DNA from: Leptotrichia sp. oral taxon 879 str. F0557
Lineage (GTDB): Bacteria > Fusobacteriota > Fusobacteriia > Fusobacteriales > Leptotrichiaceae
Direction of reading: 5' to 3'
Assembly (NCBI RefSeq): GCF_000469385.1
Contig: NZ_KI271290.1
Coordinates: 1 to 44,450, forward strand
DNA: 44,450 bases
The notes beneath the pieces are model-generated. The model was not told the DNA's origin and ran no database searches. It saw only the letters and a list, made by a program, of their open reading frames with translations. Position numbers and translations under genes: made by a program. Every line of letters begins with the position of its first letter. Position 1 is the stretch's first letter. This document shows positions 1 through 44,450 of this stretch, one piece after another.

Positions 1-34
1 AAGACCGGTCCCTTAGCCGTTCGGACATCCACCC
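1..34 (-). tRNA. tRNA-Ser, 5' part (cut by window edge)
   Basis: Read on the minus strand, bases 34 to 1 give a 7-nt acceptor strand (GGGTGGA), TG at positions 8-9, a D arm of the serine type (TCC...GGG), then CCGGT as the 5' anticodon stem and CTT. The sequence ends at the probable first anticodon base, U34. This closely parallels bacterial tRNA-Ser(UGA), so the anticodon is probably UGA, but the rest (variable arm, T arm, 3' acceptor) lies outside the window. A strong promoter sits about 9 nt upstream. Confidence 0.8.
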
Positions 35-49
35 GTACACTACTCAGTT

Positions 50-79
50 AGTATATCATATATTTTTATAATTTGTCAA
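50..79 (-). promoter_or_regulatory. promoter for tRNA-Ser
   Basis: On the minus strand TTGACA (79-74) and TATACT (55-50) are separated by 18 nt, and the -10 is preceded by TGA, giving an extended -10 (TGnTATACT). Transcription would start near 43, about 9 nt before the tRNA 5' end. This is typical of a stable-RNA promoter. Confidence 0.75.
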
Positions 80-114
80 TAACTTTTTTATGAATTTTAT
101 CAAATTCTGTGTAT

Positions 115-138
115 AGGGGCATAAAATAATACGCCCCC
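115..138 (-). other. GC-rich hairpin between tRNA-Ser and membrane protein gene
   Basis: GGGGCATA and TACGCCCC surround a 6-nt loop and stand out in an AT-rich gap. In the minus-strand RNA the stem pairs through G-U pairs. In the plus-strand RNA the same position is an A-C mismatch, so the minus-strand transcript is favoured. No U-run follows on the minus side, so it is either a weak terminator for the gene at 152-562 or a 3' stabilising structure. Confidence 0.4.
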
Positions 139-151
139 ATCTTTTTATTAA

Positions 152-562
152 TTAATCTACAAATAATAAATCTGTAATCTTTTCTATAAAAGGAATTTTA
201 AATTCTTTTTTCAATGCTGATGATACTGTTGCGATGATTTGGAATACAGATAGTATTACAAAAATTACAAAAAATAAAATATTTCCAGCAATTATAATAA
301 TATTTAAAAATGTTGAAATCAATAACAATACCGTTACTACCAATGTTTGTTTTGAATATGCCCGTACAAATCCATTTTCCTGCTCCAGAATTAATGCAAC
401 TATTGGTATTAGTAAGCTAAATCCCATTGAAAAACTTAGATTTATCGGGAAAACGGCAGCATTTATACTAAATCCCGCAAAAAAGCTCAAATTTATAAGA
501 AAAGCAACAGCAAAGGCTTTTAATCCTGCGATTGACTTTTGTTCACTTATATTATTGTTCAT
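152..562 (-). CDS. small multi-pass membrane protein, DUF4870-like
   Basis: The 136-residue protein is almost wholly hydrophobic, with about four predicted membrane segments. A short polar stretch (residues ~60-75, EQENGFVRAYSKQ) resembles the loop of DUF4870 proteins, where a charged segment precedes an HGKEALN-like motif. That family has no assigned reaction. The start at 562 (MNNN) is chosen because GGAGGAG lies just upstream; a TTG four codons earlier would fall within that ribosome site. The gene stands alone between the tRNA-Ser promoter and the divergent tpiA. The family call rests on pattern similarity only. Confidence 0.6.
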   Translation of the reverse strand: MNNNISEQKSIAGLKAFAVAFLINLSFFAGFSINAAVFPINLSFSMGFSLLIPIVALILEQENGFVRAYSKQTLVVTVLLLISTFLNIIIIAGNILFFVIFVILSVFQIIATVSSALKKEFKIPFIEKITDLLFVD

Positions 563-672
563 AAACTCCTCCAATTCTAATATATTTTTTAATTTTATTT
601 ACTTTAAACTGCTCAAAAGAATTTTAACATAAAAGATACAAAAAATCAAATTGAAAAATTCAAGTATTGGCA

Positions 673-701
673 TTGATAAAAAAAGTAATGTATGATAAAA
701 T
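673..701 (+). promoter_or_regulatory. promoter of tpiA-secG-pspC
   Basis: TTGATA (673-678), a 17-nt spacer and TAAAAT (696-701), preceded by TGA (extended -10). Transcription would begin near 708, leaving a leader of roughly 37 nt before tpiA. Confidence 0.65.
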
Positions 702-744
702 AAAAGAAAATGTAAAATATTAAATAAATAATGGAGGAAAAACT

Positions 745-1512
745 ATGAGAAAAGTAATAGTAGCTGGAAACTGGAAAATGAACAAAACTGCAAAAGAGGC
801 TGCACAATTCTTCAATGAATTAAAACCTTTAGTAGCAGACGTAAAAAATGCAGGAATCGTAATTGGAGCACCATTTACTGCATTAGAAACAGCAACTAGA
901 GAAACTGCAGGAAGCAACATTAAAATCGCTGCTGAAAATATGAATGCTAAAGAAAGCGGAGCATATACTGGAGAAGTTTCACCATTGATGTTAAAAGATT
1001 TAGGTGTAGAATATGTAATTTTAGGACATTCTGAAAGAAGAGAATATTACCACGAAACTGATGAAATCATCAATGAAAAAGTAAAATCAGCATTGGCTCA
1101 CAATTTAAAACCAATCTTATGTATCGGAGAAAAATTGGAAGAAAGAGAAGCTGGAACTACTAATGATGTTGTAAAAACTCAAATTACTGGTGGGTTAAAA
1201 GATGTAACAGCTGCTGAAATGGCAAACGTTGTACTTGCTTACGAACCAGTATGGGCAATTGGAACAGGTAAAACTGCTACTCCAGAACAAGCTCAAGAAG
1301 TTCACGCATTCATCAGAGGATTATTAACTGATTTATATGGAAAAGAAGTTGCAGAAAACGTAACAGTTCAATATGGTGGATCAATGAACGATGCAAATGC
1401 AGCTGACTTAATCGCTCAAACAGATATTGACGGTGGATTAGTAGGAGGAGCAAGTTTAATTCCTGAAAAATTCGCTGTAATAATAAAAGCCGGAGATGCA
1501 GCAGCTAAATAA
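745..1512 (+). CDS. tpiA: triosephosphate isomerase
   Basis: This is the glycolytic and gluconeogenic enzyme interconverting dihydroxyacetone phosphate and glyceraldehyde 3-phosphate in the cytoplasm. The 255-residue length is normal for the family. Visible motifs are GNWKMN (residues 8-13, with Asn9 and catalytic Lys11), ILGHSERR with the electrophile His95, AYEPVWAIGTGK with catalytic base Glu167 and flexible loop 6 (171-176), and the phosphate-binding YGGS (210-213) and GGLVGGASL (230-238). The ATG follows GGAGG at good spacing. It is the first gene of a likely operon with secG and pspC, and it provides triose phosphate isomerisation for the glycerol route begun by glpK at 22676. Confidence 0.98.
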   Translation: MRKVIVAGNWKMNKTAKEAAQFFNELKPLVADVKNAGIVIGAPFTALETATRETAGSNIKIAAENMNAKESGAYTGEVSPLMLKDLGVEYVILGHSERREYYHETDEIINEKVKSALAHNLKPILCIGEKLEEREAGTTNDVVKTQITGGLKDVTAAEMANVVLAYEPVWAIGTGKTATPEQAQEVHAFIRGLLTDLYGKEVAENVTVQYGGSMNDANAADLIAQTDIDGGLVGGASLIPEKFAVIIKAGDAAAK

Positions 1513-1575
1513 TTATTTTGAAAAAAATTAATTGCTTATTCTCTTGTTTTGTAAATTATAGGAGGAAATAATAAC

Positions 1576-1782
1576 GTGTTAGAAAATTTATTAATTATAG
1601 CTCTAGTAATTTTATCAATCATCATGATAAGCGTAATCTTACTACAGCCAGATAGAAGCCAAGGTTTAGCGAAAAGTTCTGCTAACATCTTGGATGAAGA
1701 AAAAGAAGGAATTGAAAAATTTACAGAAGTTGTTGCAACGTTATTTCTAGTAGTTGCAATCTTATTCCAAATTGTAAGATAA
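1576..1782 (+). CDS. secG: preprotein translocase subunit SecG
   Basis: The 68-residue protein has two membrane helices (about residues 3-21 and 49-67). The cytoplasmic loop starts with the SecG signature LLQPDRSQGLA and continues into a short acidic/basic linker. SecG is the accessory subunit of the SecYEG channel in the inner membrane. It starts with GTG at 1576, placed 9 nt after GGAGG; no ATG fits. It follows tpiA by 63 bp, so it is probably co-transcribed. All Sec-exported proteins in this window, including the autotransporter, would use this channel. Confidence 0.95.
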   Translation: MLENLLIIALVILSIIMISVILLQPDRSQGLAKSSANILDEEKEGIEKFTEVVATLFLVVAILFQIVR

Positions 1783-1835
1783 TTTTTGAAAAGTAAATTT
1801 TTTGGATTTTTTATAAAAATATTTAGGAGGGAAAA

Positions 1836-2024
1836 ATGGAAAAAAAACTAACAAAATCAGCATCCGACAAAAAAATAATGGGTGTATGTGGTGGACTTGC
1901 AAAATACATGGATAAAGATTCTAACTTAATAAGAATAATAGCAGTTGTATTAGCAGTTCTTACAGGAGGATCGTTAGTAATCGCATATTTAATAGCAGGA
2001 TTTATTTTACCTGAAGGAGAATAA
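1836..2024 (+). CDS. PspC-domain inner-membrane protein
   Basis: The 62-residue protein is essentially one PspC domain. Its basic N-terminus leads into [21 protein letters not shown] (the GVCGGLA-Y motif typical of PspC), followed by a hydrophobic helix of about 25 residues and a short acidic tail. PspC proteins act in envelope-stress responses in enterobacteria. In isolated small forms such as this the role is unknown. AGGAGGG precedes the ATG. It is the third gene after tpiA and secG (53-bp gap), with a terminator 30 bp downstream. No pspA or pspF homologue is visible nearby. Confidence 0.88.
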
Positions 2025-2053
2025 TTCTGAAATAAAAATAAACTGTATCTCAA

Positions 2054-2105
2054 AAGTCTATTTTAAAAAACATTAAGTTGTTATAAAAAATGGGCTTTTT
2101 TTTTA
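2054..2105 (+). terminator. intrinsic terminator of tpiA operon
   Basis: An 11-bp stem (AAGTCTATTTT with AAAATGGGCTT, two G-U pairs) is followed by a run of about ten T residues. Confidence 0.7.
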
Positions 2106-2124
2106 AAATTAATTTTAAATAAAA

Positions 2125-2163
2125 AAGAGCGGTTCATGGTTATGAGACTGCTCTTGTTTTTTT
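2125..2163. terminator. bidirectional terminator
   Basis: The stem AAGAGCGGT/ACTGCTCTT is extended by an inner TCAT/ATGA and flanked by an A-run on the left and a T-run on the right. It can therefore end both the tpiA transcript and the efe-tat transcript, whose tatA stop codon lies in the T-run. Confidence 0.75.
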
Positions 2164-2362
2164 ATTTCTCTTCTTTTTTTTCCTCTATATTTTTATTTTC
2201 ATCTTTTTCCAAATCAATTCCAGAAACTGACTTTTTAAATTCTCGAATCATTTTTCCGATGGATTCTCCCAGTTCAGGCAGTCTTTTTGGTCCGAAAATA
2301 AGTAATGCCCCAAGTATAAGGACTATAAGTCCTGGTGCTCCGATATCTCTAAAAATTCCCAT
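2162..2362 (-). CDS. tatA: Sec-independent translocase protein TatA
   Basis: The 66-residue protein has a single N-terminal membrane helix (about residues 8-22), the hinge FGPKRLPELG, an amphipathic helix (GESIGKMIREFKK) and an acidic/lysine-rich tail. This is the TatA/E pattern. With TatC it forms a pore that exports folded Tat substrates. Its ribosome site AAAGGAGG lies within the last codons of tatC, and only 2 bp separate the two genes, so translation is probably coupled. There is no tatB-like gene here. That implies a minimal TatAC system of the Gram-positive kind, with efeB, two genes upstream, as the obvious client. Confidence 0.95.
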   Translation of the reverse strand: MGIFRDIGAPGLIVLILGALLIFGPKRLPELGESIGKMIREFKKSVSGIDLEKDENKNIEEKKEEK

Positions 2363-2364
2363 TT

Positions 2365-3078
2365 TTAGTAATTCCTCCTTTTTTTATAAATATATTTGCA
2401 GACAAGGATACTCACTTCATACAGCAGGATTAAGGGAGCTGCCATTGTTAAATCACTTATAAAATCGGCAGGTGTTAATACTACTGCGAGTACTAGTAAA
2501 ATAAAGTATCCATATCTTCTGTTTTTTATCAAATATTGTGGTGTTAAAATGTGTAGCGATGTTAAAAAGGCTACAATAACTGGCAGTTCAAATATTATTC
2601 CAAGTGGAAGGGAAGTATGAATTATGAATGTCAGATAACTGTTTGCTGTAAGCTGTATATTAAACAAATCATCTCCGAATGAAAGAAGAACATTTAATAA
2701 TGCAGGCGTTATGAAAAAGAAACCAAAACATAGACCGGCAATAAACAGTATAAAGGTTGCAGGAACATAGGATAAAACTACTTTGGCTTCTCTTTCTTCC
2801 AATGCAGGACGGACAAATGCCCATATTTGATAACTTGCAAATGGAAGAGTTAGACTGAAAGCACATATTCCAGCCAGCATCAAATAAATGCTCAAAATAT
2901 CGTTAGGGCCTAGAACAACTAATTTCTGATTAAAAGAAGCTGTTAATAATTTGTAAATACTAGAGCAGAATACTAGGCTTATCAGAAAGGCTATTATAAA
3001 GAATACGATTGTTACAATGAGTCTTTTTCTAAATTCACTTAGATGTTCTATAAGTGTCTGTTCATCAATTTTAGACAT
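2365..3078 (-). CDS. tatC: Sec-independent translocase protein TatC
   Basis: TatC is the receptor that recognises twin-arginine signal peptides in the inner membrane. The 237-residue protein has six hydrophobic helices. It opens with the conserved cytoplasmic motif LIEHLSEFRKRL (residues 9-20) and carries the TatC FELPV motif near residue 161. Length is normal. Its C-terminal KKRRNY codons double as the tatA ribosome site. It follows efeU by 37 bp, in the order efeO-efeB-efeU-tatC-tatA, which implies one transcript. Fusobacteriota often lack Tat (general knowledge), so its position here suggests acquisition together with the iron locus; that is inference. Confidence 0.95.
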   Translation of the reverse strand: MSKIDEQTLIEHLSEFRKRLIVTIVFFIIAFLISLVFCSSIYKLLTASFNQKLVVLGPNDILSIYLMLAGICAFSLTLPFASYQIWAFVRPALEEREAKVVLSYVPATFILFIAGLCFGFFFITPALLNVLLSFGDDLFNIQLTANSYLTFIIHTSLPLGIIFELPVIVAFLTSLHILTPQYLIKNRRYGYFILLVLAVVLTPADFISDLTMAAPLILLYEVSILVCKYIYKKRRNY

Positions 3079-3115
3079 TTTTTATTCCTTTCTGATTGTT
3101 AAAAATATTTAAAAC

Positions 3116-4807
3116 TTACTTATCTTTTCTTTTAAAAGTTGCAAATGCAATTATAGTTATTAAAATTAACTGGCAAATAAATACTTCCATATTTGCATAA
3201 ATTCCCAAAATTTCTACTGTTGGAATAAAGTTTACCACGTGTAGCGGTAAAATTCCCACAACTTGTAGCATATGAATACTTGTTCCAAGCATCTTAAATG
3301 CAAGGAAATATATCGTCCATGTCAATACAAGGAATATTTGATGTATTTTTATTTTTGAAGAAGCGTATATTAGTACAAATGCGATTACAACTAATATTAG
3401 TATAGCACTCACAATACCAATAATCAAGCTCTGCAAAGAAATTAATGGTAAAATTCCCACATAAAATAGAATCGTTTCAGCACCTTCCCTAAATACCGCA
3501 AGAAAACTAAGTACAAACATTGAAATAAAACTTCCTGTGCTTAAAACTACGTCCATTTTTCTGTCAATATAGTCTTTCCAAGATTTTAGAGATGACTTGC
3601 TATGTAGCCAGAATCCAATACCAATCATCATTATAACCGCAAAAATTCCTACAATTCCTTCCAGAATTTCACGATTTGTTCCTGAAGATACCGCAGGGAA
3701 TAGTGCTTGAAGCATAAATGCTATAATGACACTTGCTAAAATTCCGAAAGCAGCTCCTGCATATACCCAACGTAATCCTTTTTTCTGATTTGCAGCTTTT
3801 AGGCTGCTTACCAATGCCAGAACGATAAGAAGTGCTTCCACACCTTCACGAAGGAGTATAAACATTGCGTCAACAAATGTATATTGTGCTTTTGTATCAA
3901 TTTGTGATAATTCTGTTATTAAACCTTGTAATTGTTCCTGATATTCTTTTTCAGAACCTTTTACCATAATTATTGGAGTTTGAGTTTCCACTTTTGTGTA
4001 TAATGATGAATTTCTTGTACTTACATCGCCTTCAACGGTTGGCCATACTTGAATAAACTGCTTAACTTTTGATTGTCCTTTAGCTTTATTTCCTGTTTTA
4101 AAAGCATCCAAGGCGTCTTTTAGCATATCCACAGCTTCTTTCAATGTGATTGTACTTGAAACATTGTTTTCTATTTTTTTTCCATCCAGATAATCCTTTA
4201 TAGCAGACTTCAATTCATTGAAAGAATTCATTGTGCTGTCATAGTCAAAAGGCTCTACTTCCATAGAGCTTCTAAGAAAGGACATGGCAGTTTCGACTTT
4301 TCCATAGTAAGGAATACTTCTGCTTCTTATAAAACTTTCATTTCTAGTCCATACGCCATTAAATTTCAGATATTCTTTTTTCATAAGCTCCACATTTTTA
4401 GACTGAATCGCCTTTTCCAATATATCCAAAGCAGGATACATTCTTGACTGAAATTTTTTCTTTTCCTCGTTATCATTAACAGGATTTTGCTCCTTTTCAA
4501 AAGCAAGCAGTGCTGTTGTAACTTCTTTTAGGTCATTTTCTGATAATGCTGATTTTTCCTTATTTAAAAGCTCCTGTACTTTTTTTCCTTGTGTTGAATC
4601 AGAATTTTTTACTTTTTTAAATTCTTCCCTGATTTCAGAATAAAGTTTTTTTGCTTCATTCTGATTGCTATTTTTTATAGCAGTTGTTGTATCTGTTATT
4701 TTTATATAGAGGTTACTGTAACTTTCCTTTGCAATAATATTTGTAAAAGATAGCATAAAGCACAAAAATAACATTATACTTATTTTATTCAAATAATTTC
4801 TGCCCAA
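3116..4807 (-). CDS. efeU: FTR1-family iron permease EfeU with large extracytoplasmic N-terminal domain
   Basis: The 563-residue inner-membrane protein is predicted to carry ferric or ferrous iron across the membrane. A signal-like segment (residues ~8-26) is followed by about 270 mostly helical, lysine/glutamate-rich residues outside the membrane, then a seven-helix FTR1 domain. Both iron-binding REGxE motifs are present: LREGVEALL near residue 318 and FREGAETIL near residue 440. The long N-terminal domain resembles Bacillus YwbL-type permeases more than the short E. coli EfeU. I accept the TTG start at 4807 because AAGGAG lies 6 nt upstream within the end of efeB; the overlap is 23 bp and implies translational coupling. 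An ATG twelve codons later is the alternative. Confidence 0.92.
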   Translation of the reverse strand: MGRNYLNKISIMLFLCFMLSFTNIIAKESYSNLYIKITDTTTAIKNSNQNEAKKLYSEIREEFKKVKNSDSTQGKKVQELLNKEKSALSENDLKEVTTALLAFEKEQNPVNDNEEKKKFQSRMYPALDILEKAIQSKNVELMKKEYLKFNGVWTRNESFIRSRSIPYYGKVETAMSFLRSSMEVEPFDYDSTMNSFNELKSAIKDYLDGKKIENNVSSTITLKEAVDMLKDALDAFKTGNKAKGQSKVKQFIQVWPTVEGDVSTRNSSLYTKVETQTPIIMVKGSEKEYQEQLQGLITELSQIDTKAQYTFVDAMFILLREGVEALLIVLALVSSLKAANQKKGLRWVYAGAAFGILASVIIAFMLQALFPAVSSGTNREILEGIVGIFAVIMMIGIGFWLHSKSSLKSWKDYIDRKMDVVLSTGSFISMFVLSFLAVFREGAETILFYVGILPLISLQSLIIGIVSAILILVVIAFVLIYASSKIKIHQIFLVLTWTIYFLAFKMLGTSIHMLQVVGILPLHVVNFIPTVEILGIYANMEVFICQLILITIIAFATFKRKDK

Positions 4808-6023
4808 TATACTCTCCTTCCTTTATTCCGCCAAAGCAGGCAAAAATACCCGTTCCAACGTGAGTAATGTACTCGTTCAGCTTATCATCATTTCCTAAAC
4901 TGTTCTGAATTTTTATGAATTGATCAGGATGTTTTTGGAAACATATAAATAGCAGTCCCGCATCAAACTGTCCGCTCACTTCGTCTATTCCATTAGAATA
5001 CGAAAAGGCACGGCGCGCTATTTTTACCTCAGCTTTTTTTGCAAGATAAACATGTGAATCAATGGGAAGAATTGGTTTTCCGTCTGGACCTTTTTTATTT
5101 ATGTCAATTGTTGCAAATTCATCTGTTTCTCCAAATGGAGCGCCACTTTCCTTATATCTTCCAAATGTATTCTCCTGTTCTTGTAAATTAGTTCTATCCC
5201 AAGTTTCAAGATGCATCTGAATACGTCTTACTATCATATAAGTTCCATCTTTGAGCCAGTTGTTCTTGTCATACCATACAACATTCTTAAAGTCGTTATT
5301 ATTTTTAGGATTTTCTGTTCCATCTTTAAATCCAAAAAGATTTCTAGGTGTTTCTTTTCCATTTCCAATGGGAAGAAATCCAGCTTGAGTCCATTTTAAA
5401 GTAATTAAGGCACGTCCTTTACGAACAAGATTTCTTACAGCGTGAAATGCCACTTGAGCATCATCTGCACAAGCCTGAATACAAATATCTCCGCCTTTAT
5501 ACTTATCTTTTATCTGATCTCTTGGAAAATGTGGCAAATCTTTAAATTCATCTAATTTTTTGTTATCCAATTTTAATTTATCGAGAAATGAGGGGCTTAT
5601 TCCAAAAGTTAATGTCAAGCGATAGGGGTTTAATCCAACAGTTTCTCCTGTATCTATAGGAGGGACAAGGTGATTTTTTAGTTCAGGAGCGACTAGTTCG
5701 CCTTTCATAAGTTTTTGGGAATAATCAGTCCAGTCCTTGAACATCTTCTTTATTTCTTCCTTGTTCAAAGAGTGCAGATCTAGTACTGCAAAATAAACAT
5801 TTTTCTGAACAGGAGTAGCGATTCCTGACTGATGCTGCCCATAAAATGAGATTTTTTCATCTCCAACAACTTGATTTGCCTTATCGTTAAACATATTTGC
5901 AAAAATTGCGCCAGCTCCACTTGCTCCAATTGCCGCTCCAGCTCCAACCATTCCAGCTTTTTTAAGAAAATCACGTCGTGATATTTTTTTATCAGACCAT
6001 TTTTTATTATTTTCATCACTCAT
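4785..6023 (-). CDS. efeB: Tat-exported Dyp-type heme peroxidase / deferrochelatase EfeB
   Basis: The 412-residue protein begins with a textbook twin-arginine signal (SRRDFLKK, Arg16-Arg17, then an Ala/Gly-rich hydrophobic stretch to ~43). The Dyp-peroxidase fold shows GFKDGTENP (231-239) with catalytic Asp234, the proximal heme ligand His324 (IDSHVYL) and the distal arginine pair Arg337-Arg338 (ARRAFSY). EfeB homologues oxidise ferrous iron for EfeU or release iron from heme, after folding with heme in the cytoplasm. That explains the need for Tat and the tatC-tatA genes on the same transcript. The ATG follows AGAGG. The gene lies 128 bp after efeO, and the gap repeats motifs seen in the efeO leader. 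Confidence 0.95.
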   Translation of the reverse strand: MSDENNKKWSDKKISRRDFLKKAGMVGAGAAIGASGAGAIFANMFNDKANQVVGDEKISFYGQHQSGIATPVQKNVYFAVLDLHSLNKEEIKKMFKDWTDYSQKLMKGELVAPELKNHLVPPIDTGETVGLNPYRLTLTFGISPSFLDKLKLDNKKLDEFKDLPHFPRDQIKDKYKGGDICIQACADDAQVAFHAVRNLVRKGRALITLKWTQAGFLPIGNGKETPRNLFGFKDGTENPKNNNDFKNVVWYDKNNWLKDGTYMIVRRIQMHLETWDRTNLQEQENTFGRYKESGAPFGETDEFATIDINKKGPDGKPILPIDSHVYLAKKAEVKIARRAFSYSNGIDEVSGQFDAGLLFICFQKHPDQFIKIQNSLGNDDKLNEYITHVGTGIFACFGGIKEGEYIGQKLFE

Positions 6024-6063
6024 TATTTTTACCTCTTTTTATACTGTAAGTTATTTAGATATG

Positions 6064-6090
6064 TTCGATAATTTAAATGTTAATTTTAAC
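6064..6090. promoter_or_regulatory. possible operator motifs in efeO-efeB gap
   Basis: The gap holds TTCGATA (6064-6070) and GTTAATTTTAAC (6079-6090). Both also occur, in other order and orientation, in the efeO leader at 7079-7100 and 7130-7137. Sharing by both cistron starts suggests a common binding site. The regulator is unknown, and chance is possible in such AT-rich DNA. Confidence 0.3.
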
Positions 6091-6151
6091 AAGGGGTGAA
6101 TTAACCTCCTGCTTGATAACGCTTAAAAATATTTGTTACCGAATAAATCTA

Positions 6152-7033
6152 TTATTTTTTAGAAGTTGCATCCATTACAATTCCCATTTGTGACAAAGGT
6201 TCTCCCAGTTTTGTAACTGCTTCTGCTAGTGCTTTTGTATCCTCAGGCTTCAATTCTGTATATAATTTGTAATGCTTATCATCAGTCATATATTTATCAA
6301 GAAGTGCATTTACAGCTTTAAATTCAGTATCTAAAGTTGTTACAAGTTTGGCATCTTTTTTTTCTAATTTAGGTCTAAATAGTTCAAATATTTTCTGAGC
6401 CCCTTCAATGTTTGCTCTAAAGTCGTACAAATCAGTATGTGAAAATACTTCTTCTTCTCCCGTAATTTTTTGAGTCGAAACTTCATTTAATAAGTCGATA
6501 GCTCCTGTAACCATTAAATCAGGTGTTACTTCGATTGTAGCAATTTTTGCTTTTAGTTCCTTAATGTCGTTTACAAGGTCATCTGCATATTTCTCAGTAC
6601 CTTTTGTAGTATTTTGTTCCCATAATATTTTTTCAATTCTATGAAAACCTTTCCATCCTTCTTCATTTTTAAATTCTTCTTTAAAGTCAACAAGACGGTA
6701 ATCTATCTTAACATCAGATTCTCCAAAGCTTTCAGCGATAGGCTCAGATCTTTCATAAGCCATACGGATTAATGGATAAACTTTTTTAGCTTCGTCCAAT
6801 TTTCCTTCCTTCAACAATTTTGCAAAGTTTTCTGTATTTTTTAAAAGCATATCAATCTGACCTTCAACATATTTCTTATATTCAGCAGTTTCCTTGCTCA
6901 AATCAACTTTTCCTTGATTAGCAGTCTGTTCAGCCGTTGTTCCAGCCTTTCCTTCTTCTTTGCTAGCATTGTCTTTTCCGCAACTAACCGCCATTAATGC
7001 TCCTATAAGCAGTAACATTCCCATTTTTTTCAT
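6152..7033 (-). CDS. efeO: EfeO/EfeM-type iron-binding lipoprotein (imelysin, peptidase M75 family)
   Basis: This 293-residue lipoprotein has a short signal and lipobox ending at Cys18 (LMAVSC). A flexible Lys/Glu/Thr-rich linker follows, then an all-helical M75/imelysin domain. The diagnostic HxxE is at His131-Glu134 (HRIE), and a second acidic motif, YERSEPIAESF, is near residue 93. There is no cupredoxin domain, so it is the short EfeM-like form. It is thought to bind iron outside the membrane and pass it to EfeB/EfeU. It is the first gene of the efe-tat transcript, with a strong promoter and a leader of about 115 nt. The start follows AGGAGG at good spacing. Confidence 0.92.
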   Translation of the reverse strand: MKKMGMLLLIGALMAVSCGKDNASKEEGKAGTTAEQTANQGKVDLSKETAEYKKYVEGQIDMLLKNTENFAKLLKEGKLDEAKKVYPLIRMAYERSEPIAESFGESDVKIDYRLVDFKEEFKNEEGWKGFHRIEKILWEQNTTKGTEKYADDLVNDIKELKAKIATIEVTPDLMVTGAIDLLNEVSTQKITGEEEVFSHTDLYDFRANIEGAQKIFELFRPKLEKKDAKLVTTLDTEFKAVNALLDKYMTDDKHYKLYTELKPEDTKALAEAVTKLGEPLSQMGIVMDATSKK

Positions 7034-7077
7034 AAAAAATCCTCCTAAATTTTAATTTTATTATATATTTGCATCTA

Positions 7078-7137
7078 ATATCGAATTAGTTAAAATTAAC
7101 AAAATTTAAAATAATTATAACTGTATAAGTTCGATAT
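7078..7137. repeat. inverted repeat in efeO leader, possible operator
   Basis: ATATCGAA (7078-7085) and TTCGATAT (7130-7137) are perfect inverted arms whose centres are 52 bp apart, about five helical turns. They lie downstream of the predicted transcription start near 7148. GTTAAAATTAAC (7089-7100) lies beside the left arm. It could bind a repressor at two sites or fold as a leader hairpin. No Fur-box consensus is evident. Confidence 0.35.
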
Positions 7138-7154
7138 AAAGTAGATTTATTATA

Positions 7155-7183
7155 ATTATACTTTGAATTTATTTATTTGTAAA
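7155..7183 (-). promoter_or_regulatory. promoter of efeO-efeB-efeU-tatC-tatA
   Basis: On the minus strand TTTACA (7183-7178), a 17-nt spacer and a perfect TATAAT (7160-7155). Confidence 0.75.
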
Positions 7184-7317
7184 GTAAAAATGTTTGATTT
7201 TCAAATTTTTTTATAAAAAATATTTTTCTAAAATTTATTTTTACTTTTTTATATGCTTAACTAGCAAAACTAAGATATTTTTACTTAAATTGTATATATA
7301 TTAAAAGAAAATATATA

Positions 7318-7346
7318 TTGAAAAAACGGATACTAAATGTTAGAAT
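7318..7346 (+). promoter_or_regulatory. promoter of the small secreted protein gene
   Basis: TTGAAA (7318-7323), 17 nt, TAGAAT (7341-7346), with start expected near 7353. It is divergent from the efe promoter and about 135 bp away. Confidence 0.7.
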
Positions 7347-7380
7347 ACATTAAACGATTAATATAAAGGAGAATAATGGC

Positions 7381-7836
7381 ATGAAAAATAACTTAAAATC
7401 TTTATTTACTCTCTGTATCTTTTTGCTTTCATTCAATATATTTGCTGATAGTATTGTATTTACAAAAAAAGCTCCTTTCGAGGAATTACCTGAAACTGTA
7501 GAATGGGATATAAGAAATAGAACAATGGAATATATATCTAATCAACAATGTTTCATATCAACTTACAGGGCTTTTTATAAGAACTCTTCTCTTGACCATG
7601 TAAATCTTTATGCAACTTGTATTGATACACATCCAGGCCATAAAATTGAATGGGATAATCCAAAAATTCCTGCAAATGCAGAGAAAAAAACAATTCATGT
7701 CCTAGGAAGTAATTTTTCACAAAGAATACTAAATGACATGAAAAGAGGAAAAAATGCTTTTATCATAAAAAGACTTTATTATTATCCCCCTTCACATAGA
7801 AACTACAGAAGCAGCCAGTATTACTATTCTGAATAA
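7381..7836 (+). CDS. small secreted protein of unknown family
   Basis: The 151-residue protein has a clear Sec signal (hydrophobic core residues ~7-21, cleavage probably after IFA). The mature part is about 128 residues, rich in Tyr and Asn, with two cysteines (in NQQCFIS and ATCID) that could form one disulfide. The tail is basic and Tyr-rich (RLYYYPPSHRNYRSSQYYY). I recognise no domain. Length and composition suggest a periplasmic or surface protein. It has its own promoter and terminator, so it is monocistronic. AGGAG lies 9 nt before the start; an out-of-phase ATG-GCA-TGA begins 5 nt earlier and would compete for the same ribosome site. Confidence 0.8.
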   Translation: MKNNLKSLFTLCIFLLSFNIFADSIVFTKKAPFEELPETVEWDIRNRTMEYISNQQCFISTYRAFYKNSSLDHVNLYATCIDTHPGHKIEWDNPKIPANAEKKTIHVLGSNFSQRILNDMKRGKNAFIIKRLYYYPPSHRNYRSSQYYYSE

Positions 7837-7847
7837 ATAAATTAACT

Positions 7848-7877
7848 AGACTGTTGTATTTTTGACAGTCTTTTTTT
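7848..7877 (+). terminator. intrinsic terminator
   Basis: A perfect 7-bp stem AGACTGT/ACAGTCT with a 10-nt loop, followed by seven T residues, 12 bp after the stop codon. Confidence 0.85.
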
Positions 7878-7939
7878 ATAGTTTATAATTTCTTTAAAAT
7901 TTAATCGTATCCAATCCTTAAAAATATTTAGAAAATTTA

Positions 7940-7968
7940 TGGAAAAAAATCTTCAAAAATGATACAAT
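7940..7968 (+). promoter_or_regulatory. probable promoter of nadK-recN-xer operon
   Basis: TGGAAA (7940-7945), 17 nt, TACAAT (7963-7968). The -10 is preceded by TGA, an extended -10, which compensates for the weak -35. Confidence 0.5.
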
Positions 7969-8028
7969 ATCTCACAAAGGTAAAAAATATTTTAAAATTT
8001 AATTTTGATGTTTGAAGAGGTATTTATT

Positions 8029-8871
8029 ATGGAAAATTCTGAAAAATTAGAAAATAATGATAATCTAAATAACAAAAGACGGTTAAAAAAAGTTAGAATT
8101 GTAAAAAGTGAATATGCAGACGAGACTTTATTAAAGAATTTTTATGACTATCTAAAGGAAAAAGATATTCAAGAAGTTTTTGGAGTGGAAGAGGCTGACT
8201 TAATAATTTCACTTGGCGGAGATGGAACAATGCTTGTTGCCGCAAAAGAAGCTATTTTAAGGAATATTCCTGTACTTGCAATAAATATGGGCTCTCTTGG
8301 TTATCTTGCTGAAGTAAAACCTCAAAATGCAGTAAAGATGTTACAAGATTATGAAAATGGGAATTATAAAACTGAAGAAAGAGCATTTTTAGAAGTAAAA
8401 TATGAAGATAATGTTTTTTATGCACTAAATGAGCTTGTAATAACAAAAGGCGGACACGAAGCACATTTAATACAGGTTGAAGTTTACTCAAATGATATTT
8501 TTGTAAATAAATACAGAGCTGACGGAATAATCGTAGCAACTCCTACAGGATCGACTGCTTACTCGCTTTCAGCAGGTGGTTCAATTGTCCACCCTGGACT
8601 AAATGCACTCTCCATAACACCTCTTGCACCACAAAGTTTAACAGCGCGTCCAATAATTGTAAACGGCTGTGAAGTTCTAAGTTTTAAGGCAACATCAAGA
8701 GATGATGCAGTCCATTTAAATATCGACGGAAACCAATGGTTTCAGATACAGGAGAATGATTTAGTAACTGCAAGATTATCAAAGAAAAAAATTCGAATAA
8801 TAAAACCTATAAACAGTGATTATTACAGTATACTCCGACAAAAATTGAAATGGGGAGATTCTGTCTTATAA
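8029..8871 (+). CDS. nadK: NAD kinase
   Basis: NadK phosphorylates NAD to NADP, the only route to NADP, in the cytoplasm. From the start at 8029 (AGAGG 8 nt upstream; an earlier in-frame ATG at 8008 lacks a ribosome site) the protein has 280 residues. It shows GGDGT (63-67) with the catalytic Asp, NMGSLGYL (86-93), NE (134-135) and the long substrate loop DGIIVATPTGSTAYSLSAGG (165-184). A charged N-terminal extension of about 20 residues precedes the fold. It is the first of four tightly packed genes (25 bp to recN). nadK-recN adjacency is common in Gram-positive bacteria and related phyla. Confidence 0.96.
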   Translation: MENSEKLENNDNLNNKRRLKKVRIVKSEYADETLLKNFYDYLKEKDIQEVFGVEEADLIISLGGDGTMLVAAKEAILRNIPVLAINMGSLGYLAEVKPQNAVKMLQDYENGNYKTEERAFLEVKYEDNVFYALNELVITKGGHEAHLIQVEVYSNDIFVNKYRADGIIVATPTGSTAYSLSAGGSIVHPGLNALSITPLAPQSLTARPIIVNGCEVLSFKATSRDDAVHLNIDGNQWFQIQENDLVTARLSKKKIRIIKPINSDYYSILRQKLKWGDSVL

Positions 8872-8896
8872 AAAATAAAATAGTGAAAGGGAAGAA

Positions 8897-10576
8897 ATGT
8901 TAAGGGAATTAAGATTAAATAATTTAGCAATAATCAAAAAATTAGATTTAGAATTTAATGACAAATTTATTGCATTAACTGGAGAAACAGGGGCTGGTAA
9001 ATCAATTATTCTAGATGGAATTTCACTATTAATTGGTGAAAGAAGTCATACAGATATGATTAGAAATGGGGAAGAAAGCCTTTTTGCAGAAGGAATTTTT
9101 GAATTAAATGAAAATCAGAAAAGAAGGTTAAATGAGCTTGGGTTTGAGATAGATGATGACGAACTTATCATAACACGATATTTTGACAGGAACGCCAAAT
9201 CGAAGATTACCGTAAATGGTGCAAGACTTACTTTGTCAAGATTAAAGGAACTTATGGTGAATATTATTGATTTAGTTGGGCAGCATGAACATCAGTTCTT
9301 GTTAAATGAAGAATATCATTTACATCTACTTGACAGATTTCTTGATGATGAGGGAAAGGAACTTTCTAAAAAAATTCGTGAAAATGTAAATGAAATAAAA
9401 AAATTAAATTCAAGAATAAAGAATATTGAAGAAGAAAAAGAAAAAATTGCAGAAAAAAAAGATATTCTAGAATTTCAGTTTAACGAAATCAATAGCCTTA
9501 ATTTAAAGGAAAACGAAGATGAAGAACTTGAAGAAGAGTATAAAATATTGTTTAATGCTGGAAAAATTAATGAAAAGCTGGGAGAAACTTCAGAACTTTT
9601 AAAAGAAGGAGAATTTTCAATCTTATCAGCACTTGGAAGGGCTAAGAGAAATTTAGAGCAGCTTTCGGATTTGTCAGAATCTTATAGTGAATTATACGAT
9701 AAGATTGAGTCTGTACTTTATGAAGTGGAGGAAATTTCGTATTCTGTAGATAATTTTGCTGGAGATGTCGAGATGGATGATGATAAACTGGAAAAAATTG
9801 TCGAAAGAATTGATGCGATTAATAAGCTGAAATTAAAATATGGCTCAACAATTACTGAAATTCTTGAATACAAAGATAAAATTGAAAAAGATCTGTCATT
9901 GGTTAATTTTGAAAATGAAGAGCTGGAAAATTTAAAGGTTGAAAAAAATGAATTGGTAAGCAAGTATTTTCAAGATGGTGAAAGACTTAGCCAAATTCGT
10001 ATGGAAATTGCAGAAAGTCTTCAGAACACAATTGATATTCAGCTAAGCGACTTAAATATGGAAAATGCAAAATTCAAGGTAGAAATTACAAAAACTGAAG
10101 AAATAACAGCACATGGCATAAACAATGCAGAATTTTTAATCGCAACAAATGTAGGGGAAACATTCAAGCCACTTGCCAAAATTGCTTCAGGTGGAGAAAT
10201 TTCACGTATAATGCTTGCTCTTAAAACGGTATTTTCAGCTGTTGACAATATTTCAGTGCTGATTTTTGATGAGATTGATACAGGAATCTCTGGAGAAACT
10301 GTAAGAAGAGTGGCAGAAAAATTAAGAGAGCTTTCAAGAAATACCCAGATTATCTGTGTAACTCATTCTCCGCAAATTGCTGGAAAAGCGCAGCAGCAGT
10401 TCTTTATAAAAAAAGAAATTGAAAATGGTCTTACAGAGACAAAAGTTCGTGAACTGAATACTGAAGAAAGAATAAGAGAAATTGCAAGAATCATTTCAGG
10501 TGATAATATTACTGAAGCATCTGTTAATCACGCTAAGGAGATAATGGGGCTATGGGACAAAAAAGTACTGATATAA
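8897..10576 (+). CDS. recN: DNA repair protein RecN (SMC-like ATPase)
   Basis: RecN tethers DNA at double-strand breaks and supports RecA-dependent repair. The 559-residue protein has the SMC plan. An N-terminal ATPase half carries Walker A GETGAGKS (29-36). Two coiled-coil arms follow (about 155-215 and 280-370, rich in Lys/Glu/Leu), then a C-terminal half with the ABC signature ASGGEISR and Walker B VLIFDEIDTGISG. The usual length is about 550-560. The ATG follows AAAGGGAAG. Its last 25 bp overlap xer, so the two are probably translationally coupled. No LexA box was seen at the operon promoter. Confidence 0.96.
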   Translation: MLRELRLNNLAIIKKLDLEFNDKFIALTGETGAGKSIILDGISLLIGERSHTDMIRNGEESLFAEGIFELNENQKRRLNELGFEIDDDELIITRYFDRNAKSKITVNGARLTLSRLKELMVNIIDLVGQHEHQFLLNEEYHLHLLDRFLDDEGKELSKKIRENVNEIKKLNSRIKNIEEEKEKIAEKKDILEFQFNEINSLNLKENEDEELEEEYKILFNAGKINEKLGETSELLKEGEFSILSALGRAKRNLEQLSDLSESYSELYDKIESVLYEVEEISYSVDNFAGDVEMDDDKLEKIVERIDAINKLKLKYGSTITEILEYKDKIEKDLSLVNFENEELENLKVEKNELVSKYFQDGERLSQIRMEIAESLQNTIDIQLSDLNMENAKFKVEITKTEEITAHGINNAEFLIATNVGETFKPLAKIASGGEISRIMLALKTVFSAVDNISVLIFDEIDTGISGETVRRVAEKLRELSRNTQIICVTHSPQIAGKAQQQFFIKKEIENGLTETKVRELNTEERIREIARIISGDNITEASVNHAKEIMGLWDKKVLI

Positions 10577-11553
10577 ATAATCTAAAAAAGAAAAAACTTA
10601 ATTCAGATAAAGAAAATTTGGAAAAAGAAAGAGACGGTAACGTTAAAAGCAGTGAAAGTTCAAAAAACAATGATAAAAAAATAACACATGAAAATAAAAT
10701 GCAGATTAGAGAATTTCTTGATTTTTTAGAGTATGAAAAGGGAAGTTCTCAAAATACAATTACTGGATATAATCGAGATTTAATACAATTTTTTTTATTT
10801 GTAAAAAAAGATTTTTCGAAAGTAAAGGAACAGGATATTTTCGATTATGTTGAATATATAAGCGAAAAATTAAGACGAAATTCAGTATTAAGGAAAGTAT
10901 CGGCAATAAAGACATTTTACAGATTCTGCTATTTAAATAAAGCAATTAAAAAAGATCCAACAGGAATGGTAAAGTCCTTAAAACGTGAACATAGATTACC
11001 TGAAATACTTACACTAAAAGAAATGAAGCAAATTGTAGATAACTGTCCGCACACGCCTGAGGGTATGCAAAATAAACTTATTATCAAAATTTTAATTGCA
11101 ACTGGGGCAAGAATTTCAGAAACCTTAAATTTGGAAATAAAGGATGTGGAAAATCAAGACTACGAATTTATAAAGGTGCTTGGAAAAGGATCAAAATATA
11201 GAATAATACCAATTTATGATAGTCTAGAAAATGAAATAAAAAATTATTTGGCTATTTATAGACCAAAATTAAAGAATGCAAGTGAAAGTTTTAAGATTTT
11301 TCCAAATACTCGAAGAGAAAAATTTTGGAAAGATTTAAAGACTATTGCCAAAAACGCTGGAATTGAAAAAAATGTATATCCACACATTTTTAGACATTCA
11401 CTTGCTACAATTCTGCTTGGAAACGGTGCTGATGTCCGTATTGTGCAAGAGATACTTGGACATTCAAACATAACAACAACAGAAATTTACACACATGTTG
11501 AAAAATCCAAATTAAAAATGATTTATAACAATATAAAATTAGGAGATGACTAA
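10552..11553 (+). CDS. tyrosine recombinase, XerC/XerD family
   Basis: Xer recombinases resolve chromosome dimers at dif. The 333-residue protein has a SAM-like core-binding domain (about 50-135) and a catalytic domain with the full set Arg187 (TGARISE), Lys212 (GKGSK), His278 and Arg281 (HIFRHS), His304 (GHSN) and nucleophile Tyr313 (IYTH). The ending LKMIYNNIKLG resembles XerD/XerC C-termini. Before the core is an unusual Lys/Asn/Ser-rich extension of about 48 residues. A start at Met50 would remove it, but only 10552 has AAGGAG upstream. Its place after recN, with no att sites or phage genes, argues for a housekeeping Xer. XerC versus XerD cannot be told by eye. Confidence 0.88.
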   Translation: MGQKSTDINNLKKKKLNSDKENLEKERDGNVKSSESSKNNDKKITHENKMQIREFLDFLEYEKGSSQNTITGYNRDLIQFFLFVKKDFSKVKEQDIFDYVEYISEKLRRNSVLRKVSAIKTFYRFCYLNKAIKKDPTGMVKSLKREHRLPEILTLKEMKQIVDNCPHTPEGMQNKLIIKILIATGARISETLNLEIKDVENQDYEFIKVLGKGSKYRIIPIYDSLENEIKNYLAIYRPKLKNASESFKIFPNTRREKFWKDLKTIAKNAGIEKNVYPHIFRHSLATILLGNGADVRIVQEILGHSNITTTEIYTHVEKSKLKMIYNNIKLGDD

Positions 11554-11972
11554 TGAGAGAAAAACGTGAAACAGGAAAACATAACAATGAAAAACTAAGA
11601 GTGTTATTATTCACAATTATTGCATACTTTGTATTCTTTGTAATAAAAAAATTAGATATAGTAACTCCATATCTTGGAATTATTATGATGATTTTACTTT
11701 ATATGTATGCGAACTATAATTTAATAAACATATTTTTTACAAGTAAAAGAACAACTTTTAAGATATACGCCTTCCTTCTTCTGGAAGTAATCTATCTTTT
11801 TACAGCAAACGTTTCATTAATAGGAGCAATTTTATATGCTATACTATTCGCACTCTTATTTTTTACAATCCGAAAGGATGAAGGGCGTGAAAAAATACCA
11901 GAAATAACTAAATTCGTAAATATATTTATTATATTTAAAGTTGTATTTGTACTTTCAATGTTAATTTTTTAA
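11553..11972 (+). CDS. hypothetical membrane protein
   Basis: The 139-residue protein starts on the TAATG overlap with the xer stop, so it is translationally coupled. After about 15 charged residues there are roughly five hydrophobic segments (near 17-33, 39-57, 68-86, 84-106 and 120-139) separated by short basic loops (FTSKRTTFK, TIRKDEGREK). I recognise no family. It is the last gene of the nadK operon. Its job may relate to the envelope rather than to DNA repair, since no DNA-binding feature is visible. Confidence 0.75.
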   Translation: MREKRETGKHNNEKLRVLLFTIIAYFVFFVIKKLDIVTPYLGIIMMILLYMYANYNLINIFFTSKRTTFKIYAFLLLEVIYLFTANVSLIGAILYAILFALLFFTIRKDEGREKIPEITKFVNIFIIFKVVFVLSMLIF

Positions 11973-11974
11973 TT

Positions 11975-11990
11975 ATTAAGCAAACTTAAT
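11975..11990 (+). terminator. weak hairpin after nadK operon
   Basis: ATTAAG-CAAA-CTTAAT forms a 6-bp stem just after the stop codon. The tail (TTCTCTAATTT) is only partly T-rich, so termination here would be inefficient. Confidence 0.3.
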
Positions 11991-12057
11991 TTCTCTAATT
12001 TAAATATATAAAAAATTAACGGAATACTAAAAATAGATAAAAAGTTCAAAAAAATAG

Positions 12058-12086
12058 TTGAGAAATGTAAAAAAAAGTAGTATAAT
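12058..12086 (+). promoter_or_regulatory. promoter of yueI-like gene and murA
   Basis: TTGAGA (12058-12063), 17 nt, TATAAT (12081-12086). The leader is about 65 nt. Confidence 0.75.
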
Positions 12087-12158
12087 GACAAAATACGATA
12101 AATTTTAAATGTTAAATTTAAAGATAAATTAAATATTCATGTGAATTGGAGAAATAAA

Positions 12159-12758
12159 ATGAGAACTAGTGTTAATAACTATAACAATGAATCAGACGTT
12201 ATGAAATTTGTAGAAGATGTAACAGACAGAGCTGTAAATGCTCAAGTTGAAAAAAATTTATTTCTTGGGGAATACAAAGAAAGAATTATAAAAGCTCTTA
12301 CGTTTGAGGAAATAAAAGAAAAAGGAATTTATTATGAAATAGAAAAAGCTTTAGAAAATAAAGATGTGAATAAAATGGTTATTTCCCGACATGCAGATTT
12401 TAATGATATAAAAAAATACATTGAAATAGCTAAGCAAAAAAGAGTGCCTTATAAAATGATAGATAACCTAGTATGTGTGGGTCAAATAGCACTTGTAGTC
12501 GTTGCAAAGGATGCAATTGTTCATGAAGCTGGAGATGAAATTGTTGTAACTTCAAAACTTGAGAAATGTCATTTAAAGCATTTGCCAGATATATATTTTG
12601 AAGCTATGGAAAATGCAGTTTGTGATTTTCATTTAGATATAATAAAAAAAGAAATGCCTGAATATGCTAAAAACTATAAAGAATTAACATTTATGGACAA
12701 ATTATTTGGCTCAAAATGTCCGATATGTCAAAAATTAGGAGGAAAAAAACGTGGTTGA
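12159..12758 (+). CDS. DUF1694 family protein (YueI-like)
   Basis: The 199-residue soluble protein has an N-terminal part (VEKNLFLGEYKERIIKAL and following) that matches DUF1694, represented by Bacillus YueI. The central part looks like an alpha/beta domain related to ribosomal L7Ae-like folds (YIEIAKQKRVPYKMIDN). Function is unknown. The C-terminus carries CPIC near residue 187 followed by a Gly/Lys-rich tail, a possible half metal site that I infer only from the Cys pair. The ATG at 12159 is preferred to a GTG at 12141, because GGAG lies 7 nt upstream of the ATG. Its last 8 bp overlap murA, and its tail codons contain the murA ribosome site AGGAGG. Confidence 0.8.
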   Translation: MRTSVNNYNNESDVMKFVEDVTDRAVNAQVEKNLFLGEYKERIIKALTFEEIKEKGIYYEIEKALENKDVNKMVISRHADFNDIKKYIEIAKQKRVPYKMIDNLVCVGQIALVVVAKDAIVHEAGDEIVVTSKLEKCHLKHLPDIYFEAMENAVCDFHLDIIKKEMPEYAKNYKELTFMDKLFGSKCPICQKLGGKKRG

Positions 12759-14019
12759 TGGATTTAGAATAAAAGGAAAAACACCATTAAATGGAGTAAT
12801 TAAAGTAAGCGGAGCTAAAAATGCTGCACTTCCAATAATTATAGCGACACTTGTTGCAAAAGGTGAATACATTTTAAAAAATGTGCCAAATTTACGTGAT
12901 ATAAGAGTAACAATGAGATTGCTTGAAGATTTGGGAATGGAAACTGAAAAATTAGATGACAATACTTACAAAATTGTAAATAATGGATTTAAAAGAACAG
13001 AAGCAAGCTATGAAATCGTAAAACAAATGAGAGCATCATTTTTAGTAATGGGACCAATGATTGCAAATTTAGATGAAGCAGTTGTTTCACTGCCTGGAGG
13101 ATGTGCGATTGGTTCAAGACCTGTTGATTTGCATTTAAAAGGTTTTGAAATGTTGGGAGCGGAGATTACAAGAGTTCATGGATATGTTCATGCAAAAGCA
13201 GATAAATTAAAAGGTGCTGAAATTCCTTTAGGTTTTCCAAGTGTAGGAGCTACCCAGAATATTATGATGGCAGCAGTAAAAACTCCTGGGAAAACTGTTA
13301 TTTCAAATGCTGCAAGAGAGCCTGAAATTGTTGATTTAGGAAACTTCTTGAATAAAATGGGAGCAAAAATTACAGGATTAGGAACTCCTACTATTGAAAT
13401 TGAAGGAGTTGAAGAACTTCACGCTGTGGAATATTCAATTATGCCAGATAGAATTGAGGCAGGAACTTATGTGATAGCTTCATTAGTTACAGAAGGAAAT
13501 TTAAAAATTCAAAATGCAAGACTTGATGATTTAGGAGTGTTTAAATCTGAATTAGAAGCAATGGGAGCAAAATTTGAACAGAATGGAGATATCCTAACTG
13601 TAATAGGAAAAGTAAAAGATTTAAAGCCATCAAAAATAAAAACCTTACCACATCCAGGATTCCCAACAGATATGCAGCCTCAAATGATGTTGCTTCAAAC
13701 TCTTGTAAATGGTGGAAGTTCAATGGAAGAAACTGTATTTGAAAACAGATTTATGCACGTGCCAGAATTTAACAGAATGGGGGCAGATATTACAATAAAA
13801 CATGGAGTAGCTTTTATAAATGGAGGATTGCCATTAACAGGTGCAGAAGTGATGTCTTCAGATTTGAGAGCAGGAGCAGCGCTAGTTTTGGCGGCACTTA
13901 CAGCAGATGGTGAAACAATTGTAAATAGAGTTTACCACATAGACAGAGGATATGATAAATTAGAATTAAAATTAAATACCGTTGGTGCTCAAATTGAAAG
14001 AGTTAAACTTGACATATAA
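12751..14019 (+). CDS. murA: UDP-N-acetylglucosamine 1-carboxyvinyltransferase MurA
   Basis: MurA adds enolpyruvate from PEP to UDP-GlcNAc, the first committed step of peptidoglycan synthesis, in the cytoplasm. The 422-residue length is typical. SGAKNAA (20-26) holds the Lys-Asn substrate residues, and the active-site loop GGCAIGSRPVDLH has catalytic Cys118, the residue alkylated by fosfomycin in cysteine-type MurA. HPGFPTDMQ and DLRAGAALVLAAL complete the two-domain EPSP-synthase-like fold. It starts with GTG at 12751, 8 nt after AGGAGG. It is co-transcribed with and overlaps the yueI-like gene, and has its own terminator. Confidence 0.97.
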   Translation: MVDGFRIKGKTPLNGVIKVSGAKNAALPIIIATLVAKGEYILKNVPNLRDIRVTMRLLEDLGMETEKLDDNTYKIVNNGFKRTEASYEIVKQMRASFLVMGPMIANLDEAVVSLPGGCAIGSRPVDLHLKGFEMLGAEITRVHGYVHAKADKLKGAEIPLGFPSVGATQNIMMAAVKTPGKTVISNAAREPEIVDLGNFLNKMGAKITGLGTPTIEIEGVEELHAVEYSIMPDRIEAGTYVIASLVTEGNLKIQNARLDDLGVFKSELEAMGAKFEQNGDILTVIGKVKDLKPSKIKTLPHPGFPTDMQPQMMLLQTLVNGGSSMEETVFENRFMHVPEFNRMGADITIKHGVAFINGGLPLTGAEVMSSDLRAGAALVLAALTADGETIVNRVYHIDRGYDKLELKLNTVGAQIERVKLDI

Positions 14020-14057
14020 TAATAAATTAACACTAAACATGGCTAGAAAACTAAGTA

Positions 14058-14090
14058 AAATATGACTTTTGTTTCTTGTCATGTTTTTTT
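14058..14090 (+). terminator. terminator of murA
   Basis: AAATATGAC pairs with GTCATGTTT (one U-G pair), followed by a T-run. Confidence 0.65.
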
Positions 14091-14101
14091 GTAAATAGAT
14101 A

Positions 14102-14129
14102 TTGCTTTTGAAAAAAAATAGGGTATACT
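14102..14129 (+). promoter_or_regulatory. promoter of butanediol dehydrogenase gene, with overlapping dyad
   Basis: TTGCTT (14102-14107), 16 nt, TATACT (14124-14129). A small inverted repeat, ATACT-N5-AGTAT (14125-14139), overlaps the -10 and could be an operator. The regulator is unknown. Confidence 0.55.
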
Positions 14130-14177
14130 ATTAAAGTATGGAAATAAAATATTAATTAACTTAGGAGGAAATAAAAA

Positions 14178-15227
14178 ATGGCAACAATGAAAGCTGCAAG
14201 ATGGCACAATAGAAAAGATGTAAAAGTAGAAGACATTGAAATACCAGAAATCACAAGAGAAAATCAAATTAAAATCGCAGTAAAATATGCTGGAATCTGT
14301 GGTAGTGATTTACATGAATATCTAGGAGGACCTATTTTCATTCCAGCCGATAAGCCACATCCATATACTGGAGAAAAAGCCCCAATTACAATGGGACACG
14401 AATTTTGCGGAGAAGTTGTAGAAATAGGAAGTGGAATTACAAAATTTAAAGTTGGAGACAGAGTTACAGTTGAGCCGATTCTAGCAAAAAATGGGTTGAT
14501 TGGAAAATATAATTTGGATCCTAATTTGAACTTTATTGGACTTGCAGGCGGAGGTGGAGGTTTCTCTGAATTTGTAGTTGTAAATGAAGATCAGGCTCAC
14601 AAACTTCCTGATGAAATTGACTATGAACAAGGAGCATTGACAGAGCCTGCGGCTGTAGCTGTTTATGCAGTTAGACAAAGCAGATTTAATACTGGTGATA
14701 CTGCAGCAGTATTTGGATGTGGTCCAATCGGACTTCTCATAATTGATGCATTAAGAGCTTCTGGCGCAACAGAAATCTATGCTGTGGAAGTTTCACCTGA
14801 AAGACAGGAAATTGCCAGAAAATTAGGTGCGATAATTGTTGATCCTACAAAAGTGAACTCTGTTGAATACATAAAAGAAAAAACAAATGGAGGAGTGAAT
14901 GTTTCATACGAAGTTACAGGAGTTCCAGCAGTATTGCAGCAATCTCTTGAAGCCGCTGAGAAAGATGGAGAGCTTATGGTTGTGAGCATCTGGGAAACAG
15001 AAGCCCCTATTCAACCTAACGAAGTGGTAATTCAAGAAAGAACAATAAAAGGGGTTATCGCGTATCGTGATGTATTCCCTAAAACATTGGAACTAATGAA
15101 ACAAGGATATTTCTCAAAAGATTTATTAGTAACAAAAAGAATTAAATTAGAAGATATTGTAACTGAAGGATTTGAAGCTCTTGTAAAAGAAAAGAGCCAA
15201 GTTAAAATTTTAGTATCACCTAAATAA
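14178..15227 (+). CDS. zinc-type (R,R)-butanediol dehydrogenase-like MDR alcohol dehydrogenase
   Basis: The 349-residue medium-chain dehydrogenase probably interconverts acetoin/diacetyl and 2,3-butanediol with NAD(H) in fermentation. Catalytic zinc ligands Cys41 (GICGSDLHE), His74-Glu75 (GHEF) and Glu156 (TEPAAV) are present, as is the Rossmann motif GCGPIG (180-185). The four-cysteine structural zinc site of classic family members is absent: the segment after VEPI (99-130) has no cysteine and carries KYNLDPNLNF and a GGGGG stretch instead. The acidic residue after the Rossmann strand (VEVSPER) points to NAD. The name rests on overall resemblance to BdhA-like proteins; another polyol dehydrogenase is possible. 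It is monocistronic. Confidence 0.82.
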   Translation: MATMKAARWHNRKDVKVEDIEIPEITRENQIKIAVKYAGICGSDLHEYLGGPIFIPADKPHPYTGEKAPITMGHEFCGEVVEIGSGITKFKVGDRVTVEPILAKNGLIGKYNLDPNLNFIGLAGGGGGFSEFVVVNEDQAHKLPDEIDYEQGALTEPAAVAVYAVRQSRFNTGDTAAVFGCGPIGLLIIDALRASGATEIYAVEVSPERQEIARKLGAIIVDPTKVNSVEYIKEKTNGGVNVSYEVTGVPAVLQQSLEAAEKDGELMVVSIWETEAPIQPNEVVIQERTIKGVIAYRDVFPKTLELMKQGYFSKDLLVTKRIKLEDIVTEGFEALVKEKSQVKILVSPK

Positions 15228-15242
15228 TTTATATATTTAATT

Positions 15243-15289
15243 AGCCTGTACCAGTTCTTAAAGTTATTAAGAATCGGACAGGCTTTTTT
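15243..15289 (+). terminator. terminator of butanediol dehydrogenase gene
   Basis: A long two-part hairpin: outer AGCCTGT/ACAGGCT and inner TTCTTAA/TTAAGAA, followed by six or seven T residues. It abuts the stop codon of the convergent cbiB gene. Confidence 0.9.
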
Positions 15290-15290
15290 A

Positions 15291-16295
15291 CTATAAAAGC
15301 ATATTAACAAAAAAATACAATATAAAATATACAATGGAATTAAATACACTATTAAACATTCCATTTACAATCAAATAAATTATAGAAAAACAGAATATCG
15401 CTACAAAACTTGTAACATACATTAATAGTATATTTTTTTTAATATCTTCTAATCTAAATTCCTTTTTCTTATCCCCTATTATCGGTTTTTCCACTTCTTT
15501 TCCAAAATATGAAACTTTTCCGCCAAACTGTACTCCCAATGCTCCTGCTACTGCACTTTCTGAATGTCCTGAATTTGGACTTGCGTGATTTTTTCTGTCT
15601 CTTTTAAATATTTTCCATGCATTTTTGTAATTGTATCTCAAAATATAGCTTGCTGCTGTTATAAAAATACCAGAAATTCTAGCTGGAATGAAGTTTACCA
15701 CATCGTCTAATTTTGCTGAAAATGTACCAAACTTTGCATATTTCTCATTTTTGTACCCAACCATTGAATCAAGTGTATTTATTGCCTTATAGGCCATCGC
15801 AAACGGAAGTCCACCCACAAACATATAAAACATCGGTGCAATCACGCCATCCACCATATTTTCCGAAATAGTTTCCATTGTACTTCTAATAATCATAACT
15901 TTATCCATCTTTTCAGTATCTCTTGAAACCAAATAAGACAATTTTTCTCTTGCGACTTTCAAGTTTCCTAATTTTAAAATCTTATAAACTCTTTTCCCTT
16001 CACGAGCCAGTGATTTTACCGAAAATACTGTATACATCAAATAAATTTCCAAAATTTCCAAAACTTTTACAATTTTTGTCAATTTCACAAATCCATACAT
16101 TACTAAAAATGTACTTGCAACTACTAAAATACCTAAAACTGTTCCACCAATAAAGCTACCTTTTTTCCCGTATAATTTTTTCTCTAAAAATGTAATCATT
16201 TTACCAATAATCTGGACTGGATGTGTAATTTTCTCTGGATCTCCAAAAATCAAGTCCAAAATAAATGCAATCCATATTTTTATTAAAAGATTCAT
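15291..16295 (-). CDS. cbiB: adenosylcobinamide-phosphate synthase CbiB
   Basis: CbiB is the inner-membrane enzyme that attaches the aminopropanol arm to adenosylcobyric acid in cobalamin synthesis. The 334-residue protein opens with the family motif LDLIFGDPEKITHPVQIIG (14-32). It has several membrane helices and conserved NMVDGVIAPMFY and SPNSGHSESAVAGALG stretches. AGGAG precedes the ATG. It is the last gene of a likely ispA-lipoprotein-pgeF-secreted protein-cbiB transcript (65-bp gap). No other cobalamin gene adjoins it; cbiE lies 5 kb away in another operon, so the pathway is dispersed in this genome. Confidence 0.95.
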   Translation of the reverse strand: MNLLIKIWIAFILDLIFGDPEKITHPVQIIGKMITFLEKKLYGKKGSFIGGTVLGILVVASTFLVMYGFVKLTKIVKVLEILEIYLMYTVFSVKSLAREGKRVYKILKLGNLKVAREKLSYLVSRDTEKMDKVMIIRSTMETISENMVDGVIAPMFYMFVGGLPFAMAYKAINTLDSMVGYKNEKYAKFGTFSAKLDDVVNFIPARISGIFITAASYILRYNYKNAWKIFKRDRKNHASPNSGHSESAVAGALGVQFGGKVSYFGKEVEKPIIGDKKKEFRLEDIKKNILLMYVTSFVAIFCFSIIYLIVNGMFNSVFNSIVYFILYFFVNMLL

Positions 16296-16360
16296 TACTA
16301 TCTCCTATGTTCATTATTGCGTAACTTTTATATAAACTATTTTATTTAAAAATTACTTTT

Positions 16361-16921
16361 TTAATAAATTATATTATCTGTTTCTTTTAATCCCTTTTTT
16401 TTCATTAGGTCCATTATTTCTTTCTCAACTTCATCTTTTCCTTTCCAAAATCCATTACTGTAATATTTCTTCCAAGTTCCATTAGATGTATCATAGGTAA
16501 CTAGGAAAGTCATGTATTCATTTTGACTTTCAGGACTATATATGTACATTCTGTAATTATAGTATCTTGGAGCATTTTGATACTCTGGTTTTGTTAAATT
16601 TGTCCAAGGGTATAATTTATCTATGTCTTTTTCAAATTCCGCAAAAGAATTTAGAATATCTGCATAAGTAAGATCATTTTTCTTGTTCTTGTTGTAACTT
16701 AATCCTATTTCTATATATTTTTCATTAGTATTGTTATACACAGTTTCATAAACCATTTTTTTTTGGTCCATATCACAATAAACCTTGCTTGTCAATCCCT
16801 CTTTCTTTACAAGTTCCACCATTTTATCTGCATATTTTGTATTCCCTTTAAACCAGTCACAGCCAGCAGAAAATGTTGTCGCTCCAATCACTAAAAATGC
16901 TAATGTTAAAATCTTTTTCAT
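16361..16921 (-). CDS. secreted or lipid-anchored protein of unknown function
   Basis: The 186-residue protein has an N-terminal signal with the core LTLAFLVIGATTF followed by SAGC. Either Cys21 is lipidated (the lipobox is imperfect, with Ser at -3) or signal peptidase cuts after FSA. The mature part is Tyr/Asn/Lys-rich and mixed alpha/beta by appearance, with a second cysteine (KVYCDMDQ) and an aromatic central section (RYYNYRMYIYSPE). No family is recognised. It lies between pgeF (36 bp) and cbiB in the same orientation. AAAGGAAAGG precedes the ATG. Confidence 0.78.
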   Translation of the reverse strand: MKKILTLAFLVIGATTFSAGCDWFKGNTKYADKMVELVKKEGLTSKVYCDMDQKKMVYETVYNNTNEKYIEIGLSYNKNKKNDLTYADILNSFAEFEKDIDKLYPWTNLTKPEYQNAPRYYNYRMYIYSPESQNEYMTFLVTYDTSNGTWKKYYSNGFWKGKDEVEKEIMDLMKKKGLKETDNIIY

Positions 16922-16957
16922 AATTTTTCCTTTCCTTTCTTAAAATATATTTTTTAT

Positions 16958-17737
16958 TTATTTAAAACTAATCATTGCTGTAGCCCTTCCAGCATTTTTT
17001 CCCTCCTTTCTATAAGAATGAAATTTTTCATCAAATGTACTTTCAGTTGCTACAATCAAATTTTCCTGTTTTATCCCAAGTTTGAGTGCCATAAGTTCAT
17101 TAAATTTTGTATTGTCAAAATGATATTTCCCTGTTTTTTCATTAAGCCAGAATGATTTTTCCACAATTTCCTTATCATTTTTCCAAAATTTTTCCGCAAA
17201 CTTATCATAAAATTCATTTCCAACTTCGTAGTCCTTCTGCCCAATCCCAATTCCTAACGCCATTATCACATTCTCTACTTGCGTCCCATAATTTTTTTGC
17301 ATTTCCAAAAGTCCAGATTTCATTATTTCCTTAAATGTCCCCGGCCATCCTGAATGCCATACTCCTATAACCTGATTTTCCTTATCATATACAAAAATCG
17401 GTAAACAATCCGCATAAAATGTAAAAATAGCAATGTCTTTCCTTTTTGTCAGAAACCCATCAATATCTTCTTCTTTTTCATAATAATATTTCGTTGTATC
17501 TTCACCAATGGTTTTTACATTGTTAGAATGTGTCTGAAAAGCCATTACTTCCTGTTTATCAGATAAATTCAGTTCCTTTAACAACTTTTCACGATTATTT
17601 TTCTGTATTCCTTCTTTCTGATTTTCAATTGGACAGTAATCAGACATATTTCCAGCAATTTTTTTTGTATAAACTGCTGTAATACCGTATTTTTCAAACT
17701 CTTCAATATAAAAATAATTTTCCTTTTCTATAAACAT
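16958..17737 (-). CDS. pgeF: PgeF/YfiH family (polyphenol oxidase-like, cell-wall-linked) protein
   Basis: The 259-residue protein belongs to the multicopper polyphenol oxidoreductase/laccase-domain family. Members act as purine nucleoside phosphorylase/deaminase or, as E. coli PgeF, guard against wrong L-Ser incorporation into peptidoglycan precursors. The zinc triad is visible: His70 (FQTHS), Cys111 (YADCLP) and His128 (GVWHSGW). The usual HAGWRG motif is here WHSGWPG, with the arginine replaced by proline. Length is standard. A ribosome site AAGGA lies 9 nt before the ATG. It is the third gene of the ispA cluster, 23 bp from the lipoprotein gene. Confidence 0.9.
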   Translation of the reverse strand: MFIEKENYFYIEEFEKYGITAVYTKKIAGNMSDYCPIENQKEGIQKNNREKLLKELNLSDKQEVMAFQTHSNNVKTIGEDTTKYYYEKEEDIDGFLTKRKDIAIFTFYADCLPIFVYDKENQVIGVWHSGWPGTFKEIMKSGLLEMQKNYGTQVENVIMALGIGIGQKDYEVGNEFYDKFAEKFWKNDKEIVEKSFWLNEKTGKYHFDNTKFNELMALKLGIKQENLIVATESTFDEKFHSYRKEGKNAGRATAMISFK

Positions 17738-17760
17738 AATTATCTATCCTTCTATATTTT

Positions 17761-18471
17761 TTACATACTGTTCGCTAAACTTGAAAATAACACATCCACT
17801 GCTTTAATTTGTTCATCCAGATTTTTTATATGCCAAGTATTATTTACTTTACGTACACTTACAGTTGTAGTCATCTCTGTATAATTTTCCTCTTTTTTAA
17901 ATTCATCTTCAATAACTTCGCTTATACCCTTCATAAGTTTAGAAAAAACTTCTTTTCTATCCATTTTCTCCATTTGGGACATCATATCTTCCGTATCTTT
18001 ATATTGCAATTTTTCTGCAACACGTTTGAAAAGCTCATATTCATTTTGAAGTTTTGCAAAACTGTCATTATTGTTGCTAAAAACTTTTACTTTTTGAGTA
18101 ATTTCCGCTTCCTCATCGTTAAAAAATCTAATTTCTTCTATTTTATTTTTCTGATACTCGATACCTTTTTCTATCATATTAACTGCCATTTGTTTCATTG
18201 CCTGATCGGCAAAAGTTTCATTTCCACTCATAGATTGTTTTGCCACCATATTTTCTATAAAACTTTTAGCAGATTCTTTTACTTTTTTTTCAAATTTCTC
18301 ATTATCAGCTTCAAACCCCTTTTTTACTTCTAAAGAATTCTTTTTCATTTTTTTCTCAGAAATTTTGTAACTTTCACTTTTTGTAACATTATAGTCCAAT
18401 TTAGGCTCAGGTCCGCACATCTGCACAGATAATAACACCAGTACTGTCATCACTAATTTTTTTATCTTCAT
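17761..18471 (-). CDS. putative lipoprotein of unknown function
   Basis: From the ATG at 18471 (236 residues) the protein has a basic start, a hydrophobic core (LVMTVLVLLSVQM) and Cys19, a possible lipid site although the VQMC lipobox is weak. The mature part is very rich in Lys and Glu, probably helical to about residue 120. A beta-rich end follows (TEMTTTVSVRKVNNTWHIKN), of the kind seen in small NTF2-like DUF4878-type lipoproteins; that comparison is only suggestive. An in-frame TTG at 18519 would overlap ispA and bury the signal peptide, so I reject it. It lies 28 bp after ispA and shares its transcript. Confidence 0.75.
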   Translation of the reverse strand: MKIKKLVMTVLVLLSVQMCGPEPKLDYNVTKSESYKISEKKMKKNSLEVKKGFEADNEKFEKKVKESAKSFIENMVAKQSMSGNETFADQAMKQMAVNMIEKGIEYQKNKIEEIRFFNDEEAEITQKVKVFSNNNDSFAKLQNEYELFKRVAEKLQYKDTEDMMSQMEKMDRKEVFSKLMKGISEVIEDEFKKEENYTEMTTTVSVRKVNNTWHIKNLDEQIKAVDVLFSSLANSM

Positions 18472-18499
18472 AATATCTCGCTTTCTTTTTACAGTCTTC

Positions 18500-19390
18500 T
18501 TATTTTTTTCTATTTCCAAAATAATCAGTTAATTCCAAAAACAATTGATTGCCCTCAAATTCATCTTTGATAATCTTTTTTGCTTTTTCCAAATATTCCT
18601 GAAGCAGCTTTTTGCTTTTTTCAAGTCCAAAAATACTAGGATAAGTCGTCTTTTCATTTTGGACATCATTCGATTTTTTACCAATTTCCTCAAAATTCCC
18701 TTCAATATCCAAAATATCATCCTTAATCTGAAAGGCAATTCCCAATAATTTTGAATATTCTACCATTTTTTCACGCTTTTCACTTTCAATATCCAAAGCA
18801 ATCATCGGTAATTCTATTGCAGCAGTTAGCAATTTCCCAGTCTTATAAGCGTGAATATACTTTAATGTGTCAATTTCCACTTTCTTATTTTCAGACTCCA
18901 TATCTACAAACTGCCCTCCAACCATTCCAAAAAATCCTGCATATTCAGATAATTTTGAAATAATTTCAACCTTATTTTTATCTCCTAAACTTTTAGAATT
19001 TGCAATTATTCCGAAGGCTTCCGTCAAAAGAACATCTCCCACAAGAACCCCAATTGCTTCATTATACTTTTTATGAACTGTAAGTTTACCACGTCTGTAA
19101 TCATCATTGTCCATCGACGGCAAATCATCGTGAACGAGTGAATAGCAATGTATAAACTCAAGTGCAGCGGCAATTTCCTTAATTTTATCATAACTTTTAT
19201 AATTATTTTTTTCAAACAAATCACAAATCATATACATCAAAATAGGACGTATTCGCTTTCCTCCGTTCATAACCGCATATTCCATTGCCTCTGCCAATTT
19301 TTCAGGATATTTACCCCTATAATTCTCAAGCAATTCTATCAGACTGTCTTCCACAATCTTCTTTTTTTCTTCCAAATATTCCCGTAACAT
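18500..19390 (-). CDS. ispA: polyprenyl (farnesyl/geranyl) diphosphate synthase
   Basis: The enzyme condenses isopentenyl diphosphate with allylic diphosphates to make short-chain isoprenoids, the precursors of undecaprenyl phosphate for cell-wall synthesis. The 296-residue protein has GGKRIRP (43-49), the first Asp-rich motif HDDLPSMDND (87-96) and the second, QIKDDILD (221-228), plus GQ (159-160) and KTGKL (183-187). The ATG at 19390 follows GGGGG; a GTG five codons earlier lies before that ribosome site. It is the first gene of the cluster that ends with cbiB. The pattern fits farnesyl diphosphate synthase, but product length cannot be fixed by eye. Confidence 0.93.
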   Translation of the reverse strand: MLREYLEEKKKIVEDSLIELLENYRGKYPEKLAEAMEYAVMNGGKRIRPILMYMICDLFEKNNYKSYDKIKEIAAALEFIHCYSLVHDDLPSMDNDDYRRGKLTVHKKYNEAIGVLVGDVLLTEAFGIIANSKSLGDKNKVEIISKLSEYAGFFGMVGGQFVDMESENKKVEIDTLKYIHAYKTGKLLTAAIELPMIALDIESEKREKMVEYSKLLGIAFQIKDDILDIEGNFEEIGKKSNDVQNEKTTYPSIFGLEKSKKLLQEYLEKAKKIIKDEFEGNQLFLELTDYFGNRKK

Positions 19391-19465
19391 TTTATCCCCC
19401 GTCACTCAAATTTTTATTTTACTTAAAAACTAATACTAAACTCCTTTTGAAAATAGGAATAAATT

Positions 19466-19494
19466 TTTATACTAACTATTTCACAATCATTCAA
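19466..19494 (-). promoter_or_regulatory. promoter of ispA cluster
   Basis: On the minus strand TTGAAT (19494-19489), 17 nt, TATAAA (19471-19466), giving a leader of about 70 nt. Confidence 0.6.
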
Positions 19495-19540
19495 CTAATT
19501 ACTATGTTTTTTTTGTTTCGTAGGATTGCTCATTGCCGCA

Positions 19541-19610
19541 AAACCTTACCTTGCAATAAAGGTTTATCCTAATAATTAAAATTATGGCAAGAATTGCTAC
19601 GCAATAACCT
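19541..19610. repeat. cluster of short inverted repeats, non-coding
   Basis: Three hairpins follow one another: AAACCTT/AAGGTTT (19541-19565), ATAATT/AATTAT (19572-19585) and ATTGC/GCAAT (19593-19605). AGGTTTAT (19560-19567) can also pair with ATAACCT (19604-19610) to enclose the last two, giving a cloverleaf-like fold. No open reading frame or tRNA features are present. It adjoins the element at 19617-19715 and may belong to one composite repeat. Confidence 0.5.
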
Positions 19611-19616
19611 ATTGGC

Positions 19617-19715
19617 TAGTCTACGACACTTTCTGCACTGACAAAAAACTCGCTATGCTCAAACAGTTTTGTCAGCACAGAAAAATGCTCCGACGATTTA
19701 GCTTATATTAGACTA
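19617..19715. repeat. 99-bp palindromic intergenic element
   Basis: The ends are a perfect 7-bp inverted repeat, TAGTCTA (19617-19623) and TAGACTA (19709-19715). Inside is a large imperfect palindrome: TTTCTGCACTGACAAAA (19630-19646) and TTTTGTCAGCACAGAAA (19667-19683), 15 of 17 positions complementary, with a 20-nt loop. CGAC occurs near both arms. It is less AT-rich than its surroundings. There is no coding capacity. Such structure fits a dispersed intergenic repeat or MITE-like element; copies elsewhere cannot be checked here. Confidence 0.55.
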
Positions 19716-19856
19716 TATTTAAAAAATTAAAATTATATTTTAATTATTTGAAAGTATTAAATCTATATCCTTTAATTATAAAAGTTTGTAATAAATTCGC
19801 TATTTAGATTGAGTTTAGTATGAACTCAAATATTTTAAAAAATCTATCTTTAATCT
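19716..19856. other. AT-rich spacer with one small hairpin
   Basis: No gene is seen. TTGAGTT/AACTCAA (19809-19829) is a perfect 7-bp inverted repeat with a 7-nt loop, 28 bp after the xseB stop on the minus strand. It lacks a U-run, so termination there is uncertain. Confidence 0.4.
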
Positions 19857-20078
19857 TTATTCAAACTCTTCCATTTCCACTTTTCCATTTTTTTCAAGCA
19901 CCTTCATAACTTTCCCTTCCCCAGCTTCAAGCAATTTCTCGGAATCTTTAATAAGTTTAATTGCCTTCTCATATTCAGAAATTGAATCATCTAGTGACAA
20001 TTCCTCACTTTCCAATTTTTCCAAAATTTCATCAATTTGTGCAATATTTTCTTCATAACTTTGTTTTTTTACTGCCAT
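19857..20078 (-). CDS. xseB: exodeoxyribonuclease VII small subunit
   Basis: The 73-residue XseB subunit joins XseA to form exonuclease VII, which degrades single-stranded DNA. The helical sequence shows the family pattern YEENIAQIDEILEKLESEELSLDDSI split by SLDDS, followed by the second helix (YEKAIKLIKDSEKLLEAGE). Length is normal. A good AAAGGAG precedes the ATG. It is the last gene of the cbiE-DUF4424-like-rsmD-xseB run (23 bp after rsmD). xseA is not in the window. Confidence 0.93.
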   Translation of the reverse strand: MAVKKQSYEENIAQIDEILEKLESEELSLDDSISEYEKAIKLIKDSEKLLEAGEGKVMKVLEKNGKVEMEEFE

Positions 20079-20101
20079 TTTTATTTTTCTCCTTTATTTT
20101 T

Positions 20102-20665
20102 TTATTTTTTTCGATCCTCAAACCTATAAAAACTAACTACCTTCTTATTGTAATCCCTTTCATCGTATTTCACAAAATTACCTATTTTATCCGCCATTTT
20201 TTCATACGTGCTGTGTTCTGAAATTATAATTCCATCTCGTTCCAAAAGATTTTCTTCTGATATTTTTTCAATCGTTTTTGTTGAAATATTTTCCTTATAA
20301 GGTGGATCCAAAAATATTATATCAAATATTTCGTTTTTTCTTGAAAGGATTTCTATCGCTCGAAAAACATCATTTTTGTAGGCACGACATTTTTCTTCCA
20401 CTCCAAGATGATTCACATTTTCAATAATTACTCTGAGTGCCTCCTTATCTTCCTCAATCATAATCGCTCTTTTTGCGCCACGGCTAAGTGCTTCAAATGA
20501 GACATTTCCCGTTCCTGAATACAAGTCCAAAAATTTTGTATCTACGACTTTTTCTCCAATTATACTGAAAATTGCCTCTTTTATTCTTTCAAGCGTAGGT
20601 CTAGTTTCTCTTCCTTCCCTTGATTTTATTCTTCTGTTTTTCAATGTTCCTGCTACAATTCTCAT
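20102..20665 (-). CDS. rsmD: 16S rRNA (guanine(966)-N(2))-methyltransferase RsmD
   Basis: RsmD methylates G966 of 16S rRNA using S-adenosylmethionine. The 187-residue protein has the N-terminal family motif MRIVAGTLKNRRI and the TRPTLERIKEAIFSII segment. SAM motif I is LDLYSGTGNVSFEALSRGA (46-64) and the catalytic DPPY is at 120-123. Length and order match the family. It lies 47 bp downstream of the DUF4424-like gene and 23 bp before xseB on the minus strand. Confidence 0.95.
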   Translation of the reverse strand: MRIVAGTLKNRRIKSREGRETRPTLERIKEAIFSIIGEKVVDTKFLDLYSGTGNVSFEALSRGAKRAIMIEEDKEALRVIIENVNHLGVEEKCRAYKNDVFRAIEILSRKNEIFDIIFLDPPYKENISTKTIEKISEENLLERDGIIISEHSTYEKMADKIGNFVKYDERDYNKKVVSFYRFEDRKK

Positions 20666-20712
20666 TTTTTCCTCTTTTCAAGTTTTTTATTTTTTCATTT
20701 TTAGAAGTTGAT

Positions 20713-21492
20713 TTATTTAAATTTTATTACAAGTCTTCCATCTAGATTAACTTCATTTTCAGCTAGTTCATAATATTCTTTTGTATTACTCTTGCTAACA
20801 TTTCTAAATTTATAATCTTTAAAGTTTATGCTTTTTATTTTCAGGTTTGATTTGTTATATATGTTTATATTCAGAGCTTCTGTCTTATTTTTATTAAAAA
20901 AGTTATCTACTAAATCAAAGCTATACACAAAATCTTTATTCCGTGAAAATCCAGTATTTACTAAATCATAGCGGACAACAATTTTCCCTTCTTCCTGTGG
21001 CGGAATTACTTTTGAAATTGCAAACCATTCACGCTGAATATTGTCCGTAATTTGATTTTGATAAATATTTTCATCAAATTTTATTACTGCACGTAAATTC
21101 TGTGCTTTTTTACGATTAGCAAGAAATTTTATATTCTGCACAAATTTTCCACGATTATTTGTATTTTTATTGCTGAAATCTTCTTTTCCTGTCTTTTCTA
21201 CATTTGTATCCAGCCAAAACATAAATGTTGATTTCACATTATAATTTCCAATATTTTGAAATACATAAACACTATTTACTTTTACAATTCCATTTTTTTC
21301 AATTGTAATATTCAAATCCTCACTTTTAATAACAAGTGGTTCCTGTCTTACAATTTTCAGATTTCCAATTGCCAGAAAATCTGACTTTTCTGAAAAAGAT
21401 AATATGCTGGAAACAAAAAATATTATTATTACAAATATTATTTTCAAACTTTTCTTCGATCTTTTTTTACTTGAAGGCATCATATAATCCAT
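20713..21492 (-). CDS. membrane-anchored or secreted protein, DUF4424-like
   Basis: The 259-residue protein has a basic start, one hydrophobic segment (residues ~17-32, signal peptide or anchor) and a beta-rich extracytoplasmic part. The stretch GNLKIVRQEPLVIKSEDLNI, followed by a conserved-looking YVFQNIGNYNVKSTFMFWLD, resembles DUF4424 proteins, whose function is unknown. That match is by pattern only. AGGAGGG lies just before the ATG at 21492. It sits between cbiE (32 bp) and rsmD, with no obvious functional tie to either. Confidence 0.7.
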   Translation of the reverse strand: MDYMMPSSKKRSKKSLKIIFVIIIFFVSSILSFSEKSDFLAIGNLKIVRQEPLVIKSEDLNITIEKNGIVKVNSVYVFQNIGNYNVKSTFMFWLDTNVEKTGKEDFSNKNTNNRGKFVQNIKFLANRKKAQNLRAVIKFDENIYQNQITDNIQREWFAISKVIPPQEEGKIVVRYDLVNTGFSRNKDFVYSFDLVDNFFNKNKTEALNINIYNKSNLKIKSINFKDYKFRNVSKSNTKEYYELAENEVNLDGRLVIKFK

Positions 21493-21524
21493 ACTTTCCC
21501 TCCTTAAAATTTTAATATGTCACT

Positions 21525-22157
21525 TTAGTTTTGTAAGAAAACCAGTACTACATTCATCTTAAAATCCCTTTCATATACCATCATTTCCTTTACTGACATT
21601 TCCAAGATTTCCTCATTTTTATAGGACAAATTTTCTCCCACAAATATTGTTGCTTCGCTCATTCCAGCTTCAGCAACTTCCTGTGCTATCCTCTGTGGAG
21701 TATTCTTGTTATCTGTCAAAAGTCCAATTTTCCCAAATTCACGCAATTTTCCCACATATTCAGTATTTCTTCCATGGACGCTCGATACAAAAGCATCATT
21801 CCAATAATTTGAAACTTTTGCAAACATATATTGAATGGAAGATATCCCAGGTATTACATTCAACTCATTAGCCTTAAAATGCTGTCTCATAAATGTTAAC
21901 ATGCTATAAAATCCAGTATCTCCTGATAGAATTAATGACATTTTTTTAGCACGGTTGTTTTCAATAAAATCTAGAACTCGCTGTAAATCAGCATTAATAT
22001 AGCAATATTCTTTGTTTTCTGCATATTTTCCAAGACTTTCAATATGCCGTTTTCCACCGATTATTACATCTGAATTTTCAATTTCTTTTAATACAACTGG
22101 TAAAGTATAGTCCAAATTTCCAGGTCCTAATCCAAGTACATTTATTTTATTTTTCAT
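21525..22157 (-). CDS. cbiE: cobalt-precorrin-7 (C5)-methyltransferase CbiE
   Basis: CbiE is a SAM-dependent methylase of the corrin ring in cobalamin synthesis. The 210-residue protein has the tetrapyrrole-methylase plan: GLGPGN near residue 9, GGKRHIE, LSGDTGFYSML, IPGISSIQYMFAK and FVSSVHGR. It is the CbiE half only; the CbiT domain found fused in CobL is missing and must be encoded elsewhere. AGGAGAG precedes the ATG. It is the first gene of the run ending in xseB. With cbiB at 15291 it indicates a dispersed pathway; completeness cannot be judged here. Confidence 0.92.
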   Translation of the reverse strand: MKNKINVLGLGPGNLDYTLPVVLKEIENSDVIIGGKRHIESLGKYAENKEYCYINADLQRVLDFIENNRAKKMSLILSGDTGFYSMLTFMRQHFKANELNVIPGISSIQYMFAKVSNYWNDAFVSSVHGRNTEYVGKLREFGKIGLLTDNKNTPQRIAQEVAEAGMSEATIFVGENLSYKNEEILEMSVKEMMVYERDFKMNVVLVFLQN

Positions 22158-22204
22158 TTTCTCTCCTAAACAAATTTTTATTATTTCTATTTTTATCTGT
22201 ATTT

Positions 22205-22232
22205 ATTATACCCTATATAAATAAAAAGTTAA
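22205..22232 (-). promoter_or_regulatory. probable promoter of cbiE cluster
   Basis: On the minus strand TTAACT (22232-22227), 16 nt, TATAAT (22210-22205), directly after the SemiSWEET terminator. Confidence 0.45.
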
Positions 22233-22261
22233 AGAAAAAAGACTGTTTTTTTCACAGTCTT
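22231..22261 (-). terminator. terminator of SemiSWEET gene
   Basis: AAGACTGT/ACAGTCTT (22239-22261) forms an 8-bp stem with a T-run after it on the minus strand. The core stem is identical to that of the terminator at 7848. Confidence 0.8.
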
Positions 22262-22277
22262 TTAAAGTTATTTTTTA

Positions 22278-22541
22278 TTAAAGTGCTGTAATAAAAGTTA
22301 AAAATCCTAGTATTACTCCTGCTGCATTTGGCACAATTAAAATATAATCTTTTTCAGGTTCTTTAGTCCATCCGTAAATTACCCATATTAAACATGAAAT
22401 TGAGGCAGTAAGAGGTTGCCACGGCTGCGCTTTTTGTCCACCTATATTGGCAATAATCTGTGGAATATACGTTATGAATACAAATACTCCAATAAATGCC
22501 CCTATTGAGCCAACGATTGTGTTAATTTTCTTTTTGTTCAT
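22278..22541 (-). CDS. SemiSWEET family sugar transporter
   Basis: The 87-residue protein is a three-helix SemiSWEET, the bacterial half-unit of SWEET transporters that dimerises in the inner membrane to carry mono- or disaccharides. The first helix has the PQ motif (FITYIPQI), and PWQPLT leads into helix two with SCLIWVIYG. VPNAAGVILG in helix three carries the conserved asparagine of the sugar site. GGAGG precedes the ATG. It is monocistronic and diverges from glpK with promoters almost touching, which suggests linked control of carbon-source uptake. The substrate is unknown. Confidence 0.9.
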   Translation of the reverse strand: MNKKKINTIVGSIGAFIGVFVFITYIPQIIANIGGQKAQPWQPLTASISCLIWVIYGWTKEPEKDYILIVPNAAGVILGFLTFITAL

Positions 22542-22590
22542 TTTTCCCTCCTTGTGTTTAAAAAGTTTAGTAATTTTTACTATGTTTTAT

Positions 22591-22619
22591 ATTATATCAC
22601 GGATTCCATCGCTTTACAA
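22591..22619 (-). promoter_or_regulatory. promoter of SemiSWEET gene
   Basis: On the minus strand TTGTAA (22619-22614), 17 nt, perfect TATAAT (22596-22591) with TGA just before it (extended -10). The leader is about 40 nt. Confidence 0.75.
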
Positions 22620-22624
22620 ATTAA

Positions 22625-24187
<1,563 letters not shown>

Positions 24188-24207
24188 AAAATATAACAAA
24201 CAACAAA

Positions 24208-24246
24208 AAACAGTGAAAGTAAAATTCCACTGTTTTCTTTTTTTGG
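24208..24246. terminator. bidirectional terminator between glpK and the ClC gene
   Basis: AAACAGTG/CACTGTTT is an 8-bp stem with a T-run (TCTTTTTTT) on the plus side and a T-run on the minus side as well. It serves the two convergent genes. Confidence 0.8.
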
Positions 24247-24258
24247 TTTATTATTTTT

Positions 24259-25941
24259 TTAATCTACTATTTTCATTCCTCTCTCTCTCAGTTCTCCGGC
24301 ATACTCCTGTGCCGTCCTGTAATCTGTAATAATCACAAGCTGATTCCCGCTCTGAATCAATGTATCTCCTCGTGCGATACTGTCCTTTCCTGCTTTACGT
24401 ACGCTCACGATTAACAGATTTTCTGGTAATTTAAGCTCTTTTACCATCTTATTGTCAAATTCGGAATTTGCTCCAACAGGAATTAAAAGTGTTACTATCT
24501 TGTCTTTTACATTTTTCCCGTCTGGCTTTATACCAATTTCGATTTTTTTATTTTTCCACCATTTTTCTAATATTTCCAATCTTTTAGCACGTTTCTGTAT
24601 CCTTTTCTTTTCCTTATCTTCTTCTAAAATTTGCTTATGAAACATATTAAAATAAAGTCTTTCATAAATTGGCTCCATTTTAAGCAATTCAGTAAGAATA
24701 TAAGTTATTGTACAAACAATTATTAGCATATAAAGATATGAAAAGTTACCTGTCATTTCCAAAATTAATGTAATTCCAGTTATTGGAGCTCTAACAACTG
24801 CTGTAAAATATGCAGCCATTCCAAGCAGCATGAAATGTACAATTATCTCATTTGGAACTGAAAAATAATTATTCAATATTTCACCATAAACTTTTCCTAT
24901 CAAAGCTCCTACTACAAGCATTGGCAAGAAAATTCCTCCTGGTGCTCCTGTTGCATAACAAAACATTGTATAAAAGAATTTAAGAAGTAAAATTATAATG
25001 ATTGTTTTCAACATTACATTTTTTCCAAACATTTCCTCTATAAGTTCATGTCCTCCTCCTGTAATATCCCTAAAAAATACTGCTACAATATACGCCATTA
25101 TCATAAATATTGATATTTTTATATATTTATTCAATTTCAGATTTCTATAATGTTTTTGAGTTAAAAGCAGAAAGTAGCTAAATGCTTTTCCAGTAACTGT
25201 AATTATAACGCAAAAAACAACTGTTATAATTGCAAATATATAATACGGTATACCTTCTGGAAGCACAAAATTGTATTGAAAAGAAGTTTGTGAGCCTAAA
25301 ATCATTCTTGAAACATAATTTGAAGTTCCACTTGCTACAAGAGTACAGATTAATAGTAATGGCGAGAAAAATTTGTGAAGTTCCTCAAGAGAAAAAATCA
25401 CTCCTGCAAGCGGTGCATTAAATGTTGAGGAAATTCCAGCACTTGCTCCACATGTTACCAAATACTTTTCTTCCACTTCAGAGCGTTTCGTAAGTTCCTT
25501 CACCCCAGAACCAACCAAAGATCCTAAATGCACTGAAGGCCCTTCACGACCCATAGACATTCCTGCCCCTATTGCTAATATTCCTCCTACAAATTTTGTA
25601 ATAAGTTCCCCAAACCATCTAAACTTTACCTTTTTCGTAAGCAGTCCGCTAACTTGCGGAATTCCACTTCCACTAATTAATGGATATTTTGTAAGCATAA
25701 ATTGTATAGCTAATCCCATAATAATAAAGATTGCTATTCCAATAGCTATTTTATAAAATTCTAGATTTGTTGTAAAAAATTCTCTAAAAATTGACATCTT
25801 TTTTAATATTAATGTATATGTCCCCACGATAATTCCAGAAAAAATTCCTACTAGAAAACACAGGAATATTAGTATTACATTATTTCTCCTTGACTTTAAC
25901 GAATTTATATCTCTTAGCTCATGTAAAACATCTTTTGCCAT
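24259..25941 (-). CDS. ClC-family chloride/proton exchanger with C-terminal TrkA-C (RCK_C) domain
   Basis: From the ATG at 25941 (AAGGA 6 nt upstream; a TTG eleven codons earlier overlaps apbE) the protein has 560 residues. The ClC core holds all selectivity motifs: GSGIPQV (91-97), GREGP (131-135) with gating Glu133, and GGIFLP. Glu187 (FSLEEL) aligns with the proton glutamate of E. coli ClC, which predicts Cl-/H+ exchange rather than a channel. The last ~90 residues look like a TrkA-C regulatory domain (VTLLIPVGANSEFDNK...IARGDTLIQSGNQLVII), a ligand-sensing module. It is the last gene of the DUF4132 operon, 20 bp after apbE. The transported ion could also be another halide, but the fluoride-type (CLC-F) motif is absent. 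Confidence 0.9.
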   Translation of the reverse strand: MAKDVLHELRDINSLKSRRNNVILIFLCFLVGIFSGIIVGTYTLILKKMSIFREFFTTNLEFYKIAIGIAIFIIMGLAIQFMLTKYPLISGSGIPQVSGLLTKKVKFRWFGELITKFVGGILAIGAGMSMGREGPSVHLGSLVGSGVKELTKRSEVEEKYLVTCGASAGISSTFNAPLAGVIFSLEELHKFFSPLLLICTLVASGTSNYVSRMILGSQTSFQYNFVLPEGIPYYIFAIITVVFCVIITVTGKAFSYFLLLTQKHYRNLKLNKYIKISIFMIMAYIVAVFFRDITGGGHELIEEMFGKNVMLKTIIIILLLKFFYTMFCYATGAPGGIFLPMLVVGALIGKVYGEILNNYFSVPNEIIVHFMLLGMAAYFTAVVRAPITGITLILEMTGNFSYLYMLIIVCTITYILTELLKMEPIYERLYFNMFHKQILEEDKEKKRIQKRAKRLEILEKWWKNKKIEIGIKPDGKNVKDKIVTLLIPVGANSEFDNKMVKELKLPENLLIVSVRKAGKDSIARGDTLIQSGNQLVIITDYRTAQEYAGELRERGMKIVD

Positions 25942-25961
25942 TTTATTTCCTTCTTCCTTTT

Positions 25962-26939
25962 TTATTTTCCACAAAAATATTTTTCCATATTAAAATAAAA
26001 TATCTTTCCTATATTATTAATCAAAAATCCTGAAATATCCATCTCTTTAGATAGTTTTTCCATAATTTCATAAAATTTTTGTGGTGTCTGATTATATAGT
26101 CCTGTCGAAATAATATCTCCAAAAAAAGCACTTTTTGTAATTACTCCAACTTGTTTATTTTGAGATGGAAATCCAGTTTTAGGACTTATAATGTGTCCGT
26201 ATTTTTCGTTATTTATCAAAAGATATGTATTTTTCTGATTAGATGTGGAATAACTTGTATCTTTTATCTTTATTTCAAATAAATCATTATCTTTATTTTC
26301 TTCATTACATTCATATTTTGTTATTCTTACAGGCATTCCATTTATATTTCTTAATATTTCCTTCTCATCTTCAGGATTTTCAGCAATAATCCCCCATTCA
26401 TTAATTGCAATAATACTGCTTCCGCCAGCATTTACAATTGCGTCCTTTATCCCAATTTTTTTCATTTCCTGAACCATTTTTTCTATTGCATACGCCTTTA
26501 TAAATGAACCTGTTACAATTTCCTGATTCTTTTCAATTTTTACCCGCTTTTTCTTTTTATCAATAATTATCTTTTTATAATCTACAAGCCTTTTCGCTTT
26601 TTTTATTTTATCAAAAGATGGCAAAATGGGGGTTTGTTTATAAAAACCCCACAGTCTTATAAGAGGCATTATTGTAATATCATACTCTCCACCAATAATT
26701 TTTGATAAATGAATAATTTTATTCAAAATTTTGACAGTTTCATCGTTTACTTTTACAAAATGCCCGTTATTTTTATTAATTTTATCAATATCCGAATTTT
26801 CTGAATAGGAATTGTATTTTTCATTCACATCCTCCAAAATTCCAAACAGTTCATCAAAAACTGATTCATCATAGGTTTCGGGTATTTTAATTTTTATGTC
26901 TGAATGAAATAATGAACGCACTTGAACTTTATACATCAT
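25962..26939 (-). CDS. apbE: ApbE-family FAD:protein FMN transferase, apparently cytoplasmic
   Basis: ApbE attaches FMN covalently to Thr/Ser of flavoproteins such as Rnf or Nqr subunits and fumarate-reductase-like enzymes. The 325-residue protein has NEKYNSYSENSDIDKIN, GGEYDITIMPLIRLWGF, the NAGGSSIIAI motif and the metal-binding GDIISTGLY (Asp and Thr conserved). No signal peptide or lipobox precedes the fold: the protein starts MMYKVQVRSLF. Most bacterial ApbE proteins are exported, so this one probably works in the cytoplasm, or its N-terminus is degenerate. AGGTG lies 5 nt before the start. It lies between a small anchored protein and the ClC gene. Confidence 0.85.
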   Translation of the reverse strand: MMYKVQVRSLFHSDIKIKIPETYDESVFDELFGILEDVNEKYNSYSENSDIDKINKNNGHFVKVNDETVKILNKIIHLSKIIGGEYDITIMPLIRLWGFYKQTPILPSFDKIKKAKRLVDYKKIIIDKKKKRVKIEKNQEIVTGSFIKAYAIEKMVQEMKKIGIKDAIVNAGGSSIIAINEWGIIAENPEDEKEILRNINGMPVRITKYECNEENKDNDLFEIKIKDTSYSTSNQKNTYLLINNEKYGHIISPKTGFPSQNKQVGVITKSAFFGDIISTGLYNQTPQKFYEIMEKLSKEMDISGFLINNIGKIFYFNMEKYFCGK

Positions 26940-26965
26940 ATTTTCACCTGTTCACACTCTATGCA

Positions 26966-27343
26966 TTATTTTTTTGCTGTATCAAGTTTAAACTTGTCTT
27001 TAACATCTGAATCCATTTTTAAATCGCCACTATTTCTTTGTTCATCTGAATTTTGATTAGTTTCAGGTTTTTTTTCATTTAGATTTTGTGAATTTGGATT
27101 AGATGGTTTATCTTGTGCCTGTGAAATAGGTTGTTGAGGCTGTTGAACAGATTTTACTTCTGCCATAGCTTCTTTATTTTGAGAATTTTGCTTTTGTACA
27201 TTTCCAACTGATGCTGCAGCTTTTTCATTATTATTTTCTTTTGCCACAGTTTCTGCTTTATTTTTTAAAAACTGCTTATAGTTCCCAAAGGCAATTAACG
27301 AAACTGCCCCCAAAAATAATATTATCTTTTTCTTTCCATTCAT
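26966..27343 (-). CDS. small membrane-anchored, Gln/Asn/Lys-rich protein
   Basis: The 125-residue protein has a basic start, a single hydrophobic segment (residues ~6-20) that acts as anchor or signal, and a low-complexity tail rich in Gln, Asn, Lys, Ser and Glu with no cysteine. It is probably disordered in the periplasm. No family is recognised. It lies 44 bp after the DUF4132 gene and 26 bp before apbE, so it belongs to their transcript. GGAGAG precedes the ATG. Confidence 0.7.
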   Translation of the reverse strand: MNGKKKIILFLGAVSLIAFGNYKQFLKNKAETVAKENNNEKAAASVGNVQKQNSQNKEAMAEVKSVQQPQQPISQAQDKPSNPNSQNLNEKKPETNQNSDEQRNSGDLKMDSDVKDKFKLDTAKK

Positions 27344-27387
27344 ATTTTTCTCTCCTTATTATTTTTTTAATTTTTATTCAAAAATTT

Positions 27388-30300
27388 TTAATTAGTTAAA
27401 GTTTCAGCCATTAGACATGCCAGACTTAACAATCTTTTTGGAACTTCCTTTATATCCAACGGAATTATTTCCTGGCTTTCAAGAGATTTTTCATAGCATA
27501 TTTCTATATCAGACTTTAAAAATAATATTTTTTCTATTTTTAGCTTCTTTGAATATTCTCCTAAAAAAAATGGACTTGTTATAATTAATATGCTTATTCC
27601 CGTTTCTTTATCTAAATAATGGCTTCCATAACCTGTTCCATTATTTTCATAATTAATCTCAAATCCTAAATTTGGACTTTTCTTTCTAAATATATTTACA
27701 GAAAATTCCTTTACATTATAATCTACAATTTCTTTATTTTTCTGTTTTTCTTCTGTGATTTTATAAATAGGCATATTTAACTGACTTATTGGCTGTATGA
27801 TTTTATTTTTTCTAAAATTTTCTTTCCATTTTTCTATTTCACTTTGAGAAATTTCAGGAAAATAAACAAGCTTTATATTATTTTTACTATCAAGTTCATG
27901 TTCTGTCTCATCAGAAACTAAAAAGCTTCTATTTCCAGAATATCTGAACGTATTGACTAAATTACCATCTTGATCAATTTCCTCCCAAACTAGCTGAATT
28001 GCAAATTTTTGCATTACAGGGTTATGTATGAATATTTCCATCCATTTTTTCACTTTCCATTTTCTTTGTGAGAAAAGAGCCTTTATAAGATTAATCTCTT
28101 GAGAGATATAAATTTCTTTCAGCTGCTTCTTTATGTATTTAATTTCCCTTCTATATTTTTCAACTATGCTTTCAATATCTCCAATCTTTTTATTTGCTTT
28201 TGGTAACATATTTAATTTTTTTCCATTCTCATCATAAATAACTATTCCAGACGGATTTGAGAAAGCATCAATCTCAACCTTTATTTTTCTTGTTCCGTAA
28301 TCAAGAATCCTTACTCTGTTATTTTGAAATCCAAAATCAGGTACAAGGATATCATTTAGCTCATCTCGACTTATACCTTTGTTTTCAGCAATCATGTCAA
28401 GAGCTTCATTTGCAGCTGATTTTATTCGTTTGTCCTTGTAGTTTGCAATAAAGCTTTTTATAAGTATTCCTGTCTCTTTTATCTCTTTCCGCAAAGAAAG
28501 TGCCCTTATACCATAAGCCGCAACTGCAACTTTATTATACTCACTTACAAGTATATCGATAATTATCGATACTCCATCTAGCTGTTTCATATCAGCAGTC
28601 AATATCAATGGAATAAAAAGATTTTTATATTTGGGATTAAATCTAAGATCCTTCCATTTCTCAAAAATTTTTTCTACGAATCTTCTTAAATCACCTTTAT
28701 GAACAATCTTTTCAATTTTATTACATACTTCAACAGATTTTATTTCATTCAATAAGATATATTCTGAAATATATAGTTTCAAAAGATTAGCAGGAATTTT
28801 TTCATTGCTATCATTCATTCTCACTGAATGGTAGTCAATTTCTTTGCTAAATACCGCATTTTCTTCATGCTTTGGAAGATACAAACTTTCAACATATTCA
28901 AGAATTCCCCTTGGATTTGACAGATTTTCCAACTTTTTCCTTGCCTGTACATTATTCCAATATCTTACAAGATTACCTGCTGTTTCTAGTGCAATCTCCT
29001 CTATTCCAGTTTTTAACAGCTTTTCGATCTCTTCTCTTGTTTCCTGCTTATCCTTTAGAATTTTTTCAATCTTATATGCAGTATTTCGATTCGATTTGGT
29101 TAAAAGGCAAGGAAGCTGATTATAGTTGAATGTATTATTTTTGATATAAAGAATTTCCACATAGTTTTCTGTATTTTTTTCAGAAATCATATCCTGATGA
29201 AAGCTTCTATACAACTCTTCCTCATGCTCGTGAAGAAATTCTATCCAAATTTTATTGTTATAGTTATTACAGTTTGATTTTTCAATATATTCAAAATATT
29301 TTTTATTTATAAAGTTAATAGAAAGTTCATAATTCCACATTTCATCAAGTATCTCACGCAAATCCTTAATTTCATAAACTATACTAAACCTATCGAATAT
29401 ATTGTTAAATAACTCGACTCCTTCAACACAGTTTATGAAAAACTGGAAGATATTCCTATAAACTTTGGAATATTTTAAAAGTGAAAATACTATTTTATCC
29501 TTTGAGACAAGAATATTTCTAGATTTTACTCCAAGACATGTTACCCTTATATTTTCCCATTCATTTTTATCTTTTCTCAAAAATTCGAGATTTTTTAGCT
29601 CTATTTTATCCCATTTCCAGACTCTGGTATCAAATATTTCCTTCAATTTCTGTATCATCATATCCTCAGATTTTTCTAGAAGCTCATCTTTTAGTCTCTC
29701 ATTAATTAGATTTTCTTTTATAAGAAAATGTAGTAAAAATGAATAACTTATTCTATCTTCATTAAGATTATCCCGAATAAACTCAACTGCATTCTCAGAG
29801 TTTTCCCTTATTGTTTCTGCTAGAAGCTCATACATTTTCTGTGAATCTCTAAAATTTTCAAAAATAATACTCATGCCATAATTAACAAGTAAATAAAGTT
29901 TCTGTTTCTGAGAAAAAGAATATTTTTCAAAGTTTTTCTTTAATTTTTCGAATATCTTATTCTTATAGTAGTAATTATTGTTTGTTGAAGAAAATTCTAC
30001 CTCTGAAACCATAATAAGTAATTTAGTCCCTTGAAACACGACTTTCGATACACTTTCATTTTCTTTTATTACATCAAAAAATATCTTTTCCATATATTTT
30101 CTGATTCTTCCTATATTTAGACTTTTAATATTTTTTACATATTTTCTAAATCCATTGTTATCTAAATGTTTTTCAAATATTATATTTATATTATATTTAT
30201 CAATTTTGTACATTATGTAATTTACAAAAATAGTATCCAGTTTTTTTATTTCTTCTTCATTTTTCAAATTAATGTTTCTAATAATTATAATAATTCCCAG

Positions 30301-30765
30301 TTTTAGCAAGAAATTATCTGAATACAAGAAATAATTTTCTATATACTCATTAGCCAGATTTTCAAAATATTTCAAAAAATATTTACAGTTTTTTAAAAAG
30401 AGCTGTTTATCCTTTATTTCTAAATTATTTTCAAAATCTCTCTTAACAAACTCAGCTGAAAAATTCAATATTTTAAAGATTTTGTATTTTAGCGGAAAAT
30501 TTAAAAACTGTTTAATAAGCTCATCAGAAAAATTACTATACATATACTCAAAATATTTTAATAATGTCTTCCCTTCTTCTGTTTCAAGAAAGCCCTCTTT
30601 TTCCATCACTTCTCTCATTTGAGAATCGTTAATCTGCTGCAAAACATTTCGAAAAACTCTTCCCCTAAGCTCTCTACTTCCATTCAAGAATCCCCTGATT
30701 TCCTCACATATAATCTTTATTTGTACCTTAACAGCTTCATCTTCAATCATTACATCCCTAACCAT
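27388..30765 (-). CDS. large DUF4132 domain protein (MolR/YehI-like)
   Basis: The 1125-residue, probably cytoplasmic protein is made mostly of charged helical repeats that look HEAT-like (about residues 1-800). The DUF4132 domain follows near 820-1000, recognisable by the pattern HNPVMQKFAIQLVWEE, then FRYSGNRSFLVSDETEHEL, and IIQPISQLN. A further beta-rich 110 residues close the chain. DUF4132 proteins, such as E. coli MolR and YehI, have no established biochemical role. The ATG at 30765 follows GGAGG by 10 nt; a TTG seven codons earlier contains the ribosome site. It heads the operon with the small anchored protein, apbE and the ClC exchanger. There is no WGR domain or signal peptide. Confidence 0.8.
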   Translation of the reverse strand: MVRDVMIEDEAVKVQIKIICEEIRGFLNGSRELRGRVFRNVLQQINDSQMREVMEKEGFLETEEGKTLLKYFEYMYSNFSDELIKQFLNFPLKYKIFKILNFSAEFVKRDFENNLEIKDKQLFLKNCKYFLKYFENLANEYIENYFLYSDNFLLKLGIIIIIRNINLKNEEEIKKLDTIFVNYIMYKIDKYNINIIFEKHLDNNGFRKYVKNIKSLNIGRIRKYMEKIFFDVIKENESVSKVVFQGTKLLIMVSEVEFSSTNNNYYYKNKIFEKLKKNFEKYSFSQKQKLYLLVNYGMSIIFENFRDSQKMYELLAETIRENSENAVEFIRDNLNEDRISYSFLLHFLIKENLINERLKDELLEKSEDMMIQKLKEIFDTRVWKWDKIELKNLEFLRKDKNEWENIRVTCLGVKSRNILVSKDKIVFSLLKYSKVYRNIFQFFINCVEGVELFNNIFDRFSIVYEIKDLREILDEMWNYELSINFINKKYFEYIEKSNCNNYNNKIWIEFLHEHEEELYRSFHQDMISEKNTENYVEILYIKNNTFNYNQLPCLLTKSNRNTAYKIEKILKDKQETREEIEKLLKTGIEEIALETAGNLVRYWNNVQARKKLENLSNPRGILEYVESLYLPKHEENAVFSKEIDYHSVRMNDSNEKIPANLLKLYISEYILLNEIKSVEVCNKIEKIVHKGDLRRFVEKIFEKWKDLRFNPKYKNLFIPLILTADMKQLDGVSIIIDILVSEYNKVAVAAYGIRALSLRKEIKETGILIKSFIANYKDKRIKSAANEALDMIAENKGISRDELNDILVPDFGFQNNRVRILDYGTRKIKVEIDAFSNPSGIVIYDENGKKLNMLPKANKKIGDIESIVEKYRREIKYIKKQLKEIYISQEINLIKALFSQRKWKVKKWMEIFIHNPVMQKFAIQLVWEEIDQDGNLVNTFRYSGNRSFLVSDETEHELDSKNNIKLVYFPEISQSEIEKWKENFRKNKIIQPISQLNMPIYKITEEKQKNKEIVDYNVKEFSVNIFRKKSPNLGFEINYENNGTGYGSHYLDKETGISILIITSPFFLGEYSKKLKIEKILFLKSDIEICYEKSLESQEIIPLDIKEVPKRLLSLACLMAETLTN

Positions 30766-30920
30766 TATAAAATATCCTCCATCCAATAGCTCTTTCTTCT
30801 CAAGAATATCTTTTATTCAGTTTAAATCCAAATTTCTTCAACACCGAATTAATTAGAATTAACTTTACTTTTTTAATTTCATAAATTGCAATATTAATTG
30901 CGACATTTTACTTATTTAAT

Positions 30921-30949
30921 ATTATACTACATTTTTAATATTTTTTCAT
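30921..30949 (-). promoter_or_regulatory. probable promoter of DUF4132-apbE-ClC operon
   Basis: On the minus strand ATGAAA (30949-30944), 17 nt, perfect TATAAT (30926-30921). The leader is about 150 nt and AT-rich. Confidence 0.5.
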
Positions 30950-30982
30950 TCTTAATTTTTGAAAATTTAGAAAAAATATAAA

Positions 30983-31023
30983 AAAGGGAGTTATTCCATT
31001 TATTCTGAAATAACTCTCCCTTT
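30983..31023 (-). terminator. terminator of the autotransporter gene
   Basis: AAAGGGAG-TTATT pairs with AATAACTCTCCCTTT (a 2-nt bulge); a T-rich tail follows on the minus strand. It lies 46 bp after the stop codon. Confidence 0.75.
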
Positions 31024-31068
31024 ATAAATCTTTTTTTGAACTTTATTTTAATAAGATTAAAACTTAAA

Positions 31069-34000
31069 TTAGTAGATTGCTCTAAATCCAATTCCACCTC
31101 TTAAATTCTTACCTTTTGTATCATAACCAGCATTTACTGTTACACCAAATCTTGTGTTTTCTATTCCTATATTAAGATCGGCTTTTCCACTTCCACGTTT
31201 GTCATCCTTCTCGCCTCTTATGTTAAACCAGTCAGCTGTTGTATAACGGACTCTTGCCTTGTTATCAACATCTCCAACCTGTCCTAGTTCATTTTCATAA
31301 GCAAGTCCAAGTTTTGCAACAAATCTTGTTCTAAGTGCAAGTGGCTGGCTATACTTAAATTCTACACCAACTTCAGGTTTAATTGAATAATAGTCATTTG
31401 ATTTAACTTCCAGACGCATTTCACCTATATCCTCTTTTATTCCGCTAAATCCTCCATATTCAAGCTTTAAGCTTCCGTATGGTGAAATACTTATTCTCTG
31501 ACTTGCTCTAATATTTTTTCTAATTTCATTTTTTATAGTTGTTCCATATGAATGGAAGTTAGATTTAGCTTCAAAGATATCATCAACTACAAGGAATTTT
31601 CTCTTAGTTTCTCCGTTCCCCACGAATCCTTCTGCTGAAATAGTCCAGTTTAGCCCATTATTATGATCATCTCCAATAGGTATTGATTTATACATTCCAG
31701 CTTTTACAATGGATTGCTCTTCTGTTGAACCTCCAATATCGCTAAAGTCGAATTTATTCTTAACTGCTCCTGCATACCATCCACTTGATTCACCCATCCT
31801 TATAGTTTCATCTTCATGTACATAGGCAAATCCATAGGCATTATTCTTATAATCAATAACTCCTGCAGTATCAGTCTTGTAGTCTCCTTTCATTCCAAAT
31901 GCCTTTATTTTATTGGAATTTTTTGACTTCGCATCCCATTCGTTTCTTAAATAGTCAAATTCCTTGTTCAAAAGATTTTCAGTTGAAAATATTCTCTGCT
32001 GCACATTTGCATATTGGTGTCCCATCATTTCTTCATATGCTTGTGCCAATAGAACTTCTTCATTGTTTCCTATAGTATTCAGCTTATTAAATATTAATTT
32101 TTCCCTTGAATCAAGAGCATTAGCATCATATCTCTGCTCTAATCCGTCAGCAAAATTAAATTCATTTCCATTTCTTCTTACAAAAGCTGTATAAGGAATT
32201 TTTGTCATAAGTACACGTGTAATTTGCTGTGTTGCCGGATTTACTTCAGGTGTTGCCATCCACGTTAGTGAAGCTGAATATGGTGTGAAGTTAAAGATTC
32301 CAGCATTTATCTGATCAAGAAACGGCTGCAGTATTTGTCTTCCTATTATTACATCTTTCTTATTTGTAAGTACAGAAAACTCTGTTCCTATCAGAAGATC
32401 ACTGTTTATTCCAATATCAGTTGCTCCATCCAGATTAATCGGTCTTGTTCTTCCGAGTGTATCCACATATACTCCAAAATTTGATAATGCATAATTTACT
32501 GTTGGAGTTGTATAGTCTATTACTTGAACTTGATTTTCATCTAATATTACTCCGTTTCTTTGGATTGCCAATCTTCCATCAGGCAACTGCACAATTCCCG
32601 TTCCTCCAATAGTTTTGCTTGGATCTTTAGGAGCATAGTAATCTTCAGCTCCATTTGATGAAGTTATTTTTCCAGCTCCTGAATTTATCGCAGGTAATGT
32701 ATTGGCAGGTATTGCATCATCTCCTATTGGAAGATCATTTCCAGTTACACCTTTTGAATTTCCATCATAACGGACACCATAAGATCTAAGTCCACTAATA
32801 TTAATATTTCCATAGTTTTTAATCACGGATTTGTTACTTTCTGTACCTTTTATAAGTACCCCATAACTATTATCTGCATCAATGTTTATTGTTCCATAAT
32901 TTTCCAACGTACTTCCATTTAATACAGCAACTCCCACAAGTCCCTGAACGTTACTGTTACCTACATACGATCCAACTGTAGTTATAGTTCCTGTATTTAC
33001 AAATGTTGCACCATTATTCGCAAATACTCCCATCATTGTCTGAATTTTGTCAGTTGAAGTCGCTCCAGAAGCATCAAGATAAATATTTCCATTATTTCTT
33101 AAAGTTGTGCCGCTCTTATCCCCATACATTCCAATACTTAAATTTCCTGAAACATAAATATCTCTTTCATTTGTTACAGAGGCTCCATCAATAGCCGCCA
33201 TTCCAATTCCGTAAATAATATTATCTGGATCAGATTTATCAGTTTTTCCTATTTTTATTGTTCCTCTATTTATAGCATTTGATGTCCCTGTTACAAGAAT
33301 TCCTTGATTTCCAATTCCTTGCGATAAGTCAATTGTTCCGTTATTTAGGATATTTGCTCCATCTTTTCCATATATTGCTATAATTCCATTATTTATTCCA
33401 GATGTAATAGTAGCATTATTTGTAACTTCTGATTTACCTTCAGTATAAATAAATGTTGATTCTTTTCCTAGAGTAACATTTGTTGAAGAAGAATTTGAAT
33501 AAACATTCGTTCTGCTAAATCCAGGATTTGCAAGAATCACGCCGTAAGATTTATCTCCAACAACGAAGTCAGATGTATTATCTGTTATTACTACTCCGTT
33601 TGTTCCATAAACTCCTACAGGTTCACTATTCACTTCTGTCGCTGTATGATCTGCTACATTTATTTTTCCGCCTAAATTAGCAGTTCCTCCTTTTTTATAC
33701 ACACCAATTGCCTTATCAGCTACATTTATTTCAGAACTTGCTGTAGTTTCCACATTTCCATCTTCACTAAGTGAGTATATTCCAAACGAAGCTTCATCAA
33801 CATTTATTTTTCCACTGTTCTTTATATTGATTTTAAAGCCACTTTGTGCATAAATTCCAACTGTAGAATCATTTTTTACAGAAGTTGTGGTCTTATCAAC
33901 ATTTATTGTACCTGTATTTTCAAACGACTGTTCCATGGTACCTTCCAGATATGCTGCAATCGAACGTTTTCCAGTAATATTTATATTTCCATTATTTACA

Positions 34001-37000
34001 ATTGCTTTCACAAATGTCGATTTATTCTGCGAGAAAATTCCAATCGAATCATCACTTGAAAATTCCATATTTGCATTGTTTACTGCATTAGAATTTATTG
34101 AAACAATTCCTTTTGCCTTATTAGATATTCCCGTTATTTTTTTACCTGTAATAGTAGCCGATGAATTATCTACATAAATACCTGTAGATCCATTATTCAA
34201 TGTTATCTCATTCCATCCGCTAAATTCAGATACTCCGTTCATATAAATTCCTGTTCCTTTGGAAGTTACGATGATATCATTGTCATTCATTTTTGCCTTA
34301 CTGTCAATGATGAACAGCATTGGTTCTGAAGATGTTGTCAATGTCCCGCTATTGTTGTAGTTAAGTGTCGCATTATTTTCAAGGTAGGCAAGACTTCCAC
34401 TGTCTGAAAAGTCATAGTTTCCGCCATTCACATTTATTGTCGAATCATTTCCATATAATGTAAATCCTTTATTTCCAACTTTTACGTCTCCTGTCGTATC
34501 AAGAGTAGTCTTATGTTCCACATACATTCCAACCGAAGTTGTTTCCACTTTTCCAGTTACAGTATTCACAATGGAATCTCCAATTGTAATGTTTCCAGTA
34601 TTTGTAACTTTTGAGGCTCCTGAAGTTGCTGTCTTAGGAGAAACATATATTCCTGCCGAACCTTTATCTAGCGTTATATCTCCATTATTTACAATAGTTA
34701 TTGCTTTATGACCGTCTGCTGGGGCATTTGTCGCATAAATTCCCACAGATTTCTCTTTACCTGTTATCTCACCTTTATTTTCAACTTTATCAAATCCTAC
34801 AGAATAAATTGCTGCAGATCCATCTCCAACTTCAATTTTAGAAGTTGCTGCAGTTGTTATTGTCCCAATATTTTTGGTAGTCGATCCGCTGTAGTTTGCA
34901 GTTGTCTTGTTATAAATTCCATAGATTCCAGTAGATTTGTCTCCTATAATAATTTCTCCTGTATTAAGTCCTCTTGAAGAATCAAGGTACATCGCAGTAC
35001 TTGTAACTGCGTTTGAAAGATCAATTTTTCCTTTATTTTCAGCTTCATATCCTGCTGTTCCTACCCAAGTTAACCCAGGATTCTTATTACCATCTGCCAT
35101 AAGTCCAATAATATTTTTTGAACTTGGTTTGGCTTCAACAGTTACTCCTGATTGTATTATAGCTTCTCCATTAATAACGTGAGAAAGAATATTTCCTGTT
35201 TCAAGAGCGTTTCCGTTAGCTATTGTCAAATCACTTGATGTAATTGAGCTTCCTTCTGTTATTCTTGTTCTTTCTACAGAATGTCCATTTGTAACAAGTG
35301 TTCCTCCGTTATCATTAATAATTGCACCCTTTTGTCCAAAAATACCTACTCCATCTCCACCAAACTCAATTTTTGCTCCAGACTCAAAGTTGGCAGTTGC
35401 TCCACCTGTAACTATGGCACCAACTCCATTTTTACCGTTAAGTTTTATATCAGCTCCGCTTGCAATTATTACTGTTGAAGCAGATTTACCATCTGTTCTA
35501 TTTCCAATATAGATTCCTGTTCCAGCTGTAGTTCCATCTCCAATATTCATTGTTCCTGCATAAGTGATGTTACTTTTATTTTCAGCAAACAATCCAACCC
35601 CATTTTTACCTGCTGTTATATTCGCAGTCATATTTTTAGCCTGTTGTCCATCAGCATATATTCCGATTGCATAGAAATCATTTGAACCATCGGGACTCAG
35701 TACTGAATCTCCAACTTTTATTTCATCTGTATAAGCTGTAATATCAGCATTACCTTTCATAAGAAGTCCGATTATTCCTTTTCCTGTATTACCATTGGCA
35801 GTATAGTCAAGTTTAGATGTGTTTGCATCCAGAGTTCCTCCATCAAGATAAACTCCAACTCCATATCCTTTTATCTTTCCGATGTTTCCTCCGTAGAGCT
35901 TTCCTGTATCTGTCGCTGTTGTTCCTTTTACATAATAGGCAACCTGATTTTGTGATTTTTCATTCAGATCAATTTCTCCTGTTGATGTATTAGCTTTAGC
36001 TTCATCCGAAAGATATACCGCAACAGATGAATCCGCATCATCATTCAGGTTTATTTTCCCTACTTTCTTTATATCAGATTTTGGAGTGTAAATCCCTACT
36101 GTGTTCTTTTGCTTTAAATTAATTGTTCCTTTATTTTCCACAGTCGAATCTCCTAAATCTCCTTTATTCTTTGTAAACATTCCTGTAGAGCTTTCAGATT
36201 CTATATCAATCATTCCTGCATTTAGCAGTTTGATAGTTTTTCCTGAAGCACTTGATGAACCAAACATTCCAACAGAATTCTTAGATGTAGATTTTAATAT
36301 TATAGTTCCTTTGTTTTTAGCTTCAGCGTCATCTTTAGAAAATATTCCTGTTGATTTTTGTCCATGCAATTCAATATTTTTTTCATTTATTACTTTAGTT
36401 CCATTATCAACACCATACATTCCAATTACAGATTCTACTGAATCTGAAGGTCCTTGAATCAATTCATTATTTATAATTTCAGCATTTTTAGTAGCTAGCA
36501 TTCCAGTACCTTTTTTACCTTTTATAATGATATTTCCATCATTTACACCTTTTGTACCTGATTCTGTAACATAGATTCCTGTTGATTTACTATCATTTCC
36601 TGAACTAGGTGCTTCTATTGTTATTGTACCATCCGATGTATTGGTCACTTCTGATCCGTTTGTTCCATACATTCCTGTAGCTTCTTCATTAGAAATATTA
36701 ATTTCATTCTTGTTTTTAGCTACAGATTTATCAGCTAGCATTCCAACAGCCTTTTTCGACTTTAATTCAATTATTCCTTCATTTTCTGCAACTAAGTCTG
36801 TCTTTGAAGATTTTCCATTTTTAGCATATATTCCAACAGATTCTTCCATATCGACTTCTATTTTATTTTTATTACTTATTGTCAGCTTTTTAGCGGCTGT
36901 ACTTTCAAGCTCCCCGTAGATACCTGCGCTTTTCTTTCCAGTTCCAGTTTTAAGTATAATTTCTCCGCTGTTTTCAATAGTATTATCAGCTTTTGATCCA

Positions 37001-40000
37001 CTCGTAAATTTACCATAAATTCCAGCTGATTCTCCTTTATGAACTGTAATTTTGGCATTTTCAGCATTTACAGCATCACTGTCTTCAAGATATATTCCGG
37101 CTGATTTTTCTTCCTTTATTTCTATTTCTTTTTCGTTCGTTACTTTTGATCCTTTGCTTCCATAAATTCCGGCTGATTTCTTATCTTCCATTGTGATAGT
37201 TCCAGCATTTTTAACTGTACTTTTCTGAGCTGATATTCCTATGGATTCTTCGGATTTTGCAGTAATATTATCATTGTTGACTACTTCCAGCTTATCCTTG
37301 TCATTGTCCTCATCATTTACTGCAAACATTCCTACAGACTGCTTGCTTCCTACGGCAATATTTATATCCTTGTCATTCTGCAATGTCAGTTTGCTAGTTG
37401 CACTTTTCTCAACTTCACCGTAAATTCCAACATTCTTCGTTACACTTTCAATTTCAATTGCCCCTTTATTCAGTATTGTGTAATTGCTAGTCGATGTTTT
37501 AGACAATTTCCCATACATTCCTGCCGATCCGCTAGTTGCTCCTGAAGAACCGTTTATCGTTATTTTCGCATTTTCATCATTCATCGCGTTTGAGTCTAAC
37601 GCGTACATTCCTGCCGAATCTTCACTTGAAATAACTATGTTTTTTTTATTTGTTATTTCAGAATCATTGCTTCCATACATTCCTGCCGAATTTTTCTTCT
37701 TCACATTTATAACGCCTTCATTTTCTCCAATCGCCTTGTCAACAAAAATTCCAACTGTACTATCAACATCCAGATCGATTGTTCCTGTATTTATGGCTTT
37801 TCCTTTATTTCTGTCTCCTGAATTATTTTTAATATATATTCCAACAGAACTTTCTTGCCCAACAACTACACTGTTTTTATTATACACTGTTGTTTTTCCT
37901 GCTCCAGAACCAAGTTCAGCATATATTCCAGCTGACTGAGTTCCAGGAGGTGTTGCAGTCCCCTTTAAGTTTATTGTTCCTGTATTTTCGATAGTATAGT
38001 CCTTATTATCAGTATTTTTTGCAAATATTCCTGCTGATTCCTTACCTTCAACATTTATTGTCCCTTTATTTACAGGTGTAGAATTTTCAGTATAGATTGC
38101 AGCTGATTTTTGCCCTTCTACTGTAATAGTTCCACTTGTATTATTTGTTACTGTAGCTCCATTTTTACCAAGCAGTCCGGCAGAGGCACCACCGCTCATC
38201 TTAATAGTTCCGTCATTCGTGATAGTTTTTCCATCCGACAGCATTCCGACTGATTTTGAGTCATTTGCTGTATTTTTAAGATGAATAGTTCCAAGATTTT
38301 GAAGTACAGACTTAACTGTTCCGTAAATTCCTACAGATGTTTTTCCTTCCAGCTCTATTTTACCTGCAGCCGCATTAGTAACTTTAGACTGTTTCGCCAT
38401 TATCCCAATTGCTCCGTCAGCATTTGATGTTGAGACAATGTCCTTTTCATTCGTAACAACAATTTTGTTATCATCTCCAGTTTCATTCTGAGCATAAATC
38501 CCAATTGAATCCTTTATGCTGATTTCTATCTTATCTTTATTTTCTACGGTTAAATTTCCTGTAGCTCCTGCTTTTAACTGGGCATAGATTCCCACTCCTT
38601 GAGTTTCACTACCTGGAGAAGATGCTGTTCCTACATTTATAGTTCCTGAATTTTCAATTTTGTTTGTTTTTGAAAATACACCATAAATTCCGGCCGATTT
38701 TCCTTTTTCAGTACTTATAGTTCCTCCTGAAGCATTTGTAACTTGACTGTCATCTGCATAAATTCCGGCTGATTCAGTTTCCTTGGCAGTTATTGTACCT
38801 TCATTATTAATTGTAGATTCATTAGCTCCATAAATTCCGGCCGATTTTTCTTTCTCCGTAGTTATAGTTCCCCCTGAAGCATTTTCTATCGTACTTTTAT
38901 CTCCAAGCATCCCTACAGAAGCTTCATCTTTTGTCTCAATTGTACCTTTATTTTTCAATGTAGAATTTTCTATTCCATAAATCCCAATTGATTTTTTCTC
39001 TCCCACAGTAATTGTTCCTGAGGATTCATTCGTTCCTGTAGATGCCTTTAAATAAATACCTACAGCTTCCTCAGTTGCTGTCATATCAATTGTACCTTCA
39101 TTTTTTATATTAGCTCCACTTAGTCCTGAAACTGTAGTCTTCAAATTAGATTTAATCGTTTTTCCACTATTAATTGTAGCAGTACCCTGATTAGATACTA
39201 AAAACTGAGCTGTTTCATCAACATTTGAATATGTTGTCATGTCAATATCATCATCAACTTTTACTTTCGATCCTGTATCTCCATAAAGAAGTGTTGATTT
39301 AGCACCCATTTTAAGCACTGTCAAGTTAGATAAAGTTCCAGAACTTATAGTTCCTGTTCCTGTAGAGCCAAAATAAGCTAATGCCGCTCCATCTCCAACA
39401 CTAGTCTTTAAAGCGCTTATGGCAAATCCTGTACCAAACTTATCTGCATCTTCTGCATACAATCCAACCGTACCTTTCCCCAAAGTAAGTTCTGCATTTC
39501 CGTTAAATGTTACTGTCTTAGTTGAGGCGGCATCCATGTATACTCCTATTCCTGTATCATTCTTTGTTGAATCTCCAACATTAATTTTCCCAGATACAGT
39601 TCCTTGGGAATTCTTTACAAACATAGTAATTCCACCATTTTTAGCCGAAATTACTCCATCAGATGTGTTTGTAAATATTCCATTTTCAGTAAATAGTGCT
39701 ACTTTTCCACCAGCATCAGTAGAAACAGTACCTTCATTCGTAAACGTTCCACCATCTTGAACTACTGCATGGTACTTTGTACTTGAAATAGTTGCCCCAT
39801 TTTTATTTGTAGCAATAGAATTTTTTATATATAAACCAATAGAATTAGATCCTGTGGCAGTTATTTCAGCATTAGCATAGTTATTAAATTCAGCTGAAGC
39901 ATCGTTGTCAATTAACATGACTCCAAAACCATTAGTCCCCTCGACAGTAATTTTTTTCTTATTTCCACTAGGATCACTTGTGTTAGATTTTGTTTCTTTC

Positions 40001-42141
40001 AATAGCATTCCAATATTTTTATTCCCTTTTACTTCTATTGTTCCTTCATTATTAATTACAGAAGTTTCAGAAAATATCCCAATATTTTCACCAGCACCAC
40101 TTTCAATGGTTATTGTTCCTTCATTTTTTAATCCAGTTGAGTTACCTTTATTATTCCCAACTCTTATCCCCATACTTCTAGTTGCATTACCTTTTATAGT
40201 AATTGTTCCAGAAGCACTATTAACTATTGGTGTTTCATTAGCCACAACTTTAGTTAAATTTGAATTAAAAACATCCTGAGAATAAAGTCCAAATGAATTA
40301 TTTCCTGTTATATTTATTTCTTTATTATTAGTTGCTCCTCTAGGAACTTTATCAAGAATAGTCATTCCACCTGAATCATTACCGTTTACATTAATAATCC
40401 CATTATTTTCAAACTTAGAATCTCCTGCTAATTCATATTTTGGAGCAGTTGGAACAAAGTTTCCTGAACCATCTTTTTTACCAGGTAAATTTTCAATTTT
40501 AGTGACAACCATACCATGACTTTGATTTCCATTTAAAGTTACAGTTCCTTCGTTTATAGCTGTCATTTCCCAACTTTTTTGATTATTTACATTACCAGTA
40601 GGACTCCCTACAAAATTACTAGTTGCAAATCCTGCTGAATTATTTCCAGCCATATTTATTATACCTGTTTTTCCATTTTTTAGCGTATGTTTATTGCCTG
40701 CCTTAGAATCTTCATCTGTAAACAAAAGAGCTACTTGTTTATTATCCTCTCCTTCAATAGTTCCACTATTTATACCTGTAACTTTCATGTCTCTATTATG
40801 AGTATCTGGTTGTACTTCTATTCCAGCAGTTTGTGCAACTTTTAAATAAATAGTTCCTTTGTTTTCAAAAGAATATTCAGTTTTAGTAGATGTTCCATCC
40901 CATTCCACAGGATTAGGATATCCTGGCTTTGAGGTTGGTAATCCTGGATCCAATGTTACTGCTCTTTTCTTTGCTATATCAACAATCATAATAGTGTCAT
41001 CTGCTGTAGTGAAATCACCAGAATTAGTAATGTATTCTATAATTCCATTTTGCTTTCCTGATGGTGCCTCAGACAATTTATAAGTTTTACTATCTAAATT
41101 TCTATTTTGTCGTGTCATTGTAGTTCCTTGGTTATTTCCATATGCATCCAACCTTGGAACTTCAAAATTTATTGTACTTACTGATATACCTGGAACATTT
41201 ACTGTTGGTGCTGATGGCTTATTCACGGTAATTGTACTAACTTCTGAAACTCCTGGAGGTGTTATTGTCAAAGTATTTACTGTAGGTGTTGGCGGCGTTA
41301 TTTCCATGTTCAACTGTGGCGGCTCAATATTAAGACTGATTGATGGCGTTGACAAATTCATTGTGATATTTGGTGCAGTTACTGTTGGTGGTGTATCAGG
41401 TTCCTGTGGATTTGGAACATTGATAGTTACTGGATTCAGTCTAGGCAATGTTAACACAGGTGCTTCCAGAGGCGTGTTAACATTCAAGCTGATTGATGGT
41501 CTTACCACTTCCCTTGGCATATCAATCTGTGGTGTAATTGTTATTTCTTCTTTTAAAACAGATTTTGGACGTACATTTGCCATTATTTGAATTTCTACTT
41601 CTGGCTCTTGAACGTGTAATAATGAAGCTAACCCATAAGATGTTGATCCTACAGATGATGAATTAATTGGTGGATTTACAGCTCTTCTTCTATTTGACAA
41701 AGCTCCAGTTTCTCCCCAGTTTCCACGTCTATAAATTCCCTCAAAAGGATATTTTGAAGCCTTATCTCCTCTTCCTTTGTAAGCTCCATTATTCTTTGAC
41801 ATAAAAGTATTTGATCCAAATTGCCATGATTCCCATTTTGATTTTACAACATGGTCTCCCTGTTCCATCAGCTGAATTAATTCCAGATTCAATTCTTCTA
41901 TCGTTTCTTCATTTTCTTTTTTAGCTTTCTTTATGGCGGTACGTGTTTTGTCAGCTGACATTATAAGCTCTTTGTTTGCACGTTCATAAAGCACATTTGA
42001 AGATGTATTCACTCCAATTGAAAAAGTTATCATCCCCGTTATTAGATACGTGAATAGCAACGATTCCGTGTACTTGACATTCTTAGCCCTTTTAGCAAAG
42101 GCTTTTAAATCTTTTTTTGCCTGTTTTAAATTGTTACTCAT
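31069..42141 (-). CDS. giant type V autotransporter adhesin-like protein (fusobacterial type)
   Basis: The 3690-residue protein (roughly 380 kDa) fills a quarter of the window as one unbroken frame. The N-terminus (AKRAKNVKYTESLLF, then a hydrophobic segment ~28-46) is the extended signal region typical of fusobacterial autotransporters. A short coiled coil follows (~50-95), then a Pro/Thr/Val-rich section (~175-345) of repeated VNVPG- and PSISLN-like strands. The passenger (~380-3150) is built of dozens of ~20-25-residue units of the form (S)AGIYG...NKGTI.(V/I), predicting a long beta-helix stalk. The C-terminal ~280 residues (from KAFGMKG near 3412) form an outer-membrane beta-barrel ending in GIGFRAIY. 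AAGGAG lies 10 nt before the ATG. Ligand unknown; adhesion is inferred from the class. Confidence 0.93.
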   Translation of the reverse strand: MSNNLKQAKKDLKAFAKRAKNVKYTESLLFTYLITGMITFSIGVNTSSNVLYERANKELIMSADKTRTAIKKAKKENEETIEELNLELIQLMEQGDHVVKSKWESWQFGSNTFMSKNNGAYKGRGDKASKYPFEGIYRRGNWGETGALSNRRRAVNPPINSSSVGSTSYGLASLLHVQEPEVEIQIMANVRPKSVLKEEITITPQIDMPREVVRPSISLNVNTPLEAPVLTLPRLNPVTINVPNPQEPDTPPTVTAPNITMNLSTPSISLNIEPPQLNMEITPPTPTVNTLTITPPGVSEVSTITVNKPSAPTVNVPGISVSTINFEVPRLDAYGNNQGTTMTRQNRNLDSKTYKLSEAPSGKQNGIIEYITNSGDFTTADDTIMIVDIAKKRAVTLDPGLPTSKPGYPNPVEWDGTSTKTEYSFENKGTIYLKVAQTAGIEVQPDTHNRDMKVTGINSGTIEGEDNKQVALLFTDEDSKAGNKHTLKNGKTGIINMAGNNSAGFATSNFVGSPTGNVNNQKSWEMTAINEGTVTLNGNQSHGMVVTKIENLPGKKDGSGNFVPTAPKYELAGDSKFENNGIINVNGNDSGGMTILDKVPRGATNNKEINITGNNSFGLYSQDVFNSNLTKVVANETPIVNSASGTITIKGNATRSMGIRVGNNKGNSTGLKNEGTITIESGAGENIGIFSETSVINNEGTIEVKGNKNIGMLLKETKSNTSDPSGNKKKITVEGTNGFGVMLIDNDASAEFNNYANAEITATGSNSIGLYIKNSIATNKNGATISSTKYHAVVQDGGTFTNEGTVSTDAGGKVALFTENGIFTNTSDGVISAKNGGITMFVKNSQGTVSGKINVGDSTKNDTGIGVYMDAASTKTVTFNGNAELTLGKGTVGLYAEDADKFGTGFAISALKTSVGDGAALAYFGSTGTGTISSGTLSNLTVLKMGAKSTLLYGDTGSKVKVDDDIDMTTYSNVDETAQFLVSNQGTATINSGKTIKSNLKTTVSGLSGANIKNEGTIDMTATEEAVGIYLKASTGTNESSGTITVGEKKSIGIYGIENSTLKNKGTIETKDEASVGMLGDKSTIENASGGTITTEKEKSAGIYGANESTINNEGTITAKETESAGIYADDSQVTNASGGTISTEKGKSAGIYGVFSKTNKIENSGTINVGTASSPGSETQGVGIYAQLKAGATGNLTVENKDKIEISIKDSIGIYAQNETGDDNKIVVTNEKDIVSTSNADGAIGIMAKQSKVTNAAAGKIELEGKTSVGIYGTVKSVLQNLGTIHLKNTANDSKSVGMLSDGKTITNDGTIKMSGGASAGLLGKNGATVTNNTSGTITVEGQKSAAIYTENSTPVNKGTINVEGKESAGIFAKNTDNKDYTIENTGTINLKGTATPPGTQSAGIYAELGSGAGKTTVYNKNSVVVGQESSVGIYIKNNSGDRNKGKAINTGTIDLDVDSTVGIFVDKAIGENEGVINVKKKNSAGMYGSNDSEITNKKNIVISSEDSAGMYALDSNAMNDENAKITINGSSGATSGSAGMYGKLSKTSTSNYTILNKGAIEIESVTKNVGIYGEVEKSATSKLTLQNDKDINIAVGSKQSVGMFAVNDEDNDKDKLEVVNNDNITAKSEESIGISAQKSTVKNAGTITMEDKKSAGIYGSKGSKVTNEKEIEIKEEKSAGIYLEDSDAVNAENAKITVHKGESAGIYGKFTSGSKADNTIENSGEIILKTGTGKKSAGIYGELESTAAKKLTISNKNKIEVDMEESVGIYAKNGKSSKTDLVAENEGIIELKSKKAVGMLADKSVAKNKNEINISNEEATGMYGTNGSEVTNTSDGTITIEAPSSGNDSKSTGIYVTESGTKGVNDGNIIIKGKKGTGMLATKNAEIINNELIQGPSDSVESVIGMYGVDNGTKVINEKNIELHGQKSTGIFSKDDAEAKNKGTIILKSTSKNSVGMFGSSSASGKTIKLLNAGMIDIESESSTGMFTKNKGDLGDSTVENKGTINLKQKNTVGIYTPKSDIKKVGKINLNDDADSSVAVYLSDEAKANTSTGEIDLNEKSQNQVAYYVKGTTATDTGKLYGGNIGKIKGYGVGVYLDGGTLDANTSKLDYTANGNTGKGIIGLLMKGNADITAYTDEIKVGDSVLSPDGSNDFYAIGIYADGQQAKNMTANITAGKNGVGLFAENKSNITYAGTMNIGDGTTAGTGIYIGNRTDGKSASTVIIASGADIKLNGKNGVGAIVTGGATANFESGAKIEFGGDGVGIFGQKGAIINDNGGTLVTNGHSVERTRITEGSSITSSDLTIANGNALETGNILSHVINGEAIIQSGVTVEAKPSSKNIIGLMADGNKNPGLTWVGTAGYEAENKGKIDLSNAVTSTAMYLDSSRGLNTGEIIIGDKSTGIYGIYNKTTANYSGSTTKNIGTITTAATSKIEVGDGSAAIYSVGFDKVENKGEITGKEKSVGIYATNAPADGHKAITIVNNGDITLDKGSAGIYVSPKTATSGASKVTNTGNITIGDSIVNTVTGKVETTSVGMYVEHKTTLDTTGDVKVGNKGFTLYGNDSTINVNGGNYDFSDSGSLAYLENNATLNYNNSGTLTTSSEPMLFIIDSKAKMNDNDIIVTSKGTGIYMNGVSEFSGWNEITLNNGSTGIYVDNSSATITGKKITGISNKAKGIVSINSNAVNNANMEFSSDDSIGIFSQNKSTFVKAIVNNGNINITGKRSIAAYLEGTMEQSFENTGTINVDKTTTSVKNDSTVGIYAQSGFKINIKNSGKINVDEASFGIYSLSEDGNVETTASSEINVADKAIGVYKKGGTANLGGKINVADHTATEVNSEPVGVYGTNGVVITDNTSDFVVGDKSYGVILANPGFSRTNVYSNSSSTNVTLGKESTFIYTEGKSEVTNNATITSGINNGIIAIYGKDGANILNNGTIDLSQGIGNQGILVTGTSNAINRGTIKIGKTDKSDPDNIIYGIGMAAIDGASVTNERDIYVSGNLSIGMYGDKSGTTLRNNGNIYLDASGATSTDKIQTMMGVFANNGATFVNTGTITTVGSYVGNSNVQGLVGVAVLNGSTLENYGTINIDADNSYGVLIKGTESNKSVIKNYGNINISGLRSYGVRYDGNSKGVTGNDLPIGDDAIPANTLPAINSGAGKITSSNGAEDYYAPKDPSKTIGGTGIVQLPDGRLAIQRNGVILDENQVQVIDYTTPTVNYALSNFGVYVDTLGRTRPINLDGATDIGINSDLLIGTEFSVLTNKKDVIIGRQILQPFLDQINAGIFNFTPYSASLTWMATPEVNPATQQITRVLMTKIPYTAFVRRNGNEFNFADGLEQRYDANALDSREKLIFNKLNTIGNNEEVLLAQAYEEMMGHQYANVQQRIFSTENLLNKEFDYLRNEWDAKSKNSNKIKAFGMKGDYKTDTAGVIDYKNNAYGFAYVHEDETIRMGESSGWYAGAVKNKFDFSDIGGSTEEQSIVKAGMYKSIPIGDDHNNGLNWTISAEGFVGNGETKRKFLVVDDIFEAKSNFHSYGTTIKNEIRKNIRASQRISISPYGSLKLEYGGFSGIKEDIGEMRLEVKSNDYYSIKPEVGVEFKYSQPLALRTRFVAKLGLAYENELGQVGDVDNKARVRYTTADWFNIRGEKDDKRGSGKADLNIGIENTRFGVTVNAGYDTKGKNLRGGIGFRAIY

Positions 42142-42508
42142 ACTCTAAATTCTCCTTTTTATATTTTTCTTTTTTCAATTTTAGATAACCAATCAGCTTT
42201 TATTCATACTAATTATCTATTTTCTAAATTTTAAATCTTTATTACTCTGTAATAATTACAATTTTTTTACTATCCATAATTATAGCCAATCATATCTAAA
42301 ACTGTTATTTTCTCAATACCATTAAATATATAAATTTATGATATTTTTAAACTGATTGGCTTCTAAATTATGTTATTTAATTTTTTGCTAATAAAACTAC
42401 CTTAAAATCAAATTCAAAAACTATTCTATTCAAATCCCAAAACTACTTTACTATTTAGATTTTAAAGGAGTCTAAATACATTTCAAATCTAAAATTTGAA
42501 ATTATTTT
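42142..42508 (-). promoter_or_regulatory. long structured leader of the autotransporter mRNA
   Basis: No gene lies here. In the minus-strand RNA, segment A (42367-42352, TTTAGAAGCCAATCAG) can pair with segment B (42292-42284, TGATTGGCT, 9 bp) or with segment C (42196-42180, about 16 bp with one bulge and a G-U pair). The choices exclude each other, and C ends about 22 nt before the ribosome site. Two more dyads lie near the 5' end: ATTTCAAAT/ATTTGAAAT (42480-42502) and ATTTAGA/TCTAAAT (42453-42477). No known riboswitch class is recognised. Confidence 0.45.
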
Positions 42509-42515
42509 TCGTAGT

Positions 42516-42544
42516 ATTATAACATTTTTTTATTTCCATTACAA
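42516..42544 (-). promoter_or_regulatory. promoter of the autotransporter gene
   Basis: On the minus strand TTGTAA (42544-42539), 17 nt, perfect TATAAT (42521-42516). The start near 42509 implies a leader of about 368 nt. Confidence 0.65.
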
Positions 42545-42549
42545 CAAAA

Positions 42550-42584
42550 AAATCTCTCTTTTTTATATAAATTTAGAGAGATTT
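42550..42584 (-). terminator. terminator of gpmI
   Basis: A perfect 9-bp stem AAATCTCTC/GAGAGATTT with a 17-nt AT-rich loop; a T-run follows on the minus strand. It lies 57 bp after the gpmI stop. Confidence 0.85.
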
Positions 42585-42640
42585 ATTTAAATATACTGTT
42601 TTTATATTGTCTTTAAAATTATTTTTTAATTATAAAACTA

Positions 42641-44176
42641 TTATTTTATAATTAATGTGCTTCCATCCATTTCAGCTGGTTTTTCCAATCCTAATAAATC
42701 AAGCATTGTTGGAGTAATATCAGCCAGTTTTCCATCTGTTCTCAATTTTGCATCTTTCATATCGTTTGTAATGAAAATGAACGGAACTGGATTTACAGTG
42801 TGTGCTGTATGAGGTTCTTTAGTTTCAGGATTTACTAATAAGTCAGCATTTCCGTGATCTGCTGTAATTAATACTGCACCATCAAGTTCCAATACTTTTC
42901 TTACAATTTGTCCTGTACAGTTGTCTACTGCTTGACAAGCTTGAATAACAGCATCAACATTTCCTGTATGTCCAACCATGTCAGGATTTGCGAAGTTTAA
43001 TACAACTGTGTCAACTTTTCCAGTATTTAATTCTTTAATTAAGTTTTCTTTAACTTCATAAGCACTCATTTCAGGCTGTAAATCATAAGTTGCAACTTTT
43101 GGTGAATCAGATAACAATCTGATTTCTCCTGGATATGGCTCCTCTTTTCCACCATTGAAGAAGAATGTAACGTGTGCATATTTTTCAGTTTCTGCTGTTC
43201 TTACTTGAATTAATCCAGCTTTTGATACAACTTCCCCAAATCCATTTATAATTGTTTCAGGCGGGAATGCCACTGGTGAACTGAATGTTGCATCATATTG
43301 AGCCATTGTAGCAAAGTTTACTTTAGGATAAACTTTTCTTGTAAATCCATTAAATTCAGGGTCAACAAATGTTCTAGTTAATTGTCTAGCTCTATCAGGT
43401 CTAAAGTTTGCAAAAATTACACCATCTCCATCTTTAATTAATCCATTGTCTTTTGAACCGATTTTAACAGGTTTTACAAATTCGTCTGTAATTCCTTCTG
43501 CATAAGAATTTCTGATTGCTTCATCAGCAGTAGCCGCCAAGTTTCCTTCTCCAGAAGTTAGGGCATTGTAGGCAAGTTCCACTCTGTCCCAGTTGTTATC
43601 TCTGTCCATTGCATAATATCTTCCAACAACTGTAGCAATTTTTCCTACACCAAGTTCATCCAATGCTTTTTGCAATTGTGCCAAGTACTCTACTCCACTT
43701 TCAGGGGCAGTATCTCTTCCATCCATAATCGCATGAACATAAACTTCTGTAAGTCCTTTTTTCTTAGCCATATCAACTAACCCAATTAAGTGGTCAATGT
43801 GGCAGTGAACTCCACCATCAGAAGTTAATCCTGTAATATGTAAAGCTTTTCCATTAGCTTTTGTAGTTTCCATAATATCTGATAACACTTTATTTTCTAA
43901 AATTGTACCTTCTTTAATAGCTTTTGAGATTTTTGGCAACATTTGGTAAACTACTCTTCCAGCACCAATATTTGTATGCCCAACTTCAGAATTTCCAAAC
44001 TGTCCTTCAGGCAGCCCAACAAATTCTCCATCTGCTCTCAATTCAGTATGAGGGTATTCTTTAAGATAATTGTTAAAATTAACTGGATGAGCCAATTTTA
44101 CTCCATCAACTTCATTATCGTGATGATTCATCCCCCATCCATCCAAAATTATTAAAACTACTGGTCTTTTTTTCAT
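42641..44176 (-). CDS. gpmI: 2,3-bisphosphoglycerate-independent phosphoglycerate mutase
   Basis: GpmI interconverts 3- and 2-phosphoglycerate in glycolysis, using two Mn ions and a phosphoserine intermediate. From the ATG at 44176 (AAGGAAG upstream; an ATG six codons earlier has no ribosome site) the protein has 511 residues, as expected. Visible are the alkaline-phosphatase-like start LIILDGWG with Asp12, GNSEVGHTNIGAGR with nucleophile Ser63, HIHGLTSDGGVH-type sequence (HITGLTSDGGVHCHIDHL), MDGRDTAPESG, the FRPDRARQLT motif and the metal ligands in NFANPDMVGHTG and ITADHGNAD. It is monocistronic. Confidence 0.98.
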   Translation of the reverse strand: MKKRPVVLIILDGWGMNHHDNEVDGVKLAHPVNFNNYLKEYPHTELRADGEFVGLPEGQFGNSEVGHTNIGAGRVVYQMLPKISKAIKEGTILENKVLSDIMETTKANGKALHITGLTSDGGVHCHIDHLIGLVDMAKKKGLTEVYVHAIMDGRDTAPESGVEYLAQLQKALDELGVGKIATVVGRYYAMDRDNNWDRVELAYNALTSGEGNLAATADEAIRNSYAEGITDEFVKPVKIGSKDNGLIKDGDGVIFANFRPDRARQLTRTFVDPEFNGFTRKVYPKVNFATMAQYDATFSSPVAFPPETIINGFGEVVSKAGLIQVRTAETEKYAHVTFFFNGGKEEPYPGEIRLLSDSPKVATYDLQPEMSAYEVKENLIKELNTGKVDTVVLNFANPDMVGHTGNVDAVIQACQAVDNCTGQIVRKVLELDGAVLITADHGNADLLVNPETKEPHTAHTVNPVPFIFITNDMKDAKLRTDGKLADITPTMLDLLGLEKPAEMDGSTLIIK

Positions 44177-44223
44177 AATCTTTCTTCCTTCCATTTTTTA
44201 AATAACTTTCTTTTCCTATGTCT

Positions 44224-44252
44224 ATTATACAGATTTTTTCTAAATTTATCAA
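44224..44252 (-). promoter_or_regulatory. promoter of gpmI
   Basis: On the minus strand TTGATA (44252-44247), 17 nt, perfect TATAAT (44229-44224). Confidence 0.75.
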
Positions 44253-44450
44253 GGAATTTGAATAAAAAATTTCTCTTTCTTTTTTTATATACCTATTGAA
44301 AAAATTATTGTTAATGGATTTTCTTTCTATAATTCATATATTTTTTCTTTTTTATAAAGCAAGGAAAATCAATCGCCATTTTAATTCACTTATGAACAAT
44401 TATTTTTAATTCTTTATTTAATAAGCAAAATTTCGTTAGAAGAAAAATAG
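44253..44450. other. AT-rich end of window, no feature recognised
   Basis: Neither strand shows a convincing reading frame, RNA gene or strong hairpin. It probably separates gpmI from a gene outside the window. Confidence 0.5.

What the first reader, a model, noticed from the sequence alone, without database searches (positions are those of the whole stretch)
42180..42508. Autotransporter leader of ~370 nt with mutually exclusive pairings
Segment A (42352-42367) can form a 9-bp helix with B (42284-42292) or a ~16-bp helix with C (42180-42196), and C is next to the ribosome site. Two extra dyads lie at the 5' end. An A/B versus A/C switch is the arrangement of a riboswitch, thermosensor or protein-controlled leader, and would fit control of a costly 3690-residue surface protein. 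The CCAATCA core recurring three times might instead be repeated DNA-binding sites.
Basis: partly seen in the sequence, partly recalled or inferred. Interest (0 to 1): 0.58.

Follow-up and report, generated by a model that had tools for sequence, protein, structure and literature searches.

The report
Peroxide-regulator box in adhesin leader
The long untranslated start of a giant surface-protein gene in an oral bacterium (Leptotrichia) carries a conserved RNA hairpin next to what looks like a binding site for the peroxide-sensing repressor PerR, suggesting that oxidative stress controls this surface protein.

Summary
The A/B helix is real. The A/C alternative exists in the window but is not conserved, so the proposed switch is not supported. 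The leader (P1 to ATG, about 367 nt) precedes a 3,690-aa fuso_auto_Nterm autotransporter. P1 is present in all 11 orthologues examined; A/B pairing recurs in 8 of 11 (weakly in one), in two genera, with compensatory changes and loops of 31-228 nt. In the window A/B has P~0.99 and A/C 0.004; C folds into its own hairpin. Near-RBS complementarity to A recurs in 3 of 8 species, at unrelated positions.

It is close to a box found upstream of dps, ahpF-like, sodA and pdhA genes, perfect in the second genus, and distinct from the box before zur. A PerR-like Fur protein is encoded beside a ferritin gene. Best reading: a PerR operator inside the transcribed leader, coupled by fixed spacing to an RNA rod; derepression by peroxide or metal loss is inferred. 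Whether PerR blocks elongation from P1 or a weak internal promoter is unresolved. Nothing was tested at the bench.

The parts
42516..42544 (-). Promoter P1: TTGTAA, 17-nt spacer, TATAAT, with TG extension; start of transcription inferred near 42509
   Evidence: Scan hit 10/12 with TG; same promoter in 10 of 10 Leptotrichia orthologues and in G002
42383..42508 (-). Copy of a dispersed AT-rich intergenic element; holds the 5' dyads and CTCCTTT (42464-42470), which can pair with the SD
   Evidence: score 93 against shuffle maximum 60; among 10 leaders clear only in G000 and G006, borderline in G008 and G016
42366..42372 (-). Rod, lower helix, 5' arm CATAATT
   Evidence: compensatory AU to GC in G007; lost in G002
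42353..42361 (-). Rod, middle helix, 5' arm (segment A)
   Evidence: CG to UG to UA series at one pair
42345..42352 (-). Rod, upper helix, 5' arm GTTTAAAA
   Evidence: GC, GU, AU at column 28-55 and UA to CG in G002
42294..42301 (-). Rod, upper helix, 3' arm
42284..42292 (-). Rod, middle helix, 3' arm (segment B)
42275..42281 (-). Rod, lower helix, 3' arm AATTATG (overlaps a TATAAT at 42279-42284, possible P2 -10 without a -35)
42262..42274 (-). Linker of fixed length, sequence not conserved
   Evidence: B to palindrome 32 nt in 7 of 7 and in G002
42247..42261 (-). Candidate PerR operator TTGTAATTATTACAG (14 of 15 to TTGTAATNATTACAA)
42182..42219 (-). Local hairpin C'/C (TAGATAATTAGT / ATTGGTTATCTA)
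   Evidence: pairs at about 0.9; similar hairpin at this place in G006, G008, G014
42150..42158 (-). Shine-Dalgarno AAAGGAGAA
31069..42141 (-). Autotransporter gene, 3690 aa, fuso_auto_Nterm domain; RadD-like but below the RadD cut-off

Best explanation
The leader is a PerR-controlled 5' untranslated region. P1 makes a long leader whose nascent RNA folds into a rod (A/B); 13 nt after the rod the DNA carries a PerR box. Metal-loaded PerR binds the box inside the transcribed leader and lowers adhesin transcription, either by blocking polymerase coming from P1 or by covering a weak internal promoter at the TATAAT in the rod's 3' arm; peroxide or metal loss would relieve it. Shown by sequence: P1, the conserved pairing, the box, its fixed spacing, the same box before dps, ahp, sod and pdhA genes, a PerR-like protein. 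Inferred: that PerR binds here, the direction of control, and what the rod contributes (placing or protecting the transcript at the stalled polymerase is my guess).
For: Box: 14/15 in G000, G006, G008, G014; 13/15 in G005 and G012; 15/15 in G002; so 7 of 11 orthologues within 2 mismatches at the aligned place. A match this good in a shuffled window leader: 1 in 1000. Enrichment of the box at up to 1 mismatch over 13 Leptotrichia genomes: 198 places against 49 for the reversed control (sums). All 15 perfect boxes whose surroundings I looked at, of 19 in the genus, precede dps (5), ahpF-like (8) or pdhA (2) genes. sodA has one at 1 mismatch, perR-ferritin one at 2 mismatches in 2 of 4 genomes looked at. 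PerR-like protein: best PDB match B. subtilis PerR, E 2e-24, with the Asp of 'RFD/RYD' and the His and Cys ligands aligned (ligand roles recalled). The other full-length Fur protein sits before a znuA-like gene and its promoter has a different box, TTGCGAATNATTTGCAA, in 5 of 5 loci. Spacing B to box 32 nt in 8 of 8 while A-B gaps run 31-228. Rod: 90.5% of cells paired against 27.5-39% slid; 5 pairs changed on both sides.
Against: 3 of 11 orthologues (G010, G015, G016) lack the module, and G007 has 4 mismatches at the box, so PerR control cannot be universal. In G010 and G016 weak 2-mismatch boxes lie elsewhere. In dps, ahpF-like and perR promoters the box lies directly behind the -10; here it is 17 bp behind a TATAAT with no conserved -35 (best 3-4 of 6) and about 250 nt from P1. 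At up to 1 mismatch, 6 of 13 listed boxes of the window's genome are inside genes, so some near matches are chance; in G002 the box is not above control (5 against 11). An RNA hairpin UGUAANNNUUACA could also keep the palindrome.
Confidence: 0.6

Rival explanations
1. RNA-only element: the rod and the palindrome hairpin act as an mRNA stability or sRNA/protein-binding element; the palindrome is kept as RNA and resembles a PerR box by chance.
For: Rod pairing conserved with compensatory changes in 8 leaders; the palindrome is able to pair in RNA; rod at P 0.80-0.99 in 6 of 7 and about 0.9-1.0 in G002.
Against: The palindrome's conserved letters equal the box before dps and ahpF-like genes and are perfect in G002; no compensatory change in its stem.
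Confidence: 0.2
2. A/B versus A/C switch, with A freed to pair near the ribosome site.
For: A/C significant in the window (p 0.0005), G005 (0.0015) and G002 (0.0045, partner on the SD itself).
Against: Absent in 5 of 8; partners not homologous; A/B favoured by 6.1 kcal/mol and transcribed first; C in its own hairpin.
Confidence: 0.06
3. A sub-version of the best explanation (its confidence overlaps): a second promoter P2 inside the leader (TATAAT 42279-42284) with the PerR box as its ordinary operator; the rod is a by-product or serves only the P1 transcript.
For: TATAAT 6 of 6 letters in 6 of 8, TATATT in G002; lost together with the box in G007; fixed distance to the box.
Against: No -35 above 4 of 6, no TGn; upstream letters change in step with the pairing rather than with a -35.
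Confidence: 0.3
4. Ordinary AT-rich leader with chance dyads and dispersed repeats, no regulatory role.
For: 3 of 11 orthologues lack it; G015 has a 109-nt leader; the 5' third is a dispersed element.
Against: Conservation across two genera and a change of genomic neighbourhood; covariation; box.
Confidence: 0.08

Closest known systems
PerR operators of the Fur family (7-1-7 palindromes; B. subtilis PerR box recalled as TTATAATNATTATAA)
   Same: 15-bp palindrome of the same geometry, in front of dps, ahp, sod genes; PerR-like protein present
   Different: G and C at positions 3 and 13; in this leader the box lies about 250 nt inside the transcript and behind an RNA rod, not at the promoter
CarR control of radD in Fusobacterium nucleatum (PMC12186487, abstract and passages read)
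   Same: Transcriptional control of a RadD-type fusobacterial autotransporter adhesin
   Different: Two-component regulator, 17-bp motif next to the promoter, start 8 nt before the RBS of radA; no long leader
Transcription roadblock by DNA-bound repressors (CodY and CcpA named in PMC4324032; intragenic Zur boxes there, passages read)
   Same: Repressor site well inside the transcribed region; a Fur-family protein tested there
   Different: That paper found cis-repression by intragenic Zur boxes but no change in a zur mutant; no linked RNA structure
Riboswitches, RNA thermometers, protein-controlled leaders
   Same: Long structured leader
   Different: No Rfam match, no conserved RBS-masking alternative

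Membership tests
PerR operator | Match to the 7-1-7 box used at this organism's peroxide genes | tested here: met
   14/15 in the window, 15/15 in G002
PerR operator | A PerR protein in the genome | tested here: met
   Fur-family protein nearest B. subtilis PerR, best NCBIfam hit PerR but under its cut-off (101.9 of 180); in G000 itself the gene is cut by a contig end
PerR operator | Site at or overlapping a promoter | tested here: inconclusive
   17 bp behind a TATAAT without -35
PerR operator | PerR binding and peroxide response | not testable with these tools
   Needs bench work
Zur operator | Same box as the zur-znu promoter | tested here: not met
   zur promoter carries TTGCGAATNATTTGCAA in 5 of 5 loci
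Structured cis-RNA | Compensatory changes at conserved pairs | tested here: met
   5 of 25 pairs changed on both sides; shuffle control 24 of 500 for that count, 2 of 500 for the covariation score
Riboswitch or thermosensor | Conserved mutually exclusive pairing that masks the RBS or a terminator | tested here: not met
   A/C absent in 5 of 8; SD open in 7 of 10; no terminator-like site in 42000-42800
Known Rfam family | Score over gathering cut-off | tested here: not met
   0 matches; best weak ones are chance

The most novel reading that the evidence does not exclude
The rod and the PerR box form one co-transcriptional device. The invariant 32 nt from B to the box would put a polymerase whose front edge touches bound PerR with its active site in the B arm, so that A waits unpaired until the polymerase is let through; folding of the rod then prevents backtracking or marks read-through. 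A redox repressor and a nascent-RNA helix would thus be geared together to control elongation into an 11-kb adhesin gene.
Probability: 0.12. Interest if true: 0.82.

Novelty: new variant of a known kind. Interest (0 to 1): 0.52.

Why it matters
It would tie a giant adhesin of an anaerobic oral bacterium to peroxide and metal sensing; oral streptococci make peroxide (recalled), so adhesion could answer to neighbours. It also offers a natural test case of a repressor site set at a fixed distance behind a conserved nascent-RNA helix. In the listings of ten answered paper searches I saw no report of PerR control of a fusobacterial adhesin; this covers only the held library.

Tried and rejected
Riboswitch or other known RNA family: no Rfam match. 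A/C switch: see above. Thermosensor: SD accessibility hardly changes with temperature in nearly all leaders (G006 moves from 0.26 to 0.62); the masking CTCCTTT lies in the dispersed element, found clearly only in G000 and G006. Repeated CCAATCA protein sites: not enriched in the window; the A side does not carry the TATAAT of the B side, and the arms change in step as RNA pairs. Zur box: rejected. CarR: I read passages only; its motif letters were not in them, so CarR was not tested. Short ORF starting at the ATG at 42275-42277: a stop codon follows at once or after two codons in several species (read by eye). Module elsewhere in the genome or at paralogues: model R1 found it in 8 of 33 family genomes at E<=1, seven at orthologue leaders and one chance hit inside a coding region of G015 (31.3 bits); it missed G007 there, and G005 scored 30.7, below that chance hit, although both were in the training set, so G005 and G007 rest on synteny and aligned letters. 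None among 20 paralogue leaders or 17 further ones.

Weak points of the counts: alignments A1 and A2 had the A-B loops cut out and four A put in their place; G014's upper helix is out of register there and counts as unpaired at three cells although it pairs in the +1 register. Model R1 was built from 7 sequences.

Full report
Setting. The window lies in a Leptotrichia genome: a same-genus genome (G007) has the contig length and coordinates of L. hongkongensis JMUB5056. Gene 31069-42141 (minus strand, 3690 aa) has the fuso_auto_Nterm domain (E 1.4e-42) and a RadD-like C-terminus far below the RadD cut-off (409 of 3500 bits). Upstream is gpmI (42641-44194). Promoter P1 (42516-42544) is in 10 of 10 Leptotrichia orthologues and in G002, another genus, where the upstream gene is a different one. 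Leaders run from 109 to 576 nt in Leptotrichia and 219 nt in G002. Three more Leptotrichia genomes (G009, G011, G013) have no close orthologue (best 53-63% identity).

What was claimed and what holds. A/B and A/C both exist in the window and both beat shuffles. In the ensemble of the whole leader A/B has probability about 0.99 and A/C 0.004; forcing A/C costs 6.1 kcal/mol. C is about 0.9 paired with C' in a local hairpin. Of 7 leaders examined, hairpins at that place appear in G000, G006, G008 and G014; in three of them the region folds better than shuffles (z -2.07, -2.65, -2.47), in G006 not (z -0.71). So there is one dominant fold, not a balanced switch.

The rod is conserved. Seven gpmI-linked leaders and G002 share a middle (9 bp) and upper (about 8 bp) helix, the seven also a lower one (7-8 bp), around a loop of very different length; the A-B gap is 40 to 228 nt in the seven and 31 nt in G002. 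On 8 leaders, 90.5% of 200 cells pair, against 27.5-39% when slid; 5 of 25 pairs change on both sides; no shuffle of 500 reaches the paired percentage and 2 of 500 the covariation score, but 24 of 500 reach the count of both-side pairs. Examples: CG, UG, UA at column 21-63; GC, GU, AU at 28-55; AU to GC at 10-71 in G007; UA to CG at 30-53 in G002. Against: the lower helix is gone in G002, G007 has a two-pair mismatch in the middle helix and folds otherwise (P 0.01), and with 8 related sequences the evidence is good, not overwhelming. G010, G015 and G016 have P1 but none of this.

The palindrome. Downstream of B, always 32 nt from its first base to the TGTAA (7 of 7; G002), lies TTGTAATTATTACAG, while the linker between has no conserved sequence. 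Searching the genus for TTGTAATNATTACA showed that most other hits are the full 15-bp palindrome TTGTAATNATTACAA. Its neighbours are dps, an AhpF/thioredoxin-reductase-like flavoprotein, and pyruvate dehydrogenase E1 alpha, in all 15 of the 19 perfect sites that I looked at; with 1 mismatch also sodA; in G002 with 1 mismatch dps and an ahpC-like gene. Families: for the window's genome; the relatives' copies and the ahpC-like gene were named by eye. At up to 1 mismatch: 198 forward places in 13 genomes against 49 of the reversed control, but 5 against 11 in G002. Of the 13 listed (of 16) in the window's genome, 6 are before genes (dps, ahpF-like, pdhA, sodA, a ribH-like gene, this leader), 1 in another intergenic stretch, 6 inside genes. 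So single near matches can be chance. What raises this one is its place in 7 of 11 orthologues, the fixed spacing, and the perfect copy in G002.

Which regulator. The window's genome has two over-cut-off Fur-family matches plus a weak third; the relatives G006, G007, G012 and G015 have the same two full-length proteins, two of them with a further partial hit. One is followed by a znuA-like gene and its promoter has a different palindrome, TTGCGAATNATTTGCAA (5 of 5 loci): Zur. The other is followed by a ferritin gene, is nearest to B. subtilis PerR among solved structures (2fe3, E 2e-24) and aligns at the PerR aspartate and the metal and zinc ligands (roles of residues recalled). Gene content and elimination make PerR the likely reader of the box; nothing here shows binding.

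How it may work. PerR bound at the box would stop polymerase from P1 or cover P2. P2 has a perfect -10 in 6 of 8 but no -35 (best 4 of 6 in G000 and G006, 3 in the other five of the 7 tested), and the letters upstream of it follow the pairing. Roadblocks by DNA-bound regulators are known in B. subtilis; a paper on Zur names CodY and CcpA and reports cis-repressive intragenic Zur boxes, though without a change in a zur mutant (PMC4324032, passages read). In F. nucleatum radD is under CarR near its promoter (PMC12186487, passages read). Polymerase dimensions behind the coupled-device idea are recalled. A's complementarity near the RBS in 3 of 8 species is unexplained; in G002 it covers the SD. 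I keep it as an open oddity, not a mechanism.

The 5' third. 42383-42508 is a copy of an AT-rich intergenic element dispersed in the genus and in G002, on both strands; in the leaders it is clear only in G000 and G006, above all shuffles but borderline in G008 and G016.

Noticed in passing
window 42383-42508; L199-L210: Dispersed AT-rich intergenic element of about 125 nt, both orientations, in several Leptotrichia species and in G002; may be a mobile or regulatory repeat.
   Followed up: partly
L038, L042, L043 (last ~90 nt before the start codon); L055 and L064 upstream regions: Another repeated stretch (about TGTTTATTGGAATTTTTATACTTTTACAAATGGC) appears before the autotransporter start in G012, G010 and G016 and before an unrelated gene; seen by eye.
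   Followed up: no
L190:1501-1515 (G002): A perfect PerR-type box about 130 nt upstream of what looks like a small RNA gene with TTGACA/TAATAT promoter and a terminator hairpin (read by eye).
   Followed up: no
L140, L146-L149: The zur-znu promoter carries its own conserved palindrome TTGCGAATNATTTGCAA, a likely Zur box of Leptotrichia.
   Followed up: partly
L143 and L145 upstream of perR: TTGTAATGGATACAA in front of perR, right behind the -10 in L145: possible autoregulation.
   Followed up: partly
L061 (G014:C14): The 5' end and leader of an autotransporter gene are repeated in tandem; extra N-terminal fragments also.
   Followed up: no
L143:109-576 and 868-1362: In G007 the ferritin gene next to perR is duplicated, the second copy with a changed end.
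   Followed up: no
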